A DNA stretch of 64,000 nt from an uncultured Bacteroidota bacterium (lineage in GTDB: Bacteria; Bacteroidota; Bacteroidia; Flavobacteriales; Flavobacteriaceae), in contig CACEGG010000005.1 in the NCBI GenBank assembly GCA_902559035.1, forward strand, positions 1 through 64,000, given 5' to 3'. The position numbers were made by a program, and so were the translations under genes. Shown one piece after another: positions 1-64,000 of the stretch (position 1 is its first letter; every line of letters begins with the position of its first letter). The notes beneath the pieces are model-generated. The model had not been told where the DNA came from and did no database searches. It saw only the letters and a list, made by a program, of their open reading frames with translations.

Positions 1-63
1 AACTTCTAAAACCCAGAGAAATCGAAGGTTTTTTCTTTATATTAGTTTTATAATTTTTAATAA

Positions 64-1014
64 ATGCCAGTAATAAAAACTGACTATAAGCCTCCCTTGC
101 TTTTTAAGAATAGACATATTAATACTATTTATAGCTCATTATTTAGAAAAACAAAACGACTTTCTTTCAAACGAAAGCGAATAGAAACTGTAGACGATGA
201 TTTTTTAGATATTGACTTTATTGAAAATGGAAGTAAAAAAATTGTAATATTATGTCATGGACTAGAAGGTAGTAGTGATTCAAAATATATTCAGGCTACA
301 GCAAAATTATTATCCTTAAATGGATATTCAGTCGCTGCTATGAATTATCGTTTTTGTAGTGGAGAAATTAATCGTCAATTGGTTACCTATCATAGTGGAA
401 AAACTGACGATTTACATGTAATGATTAAATATTTACTTCCAAATTATGACTCTGTATATTTAGTAGGTTTTAGTTTGGGCGGAAATCTTATTTTAAAGTA
501 TAACGGAGATGGTTTATTTTCTTTAAGTCCCAAAATCAAGGCAAATGTAGCCATTTCAGTTCCAGTTGATTTAAAGGGTTCTTCCATAAGTTTAAAGCGT
601 TGTGAAAATGTACTTTATCGTTGGCGTTTTTTAAGAACCTTATCAAAAAAAATGCTCTTAAAGCATCAACAATTTCCAAATCAACTTGATGTATCTCCAT
701 TGAAAAAAGTGAAAACTTTAACAGATTTTGACGATTTTTTCACTAGCAAAATAAATGGTTTTAAAGATGCAGAAGATTATTATTTAAAGGCAAGCAGTAA
801 ACAATTTATTCCCAATATCACAAAACCTACTCTTTTAATTAACGCATTAGATGATCCCTTTTTGTCCGAGTCCTGTTTTCCAATTGTTGAAGCAAAAGAA
901 AATTCAAAATTTAACTTAATGACCCCTTCGTATGGTGGCCATGTGGGTTTTATTTCCAAAGGAGCTTTTTATTGGTCGGAAATCCAAATTTTAAATTTTC
1001 TTAATAGTTATTAA
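64..1014 (+). CDS. alpha/beta hydrolase, YheT-like
   Basis: ORF with LCHGLEGSSDSKY and GFSLGGN nucleophile-elbow motifs and late GGHVGF His motif. Confidence 0.85.
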   Translation: MPVIKTDYKPPLLFKNRHINTIYSSLFRKTKRLSFKRKRIETVDDDFLDIDFIENGSKKIVILCHGLEGSSDSKYIQATAKLLSLNGYSVAAMNYRFCSGEINRQLVTYHSGKTDDLHVMIKYLLPNYDSVYLVGFSLGGNLILKYNGDGLFSLSPKIKANVAISVPVDLKGSSISLKRCENVLYRWRFLRTLSKKMLLKHQQFPNQLDVSPLKKVKTLTDFDDFFTSKINGFKDAEDYYLKASSKQFIPNITKPTLLINALDDPFLSESCFPIVEAKENSKFNLMTPSYGGHVGFISKGAFYWSEIQILNFLNSY

Positions 1015-1017
1015 ATC

Positions 1018-1713
1018 ATGAGAAAGTATATTATTTTATTTATTCTACTATTTTATTCTTGCTCTCCAATTAAAAAGTATAAAAACACTGCAAGTGTATT
1101 TGAAAAAGAAATTTTGAACTTAGAAAAACTCGACTCTATAAAACAGGCTAATAAAGAGGATTTGCTTTTTATAGGTAGTTCTAGTGTTAGATTATGGGAT
1201 GAAATTGAAAGAGATATGAGCCCTTATAACGCCATTAAAAGAGGGTATGGAGGTGCACATTATTATGATTTAATTCATTTTATAGAAAGATTAGTTGTTA
1301 ATCATTCTCCAAAGGCAATATTAATTTTTGTGGCGAATGATATTACGGGATCTGAAGATGTATTTAAGTCAAGAACTGATTTGTCCGCAGAAGAATTAAA
1401 AAGATTATTTGAATATTGTTTTAATTTGATAAGAAAAATACACAAAGATATACCTGTTTATGTTATTGAAACTACCCCCACACCAAGCAGATGGAATGCT
1501 TGGGACAAGATCTTGAAGGCGAATAACTTAATTAGATCTTATTGTGAAAAAACCCCTAACCTTTATTTTATTGGCACAAGAAATAAATTTATTGGAAATG
1601 ATGGTTTGCCAAAAAAATCATTATTTATTGCTGACGAACTGCACTTAAATGAATTAGGTTATAAACTTTGGTCTCAAATTATAAAATCAAAATTATTAGA
1701 AACTAATATTTAG
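1018..1713 (+). CDS. SGNH/GDSL-type hydrolase, lipoprotein
   Basis: Lipobox-like LLFYSCS; FIGSSSVRLW block I, GYGGAHYYDL, FVANDI, DELHLNELGY. Confidence 0.8.
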   Translation: MRKYIILFILLFYSCSPIKKYKNTASVFEKEILNLEKLDSIKQANKEDLLFIGSSSVRLWDEIERDMSPYNAIKRGYGGAHYYDLIHFIERLVVNHSPKAILIFVANDITGSEDVFKSRTDLSAEELKRLFEYCFNLIRKIHKDIPVYVIETTPTPSRWNAWDKILKANNLIRSYCEKTPNLYFIGTRNKFIGNDGLPKKSLFIADELHLNELGYKLWSQIIKSKLLETNI

Positions 1714-1801
1714 ACTAAGTATTAATTTTTTTTGGTATATAATTTTAACCTCTTTATCTAAAAAGAGAATTATTATTTAATTTTTTTTAGATATTTCAAA
1801 T

Positions 1802-2503
1802 ATGAAATGGCTCCTAATATTACTCTTACCTTTTTTTTCTTTTACTCAAAACCTGAACAATACTAATAGTTTATACCCCAATGAAAATATATTTATTAAA
1901 TACCACGACAAATGGGGAAGAAATAATTACAAGAAAGTAGTAAAAGAATTTAAAAAATCTCCTTTGAGTAAAGGGGATATTGTTTTCTTAGGTAATAGTA
2001 TTACTGCTGGTGGAAATGATTGGAGCATAAGGTTAAATTATCCAAATATCAGAAACAGAGGAATTGGAGGGGATGTTACTGAGGGAGTATTACACAGGCT
2101 TGATGAAATTACTTATTATAAACCTAAAGCAGTTTTTTTGTTAATAGGAATTAATGATTTGTGGAATACTTCTCCTATTGAACCCACTGTTGATTATATT
2201 TCAAAAAATATAATTAGAATTACACAAGAAATTAAAAAAAAATCACCTAAGACTAAAGTTTTTGTACAAACCATTCTACCTGTTGAAAAACAGATATACA
2301 GAGTTCCTATAAATGAAATCAATAATTTTTTAAAATCTGAAGAATCTAAAAATTCTTATTCAATTATCGATTTACACTCATTTTTTGTTGATGATAAAGG
2401 GTTAATTATTGAAGACTTTTTTAGTGATGGAATTCATTTAACAGAAGAAGGCTACAATAATTGGGTTAAAATTATAAGGCCTATAGTTCAATCTATTAAA
2501 TAG
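1802..2503 (+). CDS. SGNH/GDSL-type hydrolase (GDSL family lipase/acylhydrolase)
   Basis: Signal peptide; FLGNSITAGG, RGIGGDVTEG, LLIGINDLW, DGIHLTEEGY. Confidence 0.85.
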   Translation: MKWLLILLLPFFSFTQNLNNTNSLYPNENIFIKYHDKWGRNNYKKVVKEFKKSPLSKGDIVFLGNSITAGGNDWSIRLNYPNIRNRGIGGDVTEGVLHRLDEITYYKPKAVFLLIGINDLWNTSPIEPTVDYISKNIIRITQEIKKKSPKTKVFVQTILPVEKQIYRVPINEINNFLKSEESKNSYSIIDLHSFFVDDKGLIIEDFFSDGIHLTEEGYNNWVKIIRPIVQSIK

Positions 2504-2514
2504 AAAGTTTAAGT

Positions 2515-2543
2515 CATTTGACATTGTAAGTCGAATGTTTTTT
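2515..2543 (+). terminator. candidate intrinsic terminator after the second SGNH hydrolase
   Basis: CATTTGAC-attgtaa-GTCGAATG hairpin followed by TTTTTT. Confidence 0.5.
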
Positions 2544-2574
2544 ATATTAGCATAGCAACAATAAATTAACTATA

Positions 2575-2991
2575 ATGAAAAAAACAATCCTTTTATTATC
2601 ATTCTTTTTTATAATCTCTTGTCAAGAAACTAAAAAAGTTGAAGAAGCTGTAAAACTATCACCAACAGCAGAAGCTATAAAAAATTACAAAGTAAATTTT
2701 GTATGGACAGAAGGCTATGAAGCATGGTCAAAAGTACCAACAACAGATGATTACCATATGTCTGCTCCTTTGATTGGACTTGAGGCTACTGGGCCCGCCG
2801 AAATTGAAGAAATTATTTTTGGATTTGTTACTGAAAATGAACTTAAACAAGAACTTGTAGATATAGTAGAGTTAGGGGATTATATTACTTGTTTTTTAAA
2901 ATTAACAACAAAAACTGGAGATGTTATTGATGGCGTTGAAGTTTTTAAAGTAGATAAAGAAGGAAGAGTCGAAAAAATATGGGCTCTTTAA
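2575..2991 (+). CDS. small lipoprotein, possible NTF2/SnoaL-like fold
   Basis: Lipoprotein signal (FFFIISCQ); pattern resembles a SnoaL-like domain. Confidence 0.55.
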   Translation: MKKTILLLSFFFIISCQETKKVEEAVKLSPTAEAIKNYKVNFVWTEGYEAWSKVPTTDDYHMSAPLIGLEATGPAEIEEIIFGFVTENELKQELVDIVELGDYITCFLKLTTKTGDVIDGVEVFKVDKEGRVEKIWAL

Positions 2992-3015
2992 TATTAACAA
3001 CTAAATATTTATAAC

Positions 3016-3522
3016 ATGAAAAATTTATTAACACTTTTTTTAACCCTATTAATTGTAGGTTGTTCTCAGCAACCCAGTGAACAATGTCAAAACTTAGAAT
3101 CAGCAAACACTCAACTTGAAAATAACCTGAACACATACAAAACTGCTTGGGACATATTTTTTGAAAATAGAGACCCAAGTGCTATTAACACTGAAAGTTT
3201 TGATGAGCAAGTAACTGTTGTTACTGCTTCTGGTGATGTTACAGGAATTGATGCTTTCAGAGACTATTATAGCAATTATCTTACTGCATTTTCTGATGCC
3301 GAATTTACTTTTGTTCACATTTTTGGACAAGGCGATAAATTAGTTAAACAATGGAATTTTAAAGGAACACATGATGGAGATTTTTTTGGAATTCCAGCAA
3401 CTAACAAATCATTAGATCTTTCAGGAACTACAATAGTGATGATGAAAGACGGAAAAGTATTTAAAGAACAAGATTTCTTTGATAATCATACGTTTTTAAT
3501 GCAACTTGGTCTTCTAGAATAA
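3016..3522 (+). CDS. lipoprotein with SnoaL/NTF2-like domain
   Basis: Lipobox LLIVGCS; FRDYYSNYLTAFSDAEFTFVHIFGQGDKLVKQWNFKGTHDGDFFGIPATNKSL is typical of SnoaL-like polyketide cyclases. Confidence 0.75.
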   Translation: MKNLLTLFLTLLIVGCSQQPSEQCQNLESANTQLENNLNTYKTAWDIFFENRDPSAINTESFDEQVTVVTASGDVTGIDAFRDYYSNYLTAFSDAEFTFVHIFGQGDKLVKQWNFKGTHDGDFFGIPATNKSLDLSGTTIVMMKDGKVFKEQDFFDNHTFLMQLGLLE

Positions 3523-3560
3523 TAATTTTTTTTATTCTAAACCAGGGCTAATATATATTT

Positions 3561-4346
3561 ATGGAATTTATTGGCTTCTTCTTCGCGTTGTTCATTGGCT
3601 TTTCTATTGGCTTATTTGGCGGAGGAGGATCAATATTGTCCGTTCCAGTTTTAGCTTATTTGTTTTTATTGGATGAAAAAATTTCAACAGCTTATTCATT
3701 ATTTATAGTAGGTGTCACTGCACTTATAGGTGGAGTCAAACAAAACTTTAATAAAAATGTTAATTGGCGAACAGCTTTATTATTTGGAACACCTTCTGTA
3801 TTAGGGGTTTGGTGTATAAGAAAATTTGTAATTCCTGAATTGCCTGAAATATTATTTGAAATAGGTGATATTGCTGTTTCAAGGAGAATGGGAATGTTTG
3901 GAGTCTTCATTGTTTTAATGTTTCTGGCATCTTATTTTATTTTGAATGAAAAAGTCTATAAAAAAGAAAAAACAGATAAAAAGACTAATTATTTTCTGGT
4001 AATTTTTGAGGGTTTAATTGTTGGGGCTGTCACTGGTTTTGTTGGAGCTGGAGGAGGTTTTTTGATAGTTCCTGCTTTGGTTCTTCTAATAAACTTAAAC
4101 ATGAAAGAGGCAATAGGAACCTCATTAGTTATAATAGCATTGAAATCGATTATTGGTTTTTTTCTTGGAGATGCTTTGATAATAAATATTGATTGGAACT
4201 TTTTAATTCTTTTTACCAGTATTACTATTTGTGGAATGTTTTTTGGGATCTATGCTGGAAAGTTTCTAAATAATCAATCTTTAAAAAGAGGGTTTGGATA
4301 CTTTATTTTATTTATGGCTTTTTTTATGTTATATATGGAATTTTAA
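3561..4346 (+). CDS. TSUP family (TauE/SafE-like) permease
   Basis: Multi-TM; GFSIGLFGGGGSILSVPVLAYL and GAVTGFVGAGGGFLIVPALVLL repeats. Confidence 0.85.
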   Translation: MEFIGFFFALFIGFSIGLFGGGGSILSVPVLAYLFLLDEKISTAYSLFIVGVTALIGGVKQNFNKNVNWRTALLFGTPSVLGVWCIRKFVIPELPEILFEIGDIAVSRRMGMFGVFIVLMFLASYFILNEKVYKKEKTDKKTNYFLVIFEGLIVGAVTGFVGAGGGFLIVPALVLLINLNMKEAIGTSLVIIALKSIIGFFLGDALIINIDWNFLILFTSITICGMFFGIYAGKFLNNQSLKRGFGYFILFMAFFMLYMEF

Positions 4347-4347
4347 A

Positions 4348-4377
4348 TAAAAAAAGCCTCTCTTAGAGGGTTTTTTT
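4348..4377. terminator. bidirectional intrinsic terminator between convergent genes
   Basis: AAAAAAGCCTCTC-tta-GAGGGTTTTTTT inverted repeat. Confidence 0.6.
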
Positions 4378-5241
4378 ATCTCTTTCAATTAAGTTATAGA
4401 TAAGTAATATAATAAGTCCAAACACAATACCTGAAATAATTAATAATATACTTGTTAGTCCAGAAACCGAAAAAGATAGCCTGAGAAGTATTGTAGAAAT
4501 AATAAACCCTGTATTTCTTATTAATTGACTGTATCGTTCAGTATATTGAAATGACATTAGAAGAATAAATACATCAGCTAAAATCATAATTGTAAAAAAT
4601 TCGTTAAAGAATAAATTATTTAAATCCTCATCAAAGGCTTGTTCTATAAATACGCCGTTAACCCAATTTCCAAAGCTAATTATACACACAAAAAATAGGG
4701 TAGGAAGTAAAATGATACTTACTAATTTTTTTGAGGCAATGAACCTATCTAGTTTTTCTGAAACTGGTTTAATGGGAAGTTTTTCTTTTGTTTCCTTAAA
4801 AAGATAAATTAAAAAGAATATAATTAAGACTCCAATTAAATCATATATGAGTTGGAGATTATTTGAGTTTTCAAACCAATTGGCATTTAGATCAACAAGA
4901 GGAATATCTTTAAATATTTTTCTAATTACAATTAGAGACATTATTTGATATTGTTTACCAACCGCAGTTGTAAAGGATCTAGGTATGTAGTAAACCAGTA
5001 AAAACGCTTCATAAACAAGTATGAAAGAAAAGGGAGTGTATAAAGCAGAAATTGGATTCGAAAATAAATCAGTTCCAACAATTGAAAGCTCTATTAAATT
5101 ATAGTTGTTTAGAAGAATTATTAGTAGATGTAGTACAAAGCCAAATGATGCTAAATAAAGTATATATTTTTCAAATTTTTCAAGAACTTTTTCAGAAAAA
5201 ATTTTCAAAAACAAAGTTTCTATATTTTGCTGGATTGTCAT
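4363..5241 (-). CDS. conserved integral membrane protein of unknown function
   Basis: 292-aa ORF with many hydrophobic segments. Confidence 0.65.
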   Translation of the reverse strand: MTIQQNIETLFLKIFSEKVLEKFEKYILYLASFGFVLHLLIILLNNYNLIELSIVGTDLFSNPISALYTPFSFILVYEAFLLVYYIPRSFTTAVGKQYQIMSLIVIRKIFKDIPLVDLNANWFENSNNLQLIYDLIGVLIIFFLIYLFKETKEKLPIKPVSEKLDRFIASKKLVSIILLPTLFFVCIISFGNWVNGVFIEQAFDEDLNNLFFNEFFTIMILADVFILLMSFQYTERYSQLIRNTGFIISTILLRLSFSVSGLTSILLIISGIVFGLIILLIYNLIERDKKTL

Positions 5242-5311
5242 AACGATATGATTATTAATTAATTAAAAGTAGTATTTTTTAAATTAAATTTTATATTTTT
5301 ATTAAATAAGG

Positions 5312-5339
5312 TTGACAGCCTTAATCTTCAAAATATTTG
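5312..5339 (+). promoter_or_regulatory. candidate Bacteroidota-type promoter for the structured RNA
   Basis: TTG (5312-5314), 17-nt spacer, AATATTTG (5332-5339; one mismatch to TAnnTTTG). Confidence 0.4.
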
Positions 5340-5435
5340 AAAACCCGTGTGGACTGGGTTTATAATATAGTCGCGGGTGGAGAGAACGCATCCGAAAAAA
5401 TCGTTACATAAGTTTAACGCCTAAAGATAATAATC

Positions 5436-5513
5436 ATGAGCGAAGAAATTATGTTAGCACTAACACAAAACAACGGACACGCAAACGCTATGAACGAAAT
5501 ATGGAAAGAATGA
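5436..5513 (+). CDS. possible 25-aa leader/micro-protein MSEEIMLALTQNNGHANAMNEIWKE
   Basis: ATG to TGA in the candidate RNA, A-rich upstream sequence; too short for the ORF track. Confidence 0.3.
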   Translation: MSEEIMLALTQNNGHANAMNEIWKE

Positions 5514-5545
5514 TTTCCATAGATTTTGTAATTTTAAATTGTTTG

Positions 5546-5574
5546 AACCCTCTTTGAAAAAAGAGGGTTTTTTT
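5546..5574 (+). terminator. intrinsic terminator
   Basis: AACCCTCTTT-gaaa-AAAGAGGGTT followed by T tract. Confidence 0.8.
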
Positions 5575-5644
5575 ATGTAAGGTTTTGTATAGGTTGTTTA
5601 GTTGTTAATCTTTAAATAAGATGTTAATTTGATAAAAAAATAAT

Positions 5645-7177
5645 ATGACAAAAAAAACATTGTTTATTGCTTTTGTTGTTTCTCTGGGAGGATTTTTATT
5701 TGGATTTGATGCAGGTATAATTTCAGGTGTAATGTCATTTGCAGGCCCAGAATTTAATTTAAATGATGCTCAAACTGGTTGGGTGGTGAGTTCACCTTCC
5801 TTTGCTGCAATGATAGCTATGTTAGTTTCAGGCAAGTTAAGTGACAGAATTGGAAGAAAAAAAATTTTAATAGTAGTAGCTTTTTTATACGCCTTTTCTG
5901 CATTAGCATCAGCCTACTCTTACAGCTATGAAACCTTATATATTGCAAGGATGATTGGAGGTTTAGCTTTTGGAGCTGCTTTAATATTAGCGCCTACTTA
6001 CATTGCAGAAATTTCAAATTCTCAAAATAGAGGAACATTAGTTTCAATCCAACAGCTCAATATAGTTTTAGGTTTTTTTGCAGCTTTTTTAAGTAATTAT
6101 TATTTCAATAATTTAAACTCTTCAAGTCAAATTTTCTCTGATGAAATTGTTTGGAGATGGATGCTTGGAGTGGAGTTTATTCCAGCAATTATATATTTTG
6201 TTTTAATGTTTTTTGTGCCCAAAAGTCCTAGATGGCTTTTCAATCAAAATCAAACAACTCAAGCAAAAAAAGTTTTATTACAGATTCATGGTTCACAACA
6301 AGCAGAAATTGAAATAGAAGCTATCAAACAAAATATTAATACGTCCAGCAATGTTGTTAAGACAAACTTTAAAGTTTTATTTAGCCCAGCCTTAAGATAT
6401 ATTATGGGAATAGGCTTATTGTTGGGTGTTTTACAACAAGCCACAGGAATTAATGCTATATATTTTTATGCAACATCAATTTTTAAACAAACAGGAATTG
6501 GAACCGATGCTGCTTTTTCATCCGGAGTTTTACTTAGCTTAACTACAGTTATATTTACTTTAATCGCTATGTATTTAGTAGATAGAATGGGTAGAAGACC
6601 ATTATTATTAGTTGGAATTACAGGGATAGCAATTAGTCTACTTACTTGTGCGTATGGATTTAATCAAGCAAAATATCAATTAACAGAAGACGGTATAAAC
6701 TCACTGAGTTTAGTAGATTCTTCTAAACTATTAAAATTCCAAGATTTAGAATTTGAAAGTGATGTTGAATTTAAAAATAAACTAAAATCTGCAATAGGAA
6801 ATCAAGTTTATGCTAAAAATGAAGGTGCGATTCTTGAAGCAGCTACAAAAATGAATTCAACTTTAGTGCTTTTTGGAATTTTTGGATTCATTGCCTGTTT
6901 TGCTTTTTCATTAGGCCCGATCATGTGGGTGATGTTATCTGAGTTATTTCCTAATAAATATAGAGGTTTGGCAATTGGGGTTATTGGATTTATAAATTCA
7001 TTTACCAGTTGGACAATTCAACAAGTTTTTCCATGGGAATTATCAAATTTAGGTAGTTCATTAACTTTTTTAATTTATGGTCTTATAGCTGTTTTTGGAG
7101 TCGTAATGTTCACGAAGTACCTTCCTGAAACAAAAGGTAAATCTTTAGAAGAAATAGAATTAGAATTCGTAAAATAA
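5645..7177 (+). CDS. MFS sugar porter (sugar/H+ symporter)
   Basis: GGFLFGFDAGIISG, DRIGRKK, PESPRWL-like PKSPRWLF, QQATGINAIYFYA, DRMGRRPLLL, PETKGKSLEEIE. Confidence 0.9.
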   Translation: MTKKTLFIAFVVSLGGFLFGFDAGIISGVMSFAGPEFNLNDAQTGWVVSSPSFAAMIAMLVSGKLSDRIGRKKILIVVAFLYAFSALASAYSYSYETLYIARMIGGLAFGAALILAPTYIAEISNSQNRGTLVSIQQLNIVLGFFAAFLSNYYFNNLNSSSQIFSDEIVWRWMLGVEFIPAIIYFVLMFFVPKSPRWLFNQNQTTQAKKVLLQIHGSQQAEIEIEAIKQNINTSSNVVKTNFKVLFSPALRYIMGIGLLLGVLQQATGINAIYFYATSIFKQTGIGTDAAFSSGVLLSLTTVIFTLIAMYLVDRMGRRPLLLVGITGIAISLLTCAYGFNQAKYQLTEDGINSLSLVDSSKLLKFQDLEFESDVEFKNKLKSAIGNQVYAKNEGAILEAATKMNSTLVLFGIFGFIACFAFSLGPIMWVMLSELFPNKYRGLAIGVIGFINSFTSWTIQQVFPWELSNLGSSLTFLIYGLIAVFGVVMFTKYLPETKGKSLEEIELEFVK

Positions 7178-7181
7178 TAAT

Positions 7182-8045
7182 ATGAACAAAAAAATAATAA
7201 TAACATTTATAATACTTATTGTAGGATATTTTATAATAGTTTTTGGAGCAAATAGCAAAGTGAATCAAACAAATAAATCCAACGATCTTTGGGAGGTAGA
7301 TTTTAGAGACGACTTTGATACTTTTAACTTAGAAAATTGGCAAGATCAAAGAATATGGGTTAATAATGAAAAACAATGCTATGTTCCAAATGGAGATTAT
7401 AATACAAGAGAAGTAAGTGAAGGTACTCTTAAAATTAGAATAGTGAATTTAGGAGACAAAATTGAATGTGATAATTTAGATAAATTTGGTAAACAACATC
7501 CACAAACACCCTATGTGGCTGGAAGAATAGCTTCGAAAAATAGAAAAGAATTTATTAAAGGTAAATGGACCGCAAGATTGAGAGTTGTTGGAGGAAGTCA
7601 AAAAAGTATGTTTCCGGCATGGTGGATTTTAGGAGCTCAAAACAACGAATCTCCAGTTCAGGAGGAAAACGAAAATATATGTTGGCCAATGACTGGTTCT
7701 GGTGAAATTGACATTTTTGAACATCATGGAGATTATAATCCTGATCATTTTACAACAGGTGCAATTAAAAATTTAGGGGAATGTGATAAAGGTGATTGGT
7801 GGAGTTACAGAGCTGGATATGATGTCTCATTGAGTGAATTTCACGAATATTCTGTTGAGTGGGAAAAAAGTGATTTAGTTTATAGATTAGATGGGGAAGA
7901 AGTACATAGAAATATTGGCCTTGGAGATAATTATCCTGAACCTATGTTTGCTATTTTAAATTTTGCTAAAATTACTGATAACCCAATGCAGGGCGAATGG
8001 GTAATGGAAGTAGATTGGGTTAAGCACGAATTTAGAAATAATTAA
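7182..8045 (+). CDS. glycoside hydrolase family 16 (laminarinase/beta-glucanase type)
   Basis: Catalytic motif GEIDIFEHHG; HEYSVEWEKSDLVYRLDGEEV; N-terminal membrane segment. Confidence 0.9.
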   Translation: MNKKIIITFIILIVGYFIIVFGANSKVNQTNKSNDLWEVDFRDDFDTFNLENWQDQRIWVNNEKQCYVPNGDYNTREVSEGTLKIRIVNLGDKIECDNLDKFGKQHPQTPYVAGRIASKNRKEFIKGKWTARLRVVGGSQKSMFPAWWILGAQNNESPVQEENENICWPMTGSGEIDIFEHHGDYNPDHFTTGAIKNLGECDKGDWWSYRAGYDVSLSEFHEYSVEWEKSDLVYRLDGEEVHRNIGLGDNYPEPMFAILNFAKITDNPMQGEWVMEVDWVKHEFRNN

Positions 8046-8047
8046 AA

Positions 8048-8974
8048 ATGTTCAATTTTTTAAATAAAATCAAATCTCGTTTATTTCAATTTATATTATT
8101 TTCTCTGGTGTTTTATATTTTTTTTCAAATAGAAAATTTTCAGAACTTTTTATTAATTAATCTCATTTCACAAATCGTTATTTTTTTATTTATCGTTTGT
8201 TTACCTGCTTATTTTACTGATAGAATGTCATATGTAGATATAGCTTGGCCTTTTGGACTTGTTGCAATTGGTGTAATCTCATTTTTTTGTGGAGATGGTT
8301 ATTTATTAAAAAAATCAATTATATCCATGTTATATATAATTGCTGGTTTGAGGATGGGAATTGGAGCATTAATTTTATTAAAAAAAGGATATCTAAATAA
8401 AGAATTACCAAGATACAGCTATCAAAGAATTAGATGGAAAAAGAAAGGGTTTATTAATGATAAATTTTCAGTCCAATATGAAATACTTCTTCAGTGTTTT
8501 GCTAATGCAACATTCTTAGCTATTCCTGCTATTTTGATTTCTAATAATAGTTCTCAAACTTTTTCAATTATTGAAGTGATTGGGTTTTTAGTCTGGGTCA
8601 TATTTTTCTTTTTAGAACATATATCTGATTTACAAAAACAAAAATTTTTAATAAATGCAAAAAAAAATAATTTGAAAAATCAAGTTTGTAACGTTGGTCT
8701 TTGGAAATATACAAGACATCCAAATTACTTTTCTGAATGGATGATTTGGAATGGTCTAATCATCGCAAGTTTTTCATCTTTGCTAGTAAATAATTCAATG
8801 ATTGTTTTTTTAGGTACAACTACATCCTTACTTTATATTACGATTTTAATGTATCAAACTTTAGTTTTTTTAACTGGAGCTATTCCATCCGAACATTATT
8901 CATTAATAAAAAGACCAGATTATAAAAAATATAAGGAGACTACAAACATGTTCTTTCCAAATTTTTTTAAATGA
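8048..8974 (+). CDS. DUF1295 / steroid 5-alpha reductase C-terminal-like membrane protein
   Basis: Multi-TM; LWKYTRHPNYFSEWMIWNG motif. Confidence 0.85.
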   Translation: MFNFLNKIKSRLFQFILFSLVFYIFFQIENFQNFLLINLISQIVIFLFIVCLPAYFTDRMSYVDIAWPFGLVAIGVISFFCGDGYLLKKSIISMLYIIAGLRMGIGALILLKKGYLNKELPRYSYQRIRWKKKGFINDKFSVQYEILLQCFANATFLAIPAILISNNSSQTFSIIEVIGFLVWVIFFFLEHISDLQKQKFLINAKKNNLKNQVCNVGLWKYTRHPNYFSEWMIWNGLIIASFSSLLVNNSMIVFLGTTTSLLYITILMYQTLVFLTGAIPSEHYSLIKRPDYKKYKETTNMFFPNFFK

Positions 8975-9228
8975 GTTTAAAAACAATTTTATTGATTATT
9001 TTATTTATATGGGGAATTCCAAGTACCTATTTTAGGAGTAGGTTTAGAAAAATTGTTTACCAAACAGATGATTGGAAAATAAATATTAAACCGGTATTTT
9101 TCAAAGAAATAAAAGCACTTTTTATAAATTTCTTTCCCGAAGATTCTGAATACATTAAAATAAGAAATTACTACAGAGTTTACTTAGTTATTTATTTAAT
9201 TATTTTTATTTTCTATTACATTGCATGA
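8971..9228 (+). CDS. small membrane protein, hypothetical
   Basis: 85-aa ORF overlapping upstream stop by 4 bp, two hydrophobic segments. Confidence 0.6.
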   Translation: MSLKTILLIILFIWGIPSTYFRSRFRKIVYQTDDWKINIKPVFFKEIKALFINFFPEDSEYIKIRNYYRVYLVIYLIIFIFYYIA

Positions 9229-9485
9229 ACAATAAAAAGCTCCAAACTTTAAGCTTGATCCCAATTGTAGTTATTAGTCTTTTCTATTTAACCTATTTAA
9301 TAAAATGGGAACCAATAATTGTTGGGGTTTTTAGGGAACTTCTATTGTTGCCTAGTATTTTAGCTCAGCTAGTAATTTCAGGATATTTTTTATTTAAAAT
9401 ATTTAAAAAAGAGAGTAAGATTAATGCTTATATTTTATTAAATTTTTTATTCACTTTTCTATTAATTTTAAGTTTTAATATTTAA
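9225..9485 (+). CDS. small membrane protein, hypothetical
   Basis: 86-aa ORF with 4-bp overlap to upstream gene; hydrophobic. Confidence 0.6.
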   Translation: MNNKKLQTLSLIPIVVISLFYLTYLIKWEPIIVGVFRELLLLPSILAQLVISGYFLFKIFKKESKINAYILLNFLFTFLLILSFNI

Positions 9486-9487
9486 TA

Positions 9488-10261
9488 ATGGAAATATTCA
9501 TTATTAGTTTAGTTGCATTTTTAGCTTCTTTACTAACTTTTTTTTCAGGATTTGGTTTAGGGACAATATTAACACCTGTGATGATGATTTTTTTTCCAGT
9601 AGATGTTGCAATAGCTTTCACTGGGATAGTCCATTTTTCTAACAATATTTTCAAATTATTTATTGTTGGGCAAAAAGCAGATAAAAAAGTATTAATTCGT
9701 TTTGGAATACCTGCAGTATTTGCAGCCTTTTTGGGATCATATGTTTTAATAAATATGGACACTGATTATGTGATGTACTCTTATAATTTAATGGGTGAAT
9801 TACAATCAATTTCTTACGTTAAATTTTTAATTTCTTTACTTCTAATAGTGTTTGCGCTCATTGATTTAATACCATTTTTTAAAAAACTAAAATTTGGTGA
9901 AAAAAGTCTTCCTATTGGAGGTTTTTTGAGTGGGTTTTTTGGAGGTCTTTCTGGAAATCAGGGAGCATTAAGAAGCTCTTTTTTAATAAAGTTAAATTTA
10001 GAAAAACAGACATTTATTGCCACCACCGTTATTATTTCATTTTTTGTTGATTTAACCAGACTAGGTGTTTACTCAACAAACTTATTAAAGATTAATATTG
10101 GAGATTACTTAATACTAGGAGTATGTTCAGTTACTGCTGCCATTATAGGAGCATTTATAGGAAATAAACTATTAAAAAAAGTTACAATAGATTCAATAAG
10201 AACGTTGGTAGCTTGTCTAATTTTGGTGTTAGCAAGCGGGTTACTTTTAGGCTTGATCTAA
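9488..10261 (+). CDS. TSUP family (TauE/SafE-like) permease
   Basis: SFLTFFSGFGLGTILTPVMMIFFP-like start and GGFLSGFFGGLSGNQGALRSSFL repeat. Confidence 0.85.
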   Translation: MEIFIISLVAFLASLLTFFSGFGLGTILTPVMMIFFPVDVAIAFTGIVHFSNNIFKLFIVGQKADKKVLIRFGIPAVFAAFLGSYVLINMDTDYVMYSYNLMGELQSISYVKFLISLLLIVFALIDLIPFFKKLKFGEKSLPIGGFLSGFFGGLSGNQGALRSSFLIKLNLEKQTFIATTVIISFFVDLTRLGVYSTNLLKINIGDYLILGVCSVTAAIIGAFIGNKLLKKVTIDSIRTLVACLILVLASGLLLGLI

Positions 10262-10276
10262 TCAAAATTTAAATGA

Positions 10277-10612
10277 TTATTTAAATCTTGTACACCAATT
10301 ATTAGTAGTTTCGGTAATGAAATTGTCTGATAGTTTTATTTTATATCTAAATTCATTTGTTCCTTCGTTTATTTCTATAGTAGCAACTTCAATTATTTCT
10401 CTTGAACAATTATCGTCACAATAGCAAAACTCTGCTTGACTTTCGCTAGTGTTAGATGATAAGTATGCCTTTTGAGATCCTCCTCCAGTATTTTCATTTG
10501 TCAATGTTATATAATTGACCTTTTCATAAGAGAAAGCCTGAGTGTAGTCAGATGTCTCATCTGAGCTACATGATATTGTAATTAATGTTAGTAATAAAAT
10601 TATTTTCTTCAT
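10277..10612 (-). CDS. small lipoprotein, hypothetical
   Basis: Signal peptide plus lipobox LITISCSS; Cys-containing. Confidence 0.55.
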   Translation of the reverse strand: MKKIILLLTLITISCSSDETSDYTQAFSYEKVNYITLTNENTGGGSQKAYLSSNTSESQAEFCYCDDNCSREIIEVATIEINEGTNEFRYKIKLSDNFITETTNNWCTRFK

Positions 10613-11706
10613 TATATTAAATTTTTAATTTTTAATTCTTTTTTACATTTTTTCCAGTAACTAAAAAAAGATTTAACATTTTCATGACTGTCAAACATCC
10701 AATCCCTTGAGTCTTCATTTCCTTTGTATTCATTTAATGGATGTTCTTTAAAAAATATGTTATTAATATTATAATTATTCATTAAATCAATAAACGAGCC
10801 AACATATAATTGAACACCCTCAATATTTTTTGAAAGATCTATGGCAAATTGTAGACATTTTAATGAGACAGGGTATTGTTTAAATATTTTTGGTTCTAAT
10901 AAAAACACTCTGTTGTATTTTTTTTCTTGCCTCCAGTGAGGATCTAAATTGTAATAATTATAGATTAAGGTATCTAGGTTATCTTCAATTTTTAATGTTT
11001 TATTTTCTGGTAATTTTGTTGATAGATTTATATTTGCAGTCTCAATTAACGACTCAGGTATGTCTAATGAATCGAACTTAGAATATTCTATATCTAGAAA
11101 AGTATTTTTTTGATTTGTGTAGCAATATTTATTTATATTTTCTTGATTTGCGAAGTATTTTTTATTACTGTTAGACCCACATACCCATTGCCAACTAAGC
11201 GCATTACTTCCCCAGTCTCCGTCAAGTAAGTTGTAATACATCCACTGCGCGGGTTTTAACCAATGGCTTTTTGCAATATTACATGCTATTGAAGCTAGAT
11301 ACATCCTATTGTGATTGTGCATGTAGCCTGTATTGTAAAGCTCTTCTATGCTTTCGTCAATAGCTGTGATTCCACAGTTATTTTCAAAAAGAGCTTTAGA
11401 AAATGAGTTATTGAGGACATCTTCTTGAGGTTTTTTTAAATCATAATTGATTAGATGTCCTTTTTGCTTCCAAATTATTTGCCAATAATCTCTCCAACAT
11501 AATTCCTGAATAAATTTTTCTACTTTCCAAAAAGGAATATTTTTTTCTAGAATTTTTTCAAAAATAAATTTAGTAGAAATCATTCCTCTTGAAATGTATG
11601 GAGATAGTCTAGTTACCGAACCATCAATAAAGTTTCTATTTTTTGAATATTTGATTGGATCTATTAAATCAATTTTGTTAATGATTTCTGAATATATTGT
11701 TTTCAT
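10612..11706 (-). CDS. photolyase/cryptochrome-like FAD-binding domain protein
   Basis: SRLSPYISRGMIS-like start, ELCWRDYW, HNHNRMYLASI, DGDWGSNALSWQWVCGS are photolyase FAD-domain motifs; the usual N-terminal alpha/beta domain is absent. Confidence 0.85.
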   Translation of the reverse strand: MKTIYSEIINKIDLIDPIKYSKNRNFIDGSVTRLSPYISRGMISTKFIFEKILEKNIPFWKVEKFIQELCWRDYWQIIWKQKGHLINYDLKKPQEDVLNNSFSKALFENNCGITAIDESIEELYNTGYMHNHNRMYLASIACNIAKSHWLKPAQWMYYNLLDGDWGSNALSWQWVCGSNSNKKYFANQENINKYCYTNQKNTFLDIEYSKFDSLDIPESLIETANINLSTKLPENKTLKIEDNLDTLIYNYYNLDPHWRQEKKYNRVFLLEPKIFKQYPVSLKCLQFAIDLSKNIEGVQLYVGSFIDLMNNYNINNIFFKEHPLNEYKGNEDSRDWMFDSHENVKSFFSYWKKCKKELKIKNLI

Positions 11707-11710
11707 ATAA

Positions 11711-13960
<2,250 letters not shown>

Positions 13961-13963
13961 AAA

Positions 13964-14722
13964 TTATTTTCTTGAATTTAATTTAGCAAGAAGTCTTAAA
14001 ATTTCAAGATAAAGCCAAACAAGAGTAACTAAAAGGCCAAATGCTCCGTACCATTCCATGTATTTTGGAGCACCCTTTTCTGCACCCTCTTCAATAAAAT
14101 CAAAGTCTAGGACTAGATTTAAAGATGCAATAATTACAACAAATAAACTTCCACCTATGCTAATTAAAGACCCATTAGTGGGGTCTAGAAATGAAAGGCT
14201 CATTCCAAAGAAACTTCCAATAAACCCAAATAAATAAACTAAAAATATACCACCTGTAGCAGCAGCAATACCAAGTTTAAAGTTTTCGGTTACTTGGATC
14301 AAACCTGACTTATACACAAATAGAAGTGATATTAAAATAGAAACTGTTAAAATTATAGCATTTAGCACAATTCCTTCAAAAATTTGACCATACATATATG
14401 AAACAGACCCTAATAAGAGTCCTTCTAACATTGCATATAATGGGACTGTGATTGGTGCCCATGTTTTTTTTAAAATCGTAACTATAGCAACAATAAACCC
14501 TCCTAAACCACCAACTATCATAAATGAAAATCCATCTGGAACATAAGCAAAATACCCAGCAAATATTAAAAGCGCAAGAGATATACCTGTCTTGTCAACT
14601 GTACCTTGAATTGTCATTACATCATCTCTCAGTACTGGTCCATTTTTTGGCCTTTCTAAGTTTTCAAAAACTTTTGAGGTTAATGTAGGATTTCCAGATC
14701 TGAATGTCGAATGTCTTCTCAT
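13964..14722 (-). CDS. Bax inhibitor-1/YccA family membrane protein
   Basis: N-terminal RSGNPTL; LDFDFIEEGAEKGAPKYMEWYGAFGLLVTLVWLYLEILRLL. Confidence 0.95.
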   Translation of the reverse strand: MRRHSTFRSGNPTLTSKVFENLERPKNGPVLRDDVMTIQGTVDKTGISLALLIFAGYFAYVPDGFSFMIVGGLGGFIVAIVTILKKTWAPITVPLYAMLEGLLLGSVSYMYGQIFEGIVLNAIILTVSILISLLFVYKSGLIQVTENFKLGIAAATGGIFLVYLFGFIGSFFGMSLSFLDPTNGSLISIGGSLFVVIIASLNLVLDFDFIEEGAEKGAPKYMEWYGAFGLLVTLVWLYLEILRLLAKLNSRK

Positions 14723-14807
14723 TTATTTAATTTTTTTCAAATTTAAAAAAATGTTTTTTAATTTAATTATAACTTTATAAAGAAACACTCTACAAAACAA
14801 TATAATT

Positions 14808-15176
14808 ATGAATTATAGCTCAATAGATATAAGTAATAAGTATAAGTTATTTAATGATCAATGGCAGCCAAAAGTAATTGCCGAAATGAATGATTATCAA
14901 TTTAAAATCGCAAAAATCGAGGGTGAATTTATATGGCATGCTCACCAAGATACGGACGAGACTTTTATAGTCATTAAGGGTGAAATAAAGATTGAATTTA
15001 AAGACGGTTGGGTTAAGGTAAAAGAAGGAGAAATGTTTGTTGTTCCGGCTGGAGTTGAACACAGACCAAGTTCTGAAAACGAATCTCAAATTATGTTAAT
15101 TGAACCTAAAGGTGTAGTCAACACTGGGGAAAATGAATCAAGTGATTTAACTGCTAAAAATGATGTTTGGATTTAA
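14808..15176 (+). CDS. cupin domain protein
   Basis: GEFIWHAHQDTDETFIVIKGEIKIEF and VKEGEMFVVPAGVEHRP motifs. Confidence 0.92.
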   Translation: MNYSSIDISNKYKLFNDQWQPKVIAEMNDYQFKIAKIEGEFIWHAHQDTDETFIVIKGEIKIEFKDGWVKVKEGEMFVVPAGVEHRPSSENESQIMLIEPKGVVNTGENESSDLTAKNDVWI

Positions 15177-16546
15177 TTGCTTCGTAAAATCAATTTTTTT
15201 GACAAATAATTAAATCTAATGTAAAGTAAAATTGAAGCTACGAATAGCCCTGTAAATAGACCAATCCATATCCCTACACTTTCAAGTGAAGTATAAAGGC
15301 CTAAATAGTATGAAACAGGGAAGCCAACAATCCAATATGAAATAAACGTGATAAAGGCAGGAATTTTAACATCTTGTAAGCCTCTTAGTGCACCTAAAAT
15401 TGCAACTTGTAATCCATCAAATATTTGAAAAAATGCAGCAACTAATAATAATTTGGAAGCTATAAGTACAACTTCTTTATTGTCGTTAATATTAACTAGG
15501 GTATCCCCATCAATGTACAAAGTAGGAAGCCAATCTCTAAAAATTAAGAAAAAGGAAGCGAAAATAATTTCAATAATAAATGTTAAAAAGAAAATTGAAA
15601 AAGCAATTCTTCTTAAAGAAATAAAGTCGTTTAATCCTTTCTGATTACCAACTCTGACCATTGCAGCAACAGATAAACCTATACCCACCATAAAGGTCAT
15701 GCTTGACAAGTTAAGTGCAATTTGATTTGCTGCTTGTGGATTTTTACCTAAAACTCCACTGAGCCATATTGCTGCAGTAAAAATACCTACTTCAAAAAAC
15801 ATCTGTAGTGCAGATGGAAACCCTAGATTGAAAAGTTTAGCACTTATTTTTTGTTCAATTTTTTTAAAATTAAAGTTTGTTATGTAAGGCCTGAATTTAT
15901 CTTTACTTTTAAAAATCATCCATAAAAAATAAACCATAATAATTCTTGAAAATAAAGTGCCTATTGCAGCTCCTACTATACCCAATTTTGGAAATCCAAA
16001 TGAACCAAAAATTAATAAATAATTGAGAACGATATTTATAATATTAGCTAAAATGGTTGCATACATTGGATATTTAGTATTGGACATGCCATCAGAAAAT
16101 TGTTTTAGGGCTTGAAAAATAATTAATGGAATTAGTGAAAGCGCTACGTAATTTAAATACGGAATTGCAAGTTCAACCACTTCTTTTGGTTGGTCCATGT
16201 AATACATTAAAGGTTTTAATAATAGTATTATTAAAAAAAGGATTACACTTAATAAAGCACATAATATAAGTCCATGCTTAAAAGCATTTTTTCCCTGTGA
16301 AATATTGTTAGCAGAATCTGCTTCAGCAACTAAAGGTGTAATAGCGGTTGAAAAACCTATACCTAGTGACATGGCTATAAAGACAAAGCTGTTACCAAGA
16401 GAGACCGCAGCTAGTTCTGCAGTTCCTAATTGTCCAACCATTACATTATCGGCAAATGCTACAAATGTATGCCCAAGCATTCCTAACATCACTGGAAATG
16501 ATAACTTTAGATTATATCGAAATTCTTTTGTGTATTGGGCAATCAA
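15173..16546 (-). CDS. MATE family efflux transporter
   Basis: 12-TM pattern; ADNVMVGQLGTAELAAVSLGNS. Confidence 0.93.
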   Translation of the reverse strand: MIAQYTKEFRYNLKLSFPVMLGMLGHTFVAFADNVMVGQLGTAELAAVSLGNSFVFIAMSLGIGFSTAITPLVAEADSANNISQGKNAFKHGLILCALLSVILFLIILLLKPLMYYMDQPKEVVELAIPYLNYVALSLIPLIIFQALKQFSDGMSNTKYPMYATILANIINIVLNYLLIFGSFGFPKLGIVGAAIGTLFSRIIMVYFLWMIFKSKDKFRPYITNFNFKKIEQKISAKLFNLGFPSALQMFFEVGIFTAAIWLSGVLGKNPQAANQIALNLSSMTFMVGIGLSVAAMVRVGNQKGLNDFISLRRIAFSIFFLTFIIEIIFASFFLIFRDWLPTLYIDGDTLVNINDNKEVVLIASKLLLVAAFFQIFDGLQVAILGALRGLQDVKIPAFITFISYWIVGFPVSYYLGLYTSLESVGIWIGLFTGLFVASILLYIRFNYLSKKLILRSN

Positions 16547-16608
16547 ATTTTGAAATTTTCACAAATGTAAGTCAGTTTTAATTACTATTTTAATAAAAAA
16601 TTTTTTTA

Positions 16609-17478
16609 ATGAGTTCTGGCTTTTCAAGAGTTATTCAAGGTTGTATGAATTGGGGAAAATGGGGTAATTCTTTATCGACCATAGAAATGGAGAAATTAAT
16701 TCATTTTAATTTGGAAAGTGGTATCAGTTCGTTTGATCATGCAGACATTTATGGAGATTATACAACAGAATCTGATTTTGGAAAGGCATTTAAAAATTCT
16801 ACTGTTAAAAGAGAAGATATTCAATTAATATCAAAATGTGGCATACAGTATGTTGGAAAATCAAGACCAAATAATACAGTAAAGCATTATCAATACGATT
16901 CAAATTATATAATTTATAGTGCAGAGAAATCTATAAAAGATTTGAATGCTGAATATTTAGATCTTTTTTTACTTCACAGACCAAGTCCGTTGATGCATCC
17001 TGATGAAATCAGGGAAGGAATTGAAAAATTACTAAATGACGGCAAAATTAAATCTTTTGGAGTTTCAAATTTTAGTAATGGTCAAACCGATTTGATTTCT
17101 ACAAGTTCAAAAGTAAGTGCAAATCAAATTCAATTTTCTCTTTCACACAATACTCCCCTTTTTGACTCGACCTTAGATTATATGATGATTAACAACATAA
17201 CTCCTATGAGTTGGAGTCCTCTTGGTTCATTTTTCAAAAATCAGAATGATAATAAAAAAGTTCATGATTTACTAAGTGATTTATCCAAAAAATATAACGC
17301 ATCTAAAGATCAATTATTACTTGCGTGGGTTCTAAAACATCCATCCTGCATTCATCCTGTTATAGGAACAACTAAAACAGAACGAATAAATGCAGCATCT
17401 ACTTCCACTCAAATCAAATTATCCGAAATTGATTGGTTTAGGATGTTAGAAACTTATTTAGGGCATAAATTGCCATAA
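16609..17478 (+). CDS. aldo/keto reductase (YdhF-like)
   Basis: DHADIYGDY, LDLFLLHRPSPLM, SFGVSNFS, HPVIGTTKTERI. Confidence 0.92.
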   Translation: MSSGFSRVIQGCMNWGKWGNSLSTIEMEKLIHFNLESGISSFDHADIYGDYTTESDFGKAFKNSTVKREDIQLISKCGIQYVGKSRPNNTVKHYQYDSNYIIYSAEKSIKDLNAEYLDLFLLHRPSPLMHPDEIREGIEKLLNDGKIKSFGVSNFSNGQTDLISTSSKVSANQIQFSLSHNTPLFDSTLDYMMINNITPMSWSPLGSFFKNQNDNKKVHDLLSDLSKKYNASKDQLLLAWVLKHPSCIHPVIGTTKTERINAASTSTQIKLSEIDWFRMLETYLGHKLP

Positions 17479-17481
17479 TTA

Positions 17482-17588
17482 AAAATTTAAAAAATCAATT
17501 TTTATCTCTTTTTTGACTGTTTTTGATCAATTTTTGATGATTTTAGATGAATTTTGGCTATTTTTTTCCCATTTTTGAATTATTGAAT
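17482..17588. repeat. direct repeat copy 1 of phased T-tract element
   Basis: Shares TTTTTTGACTGTTTTTGAYCAATTTTTSAYGATTTTAGATSAATTTTGGCTATTTTTT with copy 2. Confidence 0.85.
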
Positions 17589-17624
17589 TTTTAAAAAATT
17601 AACAATTCAAAATTAATTAAAATT

Positions 17625-17733
17625 AAAATTTAAAAAAACACGTTTTTTTGTCTTTTTTGACTGTTTTTGACCAATTTTTCACGATTTTAGATCAATTTTG
17701 GCTATTTTTTAATCATTTTTGTGTTTTATTGAA
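17625..17733. repeat. direct repeat copy 2 of phased T-tract element, overlapping the 3' end of the glycosylase CDS
   Basis: Near-identical core to copy 1; T-tracts every ~10-11 bp. Confidence 0.85.
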
Positions 17734-18327
17734 AAAAATTTTCTCTTCAATTGATTTCCAAAGTAAAAGTGAAGCAATAGTGTTGAAAGGAGTCCATTTT
17801 TTAATAAATGAATCTAATTTTTTATTTGATAGATCTTTTATACTATAATTTATTTTTATACTGTTTAATAATGCTAAATCACCTTTGGAAAATACATCTG
17901 TCTTAAAAAGAATAAAAATTAAAAACATTTCTGCTGTCCACTTGCCTATTCCTTTTATTTGTGTCAGTTCTTTAATAACCCCTTTTTCATCTAAAGTTTT
18001 AAAATCGATCTTATTTTTAATAAAGTATGAATAGGTATTTTTAATATAATTCACTTTTCTATGAGAAATTCCAATGCTCTGCATCTCTGAATCATCAATA
18101 TTGATAATTTCTTTACTGGTTTTATTTAAGATTAAGTTTAAAAATCTTCCTTTTATTGTTATTGCTGCTTTAAAACTAACCTGTTGCTCTATAATCAATA
18201 ATGATATCGCTTTAGCAAAATCTTTATCATATCTATCCGTCAATGTTACTTGATTTCCAAGTTTCTTAATTAAAAAAGACATGACCTCGTCTTTTCTCAG
18301 ATGATCAAATGCTTGAGAAAAATTCAA
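17713..18327 (-). CDS. DNA-3-methyladenine glycosylase (HhH-GPD, AlkA-like)
   Basis: LTQIKGIGKWTAEMFLIF helix-hairpin-helix and catalytic-Asp-like region. Confidence 0.85.
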   Translation of the reverse strand: MNFSQAFDHLRKDEVMSFLIKKLGNQVTLTDRYDKDFAKAISLLIIEQQVSFKAAITIKGRFLNLILNKTSKEIINIDDSEMQSIGISHRKVNYIKNTYSYFIKNKIDFKTLDEKGVIKELTQIKGIGKWTAEMFLIFILFKTDVFSKGDLALLNSIKINYSIKDLSNKKLDSFIKKWTPFNTIASLLLWKSIEEKIFFNKTQK

Positions 18328-18336
18328 AATGAAAAT

Positions 18337-18642
18337 CTATTTTTTATCGTGAGTGTCATAAAGATATAACGGGAAAGCAAGTGAGAACCCAACTAAAAAT
18401 AGGCATACTATATATTTAAGAATTTTTAAATTATTTTTTTTTGATTGATAAATTAGAAAAATCAAGAAAGCAGTTGCTGCAACTGTCAGATCCATGGCAA
18501 TCATTGAAACTGGATAAGAGCCAAAAAAAATGTCGTTCCAAAACCCTTCCATTGACCAATTATTATTTGAAAGAAAATTTATCAAATGATAATAGGGTAA
18601 AACAATTCCTAGAATACACAATAAAAAATATAATTTTTTCAT
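18337..18642 (-). CDS. DUF2834-like small membrane protein
   Basis: Three hydrophobic segments; pattern MIAMDLTVAATAFLIFLIYQS. Confidence 0.65.
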   Translation of the reverse strand: MKKLYFLLCILGIVLPYYHLINFLSNNNWSMEGFWNDIFFGSYPVSMIAMDLTVAATAFLIFLIYQSKKNNLKILKYIVCLFLVGFSLAFPLYLYDTHDKK

Positions 18643-18818
18643 TTCTTTTTCTTTTTAGCTAGAATTTCTTTTATCTGTTTCTTAATTTTATTAATCCTCA
18701 TTTTTCTGAATTCTACTTTTGAGGTATTTCCACTAATTTCAGTCCTTGATATTCTTTTTTTTAGTTGATTGATTTTGTGCCCTAATTTGGATATGTCATC
18801 TTTTTTTAATTTCCCCAT
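18639..18818 (-). CDS. 59-aa lysine-rich hypothetical protein, translationally coupled to the downstream gene
   Basis: MGKLKKDDISKLGHKINQLKKRISRTEISGNTSKVEFRKMRINKIKKQIKEILAKKKKK; stop overlaps the next ATG (ATGA); below ORF-track cutoff. Confidence 0.5.
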   Translation of the reverse strand: MGKLKKDDISKLGHKINQLKKRISRTEISGNTSKVEFRKMRINKIKKQIKEILAKKKKK

Positions 18819-18909
18819 TTTTGTAAAAATTAAACGTTATTACCTAAAGTTAGTAAATCAATTGCATACAATAAAGAATTACTATATTTATTAAAACAAC
18901 TACTTAAAT

Positions 18910-20334
18910 ATGGGGTTTATAAAAAAAGAATATTCTGACGGGTTCTTTAATGTTGGAAAGAAAAATGGATTTCTTCCTCAGCAAAAACCACTTGAAACTT
19001 TACCTAAAAGATATTCAAAGCTTCAGGAAATTTTAGATAATATGCCTGTTAAAATCAATGATAAGTCAGGTTACTTAGATCATCCAGGTCAAATTCATAA
19101 AGAGGTTAATAGTCTTCCCAATTATTATGAAAAGGTTTGTGCTGAATTAGATATAATGATTATTCAAGCTTTGTATAGAGGGTATTGTTTTTTAGCATCT
19201 GCTTATACTTTAGAACCCTCGTTTCAACATTTTAGAAAAACAGGAAATTATGGGAAAGCGACAAGTTTTTTGCCTAAGCAAATTGCCCAGCCCTTTGTAG
19301 AAGTTTCCAAAAAACTTGATGTGTACCCTTGGCTAGATTATCACTACGCATATTCATTAGGAAATTTCAAAAAAATTGATCAAAAAGGAGATCACAAATG
19401 GTCAAATTTGGATATGTGTGTTCGTTTTTCTGGTCAACCTGATGAAGTCGGATTTATCATGTTACATGTAGATATTAATCAACATTCTCCTAGTCTTGTA
19501 GGTTCAGTTATTGACGTATTACATGCTTTAAATAATAACGATACTGATGCTGCTATAAAGTCACTTAAAGAAAATCATGATACTATGAAGCTAATGAATA
19601 GCAGTAGACGAGAAATGTGGAAAGCATCTAGATGGAATCATTATAATGATTTTAGAGTTTTTATTATGGGTGTAAAAGGTAATGAAGAATTATTTGGAGA
19701 CGGAGTTATTTATGATGGAGTGTGGGATGAGCCTAAACAGTTTAGAGGCCAAACGGGGGCTCAAGACGATATAATTCCCATGGAAGATATTTTTAGTGGT
19801 GTAATTAAACATTACCCAAAAAACGAGTTAACGAAATATTTATTAGACTTAAGAAGTTATAGACCAAAATGTATTCAACAGTTTTTTAAAGATTTAGAAG
19901 AAACAGTCTTAAGCTTAAGTAATGATGGTATTTCCTCAATTTTGTTTGAACAAAAGAATTTTAACGGACTTAGTTATTTATTAGGAATTTTAGAAGAGAT
20001 ATATCATTTTAGAAATGGTCATTGGCAATTCGTTCAAAAATATATTATGGCTAATACTAAGTATGCAAAAGCAACAGGTGGGACACCAATTATAAGTTGG
20101 TTACCTAATCAAATGAAAGCAGTAATGAATGAAATGAAAAACGTTATTAAATTAATTGGAAACAACAAACTTCATGATGCTTCTGCTAAACTTTATATTG
20201 AAGTTAAAAATAATATAGACAGAAAGGTAGATTTACTTAATCACCAACTTGAAATAATTAACAAGAAAACTTTTTCAGCAAAAAAAGTATTTGATCTTAA
20301 TGAAAAATACAATCTATCTGATAAATCAAATTAA
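18910..20334 (+). CDS. indoleamine 2,3-dioxygenase / PrnB-like (DUF1864-type) heme protein
   Basis: FRGQTGAQDDIIPMEDIFSGV, LRSYRP, and FRNGHWQFVQKYI...ATGGTPIISWL, which parallels the IDO heme-ligand RSYHLQIVTKYI...GTGGT region. Confidence 0.75.
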   Translation: MGFIKKEYSDGFFNVGKKNGFLPQQKPLETLPKRYSKLQEILDNMPVKINDKSGYLDHPGQIHKEVNSLPNYYEKVCAELDIMIIQALYRGYCFLASAYTLEPSFQHFRKTGNYGKATSFLPKQIAQPFVEVSKKLDVYPWLDYHYAYSLGNFKKIDQKGDHKWSNLDMCVRFSGQPDEVGFIMLHVDINQHSPSLVGSVIDVLHALNNNDTDAAIKSLKENHDTMKLMNSSRREMWKASRWNHYNDFRVFIMGVKGNEELFGDGVIYDGVWDEPKQFRGQTGAQDDIIPMEDIFSGVIKHYPKNELTKYLLDLRSYRPKCIQQFFKDLEETVLSLSNDGISSILFEQKNFNGLSYLLGILEEIYHFRNGHWQFVQKYIMANTKYAKATGGTPIISWLPNQMKAVMNEMKNVIKLIGNNKLHDASAKLYIEVKNNIDRKVDLLNHQLEIINKKTFSAKKVFDLNEKYNLSDKSN

Positions 20335-20837
20335 TTTTTCTTTTTAAAGAATCCTTCCTTAGTATTTTTTAATACATTATTTGGGTTGAAGTATTGCCCT
20401 TGCATAGTTATGTAAACTCCATTTTTTAATGATTGAGCAAAAGATAAAGCACAGCCTAAATTAAAAAAACCATCTGATGAACTTCCAAATGCGTATGGAA
20501 TCATAGCTCCAGTAAGTATTATTGTTTTTCCAATAATTTCTGCTTTTTGAATTTTTTTAGCACTTTCAACTATTCTGTCCGTTCCGTGTGTAATAACTAT
20601 TTTATTTGATTCACATTCAATACAATTAGTAATTATATTATCAATATGAGATTGATCCATTTCTAAACTGTCGATCATCATAAGAGTTTTAACATTTACA
20701 TCTAAATGACAACGGCTTCTTTTGAGCATTTCAGGAATATGTGTTTTTTCAAAATATAAGTCACCATTTATATAGTCATAACTTTTATCAAAAGTTCCTC
20801 CAGTTATAAAAATTTGAATTGAATTGTTTTGACTCAT
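20331..20837 (-). CDS. single-domain asparaginase-like protein
   Basis: ITGGTFDKSY and VITHGTDRIVESA asparaginase motifs, TGAMIPYAFGSSSDGFFNLG; only 168 aa. Confidence 0.85.
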   Translation of the reverse strand: MSQNNSIQIFITGGTFDKSYDYINGDLYFEKTHIPEMLKRSRCHLDVNVKTLMMIDSLEMDQSHIDNIITNCIECESNKIVITHGTDRIVESAKKIQKAEIIGKTIILTGAMIPYAFGSSSDGFFNLGCALSFAQSLKNGVYITMQGQYFNPNNVLKNTKEGFFKKKN

Positions 20838-21874
20838 TTAATTTCTTGTGCTAGTAAAATGTATATTGGGAAATGATCACTATATCCACCTAAAAATTTT
20901 CCCCCTGCAAAACTTTTGAATGGATAACCCTCATATTTACCCTCAGAATTTATCAAATATTTTTTGTTAAAAACCCCAGCTTTTAAAAAAAATATTCCAG
21001 AGTCGTCCAATAGTTGGTTAGAAATCATTATTTGATCAATCATGTCCCACTTTCCACGATATCTATAAGTCCCATAACCTTTCTTAAATAATTCCTCAGT
21101 TGGGTTATATAGTTGATTTTGTTTTGTTCTAGTTTTATTAGAGTTTGTTAATAGTATTGGTTTGACACTTTTATCTGTTGGGTTATCGTTAAAATCTCCC
21201 ATATTTATAATTTTTGCGTTTGGGTTAGTTGATAATATTGAGTCAATTATTTTTCTATTTAGGATTCCAGCCTTAATTCTTCCTGGTTCACTTCTCATCA
21301 TACCTCCAGCTCTACTTGGCCAATGATTAACTATAAAATGAATCATTTCATTATCTAAAAACCCCGAAACCAATAGGTGATCTCTTGTATAATCAGTATC
21401 ACCATTTTTTCTCGTTAAATACAAGGGATAAGCTTTAGCAAAAGTGGGTCTAAATTTAGATCGTTTAAAAAGAAGAGCTACATCAACTCCTCGTTCATCA
21501 GGTGAATCAAAATGTGCTATTGAATAACCTTGTTTAATTAATTCTTTATTTTTTAATAGGTCAATAAGGACATTTTTATTTTCGATTTCACAAAGACCTA
21601 CAATGGATGGAGAAGTGCCAACAATATCTTTTCCAATTTCTGAAATAACTTTGGCAATGTTTTGAGATTTCATTTTATAAATTTCATCAGTCCATTTATC
21701 TTTCCCGTCTGGTGTTCTATCATCATCATTAGTTTTAGGATCATTAACAGTATCAAATAAATTTTCAACATTGTAAAATGCTACTGTATTAACACTATAT
21801 TTTTTTGTTGGATCTAATTGAGACCAACATGTAAATGAAATAAGGAAAATTAATAAAGAGAGAGTTCTGTACAT
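20834..21874 (-). CDS. endonuclease/exonuclease/phosphatase family protein, secreted
   Basis: Signal peptide; FYNVENLFDTVND, GLCEIENKNVL, NHWPSRAGG, NMGDFNDNPTD, YSDHFPI. Confidence 0.93.
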   Translation of the reverse strand: MYRTLSLLIFLISFTCWSQLDPTKKYSVNTVAFYNVENLFDTVNDPKTNDDDRTPDGKDKWTDEIYKMKSQNIAKVISEIGKDIVGTSPSIVGLCEIENKNVLIDLLKNKELIKQGYSIAHFDSPDERGVDVALLFKRSKFRPTFAKAYPLYLTRKNGDTDYTRDHLLVSGFLDNEMIHFIVNHWPSRAGGMMRSEPGRIKAGILNRKIIDSILSTNPNAKIINMGDFNDNPTDKSVKPILLTNSNKTRTKQNQLYNPTEELFKKGYGTYRYRGKWDMIDQIMISNQLLDDSGIFFLKAGVFNKKYLINSEGKYEGYPFKSFAGGKFLGGYSDHFPIYILLAQEIK

Positions 21875-21996
21875 AAAATTAAATTACAAATATTTTTTTA
21901 TATGAGTCATAGCATTAATTATTAAACATACCGTATCGAATGTTTAAACAATTTTTTATATTTTTATGAAAATCAACACTAAAAATTAAAAATATT

Positions 21997-22767
21997 ATGA
22001 AAAAAATTAATTTAATAATTGCTTTACTATTTTCTGCAATTACTTATTCACAGATTATTAATTACACATCTATTAGGCTAGAGGATGGTCAAGATGCTGA
22101 TTACATTAAATATGAAGAATTTTGGTCAAAAATTCACAAACAAGCCATTGAAGATGGTTTAGAGAATGGATGGATGATTTGGGAGGTTGTACCAATTGAA
22201 GGTGATGAAAATGCTGCTAATCAACCTGATTTTTTAGTTATGCAAATATTTCAAGATTCAGTTCAATTAAATAAAGAATTGGATTATTATAAACTAGGCA
22301 GAAGTGTTTACAATAAATTATCAAAGAAAAAGTTTGATAAAATATGGGAAGGGGGTCCATTTGGGACTAGAAATTTTTATCAACTTGAAAGATTAGATAA
22401 TACAAGATGGATTTTTGGAGAAGTTGAAATAGGAACAGTAGCAACATTAAATGCATTTAAACAATTAGAAGATACTTACGAGCAGTATGAAATGGAGTTC
22501 TATAAAAAATGGCATAATAAAGGCATTTTGAACGGAGCAAGAAAGTGGTGGGAGCTTAATAAAGTATTATCGAGTAGTGAGAATGGAAATAAAGAAATAA
22601 CACATGTAACACTTGATATTATGGGTAGAGAAATACCTGAAGAAGAAGCTGAAGAAGCTTGGGGAAATCCAACATTTACTGATAGAATGATGTGGAATAA
22701 TGGATCCAAAACTAGAGAAATGATCAATCAAGTTAATCTAAAACTCGTAATGTATAGATTTAAATAG
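21997..22767 (+). CDS. secreted hypothetical protein
   Basis: 256-aa ORF with signal peptide (ALLFSAITYSQ). Confidence 0.6.
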   Translation: MKKINLIIALLFSAITYSQIINYTSIRLEDGQDADYIKYEEFWSKIHKQAIEDGLENGWMIWEVVPIEGDENAANQPDFLVMQIFQDSVQLNKELDYYKLGRSVYNKLSKKKFDKIWEGGPFGTRNFYQLERLDNTRWIFGEVEIGTVATLNAFKQLEDTYEQYEMEFYKKWHNKGILNGARKWWELNKVLSSSENGNKEITHVTLDIMGREIPEEEAEEAWGNPTFTDRMMWNNGSKTREMINQVNLKLVMYRFK

Positions 22768-22793
22768 TTTAACTAACCAAGTTATTTTAAACC

Positions 22794-22826
22794 AAAAAGC
22801 CTGCTTAAAAACTAAGCAGGCTTTTT
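22794..22826. terminator. bidirectional intrinsic terminator
   Basis: Perfect AAAAAGCCTGCTTA-aaaac-TAAGCAGGCTTTTT. Confidence 0.85.
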
Positions 22827-22849
22827 AATTTTTGGTTAATAATCTATGA

Positions 22850-23044
22850 TTATTTTCCTTTTACGAATGGTAATCCAGTTTTTGGACTCTCAACAACTTG
22901 TTTTCCAGCTGGTAAGTCACAAGCTTCAGCTCTTTCGTCTTTGGCGAAGTAATAAATAGTTTGGTTTCTACCTCCTTTTAATTCTACATCTTTTGAATGT
23001 AAAAAGTAAGTTTTTCCTTTACTGTTTGTGTGTTTGTATCCCAT
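22850..23044 (-). CDS. small conserved hypothetical protein
   Basis: 64 aa, MGYKHTNSKGKTYFLHSK...GGRNQTIYYFAK pattern; good terminator downstream. Confidence 0.7.
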   Translation of the reverse strand: MGYKHTNSKGKTYFLHSKDVELKGGRNQTIYYFAKDERAEACDLPAGKQVVESPKTGLPFVKGK

Positions 23045-23390
23045 TGTATTAGTTTTTAGTTAAACATTAATTTATACTAATCTATAAAAAATTATTCTTA
23101 TCTGAAGATATTTTATCTTCTCTGGAAAAAAATATTGTTAATTACTTTTTTTTTAAAAATTTTAAAAATTCTTTAACTATATCTTTTCAAGAAAATTAAA
23201 TTTTTTATTATTTTTATAAATTACTGTAAATCAGCACATTAAGTCACATTTAATTAAATAAACATTTTTCAAGTAGTTTGTTTTTTTTACAGATGTACAA
23301 CAGGGATAAAAATTTTATGTTTTTTAAAATTGTTGACAACTATTATCTTTATGATGAGTAAAATCATACTTTTTAATCAGTTTAATTATT

Positions 23391-23900
23391 ATGTTACATA
23401 AAAAAATACTGTTTTTTGCTTTTTTCTTTATTTCTTTTAATTTGTTATCACAAACCATTACAAACCAAGAAATTAAAAATCTAGCATTTGAAATTATTAA
23501 GGATTCTAAAAATTCTGTATTAGTGACTATAGATTCGCTTGGAAAGCCAACTAGTAGAATAATGGATCATCATATCATAAGTAAGGAACTAAATATCTAT
23601 TTGGTTACAAATCCTCTTTCTAGAAAAGTTAATCACTTGAGATTTAATTCATCTATTTCAATAAACTTTCAATCCCCAGATGGAAAAAATTATGTTTCAA
23701 TTAATGGGATAGGAATTTTAATAGATGATCTTAATTTAAAAACAAAATACTGGAAAAATGAGTGGACACCTTATTACAATAATATAGAAACTGATTGCAT
23801 TCTAATTCAAATCGTCCCTGACAGTTTAGAGTTGGTTAGTTTGTCTAACTATATTATTGGTGACCCTAAAACATGGAAACCAAAAACTATAACTTTTTAA
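23391..23900 (+). CDS. pyridoxamine 5'-phosphate oxidase-like FMN-binding protein, secreted
   Basis: Signal peptide; LVTIDSLGKPTSRIMDHH, NPLSRKVNHLRFNSSISINFQ split-barrel pattern. Confidence 0.75.
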   Translation: MLHKKILFFAFFFISFNLLSQTITNQEIKNLAFEIIKDSKNSVLVTIDSLGKPTSRIMDHHIISKELNIYLVTNPLSRKVNHLRFNSSISINFQSPDGKNYVSINGIGILIDDLNLKTKYWKNEWTPYYNNIETDCILIQIVPDSLELVSLSNYIIGDPKTWKPKTITF

Positions 23901-23901
23901 G

Positions 23902-25227
23902 TTAAATTTTTACATCCACCTCTAAGATTGTATCAATATTATTTATTTTTTCTTTATCTAAATAGATTTTTAAACTATTTTGTTTGTAAGAATATTTTAC
24001 TTTTTGGTTAGATCCAAAATATTTTATGGACCTAATTTTTTCATCGAAATTTTCTAATACTATATTTTCTTTTGATGAATCTAGCACATGTAAAAACACT
24101 TTACCATCCTTTCTAGTCGAAACTAATTGATCAGTTGGATCTATAGGTCCTTTTCTTGTACGGTATATCGTTTCACCATATTTTTTGACCCATTTTCCTA
24201 TTTTTTCAAGTGAATTAATGTGTTCTTCTTGAATTTCACCATTGGGCATAGGACCCACATTTAAAAGAAGATTACTTCCATATCCTGCTGCTTTAATTAG
24301 ATATTGAATTAATTCTTTTTCTGATTTATGCTTACGATCCTTAAGGTTGAATCCCCATGATCCATTTATAGTTTCACATACTTCTAATGGCAAATTACCT
24401 ATATCATTTTTTGAGGTTGCAAAATCTTTAGTTCCCTTTCCAGGAAGATCTTTTTCAAACATTTGAAAATCCTCACCTGGATTTGGAGCTAAGTGGTGAT
24501 TACTACCAATAAGTGCATGAGGCTGTAGTTTATGAATTAAATCGTAAACCTCCTTAAGTTTAAAATCTACATTAATTTTTCCAAATCTTTTACCATCCCA
24601 TTCATGTTGATCCCATTGTCCATCAAACCATATGCCTCCAATTTTACCGTAATTTGTTAAAAGTTCGGTTAATTGTGCTTTCATGAAATCTATATAATTC
24701 TCCCATTTGCCCTCACCTCTTCCATTTATTCCTAATCCTGTTCTTCCTCTTGGAAAATAATCGTCCCTATACCAATCCAACTGTGAGTAATAAAAAAATA
24801 ATTTTATATCATGTTTTCTACAGGCTTCGGCAAGCAATTTGAGGATATCCTTTCCATATGGAGTCTTCTTTACAATATTATAATCTGAAGCATTTGAGTC
24901 AAACATTGAAAATCCATCATGATGTCTACTAGTGATAGTTATGTATTTCATCCCTGTATTTTTTGCCATTAAAACCCATTTTTCTGCATCGTATTTAGTA
25001 GGATTAAAAAATTTGGGTAGTCTTTCATATTCTGATTTTGATATGTTTTGATTATTCATTACCCATTCACCATCACCTAGAATACTATATACTCCCCAAT
25101 GAATAAAAAGTCCAAATTTTGCATCTTGAAACCATTCCCTTGCCTCTAAATTTTCTTTTGATGGCTTATATTGTGCATTATTAATTATGGAAGTAAATAA
25201 TAGAATTATCAGGATATATTTTTTCAT
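23902..25227 (-). CDS. alpha-L-fucosidase (GH29)
   Basis: WFQDAKFGLFIHWGVYSI, YITITSRHHDGFSMFDS, GGIWFDGQWD, SWGFN. Confidence 0.96.
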   Translation of the reverse strand: MKKYILIILLFTSIINNAQYKPSKENLEAREWFQDAKFGLFIHWGVYSILGDGEWVMNNQNISKSEYERLPKFFNPTKYDAEKWVLMAKNTGMKYITITSRHHDGFSMFDSNASDYNIVKKTPYGKDILKLLAEACRKHDIKLFFYYSQLDWYRDDYFPRGRTGLGINGRGEGKWENYIDFMKAQLTELLTNYGKIGGIWFDGQWDQHEWDGKRFGKINVDFKLKEVYDLIHKLQPHALIGSNHHLAPNPGEDFQMFEKDLPGKGTKDFATSKNDIGNLPLEVCETINGSWGFNLKDRKHKSEKELIQYLIKAAGYGSNLLLNVGPMPNGEIQEEHINSLEKIGKWVKKYGETIYRTRKGPIDPTDQLVSTRKDGKVFLHVLDSSKENIVLENFDEKIRSIKYFGSNQKVKYSYKQNSLKIYLDKEKINNIDTILEVDVKI

Positions 25228-25258
25228 TGTAATAGAGTTAATTGTATATTTAATTTAT

Positions 25259-25432
25259 ATGAAAATACTAAAATGGTTTTTATTTGTGCTATGTACCATA
25301 TTGTGCATAGTTAGCTTGGTTGTAGTTTATTTAATGTATAGTAACTTATCTTTTATTGACTATCCTTATGTCATTTCAGCTTTAGTTAATGCTATTGCAG
25401 CGACTTTGGCTTACAATTATAAAGTAAAATAA
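25259..25432 (+). CDS. 57-aa small membrane protein, hypothetical
   Basis: MKILKWFLFVLCTILCIVSLVVVYLMYSN...; internal ATG in the track ORF 25187-25432 is the likelier start. Confidence 0.45.
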   Translation: MKILKWFLFVLCTILCIVSLVVVYLMYSNLSFIDYPYVISALVNAIAATLAYNYKVK

Positions 25433-25435
25433 ACT

Positions 25436-26455
25436 TTAGTAAATAATATTTTGAATTTCTCTCCACGTTACTAATTTGATGTTGTTATCCTCAATTGCTT
25501 TTCTGAACTCTTGACTTGAAATTACATCAAGATCCAAGTTTCTCCATTCAGAACCATAGTTTGGATGATCTACCGTAATATTTTGCATTTCTTTATCATC
25601 ATATCCAAGATGAACAATAATTTCATTTAAACCAGGACCAAGATTATTTAAGACATTAATGTAATACTCGTCCCATTTGGAAAACTCTAAGTCAGGAAGA
25701 GCCATATACATATTATCAACTATTACTACATTTTTAGGCTTAGGAAATGATTTATCAAAATGAACTGCTACTGGTTTGGGAACAAATACTGGTAGTTTAT
25801 TTTCTTCGCCAACTTCCAAATAAGCTTTGAATAATTTTTGATCAAAAAACAAGGCTCCTTCGTGACTATCAATGTGCGTAGGGTTTATACCCAATGATTT
25901 AGCCAAATTAATTTGAGCCTGTAATTCTCTCTTTAAATCGTCAGGATTTGCGTTCCATGTGAATTTCTTTTTATTTTCAAATAAATGTCCTTTTTTGTCA
26001 ATTAACGAAGGAATACTTGAAGAATTGGAGACACCGCCCCATTTATAGTCTCTCCATTCGCTAGTTACAGTTAAATGGAGCCCTAAATCTATTTCAGGAT
26101 TTTTAATTGCAAATTCTCCTACATCCAAAATGTAATCACAAGTCATCATAATGCTTCCGGAATTGACCAGTCCTTTTTTTAGAGCTTCAAAACTAGCATC
26201 GTTAACAGACTTGGATAAACCAATATCATCTGCGTGTATAATCAATAATTTGTCACTTTCTGAGTAGCCTAGTTTTTCTGCAAGTCCCTCATACTGCTCA
26301 TAATCTGAAACTCCCGTAATAAATTTGTAAGCAACTTTAAGATTATAAATAGGAATTTCATTTATTTCAAAATAAACAAAAATCGAAAAAACCAAACCTA
26401 GAAATGCTATAAAGGTCCATTTCAAAAATTTAATAATGAATTTTAATATTTTCAA
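25436..26455 (-). CDS. YdjC/ChbG-like carbohydrate deacetylase
   Basis: LIIHADDIGLSKSVNDAS, LGLHLTVTSEW, HIDSHEG motifs. Confidence 0.9.
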   Translation of the reverse strand: MKILKFIIKFLKWTFIAFLGLVFSIFVYFEINEIPIYNLKVAYKFITGVSDYEQYEGLAEKLGYSESDKLLIIHADDIGLSKSVNDASFEALKKGLVNSGSIMMTCDYILDVGEFAIKNPEIDLGLHLTVTSEWRDYKWGGVSNSSSIPSLIDKKGHLFENKKKFTWNANPDDLKRELQAQINLAKSLGINPTHIDSHEGALFFDQKLFKAYLEVGEENKLPVFVPKPVAVHFDKSFPKPKNVVIVDNMYMALPDLEFSKWDEYYINVLNNLGPGLNEIIVHLGYDDKEMQNITVDHPNYGSEWRNLDLDVISSQEFRKAIEDNNIKLVTWREIQNIIY

Positions 26456-26460
26456 AATTA

Positions 26461-29400
26461 TTACTTATTAGTCCCAGGAAGATCTACTGGTTTAATTTGT
26501 TCCCAATTAAATTCAGCTTTGATCTCTTTTGGATAGATTTCATTTAAATTATCAGCATCATACAATCTTCCATCTTTCATTACCATTTCAACAGTGTTTG
26601 TATTTCTTATATTTTCCAAAGGATTATTAGCTAATATAACCAAGTCTGCTAATTTCCCCTTTTCGATACTCCCCAGATCATTTTCAAGACCTATAGCTTC
26701 AGCTCCAATGATAGTTGCTACTCTAAGTGCATCGTGTAAATCTAGGCCTCCTGCCTGCATACTCCAGAGCTCCCAATGATAACCCAAACCTTGAAGTTGC
26801 CCATGAGATCCAACCCCAACAATTCCGCCGTTTTCTACTAAGTCTTTAATAAATTTTCCCTGCTCTTCAAAAACATATTCGTCTTTATGAAACCATCCAT
26901 CATTTCTTCTTCTAGATTTAGCATCTAGGTGAGCTTTAGGAGTAAAATAATTTAATTTTTTATCACCTTGAACATCCTCAGTTGCATAAAAATAGTTTTC
27001 AGCCCAAGGACCTCCATATGAAACCAAAAGTGTAGGTGTATATGCCATTTTAGATTTTGCCATAACTTCTATCAAATCTTTATAAACAGGGTATATTGGA
27101 ATATTGTGCTCCTGTCCCGGATACCCGTCTAGCATTTGATTAATATTTAATTTAAGATGTAAGGCTCCCTCAGTAGTTGGCATTAATTTTTGTTCTTTAG
27201 ATGCCATTAAAATCCACTGTCTATGCAATCTGTTTCCAGTTCTGTACATTTTAATGGTTTTAGTATTGTAATATTTAGAATATTGTTTTAAAACATCTTT
27301 AGTTTGTTCTAAACTTTTCAAATTATAACCCCAAAATCCAACCCCAGGTCCTGTTGAATAGATTCTAGGCCCGTGCATTAGACCAGCATCCACCATATCT
27401 GCATAGGATAAAATATCAGTTGTTCCAGTTTGAGGATCTCTAACTGTAGTAACACCATACGCTAGGTTCGCAGCAAAGGACCATGTTTCAGCTCTGTGAA
27501 CATTTCTTGAGACTCTGACGTGAGCATGAGTATCAACAAACCCTGGAACAATTGTTTTTCCAGAAACATCAATTTCTTTTATACTTCCATCATTTATTAT
27601 TTGACCAGATTTTCCAACTTCACTAATTCTATTATCAATAATTAGTACATCACCCTTTTCTATAATTTCTCTTCCTTTCATAGTGATAATTCTTGCATTT
27701 TTAAGAATTAGAGATCCTTTTACAGAATTTTTAGTTATGTATGTTTTTATTTCAATTTCTGAAGCATTATATGGATTGTACTCGTCTTTTTTATCCTTTT
27801 TGTTTTTTTCTTTATTTTTTTCAGTTTTAATTCTTTCATCATCAGCTTTTGCAATAGGAATATTGTAATTGAAAAACGATTTACCTAAAGAAAAATATAC
27901 ATTATCACCATTTGCTCCCCAGGAAGCAAATTCACCACCAAATTTTGTTAATTTTCTTGCTGGGAAACTTGAGCTTTTAGGGTTTGAAACATTTATGGAT
28001 AAATCTTTTAAACCGGAATAAGGAATTGTAACAACATAAACATCATTATTAATTACAGCCAATGCCTCTTCTTTAACAGGTGATTTTATTATATAGCTAG
28101 CAGGTGAGGGAGGAGATTTTCTACCAGGTGTTCCATAAACTGATATACCAGTAATTTTCAAAACATTTTTTTCATCTGTTCCGTCCCATCTAATTGAGCT
28201 TAGACCGTTTGAACTGTTAGAAACATAGATTCTGTCAGAACTTTTAACAAAATGAGGGTTTGACCTTCCATTAGTTTTATCAATAAAATTATTATCACCC
28301 CCTTTTGCAGAAACCCACATAAATTTTGAGTCTACACCAAGAGAACCATAATTATCAAAATCATTTTCTGAAGCTTTAATAAAAACTATTCTGTTACCTG
28401 AATTATTAAATGTAGGAAATGAGTAAACACCATTTTCATTTGTTAATTTTTGAGTTTTTTTATTGTCAACATATGATTTATAAATAGCCCCTCCTTCTTT
28501 TTCATCCCAGCTAACAAAAGCTATTTCTTTTCCGTCTGGAGACCAAACTGGCATACCCTCTACAGAACTAAGATTAGTCAATCTTACAGGTTCACCATGA
28601 GGAAGATTTTTAATATAAACTTTATTAAAAGAAGTGTAAGCTAGTTTTGAACCATCTGGTGAAACTTTTGGATTTCTAATTTGATTGGATAGAATTTGAG
28701 AAACATCTTCAATGGGATAATTAAATTTTAATTGTGGACCCAATTCAATTTCTTCCTCAACAGTGAAAGGAACATTAATTGCATCACCACCTTTTATAGG
28801 GATTTTATTAATTTTTCCTCCGTATGATGCTATTAAAAATTCACTATCAGGTGTAAAACTCATAACCGGAATTGATCCTAAAGTATTTTGAGATTCGATA
28901 TCATCTTTTTGAACTGGATATGCTAACCAATTTTCCTTACCAGTGTTTAAATCTCTTACTATTAGCCCTGTTTTGTCATTCCATCTTGAACCATAAACCA
29001 ACCAATTTCCATCGTTTGATAAAGTTGGTCGGAATGCCGATCCATATCTACTAATTATATTTTCAATGGATCCAGTTTCTCTATCGTATCTGGCTATTGA
29101 CATTTGAGGGAATCTAGCATTATATTGCCAAGCATTAGTTTTTCTAGAAAACCATATGTACCTATCATTTCTGCCTACTGCTACGTCGCTTACCTTTAAA
29201 CTAGCAGGTTTTTTAATAAGTTCGACTCCTTTACCTCCACTAATGTGATTTAAAAAAAGTTTAGAATTTCTACCTCCCTTAGTACTTATAATATATTCCC
29301 CATCATTCGTCCATTCAGCAGTTTCCATAAAGTAATCCTTGCCTTTTGTTACCTGAGTTGAATCACCTGAATTTAAATTTATAATCCAAGCGTTTGGACC

Positions 29401-29760
29401 TCCAGATCTATCAGACACAATCAATAAGTCTTTACCATCAGGCGAAAATTTTGGGTGAGCATCAAAAGCAAGACCCTTTGTTATTCTTTTTGCTTTTCCT
29501 CCACTAATTGGGATTGTATAAATATCACCTAAAAGATCAAAAGCAATTGTCTTTCCATCAGGGCTAACATCAACAGACATCCATGTTCCTTCGTTGGTAT
29601 TAAGCTTAACAGTTCTTTCTGCTTTTAAAGGCAAAAGAGCCTTTTTCTTCTTTAATGAATCTTTTTTTTCAACTTTACTTTTTTCTTCAGGCTCTTGAGA
29701 ATTTAAAGAGTTTAAGTTGAATATGAAAGAAAGAAGAATTATTATAATGTAATTTTTCAT
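26461..29760 (-). CDS. TolB-like beta-propeller plus amidohydrolase fusion protein
   Basis: PDGKTIAFDLLGDIY-type PD40 repeats; C-terminal VPGFVDTHAHVRV, GSHGQLQGLG, GSIEKGKLADLVIL. Confidence 0.93.
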   Translation of the reverse strand: MKNYIIIILLSFIFNLNSLNSQEPEEKSKVEKKDSLKKKKALLPLKAERTVKLNTNEGTWMSVDVSPDGKTIAFDLLGDIYTIPISGGKAKRITKGLAFDAHPKFSPDGKDLLIVSDRSGGPNAWIINLNSGDSTQVTKGKDYFMETAEWTNDGEYIISTKGGRNSKLFLNHISGGKGVELIKKPASLKVSDVAVGRNDRYIWFSRKTNAWQYNARFPQMSIARYDRETGSIENIISRYGSAFRPTLSNDGNWLVYGSRWNDKTGLIVRDLNTGKENWLAYPVQKDDIESQNTLGSIPVMSFTPDSEFLIASYGGKINKIPIKGGDAINVPFTVEEEIELGPQLKFNYPIEDVSQILSNQIRNPKVSPDGSKLAYTSFNKVYIKNLPHGEPVRLTNLSSVEGMPVWSPDGKEIAFVSWDEKEGGAIYKSYVDNKKTQKLTNENGVYSFPTFNNSGNRIVFIKASENDFDNYGSLGVDSKFMWVSAKGGDNNFIDKTNGRSNPHFVKSSDRIYVSNSSNGLSSIRWDGTDEKNVLKITGISVYGTPGRKSPPSPASYIIKSPVKEEALAVINNDVYVVTIPYSGLKDLSINVSNPKSSSFPARKLTKFGGEFASWGANGDNVYFSLGKSFFNYNIPIAKADDERIKTEKNKEKNKKDKKDEYNPYNASEIEIKTYITKNSVKGSLILKNARIITMKGREIIEKGDVLIIDNRISEVGKSGQIINDGSIKEIDVSGKTIVPGFVDTHAHVRVSRNVHRAETWSFAANLAYGVTTVRDPQTGTTDILSYADMVDAGLMHGPRIYSTGPGVGFWGYNLKSLEQTKDVLKQYSKYYNTKTIKMYRTGNRLHRQWILMASKEQKLMPTTEGALHLKLNINQMLDGYPGQEHNIPIYPVYKDLIEVMAKSKMAYTPTLLVSYGGPWAENYFYATEDVQGDKKLNYFTPKAHLDAKSRRRNDGWFHKDEYVFEEQGKFIKDLVENGGIVGVGSHGQLQGLGYHWELWSMQAGGLDLHDALRVATIIGAEAIGLENDLGSIEKGKLADLVILANNPLENIRNTNTVEMVMKDGRLYDADNLNEIYPKEIKAEFNWEQIKPVDLPGTNK

Positions 29761-29881
29761 TGACTAAATATTAAGGATCTTTAAGATATAAAATATATAT
29801 GATAATAAAACTTTGAGCAATAATGCAATATATAATGGCATTAATATTGTTTATATTTGGTCGCTTAGAATATGAACTTTA

Positions 29882-30907
29882 ATGAAAAGTATTTTTAGAA
29901 GACTGTTTTTTTTTCTTTCCCTTTTTTTTACACTTTTATCAAGTAGTCAAGAAGGCCTTCCTATTTATACTGATTATTTGACTGAAAATTACTATTTACT
30001 TCACCCATCAATGGCTGGAGTTAATTTGGAGGGAATAAAAATTAGAATGACCTCAAGAAAACATTGGTTGGATCAGCCTAATGCTCCTAATTTGCAAACT
30101 TTTTCTATTGATTCAAGATTAAATAATCGAAATGGAGTTGGAATGATATTATTTAAAGATGAAAATGGATATCATGCTCAAACAGGCCTATCATTAACTT
30201 ATGCTCATCACATTAATTTTAATGAAGATAGGTCTAGAATGAACGAACCTAATCTTTTTAATTATGGTTCAATTAATCAATTGTCTTTTGGATTGAGTAT
30301 TGGTGGTGTTCAAAATTCTTTGGATCAAACTTCTTTTGCTCCTTTTGTGGGAGAGGTTGATAATCTAATAACTCAAGTAATGGAAAGTTCAGGTTACTTC
30401 AATATGGATATTGGTGTTTCGTATGTAAACTTTAATTACTTTGCTCATTTAACTTTAAAAAATGTTCTTTTTTCTCCATCAAATATATATGGAGATGAGG
30501 TTTATGACTTTTCTAAAAATTATACAAGTTTTATTAAATATGTTGCATCATTTGGATATTTATTCTTCACCGAATCTCCATTTTCCTTTGAACCATCAGT
30601 TTTATTTCACGGTTCAAAACTAACAAGCGAAAAAGCTATTGATCTTAATGTCAAATCTTATTATAATTTAGATTATGGATATATGTGGTTAGGTCTATCT
30701 TACAGACAAAGTTTTGATGGAGCACAATATCTTGACGGTGAAAAAATTGGTAAACAGACTTATCAACTTGTCACCCCAATTTTTGGAGTTTCGTATAAAG
30801 ACTTTGTTTTTTCTTATAATTATTCATATCAAAGAGGAAATATTGTTCTTGGCAATGGTGGATTCCATCAATTAACATTAGGTTATAATATTAACCTATT
30901 TAATTAG
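29882..30907 (+). CDS. PorP/SprF family type IX secretion/gliding membrane protein
   Basis: YYLLHPSMAGV, GLGMILF-like barrel pattern, family-typical C-terminus. Confidence 0.9.
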   Translation: MKSIFRRLFFFLSLFFTLLSSSQEGLPIYTDYLTENYYLLHPSMAGVNLEGIKIRMTSRKHWLDQPNAPNLQTFSIDSRLNNRNGVGMILFKDENGYHAQTGLSLTYAHHINFNEDRSRMNEPNLFNYGSINQLSFGLSIGGVQNSLDQTSFAPFVGEVDNLITQVMESSGYFNMDIGVSYVNFNYFAHLTLKNVLFSPSNIYGDEVYDFSKNYTSFIKYVASFGYLFFTESPFSFEPSVLFHGSKLTSEKAIDLNVKSYYNLDYGYMWLGLSYRQSFDGAQYLDGEKIGKQTYQLVTPIFGVSYKDFVFSYNYSYQRGNIVLGNGGFHQLTLGYNINLFN

Positions 30908-33900
30908 TATCTTCCTCTAATTAGACTAAAGTGCCCTTTAAATTCCCGCCCATCCTCAGATAAATATACCCTGAACCAATAATCTGTAGCTGGCATTGGC
31001 TTTCCTAAATATGTCCCATCCCAACCCTCAGTTAATGGGTCAAGTTGTTTAAGAAGTTTTCCATATCTGTCAAAAATATAAACCTTACTATCAGCATTGT
31101 AGTCTGGACGAATACCTAGAATTTTCCAAGTTTCATTAACTCCATCATTATTGGGAGTAAAGTATTTTTTGTAACCAATGACAGAGACTGGAATTTCAAG
31201 AATTCCACAGCCAAACTCATAGTAGTAATAACTATTCTTATCTCTTATATAGAGGTTATATATTCCAGGTTCAAGATTGGTAAAATTAGAATCAGTATTA
31301 GGCTCTGATGTATAATTAAAATTATCTAAACTAAATTCATAATCACCTATACCTAAATCAGGGATATTATTAATTTTAATGCTGTTTGTATTGTCATTTG
31401 TTAAATCAATCACCTCAACAAAATGATCGTACTCACTATCTAAAACTTCTCCATCATTATCTAAATCAATACTAGCAATTATGGATTCAGTTACCGTTAT
31501 GGTTTTAATTATTGGGCAACCATTATCAAAGCTGCTAAATCTAGGGTCTGACACACTAACAGTGTAAACACCTCCTTTATCAATTTCAATTGTTGGTTGA
31601 TCTGTAACGCTAGTAACGCTAAAGCTAGCGTCAGGGTTTCCATTTAAATCGGTTCTGGTCCATGAATAATCATAATCTGATGCTAAACTGGTAGGCCCTC
31701 CCCAATTATAAGTTCCTATTTTAATGGGATTATCTGGAAGTGGGTTTAAACAAACAACAGTTTCTTCATCAATATCAAAACTTGGACGAGGGTTAACTTT
31801 AAAATCAACTCGTACTTGATTTTCACAAATTAATCCATAACCTGCACTAATAGGATTAGTTAAATCTACAATAATATAGTCTCCTGTTTCTGCAGTAATA
31901 GTTGGTGGAAGCTCATCAGCTGGTAATCCCGTTGAAATTACAGTGTCTGTTTTATCATATAGTGTAAATACGTATTCAAAATTATTAAAATCTTGAACAG
32001 GTGTACTTCCAGTAAGTGAAGGATCTTTAAATAAATTTTCTTTAAAATCATCGAGATTTATTGTAAATATTGTTTTCTCATCATATTCACCACCAGGAGA
32101 TGCAAAATCATCACAATCTTCCATTACAACTCCACTAAAGGGAGTTGGGGTTTCAAAAACCATAAAGTCAACTGAACTTTCACTTACAAAAGGGGCGGTT
32201 TCTCCTATCGGATTTGTTAGAGTTAATGTTATAGGCTGATTAGTTAGATTAATTTTAGGATCTAAAGTTGGAGTTGTGACAGGATTTCCATTATCATCGT
32301 CATAGGTATATTCAAAAATATAATCCGAAGTATCTTGGTAAGGTAAAGTTGTTGGATCAGTATTATTACCTATAAGTAAGTTTTCAAGTGTACGTGTATC
32401 GAATTCAGAATATCTGTCAAGAGTTAATTGTTCATCACATAGTAACAATACATCATTTGGCTTTGATCCTGTTGTATCCAACACGTCATAAATAACTGGT
32501 CTTTTTTCGACATAAAGCGTAGTAACATGATCAAGTCCTACACATTCATCTACCTTTAATACTAAATTATTATTAGTAATATTAATCCATATTTCTTGTT
32601 CCCACCTATTTTTATCAGAATTGTAATTACTTGTAGAAATAGTACCAGTAGCAACGTCTAAATGTTCAGTTTCACTCACGTAAACGGCTTTAGTTAAGTC
32701 TATAGGATTATTTTTTAGTCGAGCATCTCTTTCATTTCCATAGAAATTAAAATCAATGTTTGGAATATCAAATTCAAGAGGAACATCGTTTTTAAGTTGA
32801 TCAATTATATTTTGAAAGATAGCCGTGTCAAACTCTTCTTTTCCGTCTTGAGATTGACCTGAAAGGTCAGTATCAGTGATGGTTTGTCCGTCTGTTTTAA
32901 AAAGATCTATTTTGTTTGCAGTAATAAAAGTTTGTGCAAAATCTGTAGGAACATTATTTCTAGAGACTTTAAGTTCAATTTGAGCAGTTCTAAAACATCC
33001 TCCTGTATTCTTTGAAATGTCTACTAAAATGATTTCGGCGTCTGTACTATTACCAGAACTAGTATAGTTTGTAGCATCTGTTGCAGAAATATTAACCCTA
33101 TTTCCGCTAGAGTCAAGGTAATAATATGAAAAGCTTTCAGTTGTTGGGTATGTTGAAAGGTCATCTTCAAAATCTGTTAAATCAAATAATGCAATATCAC
33201 ATTGTTCTTCTTTATGAACGTCTTTCAAAAGAACAGGAAGAGGATTAACAGTTAATGTAAAAGAAGTATCGGCTCTAAAGCAAATAGTAGAGGCATTTGT
33301 ATCAGTAACCCTTACAAATATTTCTTCAGTTTGGACTGTCGGGTCAGCTGGGTCAAAAGAGCTATCAGGCGTGTTGTAATGAGCCGTTGGATCCGTTATT
33401 CCAACAGGATAAGTAATTGGATCTTCAGCTTCAGCTTGTGTTAAGTGGTATGTTACTACAAATCCTCCAGTTGCAACTTGAGTAGCTCCTAAAATATCAT
33501 TTTCTAAACTTGTTAAATCAAATTTAGAAGAACCATCAACATCGCTTCCTGAATCTATATCATCACAAACTTCTGGCATAACAACAACATTTGATTCTGG
33601 GGTCGAATTAACAACAATATCAAAAGTTAGAGAAGAGTCGTAACACCCTGTGGCCTCATCAGTTAATCTAACATAAATAGTTTGCGGGTCGTATAGATTT
33701 CCTAATGGATCTAATTCATTAGTATAAGGAGAACTAAGACCATCTGATGCAGGATAAGTTAAAGGATCACTAGCTTCTGCTAAACTTTTCCAATAACTAA
33801 CAGTAAAAGGATTTGAGTCTCTATCAACTTTTCCATTAACAATTAAATCAGTTTGAGAATCTAAATCAAAGCTGTAAGATATTCCGTCAGTATTTGTTGA

Positions 33901-36900
33901 ACTAGGGTCTGCTGTTAGGTCTATTTCATCACATAATTCAAGATCACCTACTGCAGTTGGAACAGGAAGCGGGTTTACTACATGCTTATATTCAACCTCA
34001 CAAATTACTCCATTGGTATCGACCTCAAGAATATAAAATGTAGTAACGTCGGGATTAACATCAATTTCAGTTAGGTTTCCAGGAATTGCAGTTTTTGGCC
34101 CTCTATTTCCAGGGTTTGTAGGATCATCGGCAAGTTGATAATACCATTTAATTGTCGTAGTTCCGCTAAACTCGTACAAGGGATTAGAAGGGTATAAGTT
34201 ATCCTCATCATTAAAAAATTTACCATCTTTTGGAACTCTATTAAAATGTGCATAATCTTCCATACCGTCCTCACCGGCTGCCCCTCCAGCGTCATTTGGT
34301 TCACCACTTGCCCACAAAGCCGAAGAGCTGGCTAACATTCGACCATCAAGCCACTGCCATCCCCCAGTTACAGTATTTCCTGGATTCAAAGCAGGTATTT
34401 GTTTTAATCCTAGCCAATATGGATTTCCGGCTAAGCCATTACTAACAATAAGATTCCAAACTGCGTCATGTTCATCTATATCATTTACTTGATACATAGA
34501 AGCACCAGTTCCATAAAAAGGAATTAGTGCTTCAGTATCAATATATGTTCGACCGCCAGCAATGGGATCTACAAAATAAGTTGAAAATTGGCCATCATTA
34601 TCGGTGTGAGAACCAATTTTTTTTAGTGATGGATTAGCTAATTCAAAATCTAGAGCAGTTTGAGGGACATTATTTGCCGTAAGGGTAATTTCATCCGCAG
34701 GACAACTTTCTGGCATACTACTTAAAATTTCAGGATTTGATAAAAGCACTTTAGTTTCTGCTCTTGAAGATGCTACACAATCATTAGAATCTTTAACTTG
34801 AATAAAGTATATTGAACCATCACTTAGAGCATCAGTTGCGTTCAGCAAAGTTCCCACAGTTGGATCAGTAGGATCGAAATCATCGTATACTGAAATTACT
34901 AAACCAGTTGGATTTGCAGGAGGAGGAGCAATAATTAAATCACCAACAGTTGGATTATCAGTATAACAAAAGGTTTGAATCGGTTCAACAATTGGGGGTG
35001 CTGGAGGAGTGTTTACAGTTAAGCTAACACCAGAATCAGAGTCAGTTGTACATTGATATTCATCAGTCTTTAACTGAACTCTATATTCTCCAGCCAATGA
35101 AGCATCAACATCAGTAATTTCTAGTGTATCAGAATCCCATCCAGTGATTTTAGGGTTAGTTCCATCCAAATCTTTCCATACTGTAGCATCCAAAAACTGC
35201 CATTGGTAAGAGAAAATTCCACTAGGATGGTCTCCAACTACATTAAATTGGGCGGTTTCTCCAATACATGCAGACTGATTGGTAGGCTGATCAGTAATTG
35301 AAACTGCTTGTCCGACTTGTTGAAAATAATAAACCCCGCTAACAGCATCTTTTAATGGTAAAGGGGTTTCATAATTGTGAGCAGGTACTATTATACGCCC
35401 TCTGCTATCTACCTTAGAATCATCATAGGTTGGAACACCCTCTCCTAAAATACCGTCGCCATCCACATCATCAAATCCAGCTTCGGTAACATCAAAACAA
35501 ATGTCTCCATCACTATCTAGGTCAAAGTAATCTGGAATAGTATCTGAATTTGTTGGATGACTTGTATCAGTATTTACAGTCAGATCTATTCCGACTATTT
35601 TCCCTTTAAATGTTGAAGAGCCTGAAGTGTTATTTGCATGGTGAGTAAATTGAATTTTAGATAGATCGTATCCAATAAATTCAAATTGTGGCAGAGAAGT
35701 AACAGATGAATTAAACTTGAATATAATAGAATTATTAGTATATATATTTTCTCCACCCACCTCTTCAAGTTCAGTAAAGTCATCAGAACCAGTTTGTTTT
35801 ATAAGTAAGTGATTATTTGGATCAAGAAGAGTAATACTTCTATCACCATCAACTTTTAACTCAAAAAATTCTCCATCAACTATACTATGTGCAACGGATT
35901 GACTTGTAAATTTTATGTTTAAATTTTCACTAAATTCTAGTTTGTAAGAAAATTGATCTAAAGCTGTTGTAGGCATTTCAGTTTCAAATTCTCCATCAGT
36001 AAGTCCAGCTATGGATTTTCCAGTAGTTCCAGTTGTTAGATCTGTAGTGGTTGCAGTCGCAGACAAAGTTCTTGAAGCACTTAAAGCAGGGTTGTTATAA
36101 TCTGAAAAATCAAAAGTAACCTCTCCGTCAGATTCATTCGAATTCAATATTCCGTCGTTGTCTAAATCTAAATCAATGTTATCGATGACCCCATCTTTAT
36201 CAAAATCATCTGGACAAATAAATACGTTAATTTCAGGTGAAAAATATTCGGCACTATTACAAAGTAAAATACCTTTTAACATGTAATCACCCTCATCTGT
36301 TGGAGTATAAAATTGTCCAGTTTCACCAGGTATAGCCACAAAATCTCCAGAAGCATCATCTTTTTTTAACCATTCAATCGAATCAAATTGACTGAAATTA
36401 CTAGCTTCAAATTCAACATTTGAGGTTCCGTCTTTATTTAAACACGATCCTAGTGTTTTTAGATCTGCATCGAGATCCACAGTTGGTGGAATTGTAAACC
36501 CGGAATAAAATCCTGCTGTTGTTGCAGCGTTATTTGAATTTACATAAGCAACATACAACTCATCATCACCTTCAACAGAAACATTTCCAGAGAGATTTTC
36601 AACTTTGTAAGTAACATAATCACTATTTCCATCAACTAGTCTTGGGCTAGCATTGTATGGAGGTGCAGTAACATCACTACCATTAACTAGTATCGTTGCA
36701 CCATCTTTTGTAATAAAAGAGACAGTGGCTTGATCAGTAAAGGCTCTTCCTGCAACTTCATCGATATACGGAATATTATCAACGTCACCTCTAGTGGCAC
36801 AGTTTAAAGGAGGTGCAAAATACATGGCTTGATTCGCTCCAGGATAAGTTGTGCTATAATTTCTTCCCGTCCCTTGATAGACAAAAAGTTTGTCGTCAGG

Positions 36901-37890
36901 GTTATTAGTGCTTATGTATAGATTTCCATCAGAATTGAACTTATCTCCACTAATTAATGAAAAATCTCCAGCATTAGGTAAATCTTGATAAAAAGCCCCA
37001 TTTATATTAATTTGTGTGTTGTTTTGATCAGTCACAATTAAAACAGTTTCAATTTGATCATTAGCAATACCTTTAATCAAAATGTATTCTGACCCTACTA
37101 GACTAACATCAACAATTTGATCCATGCCATAATCTTGACCATTTGCATCGATATTAGAACCATAGGCTCCGGTATTTACCGCAATGGGCTTGTCAGATGT
37201 AACTAGAGTTCCAATTAAACTTAATTGAGAGCTTTTATTGGCAATGATATAACTTTGAAATTTATCCAAAGTAATAGAATGATCACCAGTACCATTAGTA
37301 GTTGTCCTTGCAGTTGGTAAATCAAAATCAATTGTTGTATTGTTTTCAGTCGCCATTACACTTACAAAACCAATATGATCGTTACCAATTGGAGTTGTAT
37401 CATTTTTTAGCATTCCAGCTCTAAACCTTTTTCCAAGCCCCGAAATTCCTTTACTGACAATTGCTGCAGCCTGAGCAGAGTTGGTACTGTAAAATCTATA
37501 GGAAACATAAATTTCACTATCAGCTTCAACTATTAGTCCTTTGTTTAAAGGGATTTCTACTTGACTTTGATTTACATAAAGTTCGGTGTAATTAGGTAAA
37601 TTATTAATGCCATCTCCAGCAATAAATACTTCATAGGGATTATCGTTGTCAACCTGGTTAATTTCAAATGGAGTGCCAGATGTTGTAGTAGTTCCAATAA
37701 CTCCCGCATAACGAACGGTGAAGTTTACAGGCGTTCTACTAGGAGTGGAAATATATAAACGTTGAGCACCTGCTCCTGATCGTTCAGGATGACCAGTAAC
37801 AGGAGGAATATAATGAGTTTTACTTAATTGTGAAAAAAGAGAGGTTCCACTAAAGATTAAAAACAGAAAAATTAAATAGATCTTTTTCAA
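30904..37890 (-). CDS. giant T9SS type B secreted surface protein with C-type lectin-like domain
   Basis: Signal peptide; many Ig-like modules; YWLGLKQ...WQWLDGR...WASGEPNDAGG CTLD; C-terminal KKYFTPNNDGVNETWKILGI...VYIFDRYGKLLKQLDP...GWDGTYLGKPMPATDYWF. Confidence 0.95.
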   Translation of the reverse strand: MKKIYLIFLFLIFSGTSLFSQLSKTHYIPPVTGHPERSGAGAQRLYISTPSRTPVNFTVRYAGVIGTTTTSGTPFEINQVDNDNPYEVFIAGDGINNLPNYTELYVNQSQVEIPLNKGLIVEADSEIYVSYRFYSTNSAQAAAIVSKGISGLGKRFRAGMLKNDTTPIGNDHIGFVSVMATENNTTIDFDLPTARTTTNGTGDHSITLDKFQSYIIANKSSQLSLIGTLVTSDKPIAVNTGAYGSNIDANGQDYGMDQIVDVSLVGSEYILIKGIANDQIETVLIVTDQNNTQININGAFYQDLPNAGDFSLISGDKFNSDGNLYISTNNPDDKLFVYQGTGRNYSTTYPGANQAMYFAPPLNCATRGDVDNIPYIDEVAGRAFTDQATVSFITKDGATILVNGSDVTAPPYNASPRLVDGNSDYVTYKVENLSGNVSVEGDDELYVAYVNSNNAATTAGFYSGFTIPPTVDLDADLKTLGSCLNKDGTSNVEFEASNFSQFDSIEWLKKDDASGDFVAIPGETGQFYTPTDEGDYMLKGILLCNSAEYFSPEINVFICPDDFDKDGVIDNIDLDLDNDGILNSNESDGEVTFDFSDYNNPALSASRTLSATATTTDLTTGTTGKSIAGLTDGEFETEMPTTALDQFSYKLEFSENLNIKFTSQSVAHSIVDGEFFELKVDGDRSITLLDPNNHLLIKQTGSDDFTELEEVGGENIYTNNSIIFKFNSSVTSLPQFEFIGYDLSKIQFTHHANNTSGSSTFKGKIVGIDLTVNTDTSHPTNSDTIPDYFDLDSDGDICFDVTEAGFDDVDGDGILGEGVPTYDDSKVDSRGRIIVPAHNYETPLPLKDAVSGVYYFQQVGQAVSITDQPTNQSACIGETAQFNVVGDHPSGIFSYQWQFLDATVWKDLDGTNPKITGWDSDTLEITDVDASLAGEYRVQLKTDEYQCTTDSDSGVSLTVNTPPAPPIVEPIQTFCYTDNPTVGDLIIAPPPANPTGLVISVYDDFDPTDPTVGTLLNATDALSDGSIYFIQVKDSNDCVASSRAETKVLLSNPEILSSMPESCPADEITLTANNVPQTALDFELANPSLKKIGSHTDNDGQFSTYFVDPIAGGRTYIDTEALIPFYGTGASMYQVNDIDEHDAVWNLIVSNGLAGNPYWLGLKQIPALNPGNTVTGGWQWLDGRMLASSSALWASGEPNDAGGAAGEDGMEDYAHFNRVPKDGKFFNDEDNLYPSNPLYEFSGTTTIKWYYQLADDPTNPGNRGPKTAIPGNLTEIDVNPDVTTFYILEVDTNGVICEVEYKHVVNPLPVPTAVGDLELCDEIDLTADPSSTNTDGISYSFDLDSQTDLIVNGKVDRDSNPFTVSYWKSLAEASDPLTYPASDGLSSPYTNELDPLGNLYDPQTIYVRLTDEATGCYDSSLTFDIVVNSTPESNVVVMPEVCDDIDSGSDVDGSSKFDLTSLENDILGATQVATGGFVVTYHLTQAEAEDPITYPVGITDPTAHYNTPDSSFDPADPTVQTEEIFVRVTDTNASTICFRADTSFTLTVNPLPVLLKDVHKEEQCDIALFDLTDFEDDLSTYPTTESFSYYYLDSSGNRVNISATDATNYTSSGNSTDAEIILVDISKNTGGCFRTAQIELKVSRNNVPTDFAQTFITANKIDLFKTDGQTITDTDLSGQSQDGKEEFDTAIFQNIIDQLKNDVPLEFDIPNIDFNFYGNERDARLKNNPIDLTKAVYVSETEHLDVATGTISTSNYNSDKNRWEQEIWINITNNNLVLKVDECVGLDHVTTLYVEKRPVIYDVLDTTGSKPNDVLLLCDEQLTLDRYSEFDTRTLENLLIGNNTDPTTLPYQDTSDYIFEYTYDDDNGNPVTTPTLDPKINLTNQPITLTLTNPIGETAPFVSESSVDFMVFETPTPFSGVVMEDCDDFASPGGEYDEKTIFTINLDDFKENLFKDPSLTGSTPVQDFNNFEYVFTLYDKTDTVISTGLPADELPPTITAETGDYIIVDLTNPISAGYGLICENQVRVDFKVNPRPSFDIDEETVVCLNPLPDNPIKIGTYNWGGPTSLASDYDYSWTRTDLNGNPDASFSVTSVTDQPTIEIDKGGVYTVSVSDPRFSSFDNGCPIIKTITVTESIIASIDLDNDGEVLDSEYDHFVEVIDLTNDNTNSIKINNIPDLGIGDYEFSLDNFNYTSEPNTDSNFTNLEPGIYNLYIRDKNSYYYYEFGCGILEIPVSVIGYKKYFTPNNDGVNETWKILGIRPDYNADSKVYIFDRYGKLLKQLDPLTEGWDGTYLGKPMPATDYWFRVYLSEDGREFKGHFSLIRGRY

Positions 37891-38040
37891 TGGAAAGCTA
37901 ATTTTTTAAAATACAAATATAAAAGTTATTATCAGAACGGTAACCTGATTCAAAATAAACAATTATTAAGCCACAAATCTTATGTTATTGATTTTGTTTT
38001 ATATAAATTTATATTCATTAAGCTAACAACAACAGCAAGA

Positions 38041-40320
38041 ATGAAAAATAAAAATAACAGGAGAGCGGCTCTTTTATACCACGCAAAACCTAAACCTGGT
38101 AAAATAGAGGTCAATCCAACTACCAAATACAGTAGTCAGAGAGATTTAGCTTTAGCTTATTCTCCTGGTGTGGCTTACCCTTGTTTAGAAATTGAAGAAG
38201 ATCCAAACAAGGTATATAAATATACTTCGAAAGGAAATTTAGTCGCCGTAATCACAAATGGAACAGCTGTTTTAGGACTTGGAGATATTGGACCTGAAGC
38301 TTCAAAACCAGTTATGGAAGGAAAGGCATTACTATTTAAAATTTTTGCTGGGATTGATGTGTTTGATATTGAAATTGATGCTAGTGATCCCGAAAAATTT
38401 ATTGAAACTGTAAAGAGAATTGCACCAACTTTTGGCGGTATTAATCTTGAAGATATTAAGGCCCCTGAGGCTTTTGAAATTGAAAAAAGATTATCAGATG
38501 AGTTAGATATTCCTGTGATGCACGATGACCAACACGGAACGGCAATTATTTCAGCTGCAGCGCTTTTAAATGCTTTGGAGCTTGCAGAAAAAAAAATAGA
38601 GGAAGTTAAAGTTGTTGTTTGTGGAGCTGGTGCAGCTGCAATTTCTTGTTCAAGAATGTATAAAGCTTTAGGTCTTAAAAAACAGAATATTATAATGACA
38701 GACAGTAAGGGTGTCATTAGATCTGACAGAAAAAAACTATCCAAAGAAAAAGCTGAGTTTGCAACTAAATTGAAATTAAATAGTCTTGAAGAAGCTATGA
38801 AAGGAGCAGATGTTTTTATTGGTTTGTCAAAAGCAGATATGGTAACACCAAAAATGCTTCTATCGATGTCTGATAATCCTATTGTTTTTGCAATGGCTAA
38901 CCCAGACCCTGAAATAAATTATTCTTTAGCCATGAAAACTAGAAAAGACATTATAATGGCTACTGGAAGATCAGATCACCCAAATCAGGTCAATAATGTA
39001 TTAGGTTTCCCGTTTATTTTTAGAGGCGCTTTAGATGTTAAGGCTACAAAAATTAATGATGAAATGAAGATGGCTGCAGTCCTTGCACTAGCTGAAATGA
39101 CTAAAGAAACTGTCCCTGAATTTGTAAATATTGCATACGATAAAACAAAACTAACCTTTGGAAAAAATTATATTATTCCAAAACCATTTGACCCTAGGCT
39201 AATAACAAAAATACCTCCAATGGTTGCTAGAGCTGCTATGGATTCAGGTGTTGCCAGAGAGCCAATAAAGAACTGGAAAAAGTATGAGGAGGAACTTCAT
39301 GGAAGACTTTACAGTGATAAGAAGATGGCAAGAATGCTTTTGAATAGAGCTAAGGCCAATCCAAAGAAAATTGTTTTTGCAGAAGCCGATCATATAGATG
39401 TTTTAAAAGCAGCTCAAATAGTTCACGAAGATGGAATAGGTTTTCCTGTTTTGCTTGGAAACGTTGAAGTAATAAAAGAATTAAAAAAGGAAATTGAATT
39501 TGACGATGAAGTGATCATAATTGATCCAAAGTCTGATGATCAAAAAGAAAGTAGGGAAAAGTATGGTAGGAGCTATTGGTCTAAACGTAAAAGAAAAGGA
39601 GCTTCTTTAGAGGATTCAATTGATAAAATGAAGCAAAGAAATTATTTTGCAGGGATGATGTTAAGTTCTGGAGATGTGGAGGCACTAATTTCAGGACACT
39701 CTAGAAGCTATCCTGTAACATTTAAACCAATAATGGAAACTATTGGAAAAGCTAAAGGTATTGAAAACGTAGCGACAACAAACCTTATGATAACAAGTAA
39801 AGGTCCATTGTTTTTTTCAGACACATCAATAAATATTGATCCTTCACCAAAAGAACTTGCAACTATTACAAATATGACTGCTGATACTGTAAAAATGTTT
39901 GGACTGAAACCCTCAATAGCAATGGTTTCATATTCAAATTTTGGTTCTAATTCTCATCCGTCAGCTTCAAAAGTTAACAAAGCAGTGAAGTATTTGCACA
40001 GGTATTTTCCCGAATTAGATGTTGATGGAGAGGTTCAAACTGATTTTGCTTTAAATAAAAAAATGCTAAAAGATAGGTTTAGTTTTTCTAAACTTTCTGG
40101 TAAAAAGGTTAACACCTTGATTTTTCCAAATTTAGATTCTGCTAATACCAATTATAAACTTGTAAAAGAACTAGACAATGCACTTTCTATTGGTCCAATC
40201 ATGATGGGAATGTCCAAGGCTGCACACATAACTCAACTTGGCGCAAGTGTTGATGAAATAGTTAATATGTCTGCTTTAGCAGTTGTTGATGCACAAAAAA
40301 AATTAAAATTAGATTTATGA
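38041..40320 (+). CDS. maeB: NADP-dependent malic enzyme (MaeB type, malic + phosphotransacetylase domains)
   Basis: LAYSPGVAYPCLEIEEDP, MHDDQHGTAIISAAALLNAL, C-terminal PTA-like domain. Confidence 0.96.
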   Translation: MKNKNNRRAALLYHAKPKPGKIEVNPTTKYSSQRDLALAYSPGVAYPCLEIEEDPNKVYKYTSKGNLVAVITNGTAVLGLGDIGPEASKPVMEGKALLFKIFAGIDVFDIEIDASDPEKFIETVKRIAPTFGGINLEDIKAPEAFEIEKRLSDELDIPVMHDDQHGTAIISAAALLNALELAEKKIEEVKVVVCGAGAAAISCSRMYKALGLKKQNIIMTDSKGVIRSDRKKLSKEKAEFATKLKLNSLEEAMKGADVFIGLSKADMVTPKMLLSMSDNPIVFAMANPDPEINYSLAMKTRKDIIMATGRSDHPNQVNNVLGFPFIFRGALDVKATKINDEMKMAAVLALAEMTKETVPEFVNIAYDKTKLTFGKNYIIPKPFDPRLITKIPPMVARAAMDSGVAREPIKNWKKYEEELHGRLYSDKKMARMLLNRAKANPKKIVFAEADHIDVLKAAQIVHEDGIGFPVLLGNVEVIKELKKEIEFDDEVIIIDPKSDDQKESREKYGRSYWSKRKRKGASLEDSIDKMKQRNYFAGMMLSSGDVEALISGHSRSYPVTFKPIMETIGKAKGIENVATTNLMITSKGPLFFSDTSINIDPSPKELATITNMTADTVKMFGLKPSIAMVSYSNFGSNSHPSASKVNKAVKYLHRYFPELDVDGEVQTDFALNKKMLKDRFSFSKLSGKKVNTLIFPNLDSANTNYKLVKELDNALSIGPIMMGMSKAAHITQLGASVDEIVNMSALAVVDAQKKLKLDL

Positions 40321-40898
40321 TTACTCAAATTAAGGGAAGACTTGTAGAAAAATCTCCAACAGAGCTTGTTATAGATTGTAACGGCATTGGATATTTGGTA
40401 AATATTTCTTTAAATACTTTTTCATTACTTTCTGATTCTGAAAGTATTTCACTTTACACTCATCTCCAAGTAAAGGAAGATTCTCACACATTGTTTGGTT
40501 TTTTTGATAAAACAGAAAGAAATCTCTTTAGAAAATTAATATCAGTTTCAGGAATTGGTGCTAGCACAGCCAGAACTATGTTATCATCATTAAATCCTGA
40601 AGAAATACAACGTGCAATACTTTCAGAGAATGTGTCAACTATTCAATCTGTTAAAGGAATTGGACTTAAAACCGCTCAAAGAGTTATAATTGAACTTCGA
40701 GATAAAGTTAGTTTAATAAATGAAAATGAAGATACGAATATTGGGGTATCAAACTCAAAAAGAGAAGAAGCCCTTTCTGCACTTGAGGTTTTAGGTTATT
40801 CAAGAAAACAAACTACTAAAGTTGTAGATAAATTAGTTGGGGAAGTTTCTGAAATTTCTGTTGAGGAAATTATTAAAAGTGCGTTGAACAAATTATAA
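40317..40898 (+). CDS. ruvA: Holliday junction branch migration protein RuvA
   Basis: MITQIKGRLVEKSPTELVIDCNGIGYLVNIS, VSGIGASTARTMLS, VKGIGLKTAQRVIIELRDK. Confidence 0.97.
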   Translation: MITQIKGRLVEKSPTELVIDCNGIGYLVNISLNTFSLLSDSESISLYTHLQVKEDSHTLFGFFDKTERNLFRKLISVSGIGASTARTMLSSLNPEEIQRAILSENVSTIQSVKGIGLKTAQRVIIELRDKVSLINENEDTNIGVSNSKREEALSALEVLGYSRKQTTKVVDKLVGEVSEISVEEIIKSALNKL

Positions 40899-40903
40899 AA
40901 GTA

Positions 40904-43318
40904 TTGATTAAAGTTATTTCAAAAAAAAGGATTCTATTTATTTCTTTTGCTTTTGTGTTGTTTTTTAACAACGTAATTGGTCAAAAGACTGTCAATTTAG
41001 ATACAATTGAGAACACTGTTTATTTAGGAAAGTTTAAATTAAAAACACCTTCATTTTTTAAATCAAAATACACTTACGACCCTGTTTTAAATAAATACAT
41101 TTATTCAACTAAATTGGGAGATATTGATGTTGGTATGCCCCTTGTTTTAACACCTGAGGAGTATCGGAAAAGAATAAAGGAAGAAAATATAAAATCTTAT
41201 TTTTCTGAAAAAATTGATTTGTTAAAAGATGAAGATCCCGAGGATATCTCAAAACTTAAAAATCTTCTTCCAGACTTATATATAAATTCAAATTTTTTTC
41301 AAACTATTTTTGGTGGAGATAACATAGAGCTTGTTCCTCAAGGATCCATTTCTATGGATATTGGAGCTCGTTATCAAAAAAGCGACAACCCTTCTATCCC
41401 CTCTAGAAATCAAAGCAATATAGGTTTAGATTTTAACCAGAATATTAGCCTAAGTATGAATGGAAAAATTGGAGAAAGACTTAGCATTAGTTCTAATTAC
41501 GACACGCAATCAACTTTTGATTTTCAAAATCTATTGAAGTTAGATTATACACCAACTGAGGACGATATTATTCAAAAAATTGAGCTAGGTAATGTTAGTA
41601 TGCCGCTTAGCGGATCATTAATCTCTGGAGCACAAAGTTTATTTGGTTTTAAAACAGAATTAAAATTTGGTAATACAAATATTACAACCGTTCTTTCTGA
41701 ACAAAGATCACAATCTCAAACTGTAGTTTCGAAAGGAAGTGGAAGCACAGAGGAATTCTCTATTTTACCTTTGGAATATGATGAAAATAGACATTTCTTT
41801 TTGGGACAATATTTTAGAGATAAATATGAGCAGACTGTCAAAACGTATCCTTATTTAAATACCCAAATTCAAATTTCTAGGATTGAAGTTTGGGTTACCA
41901 ATAGGTCTAGTCAAACACAAAATGTAAGAAATGTTATAGCTCTTCAAGATTTGGGAGAATCTAACCCTGAAAAAACTAAATTAGATGATCTTTTTACAAA
42001 TTTTTTCTTAAAGCCAGGTATAAGTGTTTATCCAGATAATTCTGTTAACAAATTAGATCCTGATGAAATAGACAATGGATTACTAACATCTAATATTAGA
42101 GATATTTCAAAATCAAGAGACGGTTTTGGTTCTATCTCAAATTTAGTTTCAGAAGGTAACGATTATTCAGTTTTAGAGAATGCTAGAAAACTTGAGAGTA
42201 ATGAATACAAGTTGAACAATAAATTGGGATACATCTCCTTGACACAACCATTGAATAATGACGAGATATTAGCGGTTGCTTTTCAATATTCAGTTGGAGG
42301 ACAAGTCTATCAAGTTGGAGAATTTGCTAATGATGGAATTGACGCAACCTCTCTTTCCGGACAAGTTGGTCAACAACAAATATCAAATAACAGTTTAATA
42401 CTGAAATTATTAAAAAGTAGTGTTACTAATGTCAATCAACCTGTATGGAATTTGATGATGAAGAACATCTATTCTATAGGATCTCAGGTTACAAAGGATG
42501 ATTTCAAATTAAATATTTATTACAGTAACCCATCTCCTTTAAACTATATACAAGCCGTAGATCAATCGGCTTGGCCAGATAATATCAATGGTATAACTCT
42601 GTTATCACTTTTCAATTTTGATAATTTAAACATGAATAATGATGTTGAAAATGGTGGTGATGGTTTTTTTGATTTTGTTCCTAATATAACAGTTGATACT
42701 AATAATGGATTAGTCATTTTTACATCAATTGAGCCATTTGGAAAATACTTATTCGACAAGTTAAAATCTCCTCAGGGATCAGGTGAAAACTATGAAAATC
42801 TAGCTTCTTATAATGCCAATCAGAAGAAATACGTTTATAATGAAATTTATAGTGTTTCAAAAACAGAAGCAGAAAAACAATCTGAAAAAAATAAATTTCA
42901 AATTAAAGGTTCTTTTAAATCTTCAGGAGATGTCGGAGGGATATCAATTGGTCAATTCAACATTCCTAGAGGTTCAGTCAAAGTTACTGCTGGTGGAAGG
43001 CTTCTTCAAGAAGGATTAGACTATACTGTCAATTATCAAGCCGGTAGAGTTCAGATTCTGGATGAATCTCTAAAAAATTCAAGTGTTCCAATCGAAATTT
43101 CTACTGAAAGCAATTCATTTTATTCTCAACAAAAGAAAAGATTTAGTGGAATTAATATTGAACACAAGTTTAATGAGAATTTTATAATTGGAGGAACTCT
43201 AATGAATCTTAGTGAAAGATCAATAAGTCAAAAAGCTAATTACGGAGTTGAGCCGGTCAACAATACTATGATCGGATTCAATGGTACCTTTTCTTCAAAA
43301 GTCCCTTTTTTTAACTAG
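40904..43318 (+). pseudogene. sprA: SprA, N-terminal part (frameshifted relative to next ORF)
   Basis: SprA/Sov-like sequence in-frame from TTG; reads into TAG after T7 run at 43306-43312; continues in another frame as the next ORF. Confidence 0.85.
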
Positions 43319-46300
43319 ACTGGTCAATAAACTTCCAAATATTAATACTGAAGTTGAATCTAATGTTTCTTTCACGACAGAATTTGCTTACTTACATTCA
43401 GGTACTCCAAAAAATTCTGGGTTTGATAATGTCGCAACAGTTTATGTTGATGATTTTGAAGGGTCTGAGACTAGTATTGATTTAAAAGATACATCGTCAT
43501 GGAATTTATCAAGCACCCCTTTGAATGTTAAGGGTTCTGACTATGGTGTTGATGATTTGCGTTCTGGCTATAACAGAGGAAAATTGGCTTGGTATAATAT
43601 TGATCCTATTTTTTACACCAGACAAAGACCTAGTGAAATAAATGAGAATGAGATTTCTAAAAATGAAACTAGAAGAATATTTATTGAAGAGATTTTTCCA
43701 CAGCAGGATATCATTGAAGGTCAATCAAGAATTCAAAGTACTTTTGATTTAAGTTATTTTCCAGATGAAAAAGGTCCATATAACAATAATATAAATTCTA
43801 ACTTTGCAAATGATTTAAAAGATAATTGGGCTGGAATTACCAGAGATCTTTCTTCCACTAACTTTGAAAAGTCAAACGTTGAGTTTATTCAGTTTTGGCT
43901 TCTAGATACATTTTCAGAAAATGAATCAAACTCAAATGATTTAGGTTCGTTAGTTTTAAATCTTGGTAATATTTCAGAGGACATTCTAAGGGATGGAAAA
44001 AAGCAATATGAAAATGGATTACCCGTTGTTAATTCTCAACTAACTGTTAATGAATCTAATTGGGGGAAAACACCTGCTACTCAATCTTTGGTGTACTCAT
44101 TTGACTCGGATGCAAACAATAGAGCTCTTCAAGATTTAGGTTACGATGGGTTAAATGATAGCGATGAAATAACTAAATATAACAATGGGTCTAGTTTAGA
44201 TCCCGCTGGTGATAATTATGAGTATTATATAGACGCTAGTGGAGGAATTGTAAACAGGTACAAGAATTACAATGGTACACAAGGAAATTCGCCCATAGAG
44301 GTTGGGAATACTGGCAGAGGTTCAACTACCATTCCAGACCATGAAGATGTAAATGGAGATAATACAATGAACACTATAGATAGTTATTTTGAATATAGTG
44401 TGCCAATTACTAAAAACATGAATGTAGGAAATCATCCTTTTATTAGTGATGTTAGAAATGATGTTAAAGTTGATCTTCCAAATGGAAACACAATTACAAC
44501 AAGATGGATTCAGTTTAAAATTCCAGTTTCAAGTCAATTTTATAGAAGCAATAAATATAGTTCTTTCTTCAAATCAATTAATGGAATAGATAACTTGAGG
44601 TCAATTAGGTTTATGAGGATGTATCTGCAAGGCTTTACTAGTCCAATAACTTTTCGATTTGGAACCCTGGATTTAGTTAGAAGTGAATGGAAAAGATATA
44701 CTAAGAATTTAAACTCTGGTAATATTAGTTATCCAAACACTTCGTTAGAGATAGGATCCGTTAACATTCTTGAAAATGAAAATAGAGTTCCGGTTAATTA
44801 TGTGCTTCCGCCTGGAGTTCAAAGAGAAGAAATTAATTCAAATAGCACAATCATTAGACAAAACGAACAATCACTTTCTTTAAAAGTTAATGATCTTCAG
44901 CCTTCAGATTCTAAAGGAGTCTATAAAATGATAGACTATGATATGAGACAATACAAATCTCTAAAAATGTTTATACATGCAGAATCTGTTGAGGGAAGTA
45001 ATAAGCTTCCGGGAGAGGGAGCGGAGGATGAATTTGATAAAAGATTAGTTGGATTTTTGAGACTTGGTTCAGATCTAACAGAAAATTATTATCAAATTGA
45101 AATTCCTCTAAAACCAACATCTTATAATAATGGAAGTTCAAATAGGTTTAGTGCTGACCAGGTTTGGAATCCAGATTCAAATTCAATTGATTTTTCTCTT
45201 GAAAAATTAACAAAAATCAAAGCAATTGCAATGAATCAGGCTGATTTTTCTAAGCCTATTTATTTCAATGAAAATTTGGATATCATTGACGAATTTTCTC
45301 CTATTTCAGAACTTCCAGGAGAAAAAAAATATAAGTTTGCTATTAAGGGAAATCCGACAATTGGATCAATTAAAAATATAATGATTGGTGTAAAAAATCC
45401 ATCTCAAAATTTAGGGGATATTTTAAGTGCAGAAGTTTGGTTTAATGAACTTAGATTGTCAGATATTGATGGAAAAGGGGGTTGGTCAGCTTTGGCGTCT
45501 TTGGATGCAAATTTGGCAGATTTTGCTAATATCTCTGTTTCAGGTAAAATGTCTACAATAGGATTTGGATCCATAGATAAGTCACCAAATCAAAGAAGCA
45601 GAGAAGATTTGAAACAATACGGTCTAATGAGTAGTTTGAATTTAGGTCAAGTTTTACCTGAAAAATGGAAAATTCAAATACCAGTTTCATACAGTATTTC
45701 TGAAGAATTTTCAACACCCGAATATGATCCTTTTTATCAAGATATTAAGTTAGAAGATCGTTTAAGTTCAGCTACACGAAATAGCCAAAGGGATTCAATA
45801 AAAAACCAAGCTATTAGCTATAGAAAAATAAGTAGTATTAATGTTTTAGGACTAAAGAAAAATAGATCAGAAGAACAAAAAGAAAGAGTTTATGATATAG
45901 AAAATTTTGATTTTTCTTATAGCTATAATCAAGAGCTTCAACACGATTATGAAGTAGAAAATTACACAAAAAAAACTGCTAGAGTAAGTTCCCAGTACAG
46001 TTATAATTTTAATCCTTTTGTTATTTCTCCTTTTAATAAAATTAAGTTTTTAGAAAACAATAAATATTTAGAGTGGTTAAAAGAGTTTAATATAAATCCA
46101 TTATTATCTAGCATTAGTTTTGATGCTAACATCAATAGAACATTTAATAGTCAAAGGTTTAGAGATATTTACATAGAAGGTGCTGATTCATCCAACCAAA
46201 TTAAACTTCCAGAAATCCAACAAAGAAATTTTTTATTCGACTGGAATCTCAGTCTTAGTCAAAACTTAACAAATTCATTGAGACTAGATTTTTCTGCCTC

Positions 46301-48032
46301 AAACAATAGTATTGTAAAAAATTATTTTGAAACCGATATTTTAGGTGAAAAAGTGGTAAATAAAGAGCTAGATATTTGGGATGGTTTTTGGAATACTGGC
46401 GAAGCAATTTCACACAATCAATCTTTTCAATTGAGTTACGAATTGCCATTTAAGTTATTTCCTGTCATTAACTTTATTTCAAGTAGCTATAATTATACAG
46501 GAGATTTTAATTGGGAGAGAGGTTCAGATGCAATGGCACTTGTTGAAGATGAAATTGGAAATGTTTTGGGCAGGGTTAATACAGTTCAAAACTCAAACAG
46601 CCAATCCTTTACAGTCTCTTTTAATATGTCAAAACTTTATAGAAATTTAAATCTTCAGAAAAAGAAAAAACCAAAAACTTCTGGTGAAAGACTTAAAAAT
46701 TCACTTGTCGGATTTGTTACGGGACTATCAAGATTCAAACTTAATTACTCTGAAAATAACGGAAAAGTCCTACCTGGTTATTTAGAAACATTAGGTTTTT
46801 TAGGAACTTCAAAGCCGTCTTTGGGTTTTGTTTTTGGGAGTCAATCAGATATTAGATATCAAGCTGCAAAAAATGGATGGCTTACTAGTTTTCCAAGTTT
46901 TAATGAGCAGTATACTCAAGTTCACAACACTAAATTTGATGTTTCTGCGGAAATTAGCTGGATTGATGATTTAAAAATTTCACTGAAAGCAAATAGAAAT
47001 TATTCAGAAAATTATTCAGAAAATTTTATTGTTGTTGACAATCAGTACAATCCTCTTTCTCCAAATTCTTTTGGAAATTTTGAGATTTCCACAGTATTAA
47101 TCAAAACTTCTTTTTCAAAAAGTGATGAGAATTACTCAGAAACCTTCAAGGATTTTCAGGACAATAGATTAATAATTGCACAAAGACTAGCAGCATTAAA
47201 TGGAGATTCTTCTGGAACTGTTGATGAGTTTGGCTTTCCTATTGGATATGGAAAAAATAATCAGGCTGTTTTAATCCCATCATTTCTTTCTGCCTATTCA
47301 GGTAAAAATGCTGAAAATATTTCATTAAATGCCATTACTGATAACCCTTTACCAAATTGGTCTATTAATTATAGCGGATTAATAAATATTGATTTTTTCA
47401 AGGAAAGATTTAAAAAGTTTAGTTTAGGACATGCCTACAGGTCTAGTTATACTTTAAATAATTTTAAATCTAACTTAGAGTATAATCCATCTAACACTCA
47501 GTTAACGGATGACTCAGGTAATTACATAAATGAATTTTTATATACAAATATCAACTTGGTTGAGCAATTTAACCCTTTGCTTAAAATTGATATGGAATTA
47601 AATAATTCATTACAAATAGTAATGTCTTTAAAAAAAGACAGAGCTCTGTCTTTAAGTTTGGATAATAATCTTTTAACAGAATCTAACGGAACAGATTATT
47701 CAATTGGATTAGGTTACAGAATAAAAGATTTAAAATTTATAAATAGAGTTGGAGGAAAGCGTCGGGTTTCAAAAGGAGATCTTAATATCAAAACTGATTT
47801 AAATTTCAGAGACAACATAACCATCATAAGAAATTTAAATATTGAGGATAACAAAGTTACTGCCGGTCAAAAAATGTGGTCATTAAAAACGTCTGCTGAT
47901 TACAATTTAAGTAAAAGTTTTAATGCGATATTCTTTTATGATCACTTGTTTTCAAAGTTTGCAATTTCAACAGCTTTCCCGATGACAACAATACGAGCAG
48001 GAATGACATTGAGATATAATTTTGGAGAATAA
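43281..48032 (+). pseudogene. sprA: SprA, C-terminal part (in frame from about 43313 after the shift)
   Basis: Deleting one T joins ...GTFSSKVPF to LTRLVNKLPNINTEVESNVSF; ends with barrel-like TIRAGMTLRYNFGE. Confidence 0.85.
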
Positions 48033-48083
48033 TTTTTAAAGTAATAATGTTTTCAATTACATTTGTTTTCAAATAAAATTAAA

Positions 48084-48464
48084 ATGGAAATTAAATCAGA
48101 ATTAAAGTACACTAAAGATCACGAATGGATATCTATTGACGGTGATCAGGCAACAATTGGAATTACAGATTATGCTCAAGGTGAATTAGGAGACATAGTT
48201 TACGTTGAAATAGAGTCAATTGGAGATGAACTTAATCAAGAAGAAATTTTTGGTTCTGTCGAAGCTGTTAAAACAGTATCTGATTTATTTATACCAGTTT
48301 CAGGTGAAATTACTGAAATGAATGAAAATTTGGAGGACAACCCAGAGTTAATTAATGACGATCCATATGGAGAAGGATGGATAATCAAAATGAAGATTAG
48401 TGATGCTAGTGAATTGGATGGTTTATTGAGTGCCGATGACTACAAAGAGCTAATTGGTGGTTAA
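48084..48464 (+). CDS. gcvH: glycine cleavage system H protein
   Basis: YTKDHEWISIDGDQATIGITDYAQGELGDIVYVE, GSVEAVKTVSDL lipoyl-Lys motif; ATG at 48084 preferred over track start 48063. Confidence 0.96.
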   Translation: MEIKSELKYTKDHEWISIDGDQATIGITDYAQGELGDIVYVEIESIGDELNQEEIFGSVEAVKTVSDLFIPVSGEITEMNENLEDNPELINDDPYGEGWIIKMKISDASELDGLLSADDYKELIGG

Positions 48465-48825
48465 TAACAAATCATCTTTAATAGTTTATTGTTACACTTT
48501 ATTAATTATTATTCTGTCTTTGGTTCCTATACCAAACTTAAAAATCCCTGAATTCAATTTGATTCAAACAGATAAATTAATACACGTCATTGTGTATTTT
48601 GTGATGTTTTTAATTTGGGTTAAATCAAATGTTTTGAAGGATAATAATTTGAAATTTAAAACATTAATTGTTGTTTTTTTGATAAGCTTTTCTTTAGAAT
48701 TTTTACAAGGCACATCATTTATTAAAAGATATTTTGAGCTTGCTGATTTGATAGCAAATTCATTTGGAATTATTTTATCATACGGATTGTTTGTTTTATA
48801 TCCATATAAAAAATCACATGCTTAG
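48454..48825 (+). CDS. VanZ family membrane protein
   Basis: DKLIHVIVYFVMFLIW and EFLQGTSFIKRYFELADLIANSFGI. Confidence 0.88.
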   Translation: MVVNNKSSLIVYCYTLLIIILSLVPIPNLKIPEFNLIQTDKLIHVIVYFVMFLIWVKSNVLKDNNLKFKTLIVVFLISFSLEFLQGTSFIKRYFELADLIANSFGIILSYGLFVLYPYKKSHA

Positions 48826-48872
48826 TTTTTTTGAAAAAAAAAAATTACATTAGCGCTTATTAATTGAAATTT

Positions 48873-49571
48873 ATGCAGCCTAAAAAGAATCCCAAATCTG
48901 ATTTAAGGAATTACAGTAGTCTTTTCTTAGCCTTTGGACTATGTTTTATTTTATTTGTTTCGTGGAGAGCAATCGAAGCCAAAACTTATGAGGCACAATA
49001 TGATTACGAATCTTTAAATGTTGATGATGATGATGACGAAGAAATTCCAATTACAGAGCAAATAAAGACTCCACCACCACCACCACCACCACCAGCTCCA
49101 GAAATAATTGAAGTTGTTGAAGATGAAGAAGAAATAGAGGAAACCATAATTGAGTCTACAGAAACTGATCAAGAAGAAATAGTTGAAGAGGTTGAGGTTA
49201 TGGAAGAAGAAATTGATATGGACATTCCATTTGCAATTATTGAAGATGTTCCATTATTTCCTGGCTGTGAAAGAGTTGCTAAATCCAAAAGAAGAGATTG
49301 TTTTCAGGAAAAAATGAACCAACATATCAGAAAAAACTTTAGATATCCTGAGATAGCTCAAGAAATGGGAATTCAAGGCAGGGTGTTTGTTCAATTTATG
49401 ATTGGAAAAGACGGTAGCATTAGTGGGGTAAGAACTCGTGGACCAGACAAAAATTTAGAAAAGGAAGCTAAAAGAATTATTGACAGACTTCCAAGAATGA
49501 CACCAGGTAGACAGAGAGGAATTCCTGTTAGGGTACCGTTCAGTATTCCTATTACATTTAAATTACAATAG
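48873..49571 (+). CDS. TonB family energy transducer
   Basis: N-terminal TM, poly-Pro/acidic linker, C-terminal IQGRVFVQFMIGKDGSISGVRTRG; ATG at 48873 preferred over TTG at 48864. Confidence 0.93.
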   Translation: MQPKKNPKSDLRNYSSLFLAFGLCFILFVSWRAIEAKTYEAQYDYESLNVDDDDDEEIPITEQIKTPPPPPPPPAPEIIEVVEDEEEIEETIIESTETDQEEIVEEVEVMEEEIDMDIPFAIIEDVPLFPGCERVAKSKRRDCFQEKMNQHIRKNFRYPEIAQEMGIQGRVFVQFMIGKDGSISGVRTRGPDKNLEKEAKRIIDRLPRMTPGRQRGIPVRVPFSIPITFKLQ

Positions 49572-49607
49572 TATTAGCTAATTAGTTAGAAATGAGAGAA
49601 AAAATAA

Positions 49608-49638
49608 TTGTTTTCTCTATATTTCTGCATTAACTTTG
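49608..49638 (+). promoter_or_regulatory. candidate Bacteroidota promoter for the heme O synthase/oxidase cluster
   Basis: TTG (49608-49610), 20-nt spacer, perfect TAnnTTTG = TAACTTTG (49631-49638). Confidence 0.5.
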
Positions 49639-49654
49639 CACTCTATTTTTTTAT

Positions 49655-50560
49655 ATGAATAGTAGCTCCGTAAAGTTAAATTATTCTCCCCAGTTTTTTT
49701 TAAAATCATTTTTAGATTTAACAAAAGCTAGATTAGCAATCAGTGTTGTTTTTTCATCAATAGTTGGTTATTTATTGGCGGTCGATTCATTTGATTTTTA
49801 CACTTTGACTTTATTATCAATTGGTGGATATTGCATGGTTGGAGCCTCAAACTCATTTAATCAAATAATTGAAAGGGATATTGATGCTTTGATGGATAGG
49901 ACTAAAAATAGACCTATTCCCTCCAATAAAATTTCTGTTAATACGGCATTTTATATTTCCGTTATATTAACACTTGTAGGGATTGTAGTTCTTTATAAAA
50001 TTAATCCTAGAACAGCACTTTTTGGTGCAATTTCGATTTTTATTTATACTTGTTTATATACTCCTTTAAAACCCTTGACTCCACTTTCTGTTTTTGTAGG
50101 AGCTTTTCCAGGTGCAATCCCATTCATGCTTGGATGGGTGGCAGCTTCAAACAGTTTTGGTATTGAACCAGGTACTTTGTTTATGATTCAATTTTTTTGG
50201 CAATTTCCACATTTTTGGGCTCTAGGTTGGATGTTACATGAAGATTATCAAAAAGCAGGAATTAACATGTTACCTACAAGAAAAAGAGATAAGTCAACTG
50301 CACTTCAGATTGTGCTCTATTCACTGTGGACTATCATCATTTCAATCTTTCCAGTGACGGGACTTACTGGAGATTTGAGACTTTCTGTTACTTCCGCCAT
50401 TATAGTGGTTATACTGGGTGTAGTTATGCTATATTATTCCATAAATTTGTACAATAAAATGGATATTAGTGCTGCCAAAAAACTGTTTACAGTTAGTGTA
50501 ATTTATTTAACACTCTTACAACTAACCTATTTAATTGATAAAATTTATTTATGGATTTAG
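49655..50560 (+). CDS. ctaB: protoheme IX farnesyltransferase (heme O synthase)
   Basis: ASNSFNQIIERDIDALMDRTKNRPIP, WQFPHFWALGWMLHEDY. Confidence 0.95.
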   Translation: MNSSSVKLNYSPQFFLKSFLDLTKARLAISVVFSSIVGYLLAVDSFDFYTLTLLSIGGYCMVGASNSFNQIIERDIDALMDRTKNRPIPSNKISVNTAFYISVILTLVGIVVLYKINPRTALFGAISIFIYTCLYTPLKPLTPLSVFVGAFPGAIPFMLGWVAASNSFGIEPGTLFMIQFFWQFPHFWALGWMLHEDYQKAGINMLPTRKRDKSTALQIVLYSLWTIIISIFPVTGLTGDLRLSVTSAIIVVILGVVMLYYSINLYNKMDISAAKKLFTVSVIYLTLLQLTYLIDKIYLWI

Positions 50561-51129
50561 AGAAAAATGAATTAAGAAAAAAACATAGAAGAGCAAGAAA
50601 AATGATGTTACTTTTTTCTTTGTTAAGTATAACTATGACTTTTGCAGGTTTAACAAGTGCGTATATTGTTAGCAAAGCAAGACCTGATTGGTTAAAAGAT
50701 TTTGAGTTACCTGATTATTTTATAATTAGTACTCTAATAATATTAGCCAGCAGTATTACAATGTGGCTTGCAAAAAAAAATGTGAAGAAAAAACTTGTAT
50801 CCAGAACCTCTTTTTGGATAGCTATTACTTTTTTATTGAGTATTTTCTTTTTTTTATCCCAGTTTTTGGGCTTTCAAGAATTGATAAATAAAGGCTATTA
50901 TTTCACAGGTGCTCAAAGCACTGTAACGACATCCTTCTTATATGTATTAGCGCTTTTACATTTAGTACATGTTTTTGCTGGAGTTATAGTTTTAATTGTA
51001 GTGTTTGTAAATAATAAAAACAAGAAATATAATGAAGAAACACTTGGTTTTGAACTGGCTGAAACTTTTTGGCACTTTTTAGGATTTTTATGGCTCTATT
51101 TGTTTGTGTTTTTATATTTCTTTAGATAG
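50551..51129 (+). CDS. cytochrome c oxidase subunit III-like (heme-copper oxidase subunit III)
   Basis: Multi-TM; LLHLVHVFAGVIVL, ETFWHFLGFLWLYLFVFLYF. Confidence 0.88.
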   Translation: MDLEKNELRKKHRRARKMMLLFSLLSITMTFAGLTSAYIVSKARPDWLKDFELPDYFIISTLIILASSITMWLAKKNVKKKLVSRTSFWIAITFLLSIFFFLSQFLGFQELINKGYYFTGAQSTVTTSFLYVLALLHLVHVFAGVIVLIVVFVNNKNKKYNEETLGFELAETFWHFLGFLWLYLFVFLYFFR

Positions 51130-51169
51130 TAAAAATATGTAACTTTGTAACCTTAAATTAAATATTTAA

Positions 51170-52153
51170 ATGAGTTCAACAATATCAACAACAACAGAAG
51201 ATAATAATGACGTTTGGGGAGGAGGCAATCAGCCATTAAATGCTAGCTATGGAAAGCTAATGATGTGGTTTTTTATAGTGTCTGATGCTTTAACTTTTTC
51301 AGGATTTTTAGCTGCTTATGGTTTTTCAAGATTTAAAAACATTGATACTTGGCCAATTGCTGACGAAGTGTTTACTCACTTTCCCTTTTTACATGGAGTA
51401 GATGCTCCAATGTATTACGTAGCATTGATGACATTTATATTAATATTTTCATCTGTCACTATGGTATTAGCTGTTGATGCAGGTCACCATATGCAGAAAG
51501 GAAAAGTTGCTTTTTATATGCTTTTGACAATTATTGGAGGTGCAGTATTTGTTGGTTCTCAGGCATGGGAATGGAATAATTTTATTAGAGGAGAATATGG
51601 AGCTGTTGAAACTACAGGAGGTCAAATTTTTCAATTTCAAAGTGCTGAAACTGGTAAAAGGGTAGCTCTTAGTGATTTTGCTGCTGAAATACCAACATAT
51701 AGAGCTCAGCATGAAAGTAAAAATGGACTATGGTATGTCAATGAGGGTAGCCTACCATCATACACTACAGAAGAAGTAATTGCTGGTTTTAATGCTAGCC
51801 CTGATATTGTAATTAAGACTGAAAAAATTGATGAAACTGGACATAAAATCGTCCTTTCAAGAGAAGAGTCTTTAATAAAAATAAATCAAGCAGTTAATGT
51901 TGTTGAAGGAGCAAACTTGATTAACAATGAGTACGGCAATAGACTTTTTGCTGATTTCTTCTTTTTTATTACTGGATTCCACGGGTTCCACGTTTTTTCT
52001 GGAGTAGTGATTAATATCATTATTTTCTTTAATGTTTTAGTAGGAACTTATGAAAGAAGAGGGCATTATGAAATGGTAGAAAAAGTAGGTCTTTACTGGC
52101 ATTTCGTTGATTTAGTTTGGGTATTTGTATTTACTTTCTTTTACTTAGTTTAA
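51170..52153 (+). CDS. cytochrome c oxidase subunit III
   Basis: DALTFSGFLAAYGFSR, FFITGFHGFHVFSGVVINI, GLYWHFVDLVWVFVFTFFYL. Confidence 0.93.
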   Translation: MSSTISTTTEDNNDVWGGGNQPLNASYGKLMMWFFIVSDALTFSGFLAAYGFSRFKNIDTWPIADEVFTHFPFLHGVDAPMYYVALMTFILIFSSVTMVLAVDAGHHMQKGKVAFYMLLTIIGGAVFVGSQAWEWNNFIRGEYGAVETTGGQIFQFQSAETGKRVALSDFAAEIPTYRAQHESKNGLWYVNEGSLPSYTTEEVIAGFNASPDIVIKTEKIDETGHKIVLSREESLIKINQAVNVVEGANLINNEYGNRLFADFFFFITGFHGFHVFSGVVINIIIFFNVLVGTYERRGHYEMVEKVGLYWHFVDLVWVFVFTFFYLV

Positions 52154-52163
52154 TATTTTAAAA

Positions 52164-52550
52164 ATGGGAAATAACACACATAAATTAGAAATTTTCAGAG
52201 GATTTTTAAAGTTCAAATCCAATCAGACCAAAATTTGGGGAGTCCTTATATTCTTGTCTATAGTAACTATAATTGAGGTTGCTCTTGGAATTTTAAAACC
52301 TGAAGTATTGATTGAGAATTATTTTTTAAGAATGAAATTGATCAACTGGATCTTCATTATATTAACTATTGTCAAAGCTTACTACATTATGTGGGATTTT
52401 ATGCATTTAAGAGATGAAGTAAGAGGACTGCAATTTTCTGTGGTGGTTACTTTAATGTTCTTAATCGCTTATTTAGCCTTCATTTTATTAGTTGAAGGGA
52501 ATTATATATTTGATGTGATGTATGAAGGATTTGTAAGTTGGAATTTTTAA
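52164..52550 (+). CDS. cytochrome C oxidase subunit IV family protein
   Basis: Three TM segments; YYIMWDFMHLRDEVRGLQFSV; gene context. Confidence 0.85.
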   Translation: MGNNTHKLEIFRGFLKFKSNQTKIWGVLIFLSIVTIIEVALGILKPEVLIENYFLRMKLINWIFIILTIVKAYYIMWDFMHLRDEVRGLQFSVVVTLMFLIAYLAFILLVEGNYIFDVMYEGFVSWNF

Positions 52551-52567
52551 CGACTAAACTTTTTTAA

Positions 52568-53203
52568 ATGAGAAAATATATAGTTCTCACAATTCTTTTT
52601 GTATTACCATTAGTTGTTTACCTTTTTTTTGCATCTGGGATAAATCATTTTGCTCAACTTCCAGTATTAAAAAATAATGTAACAGATGTTTCTGATTATT
52701 CTCAGGAATCTTTTAAAAATAAGATTACAATTTTAGGATTTTTTGGTAGCAACGTCCAGGATAAGCACGGTGATGCTTTGAATTTAAATCAGAAAATATA
52801 CAAGAGATTCTACCAGTTTAAAGATTTTCAGTTTTTAATGATTCAGCCCATTGGGACAGATAGTTTAGTGTTGAATCTAAAAAATGATTTAAAAAGAGGA
52901 ACAGATACGGATTTAATAAATTGGAAATTTATTTCACTAGGTAACGAAGAATTAAATTCTGTATTTAACAGTTTAAACACTAATATTTCATTGGACTCAA
53001 ATTATGGAACACCCTATGTTTTTATAATTGATAGAGACTCTAATTTAAGAGGGCGAGATGATGATGATGGGATAAAATACGGATATGATTCAAGATCAGT
53101 TGCAGATATTAATAATAATATGCTTGATGACGTAAAGGTTATTCTTGCAGAATACAGAATGGCATTAAAAAAGAACAATAGATTTAAAGAAAGTTTAGAA
53201 TGA
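52568..53203 (+). CDS. membrane-anchored thioredoxin-fold-like protein
   Basis: N-terminal TM; ITILGFFGSNVQDKHG, TPYVFIIDRDSNLRGR; next to SCO gene. Confidence 0.65.
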   Translation: MRKYIVLTILFVLPLVVYLFFASGINHFAQLPVLKNNVTDVSDYSQESFKNKITILGFFGSNVQDKHGDALNLNQKIYKRFYQFKDFQFLMIQPIGTDSLVLNLKNDLKRGTDTDLINWKFISLGNEELNSVFNSLNTNISLDSNYGTPYVFIIDRDSNLRGRDDDDGIKYGYDSRSVADINNNMLDDVKVILAEYRMALKKNNRFKESLE

Positions 53204-53898
53204 AAAAGTATTCTTATATAGGAATATCATTTATTGTTTTAATTTTTGGAATTATAGTTTTTCCAAAGATTATGGATCGAATTGAAAATCAATCTATAAA
53301 CGATACAAAAAGATTGTCACTAAGTGACGAGCTTAGTTTCATAAAACTGAATGGAGAAAAACGCAAAGTTGAAAACTTTTTATTTTTAAATCAAGATAGC
53401 TTGCTTATTGGTAATGAAGACTTTAAAGGAAAAGTTTATGTTGCGGAGTTTTTCTTTACAAGATGCCCCTCAATATGTATTGAGATGAATAAAAACATGA
53501 AAATTCTTGATGATATTTTTGGAGAAAGAGAAGATTTCGGTATAGCATCATTTACTATTGACCCTGACAATGACACTCCAACTACTTTAAAAAAGTATGC
53601 TGAGCTTATTGATGTAAAATCAAAAAATTGGCATTTTTTAACTGGAGATAAAAAAGATATTTACGAATTATCTAATAAGGGATTTAATATTTTTTCATCA
53701 ATTAATGAAGCGGTTGATGGTGGTTTCGAACATCAAGGTTTTTTTGCGTTAATAGACCAAAATGGATATATTCGGTCCAGATCCAATGAGTATGGCACAC
53801 CAATTGTTTATTATTCAGGAATAACAAACGAAAATGAAAATGTTCAAGGAATTCAGATGATAAAAGAAGACATTGAAAAATTATTAAATGAAAAATAA
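53200..53898 (+). CDS. SCO1/SenC family copper chaperone
   Basis: KVYVAEFFFTRCPSICIEMNKNM, SFTIDPDNDTP, HQGFFALIDQNGYIRS. Confidence 0.94.
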   Translation: MKKYSYIGISFIVLIFGIIVFPKIMDRIENQSINDTKRLSLSDELSFIKLNGEKRKVENFLFLNQDSLLIGNEDFKGKVYVAEFFFTRCPSICIEMNKNMKILDDIFGEREDFGIASFTIDPDNDTPTTLKKYAELIDVKSKNWHFLTGDKKDIYELSNKGFNIFSSINEAVDGGFEHQGFFALIDQNGYIRSRSNEYGTPIVYYSGITNENENVQGIQMIKEDIEKLLNEK

Positions 53899-54478
53899 CT
53901 CTAAATTATATAATACACTAATTTGGGTTATTTCAGTCGTAGTCCCTCTAGTTGTTGCTTTATTACTTTTTGCTAAATGGGATTATGACAAATTGATTTT
54001 TGATTTAAGAATTCCTAATTATGAGCCAATCGTGATAATGGAAAACTTACCAATTGCAAAACCATTAACTTTTTTGCCTCCAATTTATGCCACAATTAAT
54101 GGATTGACAGCTTTAATCTTAGTAGTTGCTGTTTATTATATAAAAAAAGGTAAAAGAAAAATTCATGAAAATCTTATTAAGGTTTGTATAGCTCTTTCTT
54201 TATCATTTTTGGTAATGTACATTGCTTACCATCTCACTTCAGACCCTACTTCTTTTGGAGGATCAGGGGCTATTGCATACTTATACTTTTTTATATTAAT
54301 TACTCATATTTTACTTTCTATTGTTGTTATTCCTTTGGTTTTAATTAGCTATTTAAAAGCTTCCCAGTCAGATTTTGCAGCTCACAGAAAAATTGCTAAA
54401 ATTACTTTTCCAATCTGGCTTTATGTAGCTGTGACGGGAGTGATTGTTTATTTAATGATTTCACCATACTACGTATGA
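53888..54478 (+). CDS. DUF420 family membrane protein
   Basis: Multi-TM; PPIYATINGLTALILVVAVYYIKKGKRKIHENLI; location after SCO. Confidence 0.9.
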   Translation: MKNNSKLYNTLIWVISVVVPLVVALLLFAKWDYDKLIFDLRIPNYEPIVIMENLPIAKPLTFLPPIYATINGLTALILVVAVYYIKKGKRKIHENLIKVCIALSLSFLVMYIAYHLTSDPTSFGGSGAIAYLYFFILITHILLSIVVIPLVLISYLKASQSDFAAHRKIAKITFPIWLYVAVTGVIVYLMISPYYV

Positions 54479-54657
54479 GTCTAATGATCTTCTTAATGGA
54501 TTTTCAATGTGCTATGTGCAGAGCAGTTCTTGAATCTGGTGCTGACCAAAGAACAGCAGAAAGTTTGAATGATGGTATAGTTTATTTAATGGTGATTCCT
54601 TATATCCTTGGAGCGGTGACACTATACTTTCTGTATACAAAGTTTTTTAAAAAATGA
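54475..54657 (+). CDS. 60-aa small membrane protein of the oxidase cluster
   Basis: 4-bp overlap with DUF420 gene; FQCAMCRAVLESG and one or two TM segments. Confidence 0.7.
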   Translation: MSLMIFLMDFQCAMCRAVLESGADQRTAESLNDGIVYLMVIPYILGAVTLYFLYTKFFKK

Positions 54658-54658
54658 T

Positions 54659-54688
54659 TTGACAGTATGAAATTTTTTTTTAGTTTTG
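54659..54688 (+). promoter_or_regulatory. Bacteroidota-type promoter
   Basis: TTG (54659-54661), 19-nt spacer, perfect TAnnTTTG = TAGTTTTG (54681-54688). Confidence 0.6.
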
Positions 54689-54690
54689 CT

Positions 54691-54715
54691 ACTATGTAAT
54701 GCATAGTACTATGCA
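54691..54715. promoter_or_regulatory. candidate PadR-family operator
   Basis: ACTATGtaatGCATAGTACTATGCA: CTATG-N5-CATAG plus perfect 16-bp palindrome TGCATAGTACTATGCA. Confidence 0.6.
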
Positions 54716-54729
54716 ATAAATAATATAAA

Positions 54730-54825
54730 ATGGATATACTTATAAGTTGGCGAGAAGTTATGGTGTTAATTATAATGCTGGTTTTTGCCTTAGTTAGTTA
54801 CAAATCAATTAAAAATAAAAAATGA
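54730..54825 (+). CDS. 31-aa single-pass membrane micro-protein
   Basis: MDILISWREVMVLIIMLVFALVSYKSIKNKK; ATGA overlap with next CDS; directly after promoter/operator. Confidence 0.5.
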   Translation: MDILISWREVMVLIIMLVFALVSYKSIKNKK

Positions 54826-55040
54826 AAAAAATAATTTACTTATTACTTATGGCTTTTACTTTCACATCTTGTGGACTTGATGTAAAGCCAAATGTTACTG
54901 TTAATAGTGATATTCATTTAACAATTGACGATAAAAACCTGGAAGGAGTACAAGGTGAATGGACAATAACTTCAGAGGAAAAAAGGGAGGATGGAAAGGA
55001 GATTATCGTTATAACAATCAAAAAAACTGAATTAGAATAA
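54822..55040 (+). CDS. small lipoprotein, hypothetical
   Basis: Lipobox MAFTFTSCG; 72 aa. Confidence 0.65.
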   Translation: MKKIIYLLLMAFTFTSCGLDVKPNVTVNSDIHLTIDDKNLEGVQGEWTITSEEKREDGKEIIVITIKKTELE

Positions 55041-55141
55041 AACTATAAAGCCGAATCTGAAATTATTCCACATATTTATTATTTTGATTTAAAGGACCAA
55101 TTCAAGGTTCGGTTTTAATAATTATACTTTTACAAATTTAA

Positions 55142-55474
55142 TTGAGTACAGAAAATTTTAAAATACAAATTAGAAAAGGACTATTAGAGTTCTGCGTATT
55201 ACAGATTGTTTCCAATAAAGAAGTATATGCTTCGGAAATAATTGAAGAACTAAAGAATTCGAAAATAATTGTTGTGGAGGGAACGGTTTATCCTCTTTTG
55301 AGTAGATTAAAGAAATCCAACTCCATTCAACACAATTGGAAGGAATCAACTCAAGGTCCACCAAGAAAGTATTATTCAATTACTGATTATGGATCAGAGC
55401 ATTTAAAAGAACTAATAGTTTCCTGGAGTGATATAAATAGCTCGGTAAAAAAATTACTCAAAACTAAAAAATGA
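55142..55474 (+). CDS. PadR family transcriptional regulator
   Basis: IRKGLLEFCVLQIVSNKEVYASEIIEEL, VEGTVYPLLSRLKKSN, GPPRKYYSITDYG; TTG start. Confidence 0.95.
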   Translation: MSTENFKIQIRKGLLEFCVLQIVSNKEVYASEIIEELKNSKIIVVEGTVYPLLSRLKKSNSIQHNWKESTQGPPRKYYSITDYGSEHLKELIVSWSDINSSVKKLLKTKK

Positions 55475-55548
55475 AAAAACTATTTCTAAGATTACTGGAA
55501 TTTAAGATTAAGATTCTAATTAAAATATTAAAATGGTTCAGGAATTAA
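55471..55548 (+). CDS. 25-aa cationic amphipathic micro-protein
   Basis: MKKLFLRLLEFKIKILIKILKWFRN; ATGA overlap with PadR stop. Confidence 0.45.
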   Translation: MKKLFLRLLEFKIKILIKILKWFRN

Positions 55549-55560
55549 TTATATAACAAA

Positions 55561-56820
55561 ATGAAAAAAACGTTTACAATTAGCTTAGGGTATTCAGTTT
55601 TTAATGTGGAGGAAGATGCATATGATATATTAAAAATGTACCTAGATTCAATTAAGAATTATTTTCAAAAGATGGAAAATGATTCTGAAATTATTAGTGA
55701 CTTTGAACTTAGAATTGCAGAAAACTTTTCGTCCAAATTATCTTCAGGGAAACAATATATTAATTTGAGTGATGTAAAAGAAGTCATCCAAATTATGGGT
55801 TCTTTAGACGATTTTCAAGAGATCTATGATGATGATGATCAAACTGAAGATGTAAAAGAAGATAAAAAAATAAAGAATAAACTTTATAGAGATTCTAGCA
55901 ATAGAATTATAGCAGGAGTTTGCTCTGGAATAGCCGAATATTTTAAAATTGACCCAATAATTGTAAGAATTATATTCTTTATTTCAGCTCCATTACAGTT
56001 AATTATTTATACAATTTTATGGATTGGACTACCTTCAAAAGATTTTGATCCTAATCTAAGAAAAAAACTTTACAGAGATAAAGAGAATGGAGTAATTGGA
56101 GGTATAGCAAAAGGACTTTCTAATTATCTTAAGATTGATGTTAATATTATTAGGGTTGTTTTTGTGGTTAGTTTAATCACTGGAGGAGCTGGATTATTAT
56201 TTTATTTATTGTTGTGGATTTTTACTAAAGAAGCCAAAACAATAGGGGAAAAAATGAACATGTCAGGCTTTAATGTCAATCTATCAAATATTGAGGACTT
56301 TATTAAAAAAAAAACCAAAAATCTAAATAGTCGAGAAAATACTTTAACTAAGATTTTTTTATTTCCATTCAGGCTTATAGCTCCCTTAATTAATGCTTTT
56401 TTAAAAATTGGAGTTTTTGTTTTTAAGGGTGTATTTTTTATAGTTTCCTCAACATTTATTGTTTTTTATTCCATTTTGTTGTTAGTATTTTCAAAAATAC
56501 TTTTTGAAGATATCAACCGAGAACAAGATTCAGATTTTTATGAACTTTTAAATGCAATTCCAGATTACTTCATAATTTTTTCAATAATTTTCTTGATATT
56601 AACAATTGCTGTCTCTGTTGTTATTTCATTTTATGTTCTTTTTAAAAAGAAAATAAATACATATTTATTTATGTTAATGATTTTTTTATGGATCGCTTTT
56701 TTAATTCTAATTACTGTTTCAATCCCAAAAGTTATCCTAATCATACAAGATTTAGATCTATTACCTTTTTGGATTTCAGGATTTGAAAATAACTCATACT
56801 ATTATAAATGGATTTATTAG
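55561..56820 (+). CDS. PspC domain-containing membrane protein (two PspC domains)
   Basis: LYRDSSNRIIAGVCSGIAEYFKIDPIIVRIIF and LYRDKENGVIGGIAKGLSNYLKIDVNIIRVVF. Confidence 0.94.
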   Translation: MKKTFTISLGYSVFNVEEDAYDILKMYLDSIKNYFQKMENDSEIISDFELRIAENFSSKLSSGKQYINLSDVKEVIQIMGSLDDFQEIYDDDDQTEDVKEDKKIKNKLYRDSSNRIIAGVCSGIAEYFKIDPIIVRIIFFISAPLQLIIYTILWIGLPSKDFDPNLRKKLYRDKENGVIGGIAKGLSNYLKIDVNIIRVVFVVSLITGGAGLLFYLLLWIFTKEAKTIGEKMNMSGFNVNLSNIEDFIKKKTKNLNSRENTLTKIFLFPFRLIAPLINAFLKIGVFVFKGVFFIVSSTFIVFYSILLLVFSKILFEDINREQDSDFYELLNAIPDYFIIFSIIFLILTIAVSVVISFYVLFKKKINTYLFMLMIFLWIAFLILITVSIPKVILIIQDLDLLPFWISGFENNSYYYKWIY

Positions 56821-56870
56821 GTTTATAAAATAAACTAGTTTATATTTAAAAACTTTTTAAATTAATTATT

Positions 56871-57440
56871 ATGACAAAACAAGAACAACTAAATATTATT
56901 AACGATGCAATTAAGCAAACAAAAATAAATTTAAAGCCATTAGGTTTTAACCTGATTTTTTGGTCAATGGTAATAATTTCAATGAGTTTATTTCATTATT
57001 TTTTTCCTAAAATTGTTCAATATAGTTACTACTCAGCTTTAATTTATTGGGTATCAATACCTTTACTAGGAATGATCTATACAACTTACTATAATATTAA
57101 AAGTGGTATTAAAATTGGTTACGAGACGCAACTAGACCGAGTTATTAGAATTATCTGGGCAGTTTTTGGCTTGGCTTGGATTTTTACAGTTGGTATTTCC
57201 CTCTTATATAATGTTAATCCTGTTCAAGATATATTATTTCTTTTAGGAATAGTTTTAATTATGACTGGGTTAATAATTAAATTTCATAACATTACAATAG
57301 GAGGAATTGGATTGTTGATTTTTACCGTCTATACTTATTATAATCCAGGTTTAAATCTACTTTTAGTTAATGTTATTGGTATTAGTTTTGGAATGTTAAT
57401 TCCAGGCTTGTCACTTTATTTTCAAAAGGAGAATGAATAA
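56871..57440 (+). CDS. hypothetical multi-TM membrane protein
   Basis: 189 aa, ~5 TM segments; start of operon with the wHTH gene. Confidence 0.65.
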   Translation: MTKQEQLNIINDAIKQTKINLKPLGFNLIFWSMVIISMSLFHYFFPKIVQYSYYSALIYWVSIPLLGMIYTTYYNIKSGIKIGYETQLDRVIRIIWAVFGLAWIFTVGISLLYNVNPVQDILFLLGIVLIMTGLIIKFHNITIGGIGLLIFTVYTYYNPGLNLLLVNVIGISFGMLIPGLSLYFQKENE

Positions 57441-57720
57441 AGAGATCGAAAAATTATTATTTAATCCTATAAGACTCAAAACTATTTCGTTTCTGATGAC
57501 AGTAGAGACTTGTAATTTCAAAGCATTACTAGAAATTACAGATTCAACTAAAGGAAATTTAAGTATTCAGCTAAAGAAATTAAATGAAGCAGGACTTATT
57601 AAAATTGAAAAATATTTTCAAAAAAGTTATCCTACAACAGATTATTCTATTACGAAAAAAGGAAAGAGTTCATTTGAAGAATTTTATAAACAATTAATAT
57701 CATATAAAAAAGTAAAGTAA
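57433..57720 (+). CDS. winged-helix transcriptional regulator (ArsR/MarR-like DNA-binding)
   Basis: LLFNPIRLKTISFLM, TDSTKGNLSIQLKKLNEAGLIKIEK. Confidence 0.85.
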   Translation: MNKEIEKLLFNPIRLKTISFLMTVETCNFKALLEITDSTKGNLSIQLKKLNEAGLIKIEKYFQKSYPTTDYSITKKGKSSFEEFYKQLISYKKVK

Positions 57721-57833
57721 ACATTACATTATGAATAATTTTTATAAATTTGCATGCCTTAAAAATTTTAAATTAAATGTAGATTAAACTTTGGGCACAT
57801 TTATTGATCTAAATATGAGAACAACTAACAATT

Positions 57834-58526
57834 ATGATTAAAATTAAAGATTTACATAAGTCCTATAAAATGGGCTCAAATTCTCTACACGTTTTAAAAG
57901 GAATTAATTTTGATGTCGAAGAAGGCGAACTTGTAGCGATAATGGGATCCTCGGGTTCTGGTAAATCCACTTTGTTAAATATTTTAGGAATGCTGGATCT
58001 CTTAGACTCTGGCTCTTATGAACTTGATGGAGTTCCAATCAAAGACCTTGATGAAACTAAAGCAGCTAATTACAGAAATAAGTTTTTAGGATTTGTTTTC
58101 CAATCATTTAACCTTATAAACTATAAAACAGCACTAGAAAACGTAACACTTCCTTTATATTACCAGGGATTAAAAAGAAAAGATAGAGAAGAAACTGCAT
58201 TAAAATATTTAGATGATGTTGGACTTAAAGAATGGGCAACCCACCTTCCTAGTGAATTATCCGGAGGTCAAAAACAAAGAGTGGCTATTGCAAGAGCTAT
58301 GGCTTCAAAGCCAAAGGTCTTATTAGCTGATGAACCAACAGGAGCATTGGATTCTAAAACATCAAAAGAAGTAATGGCTTTAATTCAACAAATTAATAAA
58401 TCTGGTAAAACAATTTTAATTGTTACACACGAAGAAGATATCGCTAAAATGTGTTCTAGAATAGTTAGACTAAAAGATGGAGTGATTATGGAGGACAAGA
58501 AAAACAAAATGATAAGCGCAATATAA
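57834..58526 (+). CDS. ABC transporter ATP-binding protein (MacB/LolD type)
   Basis: GSSGSGKSTLLN Walker A, LSGGQKQRVAIARA signature, VLLADEPTGALDS Walker B. Confidence 0.97.
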   Translation: MIKIKDLHKSYKMGSNSLHVLKGINFDVEEGELVAIMGSSGSGKSTLLNILGMLDLLDSGSYELDGVPIKDLDETKAANYRNKFLGFVFQSFNLINYKTALENVTLPLYYQGLKRKDREETALKYLDDVGLKEWATHLPSELSGGQKQRVAIARAMASKPKVLLADEPTGALDSKTSKEVMALIQQINKSGKTILIVTHEEDIAKMCSRIVRLKDGVIMEDKKNKMISAI

Positions 58527-59758
58527 TGTTTAGTAGAGATCGCTGGTTAGAAATATTTGAAACAATTAGAAAGAATAAGTTAAGAACTTTTCTTTCTGGA
58601 TTTACAGTGGCTTTAGGAATTTTAATCTTTGTTGTTCTTTTTGGTTTTGGAAATGGTCTTAGAAATACATTTGAAGAATTTTTCAAAGACGATGCTTTAA
58701 ACACCATTTGGCTGATTCCCTCTAGAACATCAAAACCTTATATGGGTTATGAGGCCAATCGAAGAATTGAATTTGATAATGATGATATGGAGGACATCCA
58801 AAAAAGATTTGATTTTTATATTGAAGGAATGACGCCAAGAATTACTTTTAGCGGAAATGTAGGTTATAAATTAGAATCAAACAATTATACTGTAAGAGGA
58901 GTAGGTCCCTATCATCAAAAAAATGAGATGACCATTATGATGAAAGGTAGATATATTAATGGATTAGATATTGAAAATAAGGAAAGAAATGTTGTAATTG
59001 GTAGGCTTGTTGAACAAGATCTTTTTAAAGGAGAGGACGGCATAGGCAAATTTATCAGTGGCGGCGGAAGGTCCTGGAAAGTTGTAGGAGTTTTTCAAGA
59101 TGATGGTGGTGACAATGAGGAAAGAATGATATATGCTCCATATTCTACTGTTCAATTAATTAGAAAAAACACAGATAAAGTGGATCAAATTATTGTTTCA
59201 TATAAACCTGAAATTGGCTATGCAGGAGCAGTGGCTTTTGAAAATCAATTAAAAAAATATATGAAACAAAAGAAATTCATAGACCCAACCGATGGAAGAG
59301 GAATTCGTATTAGAAGTGCTTCAAGTGACTTAAAAGAGAACGATCAATTTGCGTCAGTTCTTCAGTATATCATTTCGTTTGTTGGGATTGGAACTTTGCT
59401 TGCAGGAATAATTGGAATTTCGAATATTATGGTATTTGTAGTAAAAGAAAGAACTAAGGAATTAGGAATAAGAAAAGCTATTGGCGCAACACCAAAATCT
59501 ATTATTGGGATGATACTTCATGAAGCCATTTTTATAACTACAATTTCTGGATACATTGGATTGTTGGTTGGTGTAATATTTTTAAACTACATAGGAGACA
59601 AATTGGAAGAAGAATATTACATAACTAATCCAAGTATAGACATATCTACTGGAATAGCAGCTACAATTTTGCTTATTGCTTTTGGAGCTTTTGCAGGATA
59701 TTTACCGGCAAAACGAGCTGCTCAAATTAAACCAATTGAAGCATTAAGAGACGAATAG
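58526..59758 (+). CDS. MacB-like FtsX-type ABC permease
   Basis: FVVKERTKELGIRKAIGATPKSIIGMIL; MacB periplasmic core. Confidence 0.95.
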   Translation: MFSRDRWLEIFETIRKNKLRTFLSGFTVALGILIFVVLFGFGNGLRNTFEEFFKDDALNTIWLIPSRTSKPYMGYEANRRIEFDNDDMEDIQKRFDFYIEGMTPRITFSGNVGYKLESNNYTVRGVGPYHQKNEMTIMMKGRYINGLDIENKERNVVIGRLVEQDLFKGEDGIGKFISGGGRSWKVVGVFQDDGGDNEERMIYAPYSTVQLIRKNTDKVDQIIVSYKPEIGYAGAVAFENQLKKYMKQKKFIDPTDGRGIRIRSASSDLKENDQFASVLQYIISFVGIGTLLAGIIGISNIMVFVVKERTKELGIRKAIGATPKSIIGMILHEAIFITTISGYIGLLVGVIFLNYIGDKLEEEYYITNPSIDISTGIAATILLIAFGAFAGYLPAKRAAQIKPIEALRDE

Positions 59759-59759
59759 T

Positions 59760-61025
59760 ATGAAAAGATTATTTGATAAAGACACTTGGCAAGAAATATT
59801 TGGTTCTATTAAAAAAAATAGAACAAGAACCATTATAACTATGATTGGAGTTCTGTGGGGAATCTTTATTTATATTACACTTGCAGGATCGTCTAAAGGT
59901 CTTGATAACGGCTTTGAAAGAGCATTTCAATCTATAGCTTCTAATAGTATTTTTGTTTGGGCACAATACACAAGTCTACCTTACGCTGGTTACAAAGCCG
60001 AGAGAGGAATTCAACTAAAATTAAGTGATGTTGATGTTCTTAAAAAAAGAGTCCAAGGCATAAAGTTTATAGCTCCTAGAAATGTAGCTGGCGTTTTTGG
60101 ATCTGCCGGAGGAAGTATTGTCAGAGGAACCAAAACTGGTACTTATTCTATTTATGGTGAGTATCCAGAATATATTAAAATAGCAACCTCAAAAATTTAT
60201 GATGGAGGTCGATTCATTAATGAATCAGACATTAAATATGAAAGAAAAGTTTGTGTGATTGGAGAAAGAACTCAACTAGAACTGTTTGAAGAAGATGAAG
60301 ATCCAATTGGGAAGTTCATTAGTATAAATAAAATGAACTTTAGAGTAGTTGGAGTTCATAAATTTGTTCAAGGTGGTGGTTTTGGAGATGACGGTGATAT
60401 TTATATTCCTTTTGCAACATTTAAAAAGATTTTTAATACAGGAGAAAATGTCAATTTTTTCATGATAGCTGCAGATGAAAATGTAAATGGAGTTAGAGTT
60501 GAAAAAGAAATAAAAGCAACTTTAAAAGAAATTCATAAAATACATCCCGATGATGAAAGAGCCATTGCAGGATTTAACTTGGGTGAAGTTTTTAGAAAGA
60601 CAATGAATTTTGCAAACGGATTAACCTTTTTATCTCTAGTTGTTGGAATTACTACAATTTTAGCTGGAGTAATAGGAATTGGAAATATATTACTTATATC
60701 TGTTAAGGAAAGAACTAAAGAAATTGGAATTAGAAGAGCTTTAGGAGCAACACCAAGCGAGGTAAGATCTCAAATAATCTTAGAATCTGTGTTTTTAACA
60801 ACATTAGCTGGTGTGATTGGAATCATACTTGGATCTTTTGTTTTGTATGGAATTAATGCAGCTACAATAGATATGACAGATTTCCCATACACTAACCCAA
60901 CTGTACCTATTCCGTATGTTTTAGGAGCTCTTGGGTTCATGATAATTCTAGGAACATTAATAGGAATAATTCCTGCTCAAAGAGCAGTAAGTATAAAACC
61001 AATAGACGCATTAAGAGAAGAATAA
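59760..61025 (+). CDS. MacB-like FtsX-type ABC permease
   Basis: ISVKERTKEIGIRRALGATPSEVRSQIILES. Confidence 0.95.
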   Translation: MKRLFDKDTWQEIFGSIKKNRTRTIITMIGVLWGIFIYITLAGSSKGLDNGFERAFQSIASNSIFVWAQYTSLPYAGYKAERGIQLKLSDVDVLKKRVQGIKFIAPRNVAGVFGSAGGSIVRGTKTGTYSIYGEYPEYIKIATSKIYDGGRFINESDIKYERKVCVIGERTQLELFEEDEDPIGKFISINKMNFRVVGVHKFVQGGGFGDDGDIYIPFATFKKIFNTGENVNFFMIAADENVNGVRVEKEIKATLKEIHKIHPDDERAIAGFNLGEVFRKTMNFANGLTFLSLVVGITTILAGVIGIGNILLISVKERTKEIGIRRALGATPSEVRSQIILESVFLTTLAGVIGIILGSFVLYGINAATIDMTDFPYTNPTVPIPYVLGALGFMIILGTLIGIIPAQRAVSIKPIDALREE

Positions 61026-61044
61026 TTAAAAACAATTAATAACC

Positions 61045-62181
61045 ATGAAATATTTAAAATACGTAGGACTATTTGCTTTAGGCTTTGGAATATTATTTTC
61101 AATTGCATTTTTCGTTAAATCAAATAGTACATCTGCAATTCAGTATGAAACACAAACTTTAATTACTGCTACAATCGAAGATAAAATAGTAGCTACAGGA
61201 AAAGTTTTGCCAGAAGATGAAGTAAATGTTGTACCTCAAATAGCAGGTATTATACAAGAACTATATGTTGAAGAAGGTGATGAAATTTTAACTGGTGATT
61301 TGATTGCAAAAATTAAAGTCGTTCCAAATGAACAAACTTTGAATAGTGCTGAAGGAAGAGTCAAAAGTGCTCAGATAGTCATGAACAACTCTAAAATTGA
61401 GTATGAAAGAAATAAAGTTCTTTATGAAAAAGAAATTATATCTGAACAAGATTTTAATTCAGCAACTCTGAGATACAATCAAGATATGCAGAATTTATCC
61501 AATGCTAAAAGTGATTTACAGATTATTAAATTAGGATCTTCAGGTGGCTCAACAATTACAAATACAAACGTTAGAGCAACAGTTTCAGGAACTATTTTAG
61601 AAATTCCTGTTGAAGAGGGAGATCAAGTAATTCAAGCAAATACATTTAATGCGGGAACCATAATAGCTACAATTGCTGATCTTAACAAAATGATTTTTGA
61701 AGGTCAAGTTGATGAGGGTGAAGTTGGGAAATTAAAAGTAGATATGCCTTTAGTAGTTACTTTAGGAGCCATTGAGGGCAAAGAATACGAAGCAAAACTT
61801 AGATTAATTGCACCAAAAGGAACAGAAGTAGCAGGAGCAATTCAATTTAAAATTGAGGGAGAAGTTTATTTAGATGACGAATATGTAGTTAGAGCGGGAT
61901 ACAGTGCAAATGCATCAATTGTAGCTAATAAGAAAGAGGATGTTTTAGCTATTAGTGAAGCATTATTGCAGTACGATTCTAAAACTAAAAAACCTTATGT
62001 TGAAATTGAAACTTCTTCTCAAAAGTTTGAAAGAAAAAATGTAAAGCTTGGTATTTCAGATGGAGTTAATGCTGAACTTATAAGCGGGGTTTCTAAATCA
62101 GATAAAATAAAAGTGTGGAATAGAACTGAACCAGATAAAAGAGGAGAAGTTGAGGGTGAGGATGCTGGATACGATAATTAA
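61045..62181 (+). CDS. efflux periplasmic adaptor (MFP/HlyD family)
   Basis: ATGKVLPEDEVNVVPQIAGIIQELYVEEGDEI; barrel-sandwich hybrid pattern. Confidence 0.95.
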   Translation: MKYLKYVGLFALGFGILFSIAFFVKSNSTSAIQYETQTLITATIEDKIVATGKVLPEDEVNVVPQIAGIIQELYVEEGDEILTGDLIAKIKVVPNEQTLNSAEGRVKSAQIVMNNSKIEYERNKVLYEKEIISEQDFNSATLRYNQDMQNLSNAKSDLQIIKLGSSGGSTITNTNVRATVSGTILEIPVEEGDQVIQANTFNAGTIIATIADLNKMIFEGQVDEGEVGKLKVDMPLVVTLGAIEGKEYEAKLRLIAPKGTEVAGAIQFKIEGEVYLDDEYVVRAGYSANASIVANKKEDVLAISEALLQYDSKTKKPYVEIETSSQKFERKNVKLGISDGVNAELISGVSKSDKIKVWNRTEPDKRGEVEGEDAGYDN

Positions 62182-62196
62182 AGCAATAAAAGAATT

Positions 62197-63615
62197 ATGA
62201 AAAAAATTATATTAATATTTTTAACGGTATTGCTTTCAGGTCACCAATTTGCACAAGAACCTTGGACCCTAGAAGCGTGTGTTAAAAGAGCCTTAGAAAT
62301 GAACATTTCTATTAAACAATCACAATTAGACTACGTAAATACAGAAATCGAAAAGAAGGGAGCTATTGGAAATTTTTTACCAAACGTAAACATTGGAGGA
62401 AATCATTCATGGAATATTGGTTTAAATCAGAATATTACAACTGGTTTATTAGAAAATGTGACTACGCAATTTTCATCAATGAATTTAAATTTAAATGTAG
62501 ATCTATACAATGGATTACAAAATGTAAAAAGATTACACAGAGCTAATTTATCTCTTTTAGCTAGTCAATATCAACTTGAAGATATGAGCGAAAATGTAGC
62601 ATTACTAGTTGCAAATTCATACCTACAAGTATTGTTTAGTAAAGAAGCTCTGTCTGCTCAAAATTTACAACTAGAAATTACTAAAAAAGAACTGGACAGA
62701 ACCAAGAAGTTAATAAGCTCAGGTGTTATTCCAAGGGGAGACATTTATGAAGTTGAAGCAAACCTTGCTTCTCAGGAAAAAAGTGTAGTTGATGCACAAA
62801 ATGCTTTCTACCTTTCTAAAATTGCACTAGCACAACTTATTCTGATTGATGATTACGAAAACTTTCAAATTGCTAACGAAAAATATGATATTCCTGTTTC
62901 TGATATTTTATCCAAAACACCGACTGAAATTTTTAGTTATGCTGTGGAAAATAAAAAAGATATAAAATTAATTGAAACTAATGTCGAAATAGCCAAGAAG
63001 GATTTAGAAATTTCAAAAGCATTATCCATGCCCAGGTTATCAGCTTTTTATTCATACAGTTCAAGAATAAGCTACAGTGATAGAATCGTTCCAACTGGTG
63101 AGTTTGATTTAAACACAATTGGTTTTGTCGAAAGTACAAATGAAAAAGTTGTTGCTCCATATCCAATATACAGAACAGAAAAACCATTATCCTTTTCAGA
63201 TCAATTTGATTTAAATAAGGGGCAAAATTTTGGACTTAGCTTGTCTATACCTATTTTAAATAATTTTAGCACAAGAAATAATATAGACAGATCTAAAATT
63301 AATATACTTAGAAGTGTTAATTCATTAGAACAAAAAAAATTAGATTTAGAAAATACAGTTAATCAATCCTATAATGATGCTAAAGGTGCTATAAAAGCAT
63401 ATCAAGCGTCAGTCAAGTTACTAGCAGCAAGAAAGCAAGCTTTTGAGTATGCATCTGATAAATTTGAAATAGGAACAATGAATTCATTTGATTTTTCTCA
63501 AGCTAAACAACGTTATGAGTTAGCTCAATTTGAACTTATTAGAACTAAATATGATTATATTTTCAAATTGAAAGTTCTAGAATTTTATTTTGGTGTTCCA
63601 ATTACTGTAAATTAG
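62197..63615 (+). CDS. TolC family outer membrane efflux protein
   Basis: Signal peptide; WTLEACVKRALEMNISIKQSQLDY; duplicated OEP domains. Confidence 0.95.
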   Translation: MKKIILIFLTVLLSGHQFAQEPWTLEACVKRALEMNISIKQSQLDYVNTEIEKKGAIGNFLPNVNIGGNHSWNIGLNQNITTGLLENVTTQFSSMNLNLNVDLYNGLQNVKRLHRANLSLLASQYQLEDMSENVALLVANSYLQVLFSKEALSAQNLQLEITKKELDRTKKLISSGVIPRGDIYEVEANLASQEKSVVDAQNAFYLSKIALAQLILIDDYENFQIANEKYDIPVSDILSKTPTEIFSYAVENKKDIKLIETNVEIAKKDLEISKALSMPRLSAFYSYSSRISYSDRIVPTGEFDLNTIGFVESTNEKVVAPYPIYRTEKPLSFSDQFDLNKGQNFGLSLSIPILNNFSTRNNIDRSKINILRSVNSLEQKKLDLENTVNQSYNDAKGAIKAYQASVKLLAARKQAFEYASDKFEIGTMNSFDFSQAKQRYELAQFELIRTKYDYIFKLKVLEFYFGVPITVN

Positions 63616-64000
63616 ATGTGCTATATTTTAAATATTGAATCTTCTTCAACTAATTGTTCTGTATCACTTTCAAAAAATGGAGAATTACTTTCAGTAAAGG
63701 AAAAAAACGATGAAAAATATTCCCATTCCACAAAACTGCATTTATATATTGATAGTGTTTTAAAGCAACAAAATATTGGTATTAAAGATTTATCTGCCAT
63801 TGCCGTTAGTAAAGGACCGGGATCTTACACAGGTTTAAGAATTGGAGTGGCTGCCGCTAAAGGTTTATGTTTTTCACTTGACATTCCACTAATTTCAATT
63901 TCAACATTATTAGTGCTTTCAAAAAAAATAAAAATAGATTCAGGTCTAATAATTCCAGTTTTAGATGCTAGGCGTGATGAAGTTTACTCTGCAATTTTTG
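63616..64000 (+). CDS. tsaB: tRNA threonylcarbamoyladenosine biosynthesis protein TsaB (truncated by window end)
   Basis: My translation: MCYILNIESSSTNCSVSLSKNGELL...AIAVSKGPGSYTGLRIGVAAAKGLCFSLDIPLISISTL; open to window edge. Confidence 0.93.
   Translation, partial: MCYILNIESSSTNCSVSLSKNGELLSVKEKNDEKYSHSTKLHLYIDSVLKQQNIGIKDLSAIAVSKGPGSYTGLRIGVAAAKGLCFSLDIPLISISTLLVLSKKIKIDSGLIIPVLDARRDEVYSAIF

Follow-up and report, generated by a model that had tools for sequence, protein, structure and literature searches.

Positions 5340–5410 of the window, by which we mean the whole 64,000-nt stretch of DNA that was analysed, hold a structured RNA of ~72 nt (also given as ~70 nt) that has no counterpart in Rfam. 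It represents a previously uncatalogued RNA class, which is found in ocean Flavobacteria and in some of their viruses. We are highly confident that it is a structured cis leader of small-protein messages. Regulation in these abundant ocean bacteria is poorly understood. The finding gives them a further RNA class and puts names to three families of small proteins that gene finders are prone to miss.

The core RNA and its fold

The core, on the forward strand like the other parts of the unit, consists of two hairpins with 9-nt loops, and in each loop the last four bases are able to pair just downstream. Hairpin P1 (AAACCC/GGGTTT, 5341–5361) has the loop GTGTRGACT, whose GACT (5352–5355) would pair with AGTC at 5369–5372 to form pseudoknot PK1 (5352–5372). 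Hairpin P2 (CGGGTG/CAYCCG, 5374–5394) has the loop GAGWGAACG, whose AACG (5385–5388) would pair with CGTT at 5402–5405 to form pseudoknot PK2 (5385–5405). Compared with dinucleotide-shuffled versions of itself, the region has the better fold (z −2.32, with 1 of 200 shuffles equally good). The core is also conserved far beyond chance, as no matches are expected in a shuffled window versus the 64 stretches that were found in a scan of species genomes.

The evidence differs among these elements. For P1 it is covariation: among 66 distinct copies, the pair of columns 4 and 20 is UA, AU, or GC and that of columns 5 and 19 is CG, UA, or AU, with 25 and 16 double changes at the two pairs. The covariation score exceeds those of all 500 shuffles and of all slid versions of the alignment; relatedness alone could exceed the shuffle control, while the slid control preserves relatedness. 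In P2, 98.5% of the pairs are intact and 20 copies have exchanged a G-U for a G-C, even though the pattern used for the species scan did not fix this stem. PK1 (GACU/AGUC) is invariant in the 66 distinct copies and thus offers no covariation, and it is partly fixed by the search pattern. The PK2 partner CGTT, which no search pattern demanded, is invariant in the 65 distinct copies that have letters at all four positions. Both pseudoknots are therefore predicted from conservation, not from covariation, as neither ever varies. Since the positions fixed by the pattern (the P1 loop, AGUCG, and GNGANAACG) are unusable as conservation evidence from the species scan alone, it is relevant that pattern searches free of the P1 constraint gave the same loops in true, uncut copies.

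A sequence-only reading of this DNA had listed the hairpins at 5341–5361, 5374–5394, 5402–5419, and 5500–5521, an ORF at 5436–5513, and a terminator at 5546–5574, and each of these is present. Two of the hairpins nonetheless have a lesser standing. The one at 5402–5419 (CGTTA/TAACG, P3) is mutually exclusive with PK2, which makes it a candidate switch partner; it occurs with all five base pairs in 17 of 56 distinct copies, compared with 0.7 expected from shuffles, and is missing in many copies. The other (TATGGAAA/TTTCCATA, 5500–5521) is seen only in the two closest relatives, L002 and L003.

The same reading could match the RNA by eye to no known one, and this was borne out. The Rfam scan of the region, at gathering and at permissive thresholds, gave nothing credible (the scores of ncr952, SNORD25, and others fell far below gathering), and the search of the region for tRNA and tmRNA found none. 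Flavo-1 (RF01705), a candidate RNA listed for Bacteroidetes, and 6S-Flavo had been named as possible identities, and neither gave a cmscan match in the region. The manA and wcaG motifs are leader RNAs common to marine metagenomes and T4-like phages (PMC2864571), but they precede sugar, exopolysaccharide, and light genes, and the new RNA has no cmscan match to them.

Transcript layout and small proteins

The leader and a terminator delimit, as judged from the sequence, a discrete transcript of ~230 nt. Upstream of the leader, boxes of the form TAnnTTT[AG] occur in 49 of 63 copies (14.8 in shuffles), mostly 16–22 nt before the P1 loop. In the window, the Bacteroidetes-type −7 box TATATTTT at 5292–5299 is the probable promoter, and it lies 15 nt before an optional 5′ hairpin, P0 (TAAGG-TTGACAG-CCTTA, 5307–5323). 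P0-like hairpins, whose sequence varies among copies, precede 18 of the 27 copies followed by the peptide family that we call A-type (1.2 expected), none of 13 B copies, and none of 18 C copies. Because A-type copies carry this extra hairpin, the promoter of the window copy is likely shifted to 5292–5299. The promoter proposed earlier, TTG-N17-AATATTTG, is probably wrong, as its TTG falls in the P0 loop.

The leader is followed by a 25-aa ORF (MSEEIMLALTQNNGHANAMNEIWKE, 5436–5513) of the A-type family (xALExNQGHAxAM) and by an intrinsic terminator that closes the unit (5546–5574). Our table of units has 66 copies: the window copy, all but one of the 64 scan loci (63), copy L004 from genome G018 (replacing the cut duplicate L076), and the phage copy L095. 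Of these, 28 precede A-type peptides, 14 precede DUF4278-type (B) proteins, and 19 precede KYYNKTRT-type (C) proteins. Two of the other five are cut by a contig end (L041 and L068), and the remaining three stand before HypD with a decayed ORF (L035), SusC (L066), and a terminator (L045). The proteins under the leader are 22–69 aa long and belong to at least three unrelated families, so the RNA behaves as an independent module.

In the claimed frames, dN/dS is 0.21 for A-type ORFs (27 distinct sequences; other frames above 1.3), 0.24–0.36 for B, and 0.09 for C; by this measure the ORFs of all three families are under purifying selection. In proposing a structured RNA that carries a genuine ORF and ends in a terminator, the sequence-only reading was right. 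The B proteins match DUF4278 significantly, at 31–41 bits against a cut-off of 25.3. Among the 400 Flavobacteriaceae genomes sampled, only two have DUF4278, and in both the leader lies upstream of it. In the A and B copies, ~27 nt separate CGUU from the start codon, while the C-type ORFs begin 88–183 nt downstream.

Terminators follow the ORF in 22 of 28 A, 12 of 14 B, and 7 of 19 C copies; between leader and ORF, none was found across the copies except one weak match in L032. This arrangement bears on the proposal that the element is a leader-peptide attenuator, or another kind of regulator, of the MFS sugar porter/GH16 pair downstream, a reading that we consider very improbable. The MFS synteny is preserved in genome G005 (L003), which speaks for it. 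Against it, the pair lies beyond the terminator, and G010, a close relative, has the unit but no MFS or GH16 gene after it; what comes directly next is a homologue of the gene at window position 8971. Elsewhere the complete unit adjoins unrelated genes, and the next genes vary. The peptide, moreover, is itself the conserved product, which does not fit a classical leader-peptide attenuator.

Among the genes beyond the unit, the protein at window 7182–8045 that had been read as GH16 has no Pfam match at 1e-5, yet the GH16-typical motif GEIDIFEH is visible in it. Farther on, a photolyase-type FAD-binding protein and a KatG-like peroxidase (10612–11706 and 11798–13960) adjoin each other on opposite strands.

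The discrete transcript would also suit an RNA that acts in trans, free-standing or with the peptide as a second product. In L045 (4725–4830), an intrinsic terminator stands directly 3′ of the leader and there is no ORF, which speaks for this reading; a free-standing sRNA was also the other identity offered earlier. It seems to us possible but decidedly unlikely, because 61 of the 66 copies retain a small ORF from one of three unrelated families (two more are cut by contig ends), which a purely trans-acting RNA would not need.

Two further copies, both on contig C1 of genome G326, have unusual neighbours. L035 (~70.0 kb) is a leader with a tiny decayed ORF between hypF and hypD-hypE. L066/L099 (~335.3 kb) is the most divergent cellular copy and lies ahead of a SusC/SusD pair; it may be a retargeted leader.

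Distribution in marine Flavobacteriaceae and phages

The species scan covered 84,980 species. Of the 64 stretches with the motif, 63 are labelled marine Flavobacteriaceae, Flavobacteriales, Bacteroidetes, or similar; the exception is one contig labelled Bdellovibrionota, which is probably misbinned. BLAST in relatives showed that equivalents of 5344–5418 are kept in genomes where the remaining region is unrelated, and in L004 and L005 the leader is ahead of a small protein differing from that of the window.

A pattern search with up to three mismatches in 301 Flavobacteriaceae genomes found five genomes with the leader, one of them with three copies; a sixth candidate, L011, was a chance match. 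The covariance search found eight strong genomes among 400 of the family; in the wider sets, 398 genomes from the order and 396 from the phylum, it gave nothing beyond G000. The genomes that the family search identified as carriers are small (1.3–2.1 Mb). We judged L133 (a gapped match at E 0.05) and L092, L105, L112, L116, and L117 to be chance matches. BLAST of the window leader in PLSDB and a search of the accessible literature for the leader sequence itself gave no match. In genome G394, at a site syntenic with L042, the sequence holds a decayed leader (L091) whose peptide ORF is lost too, and we count this joint decay in favour of a cis-acting, riboswitch-like leader.

In IMG/VR, 16 contigs carry the P2 core; two are cut 5′ of it, so 14 reach the 5′ half of the leader. 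L095, L096, and L119, apparently one and the same region, have the leader followed by a 22-aa YRG peptide. The other phage contigs have a variant leader (loop GAGUGAACG and CGUUGC, with P1 AGACC/GGUCU in most) followed by A-type peptides. Genes for a baseplate wedge, carbamoyltransferase, and DNA polymerase are among the neighbours, as is GroEL in L108 and L095, which suggests that the carriers are T4-like and other tailed phages; the Bacteroidetes-like promoter boxes suggest that their hosts are flavobacterial. A protein search turned up 13 A-type peptides in viruses, 12 of them with the leader. The other, L131 (IMGVR_UViG_3300048029_000160; MTKLEILEALEPNQGHLNAI...), lies without it among densely clustered phage genes. 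The phage leader gave no BLAST match in INPHARED.

An element common to phages and hosts, made of compact hairpins with fixed loops, would also fit recognition by a protein. Translation would then be repressed or activated by a protein that binds the leader, either an RNA-binding regulator or the small protein itself. We find this unlikely, and the occurrence of three unrelated protein families under one RNA makes autoregulation by the product unlikely in particular.

Comparison with glutamine riboswitches

A conserved structured domain in the 5′ UTR of several gene families is one general mark of a riboswitch, and the new RNA has this character. We regard a riboswitch-like leader acting on the translation of small regulatory proteins as an evenly balanced proposition. 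The closest analogies are with the two glutamine riboswitch types. Cyanobacterial glutamine riboswitches mainly control DUF4278 genes (PMC6316151), and Downstream-peptide RNAs sit ahead of ORFs of 17–100 aa of no known family (PMC2864571). Like the new RNA, RF01704 (Downstream-peptide/glutamine-II) is a leader in streamlined marine bacteria, upstream of short conserved ORFs, and this riboswitch type is associated with DUF4278 genes (PMC6316151), but its lineage is the picocyanobacteria instead of the Flavobacteriaceae. The new motif has no match at E<10 to its covariance model (gathering 33 bits), and the genome search for RF01704, run without a positive control, was negative.

RF01739 (glnA/glutamine-I) precedes small proteins including DUF4278 and YRG peptides, also in marine phages, and the new RNA likewise lies ahead of DUF4278 and of ORFs of 22–69 aa. 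Among viral glnA-type aptamers, 109 of 116 precede ORFs of 17–65 aa, 34 with the YRG motif, at a median of 27 nt from aptamer to start codon; the A and B copies of the new RNA likewise have a spacing of ~27 nt. The two share the 9-mer GAACGCAUC and an AACG/CGUU helix, whose strands are in opposite order. A shared 9-mer of such length arose in 20 of 2000 shuffles (p ~0.01), which is only suggestive, and the RF01739 core GGAAGUAGG, between P2 and P3, is absent from the aligned copies of the new RNA; we therefore do not claim a circular permutation of the glutamine aptamer. The motif did not match the RF01739 covariance model (gathering 35 bits) even at E<10, and a search of ten leader-bearing genomes for RF01739 found none, while the control, Synechococcus elongatus, was detected. 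Since neither model recognises it, the new RNA is not filed under RF01739 or RF01704, although it may work like them. Glutamine riboswitches of the glnA type have been reported in phages of non-cyanobacterial marine hosts (PMC9004378), so elements of this kind do move.

A leader RNA paired with a DUF4278-type peptide, a combination known from cyanobacterial glutamine riboswitches (PMC6316151), is thus also present in Flavobacteriaceae and in phage contigs probably infecting them. On the strength of the published pairing with DUF4278 and short peptides (PMC6316151, PMC2864571) and of the viral glnA-type scan, we take a nitrogen-status riboswitch as the best reading. It is tempting to propose, tentatively, a third glutamine/nitrogen-status class, structurally unrelated or permuted, that evolved outside cyanobacteria in genome-streamlined marine Flavobacteriaceae, is carried by their T4-like phages, and controls DUF4278 proteins along with other very small regulators of nitrogen assimilation. 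That the ligand is glutamine or a nitrogen-status metabolite is, by analogy, possible rather than probable. If it is glutamine, one protein family would have two different RNA solutions, a testable case of convergence or permutation.

In such a model, a short, usually monocistronic message would run from the promoter through the P1/PK1 and P2/PK2 domain and the small-protein ORF to the terminator. The binding domain would be the two compact hairpin-pseudoknot units with their nearly invariant loops. With a small molecule bound, PK2 (AACG/CGUU) would be stabilised against the competing hairpin CGUUA/UAACG, which lies shortly before the start codon, and translation of the small protein would be set by this choice. 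The DUF4278, xALExNQGH, and KYYNKTRT products may be small regulators that act by binding proteins, as the inactivating factors of glutamine synthetase do in cyanobacteria.

Several facts count against the riboswitch reading. Only a minority of the associated genes encode DUF4278 and most lack a known link to nitrogen, and two copies precede HypD and SusC-like genes (L035 and L066). PK1 and PK2 never vary, and there is no score against RF01739 or RF01704. Nor is there a uniform expression platform, as P3 is missing in many copies and the C-type ORFs are 88–183 nt away. This inconsistency, like the start of the motif near the inferred transcription start, would suit a 5′ stabiliser or translation enhancer, in which pseudoknots close to the 5′ terminus would shield the message or aid initiation for abundantly made small proteins, with no sensing. 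We think this improbable, because a stabiliser would hardly seem to require unpaired loop nucleotides that are so nearly invariant.

The classification of PirA as a DUF4278 protein was also considered, and the PirA paper does not support it. Finally, at least 120 viral contigs (L134–L213 and further IMG/VR loci) carry glnA-type glutamine riboswitches, nearly all before 17–65-aa peptides of several unrelated families, ~30% of them with YRG.
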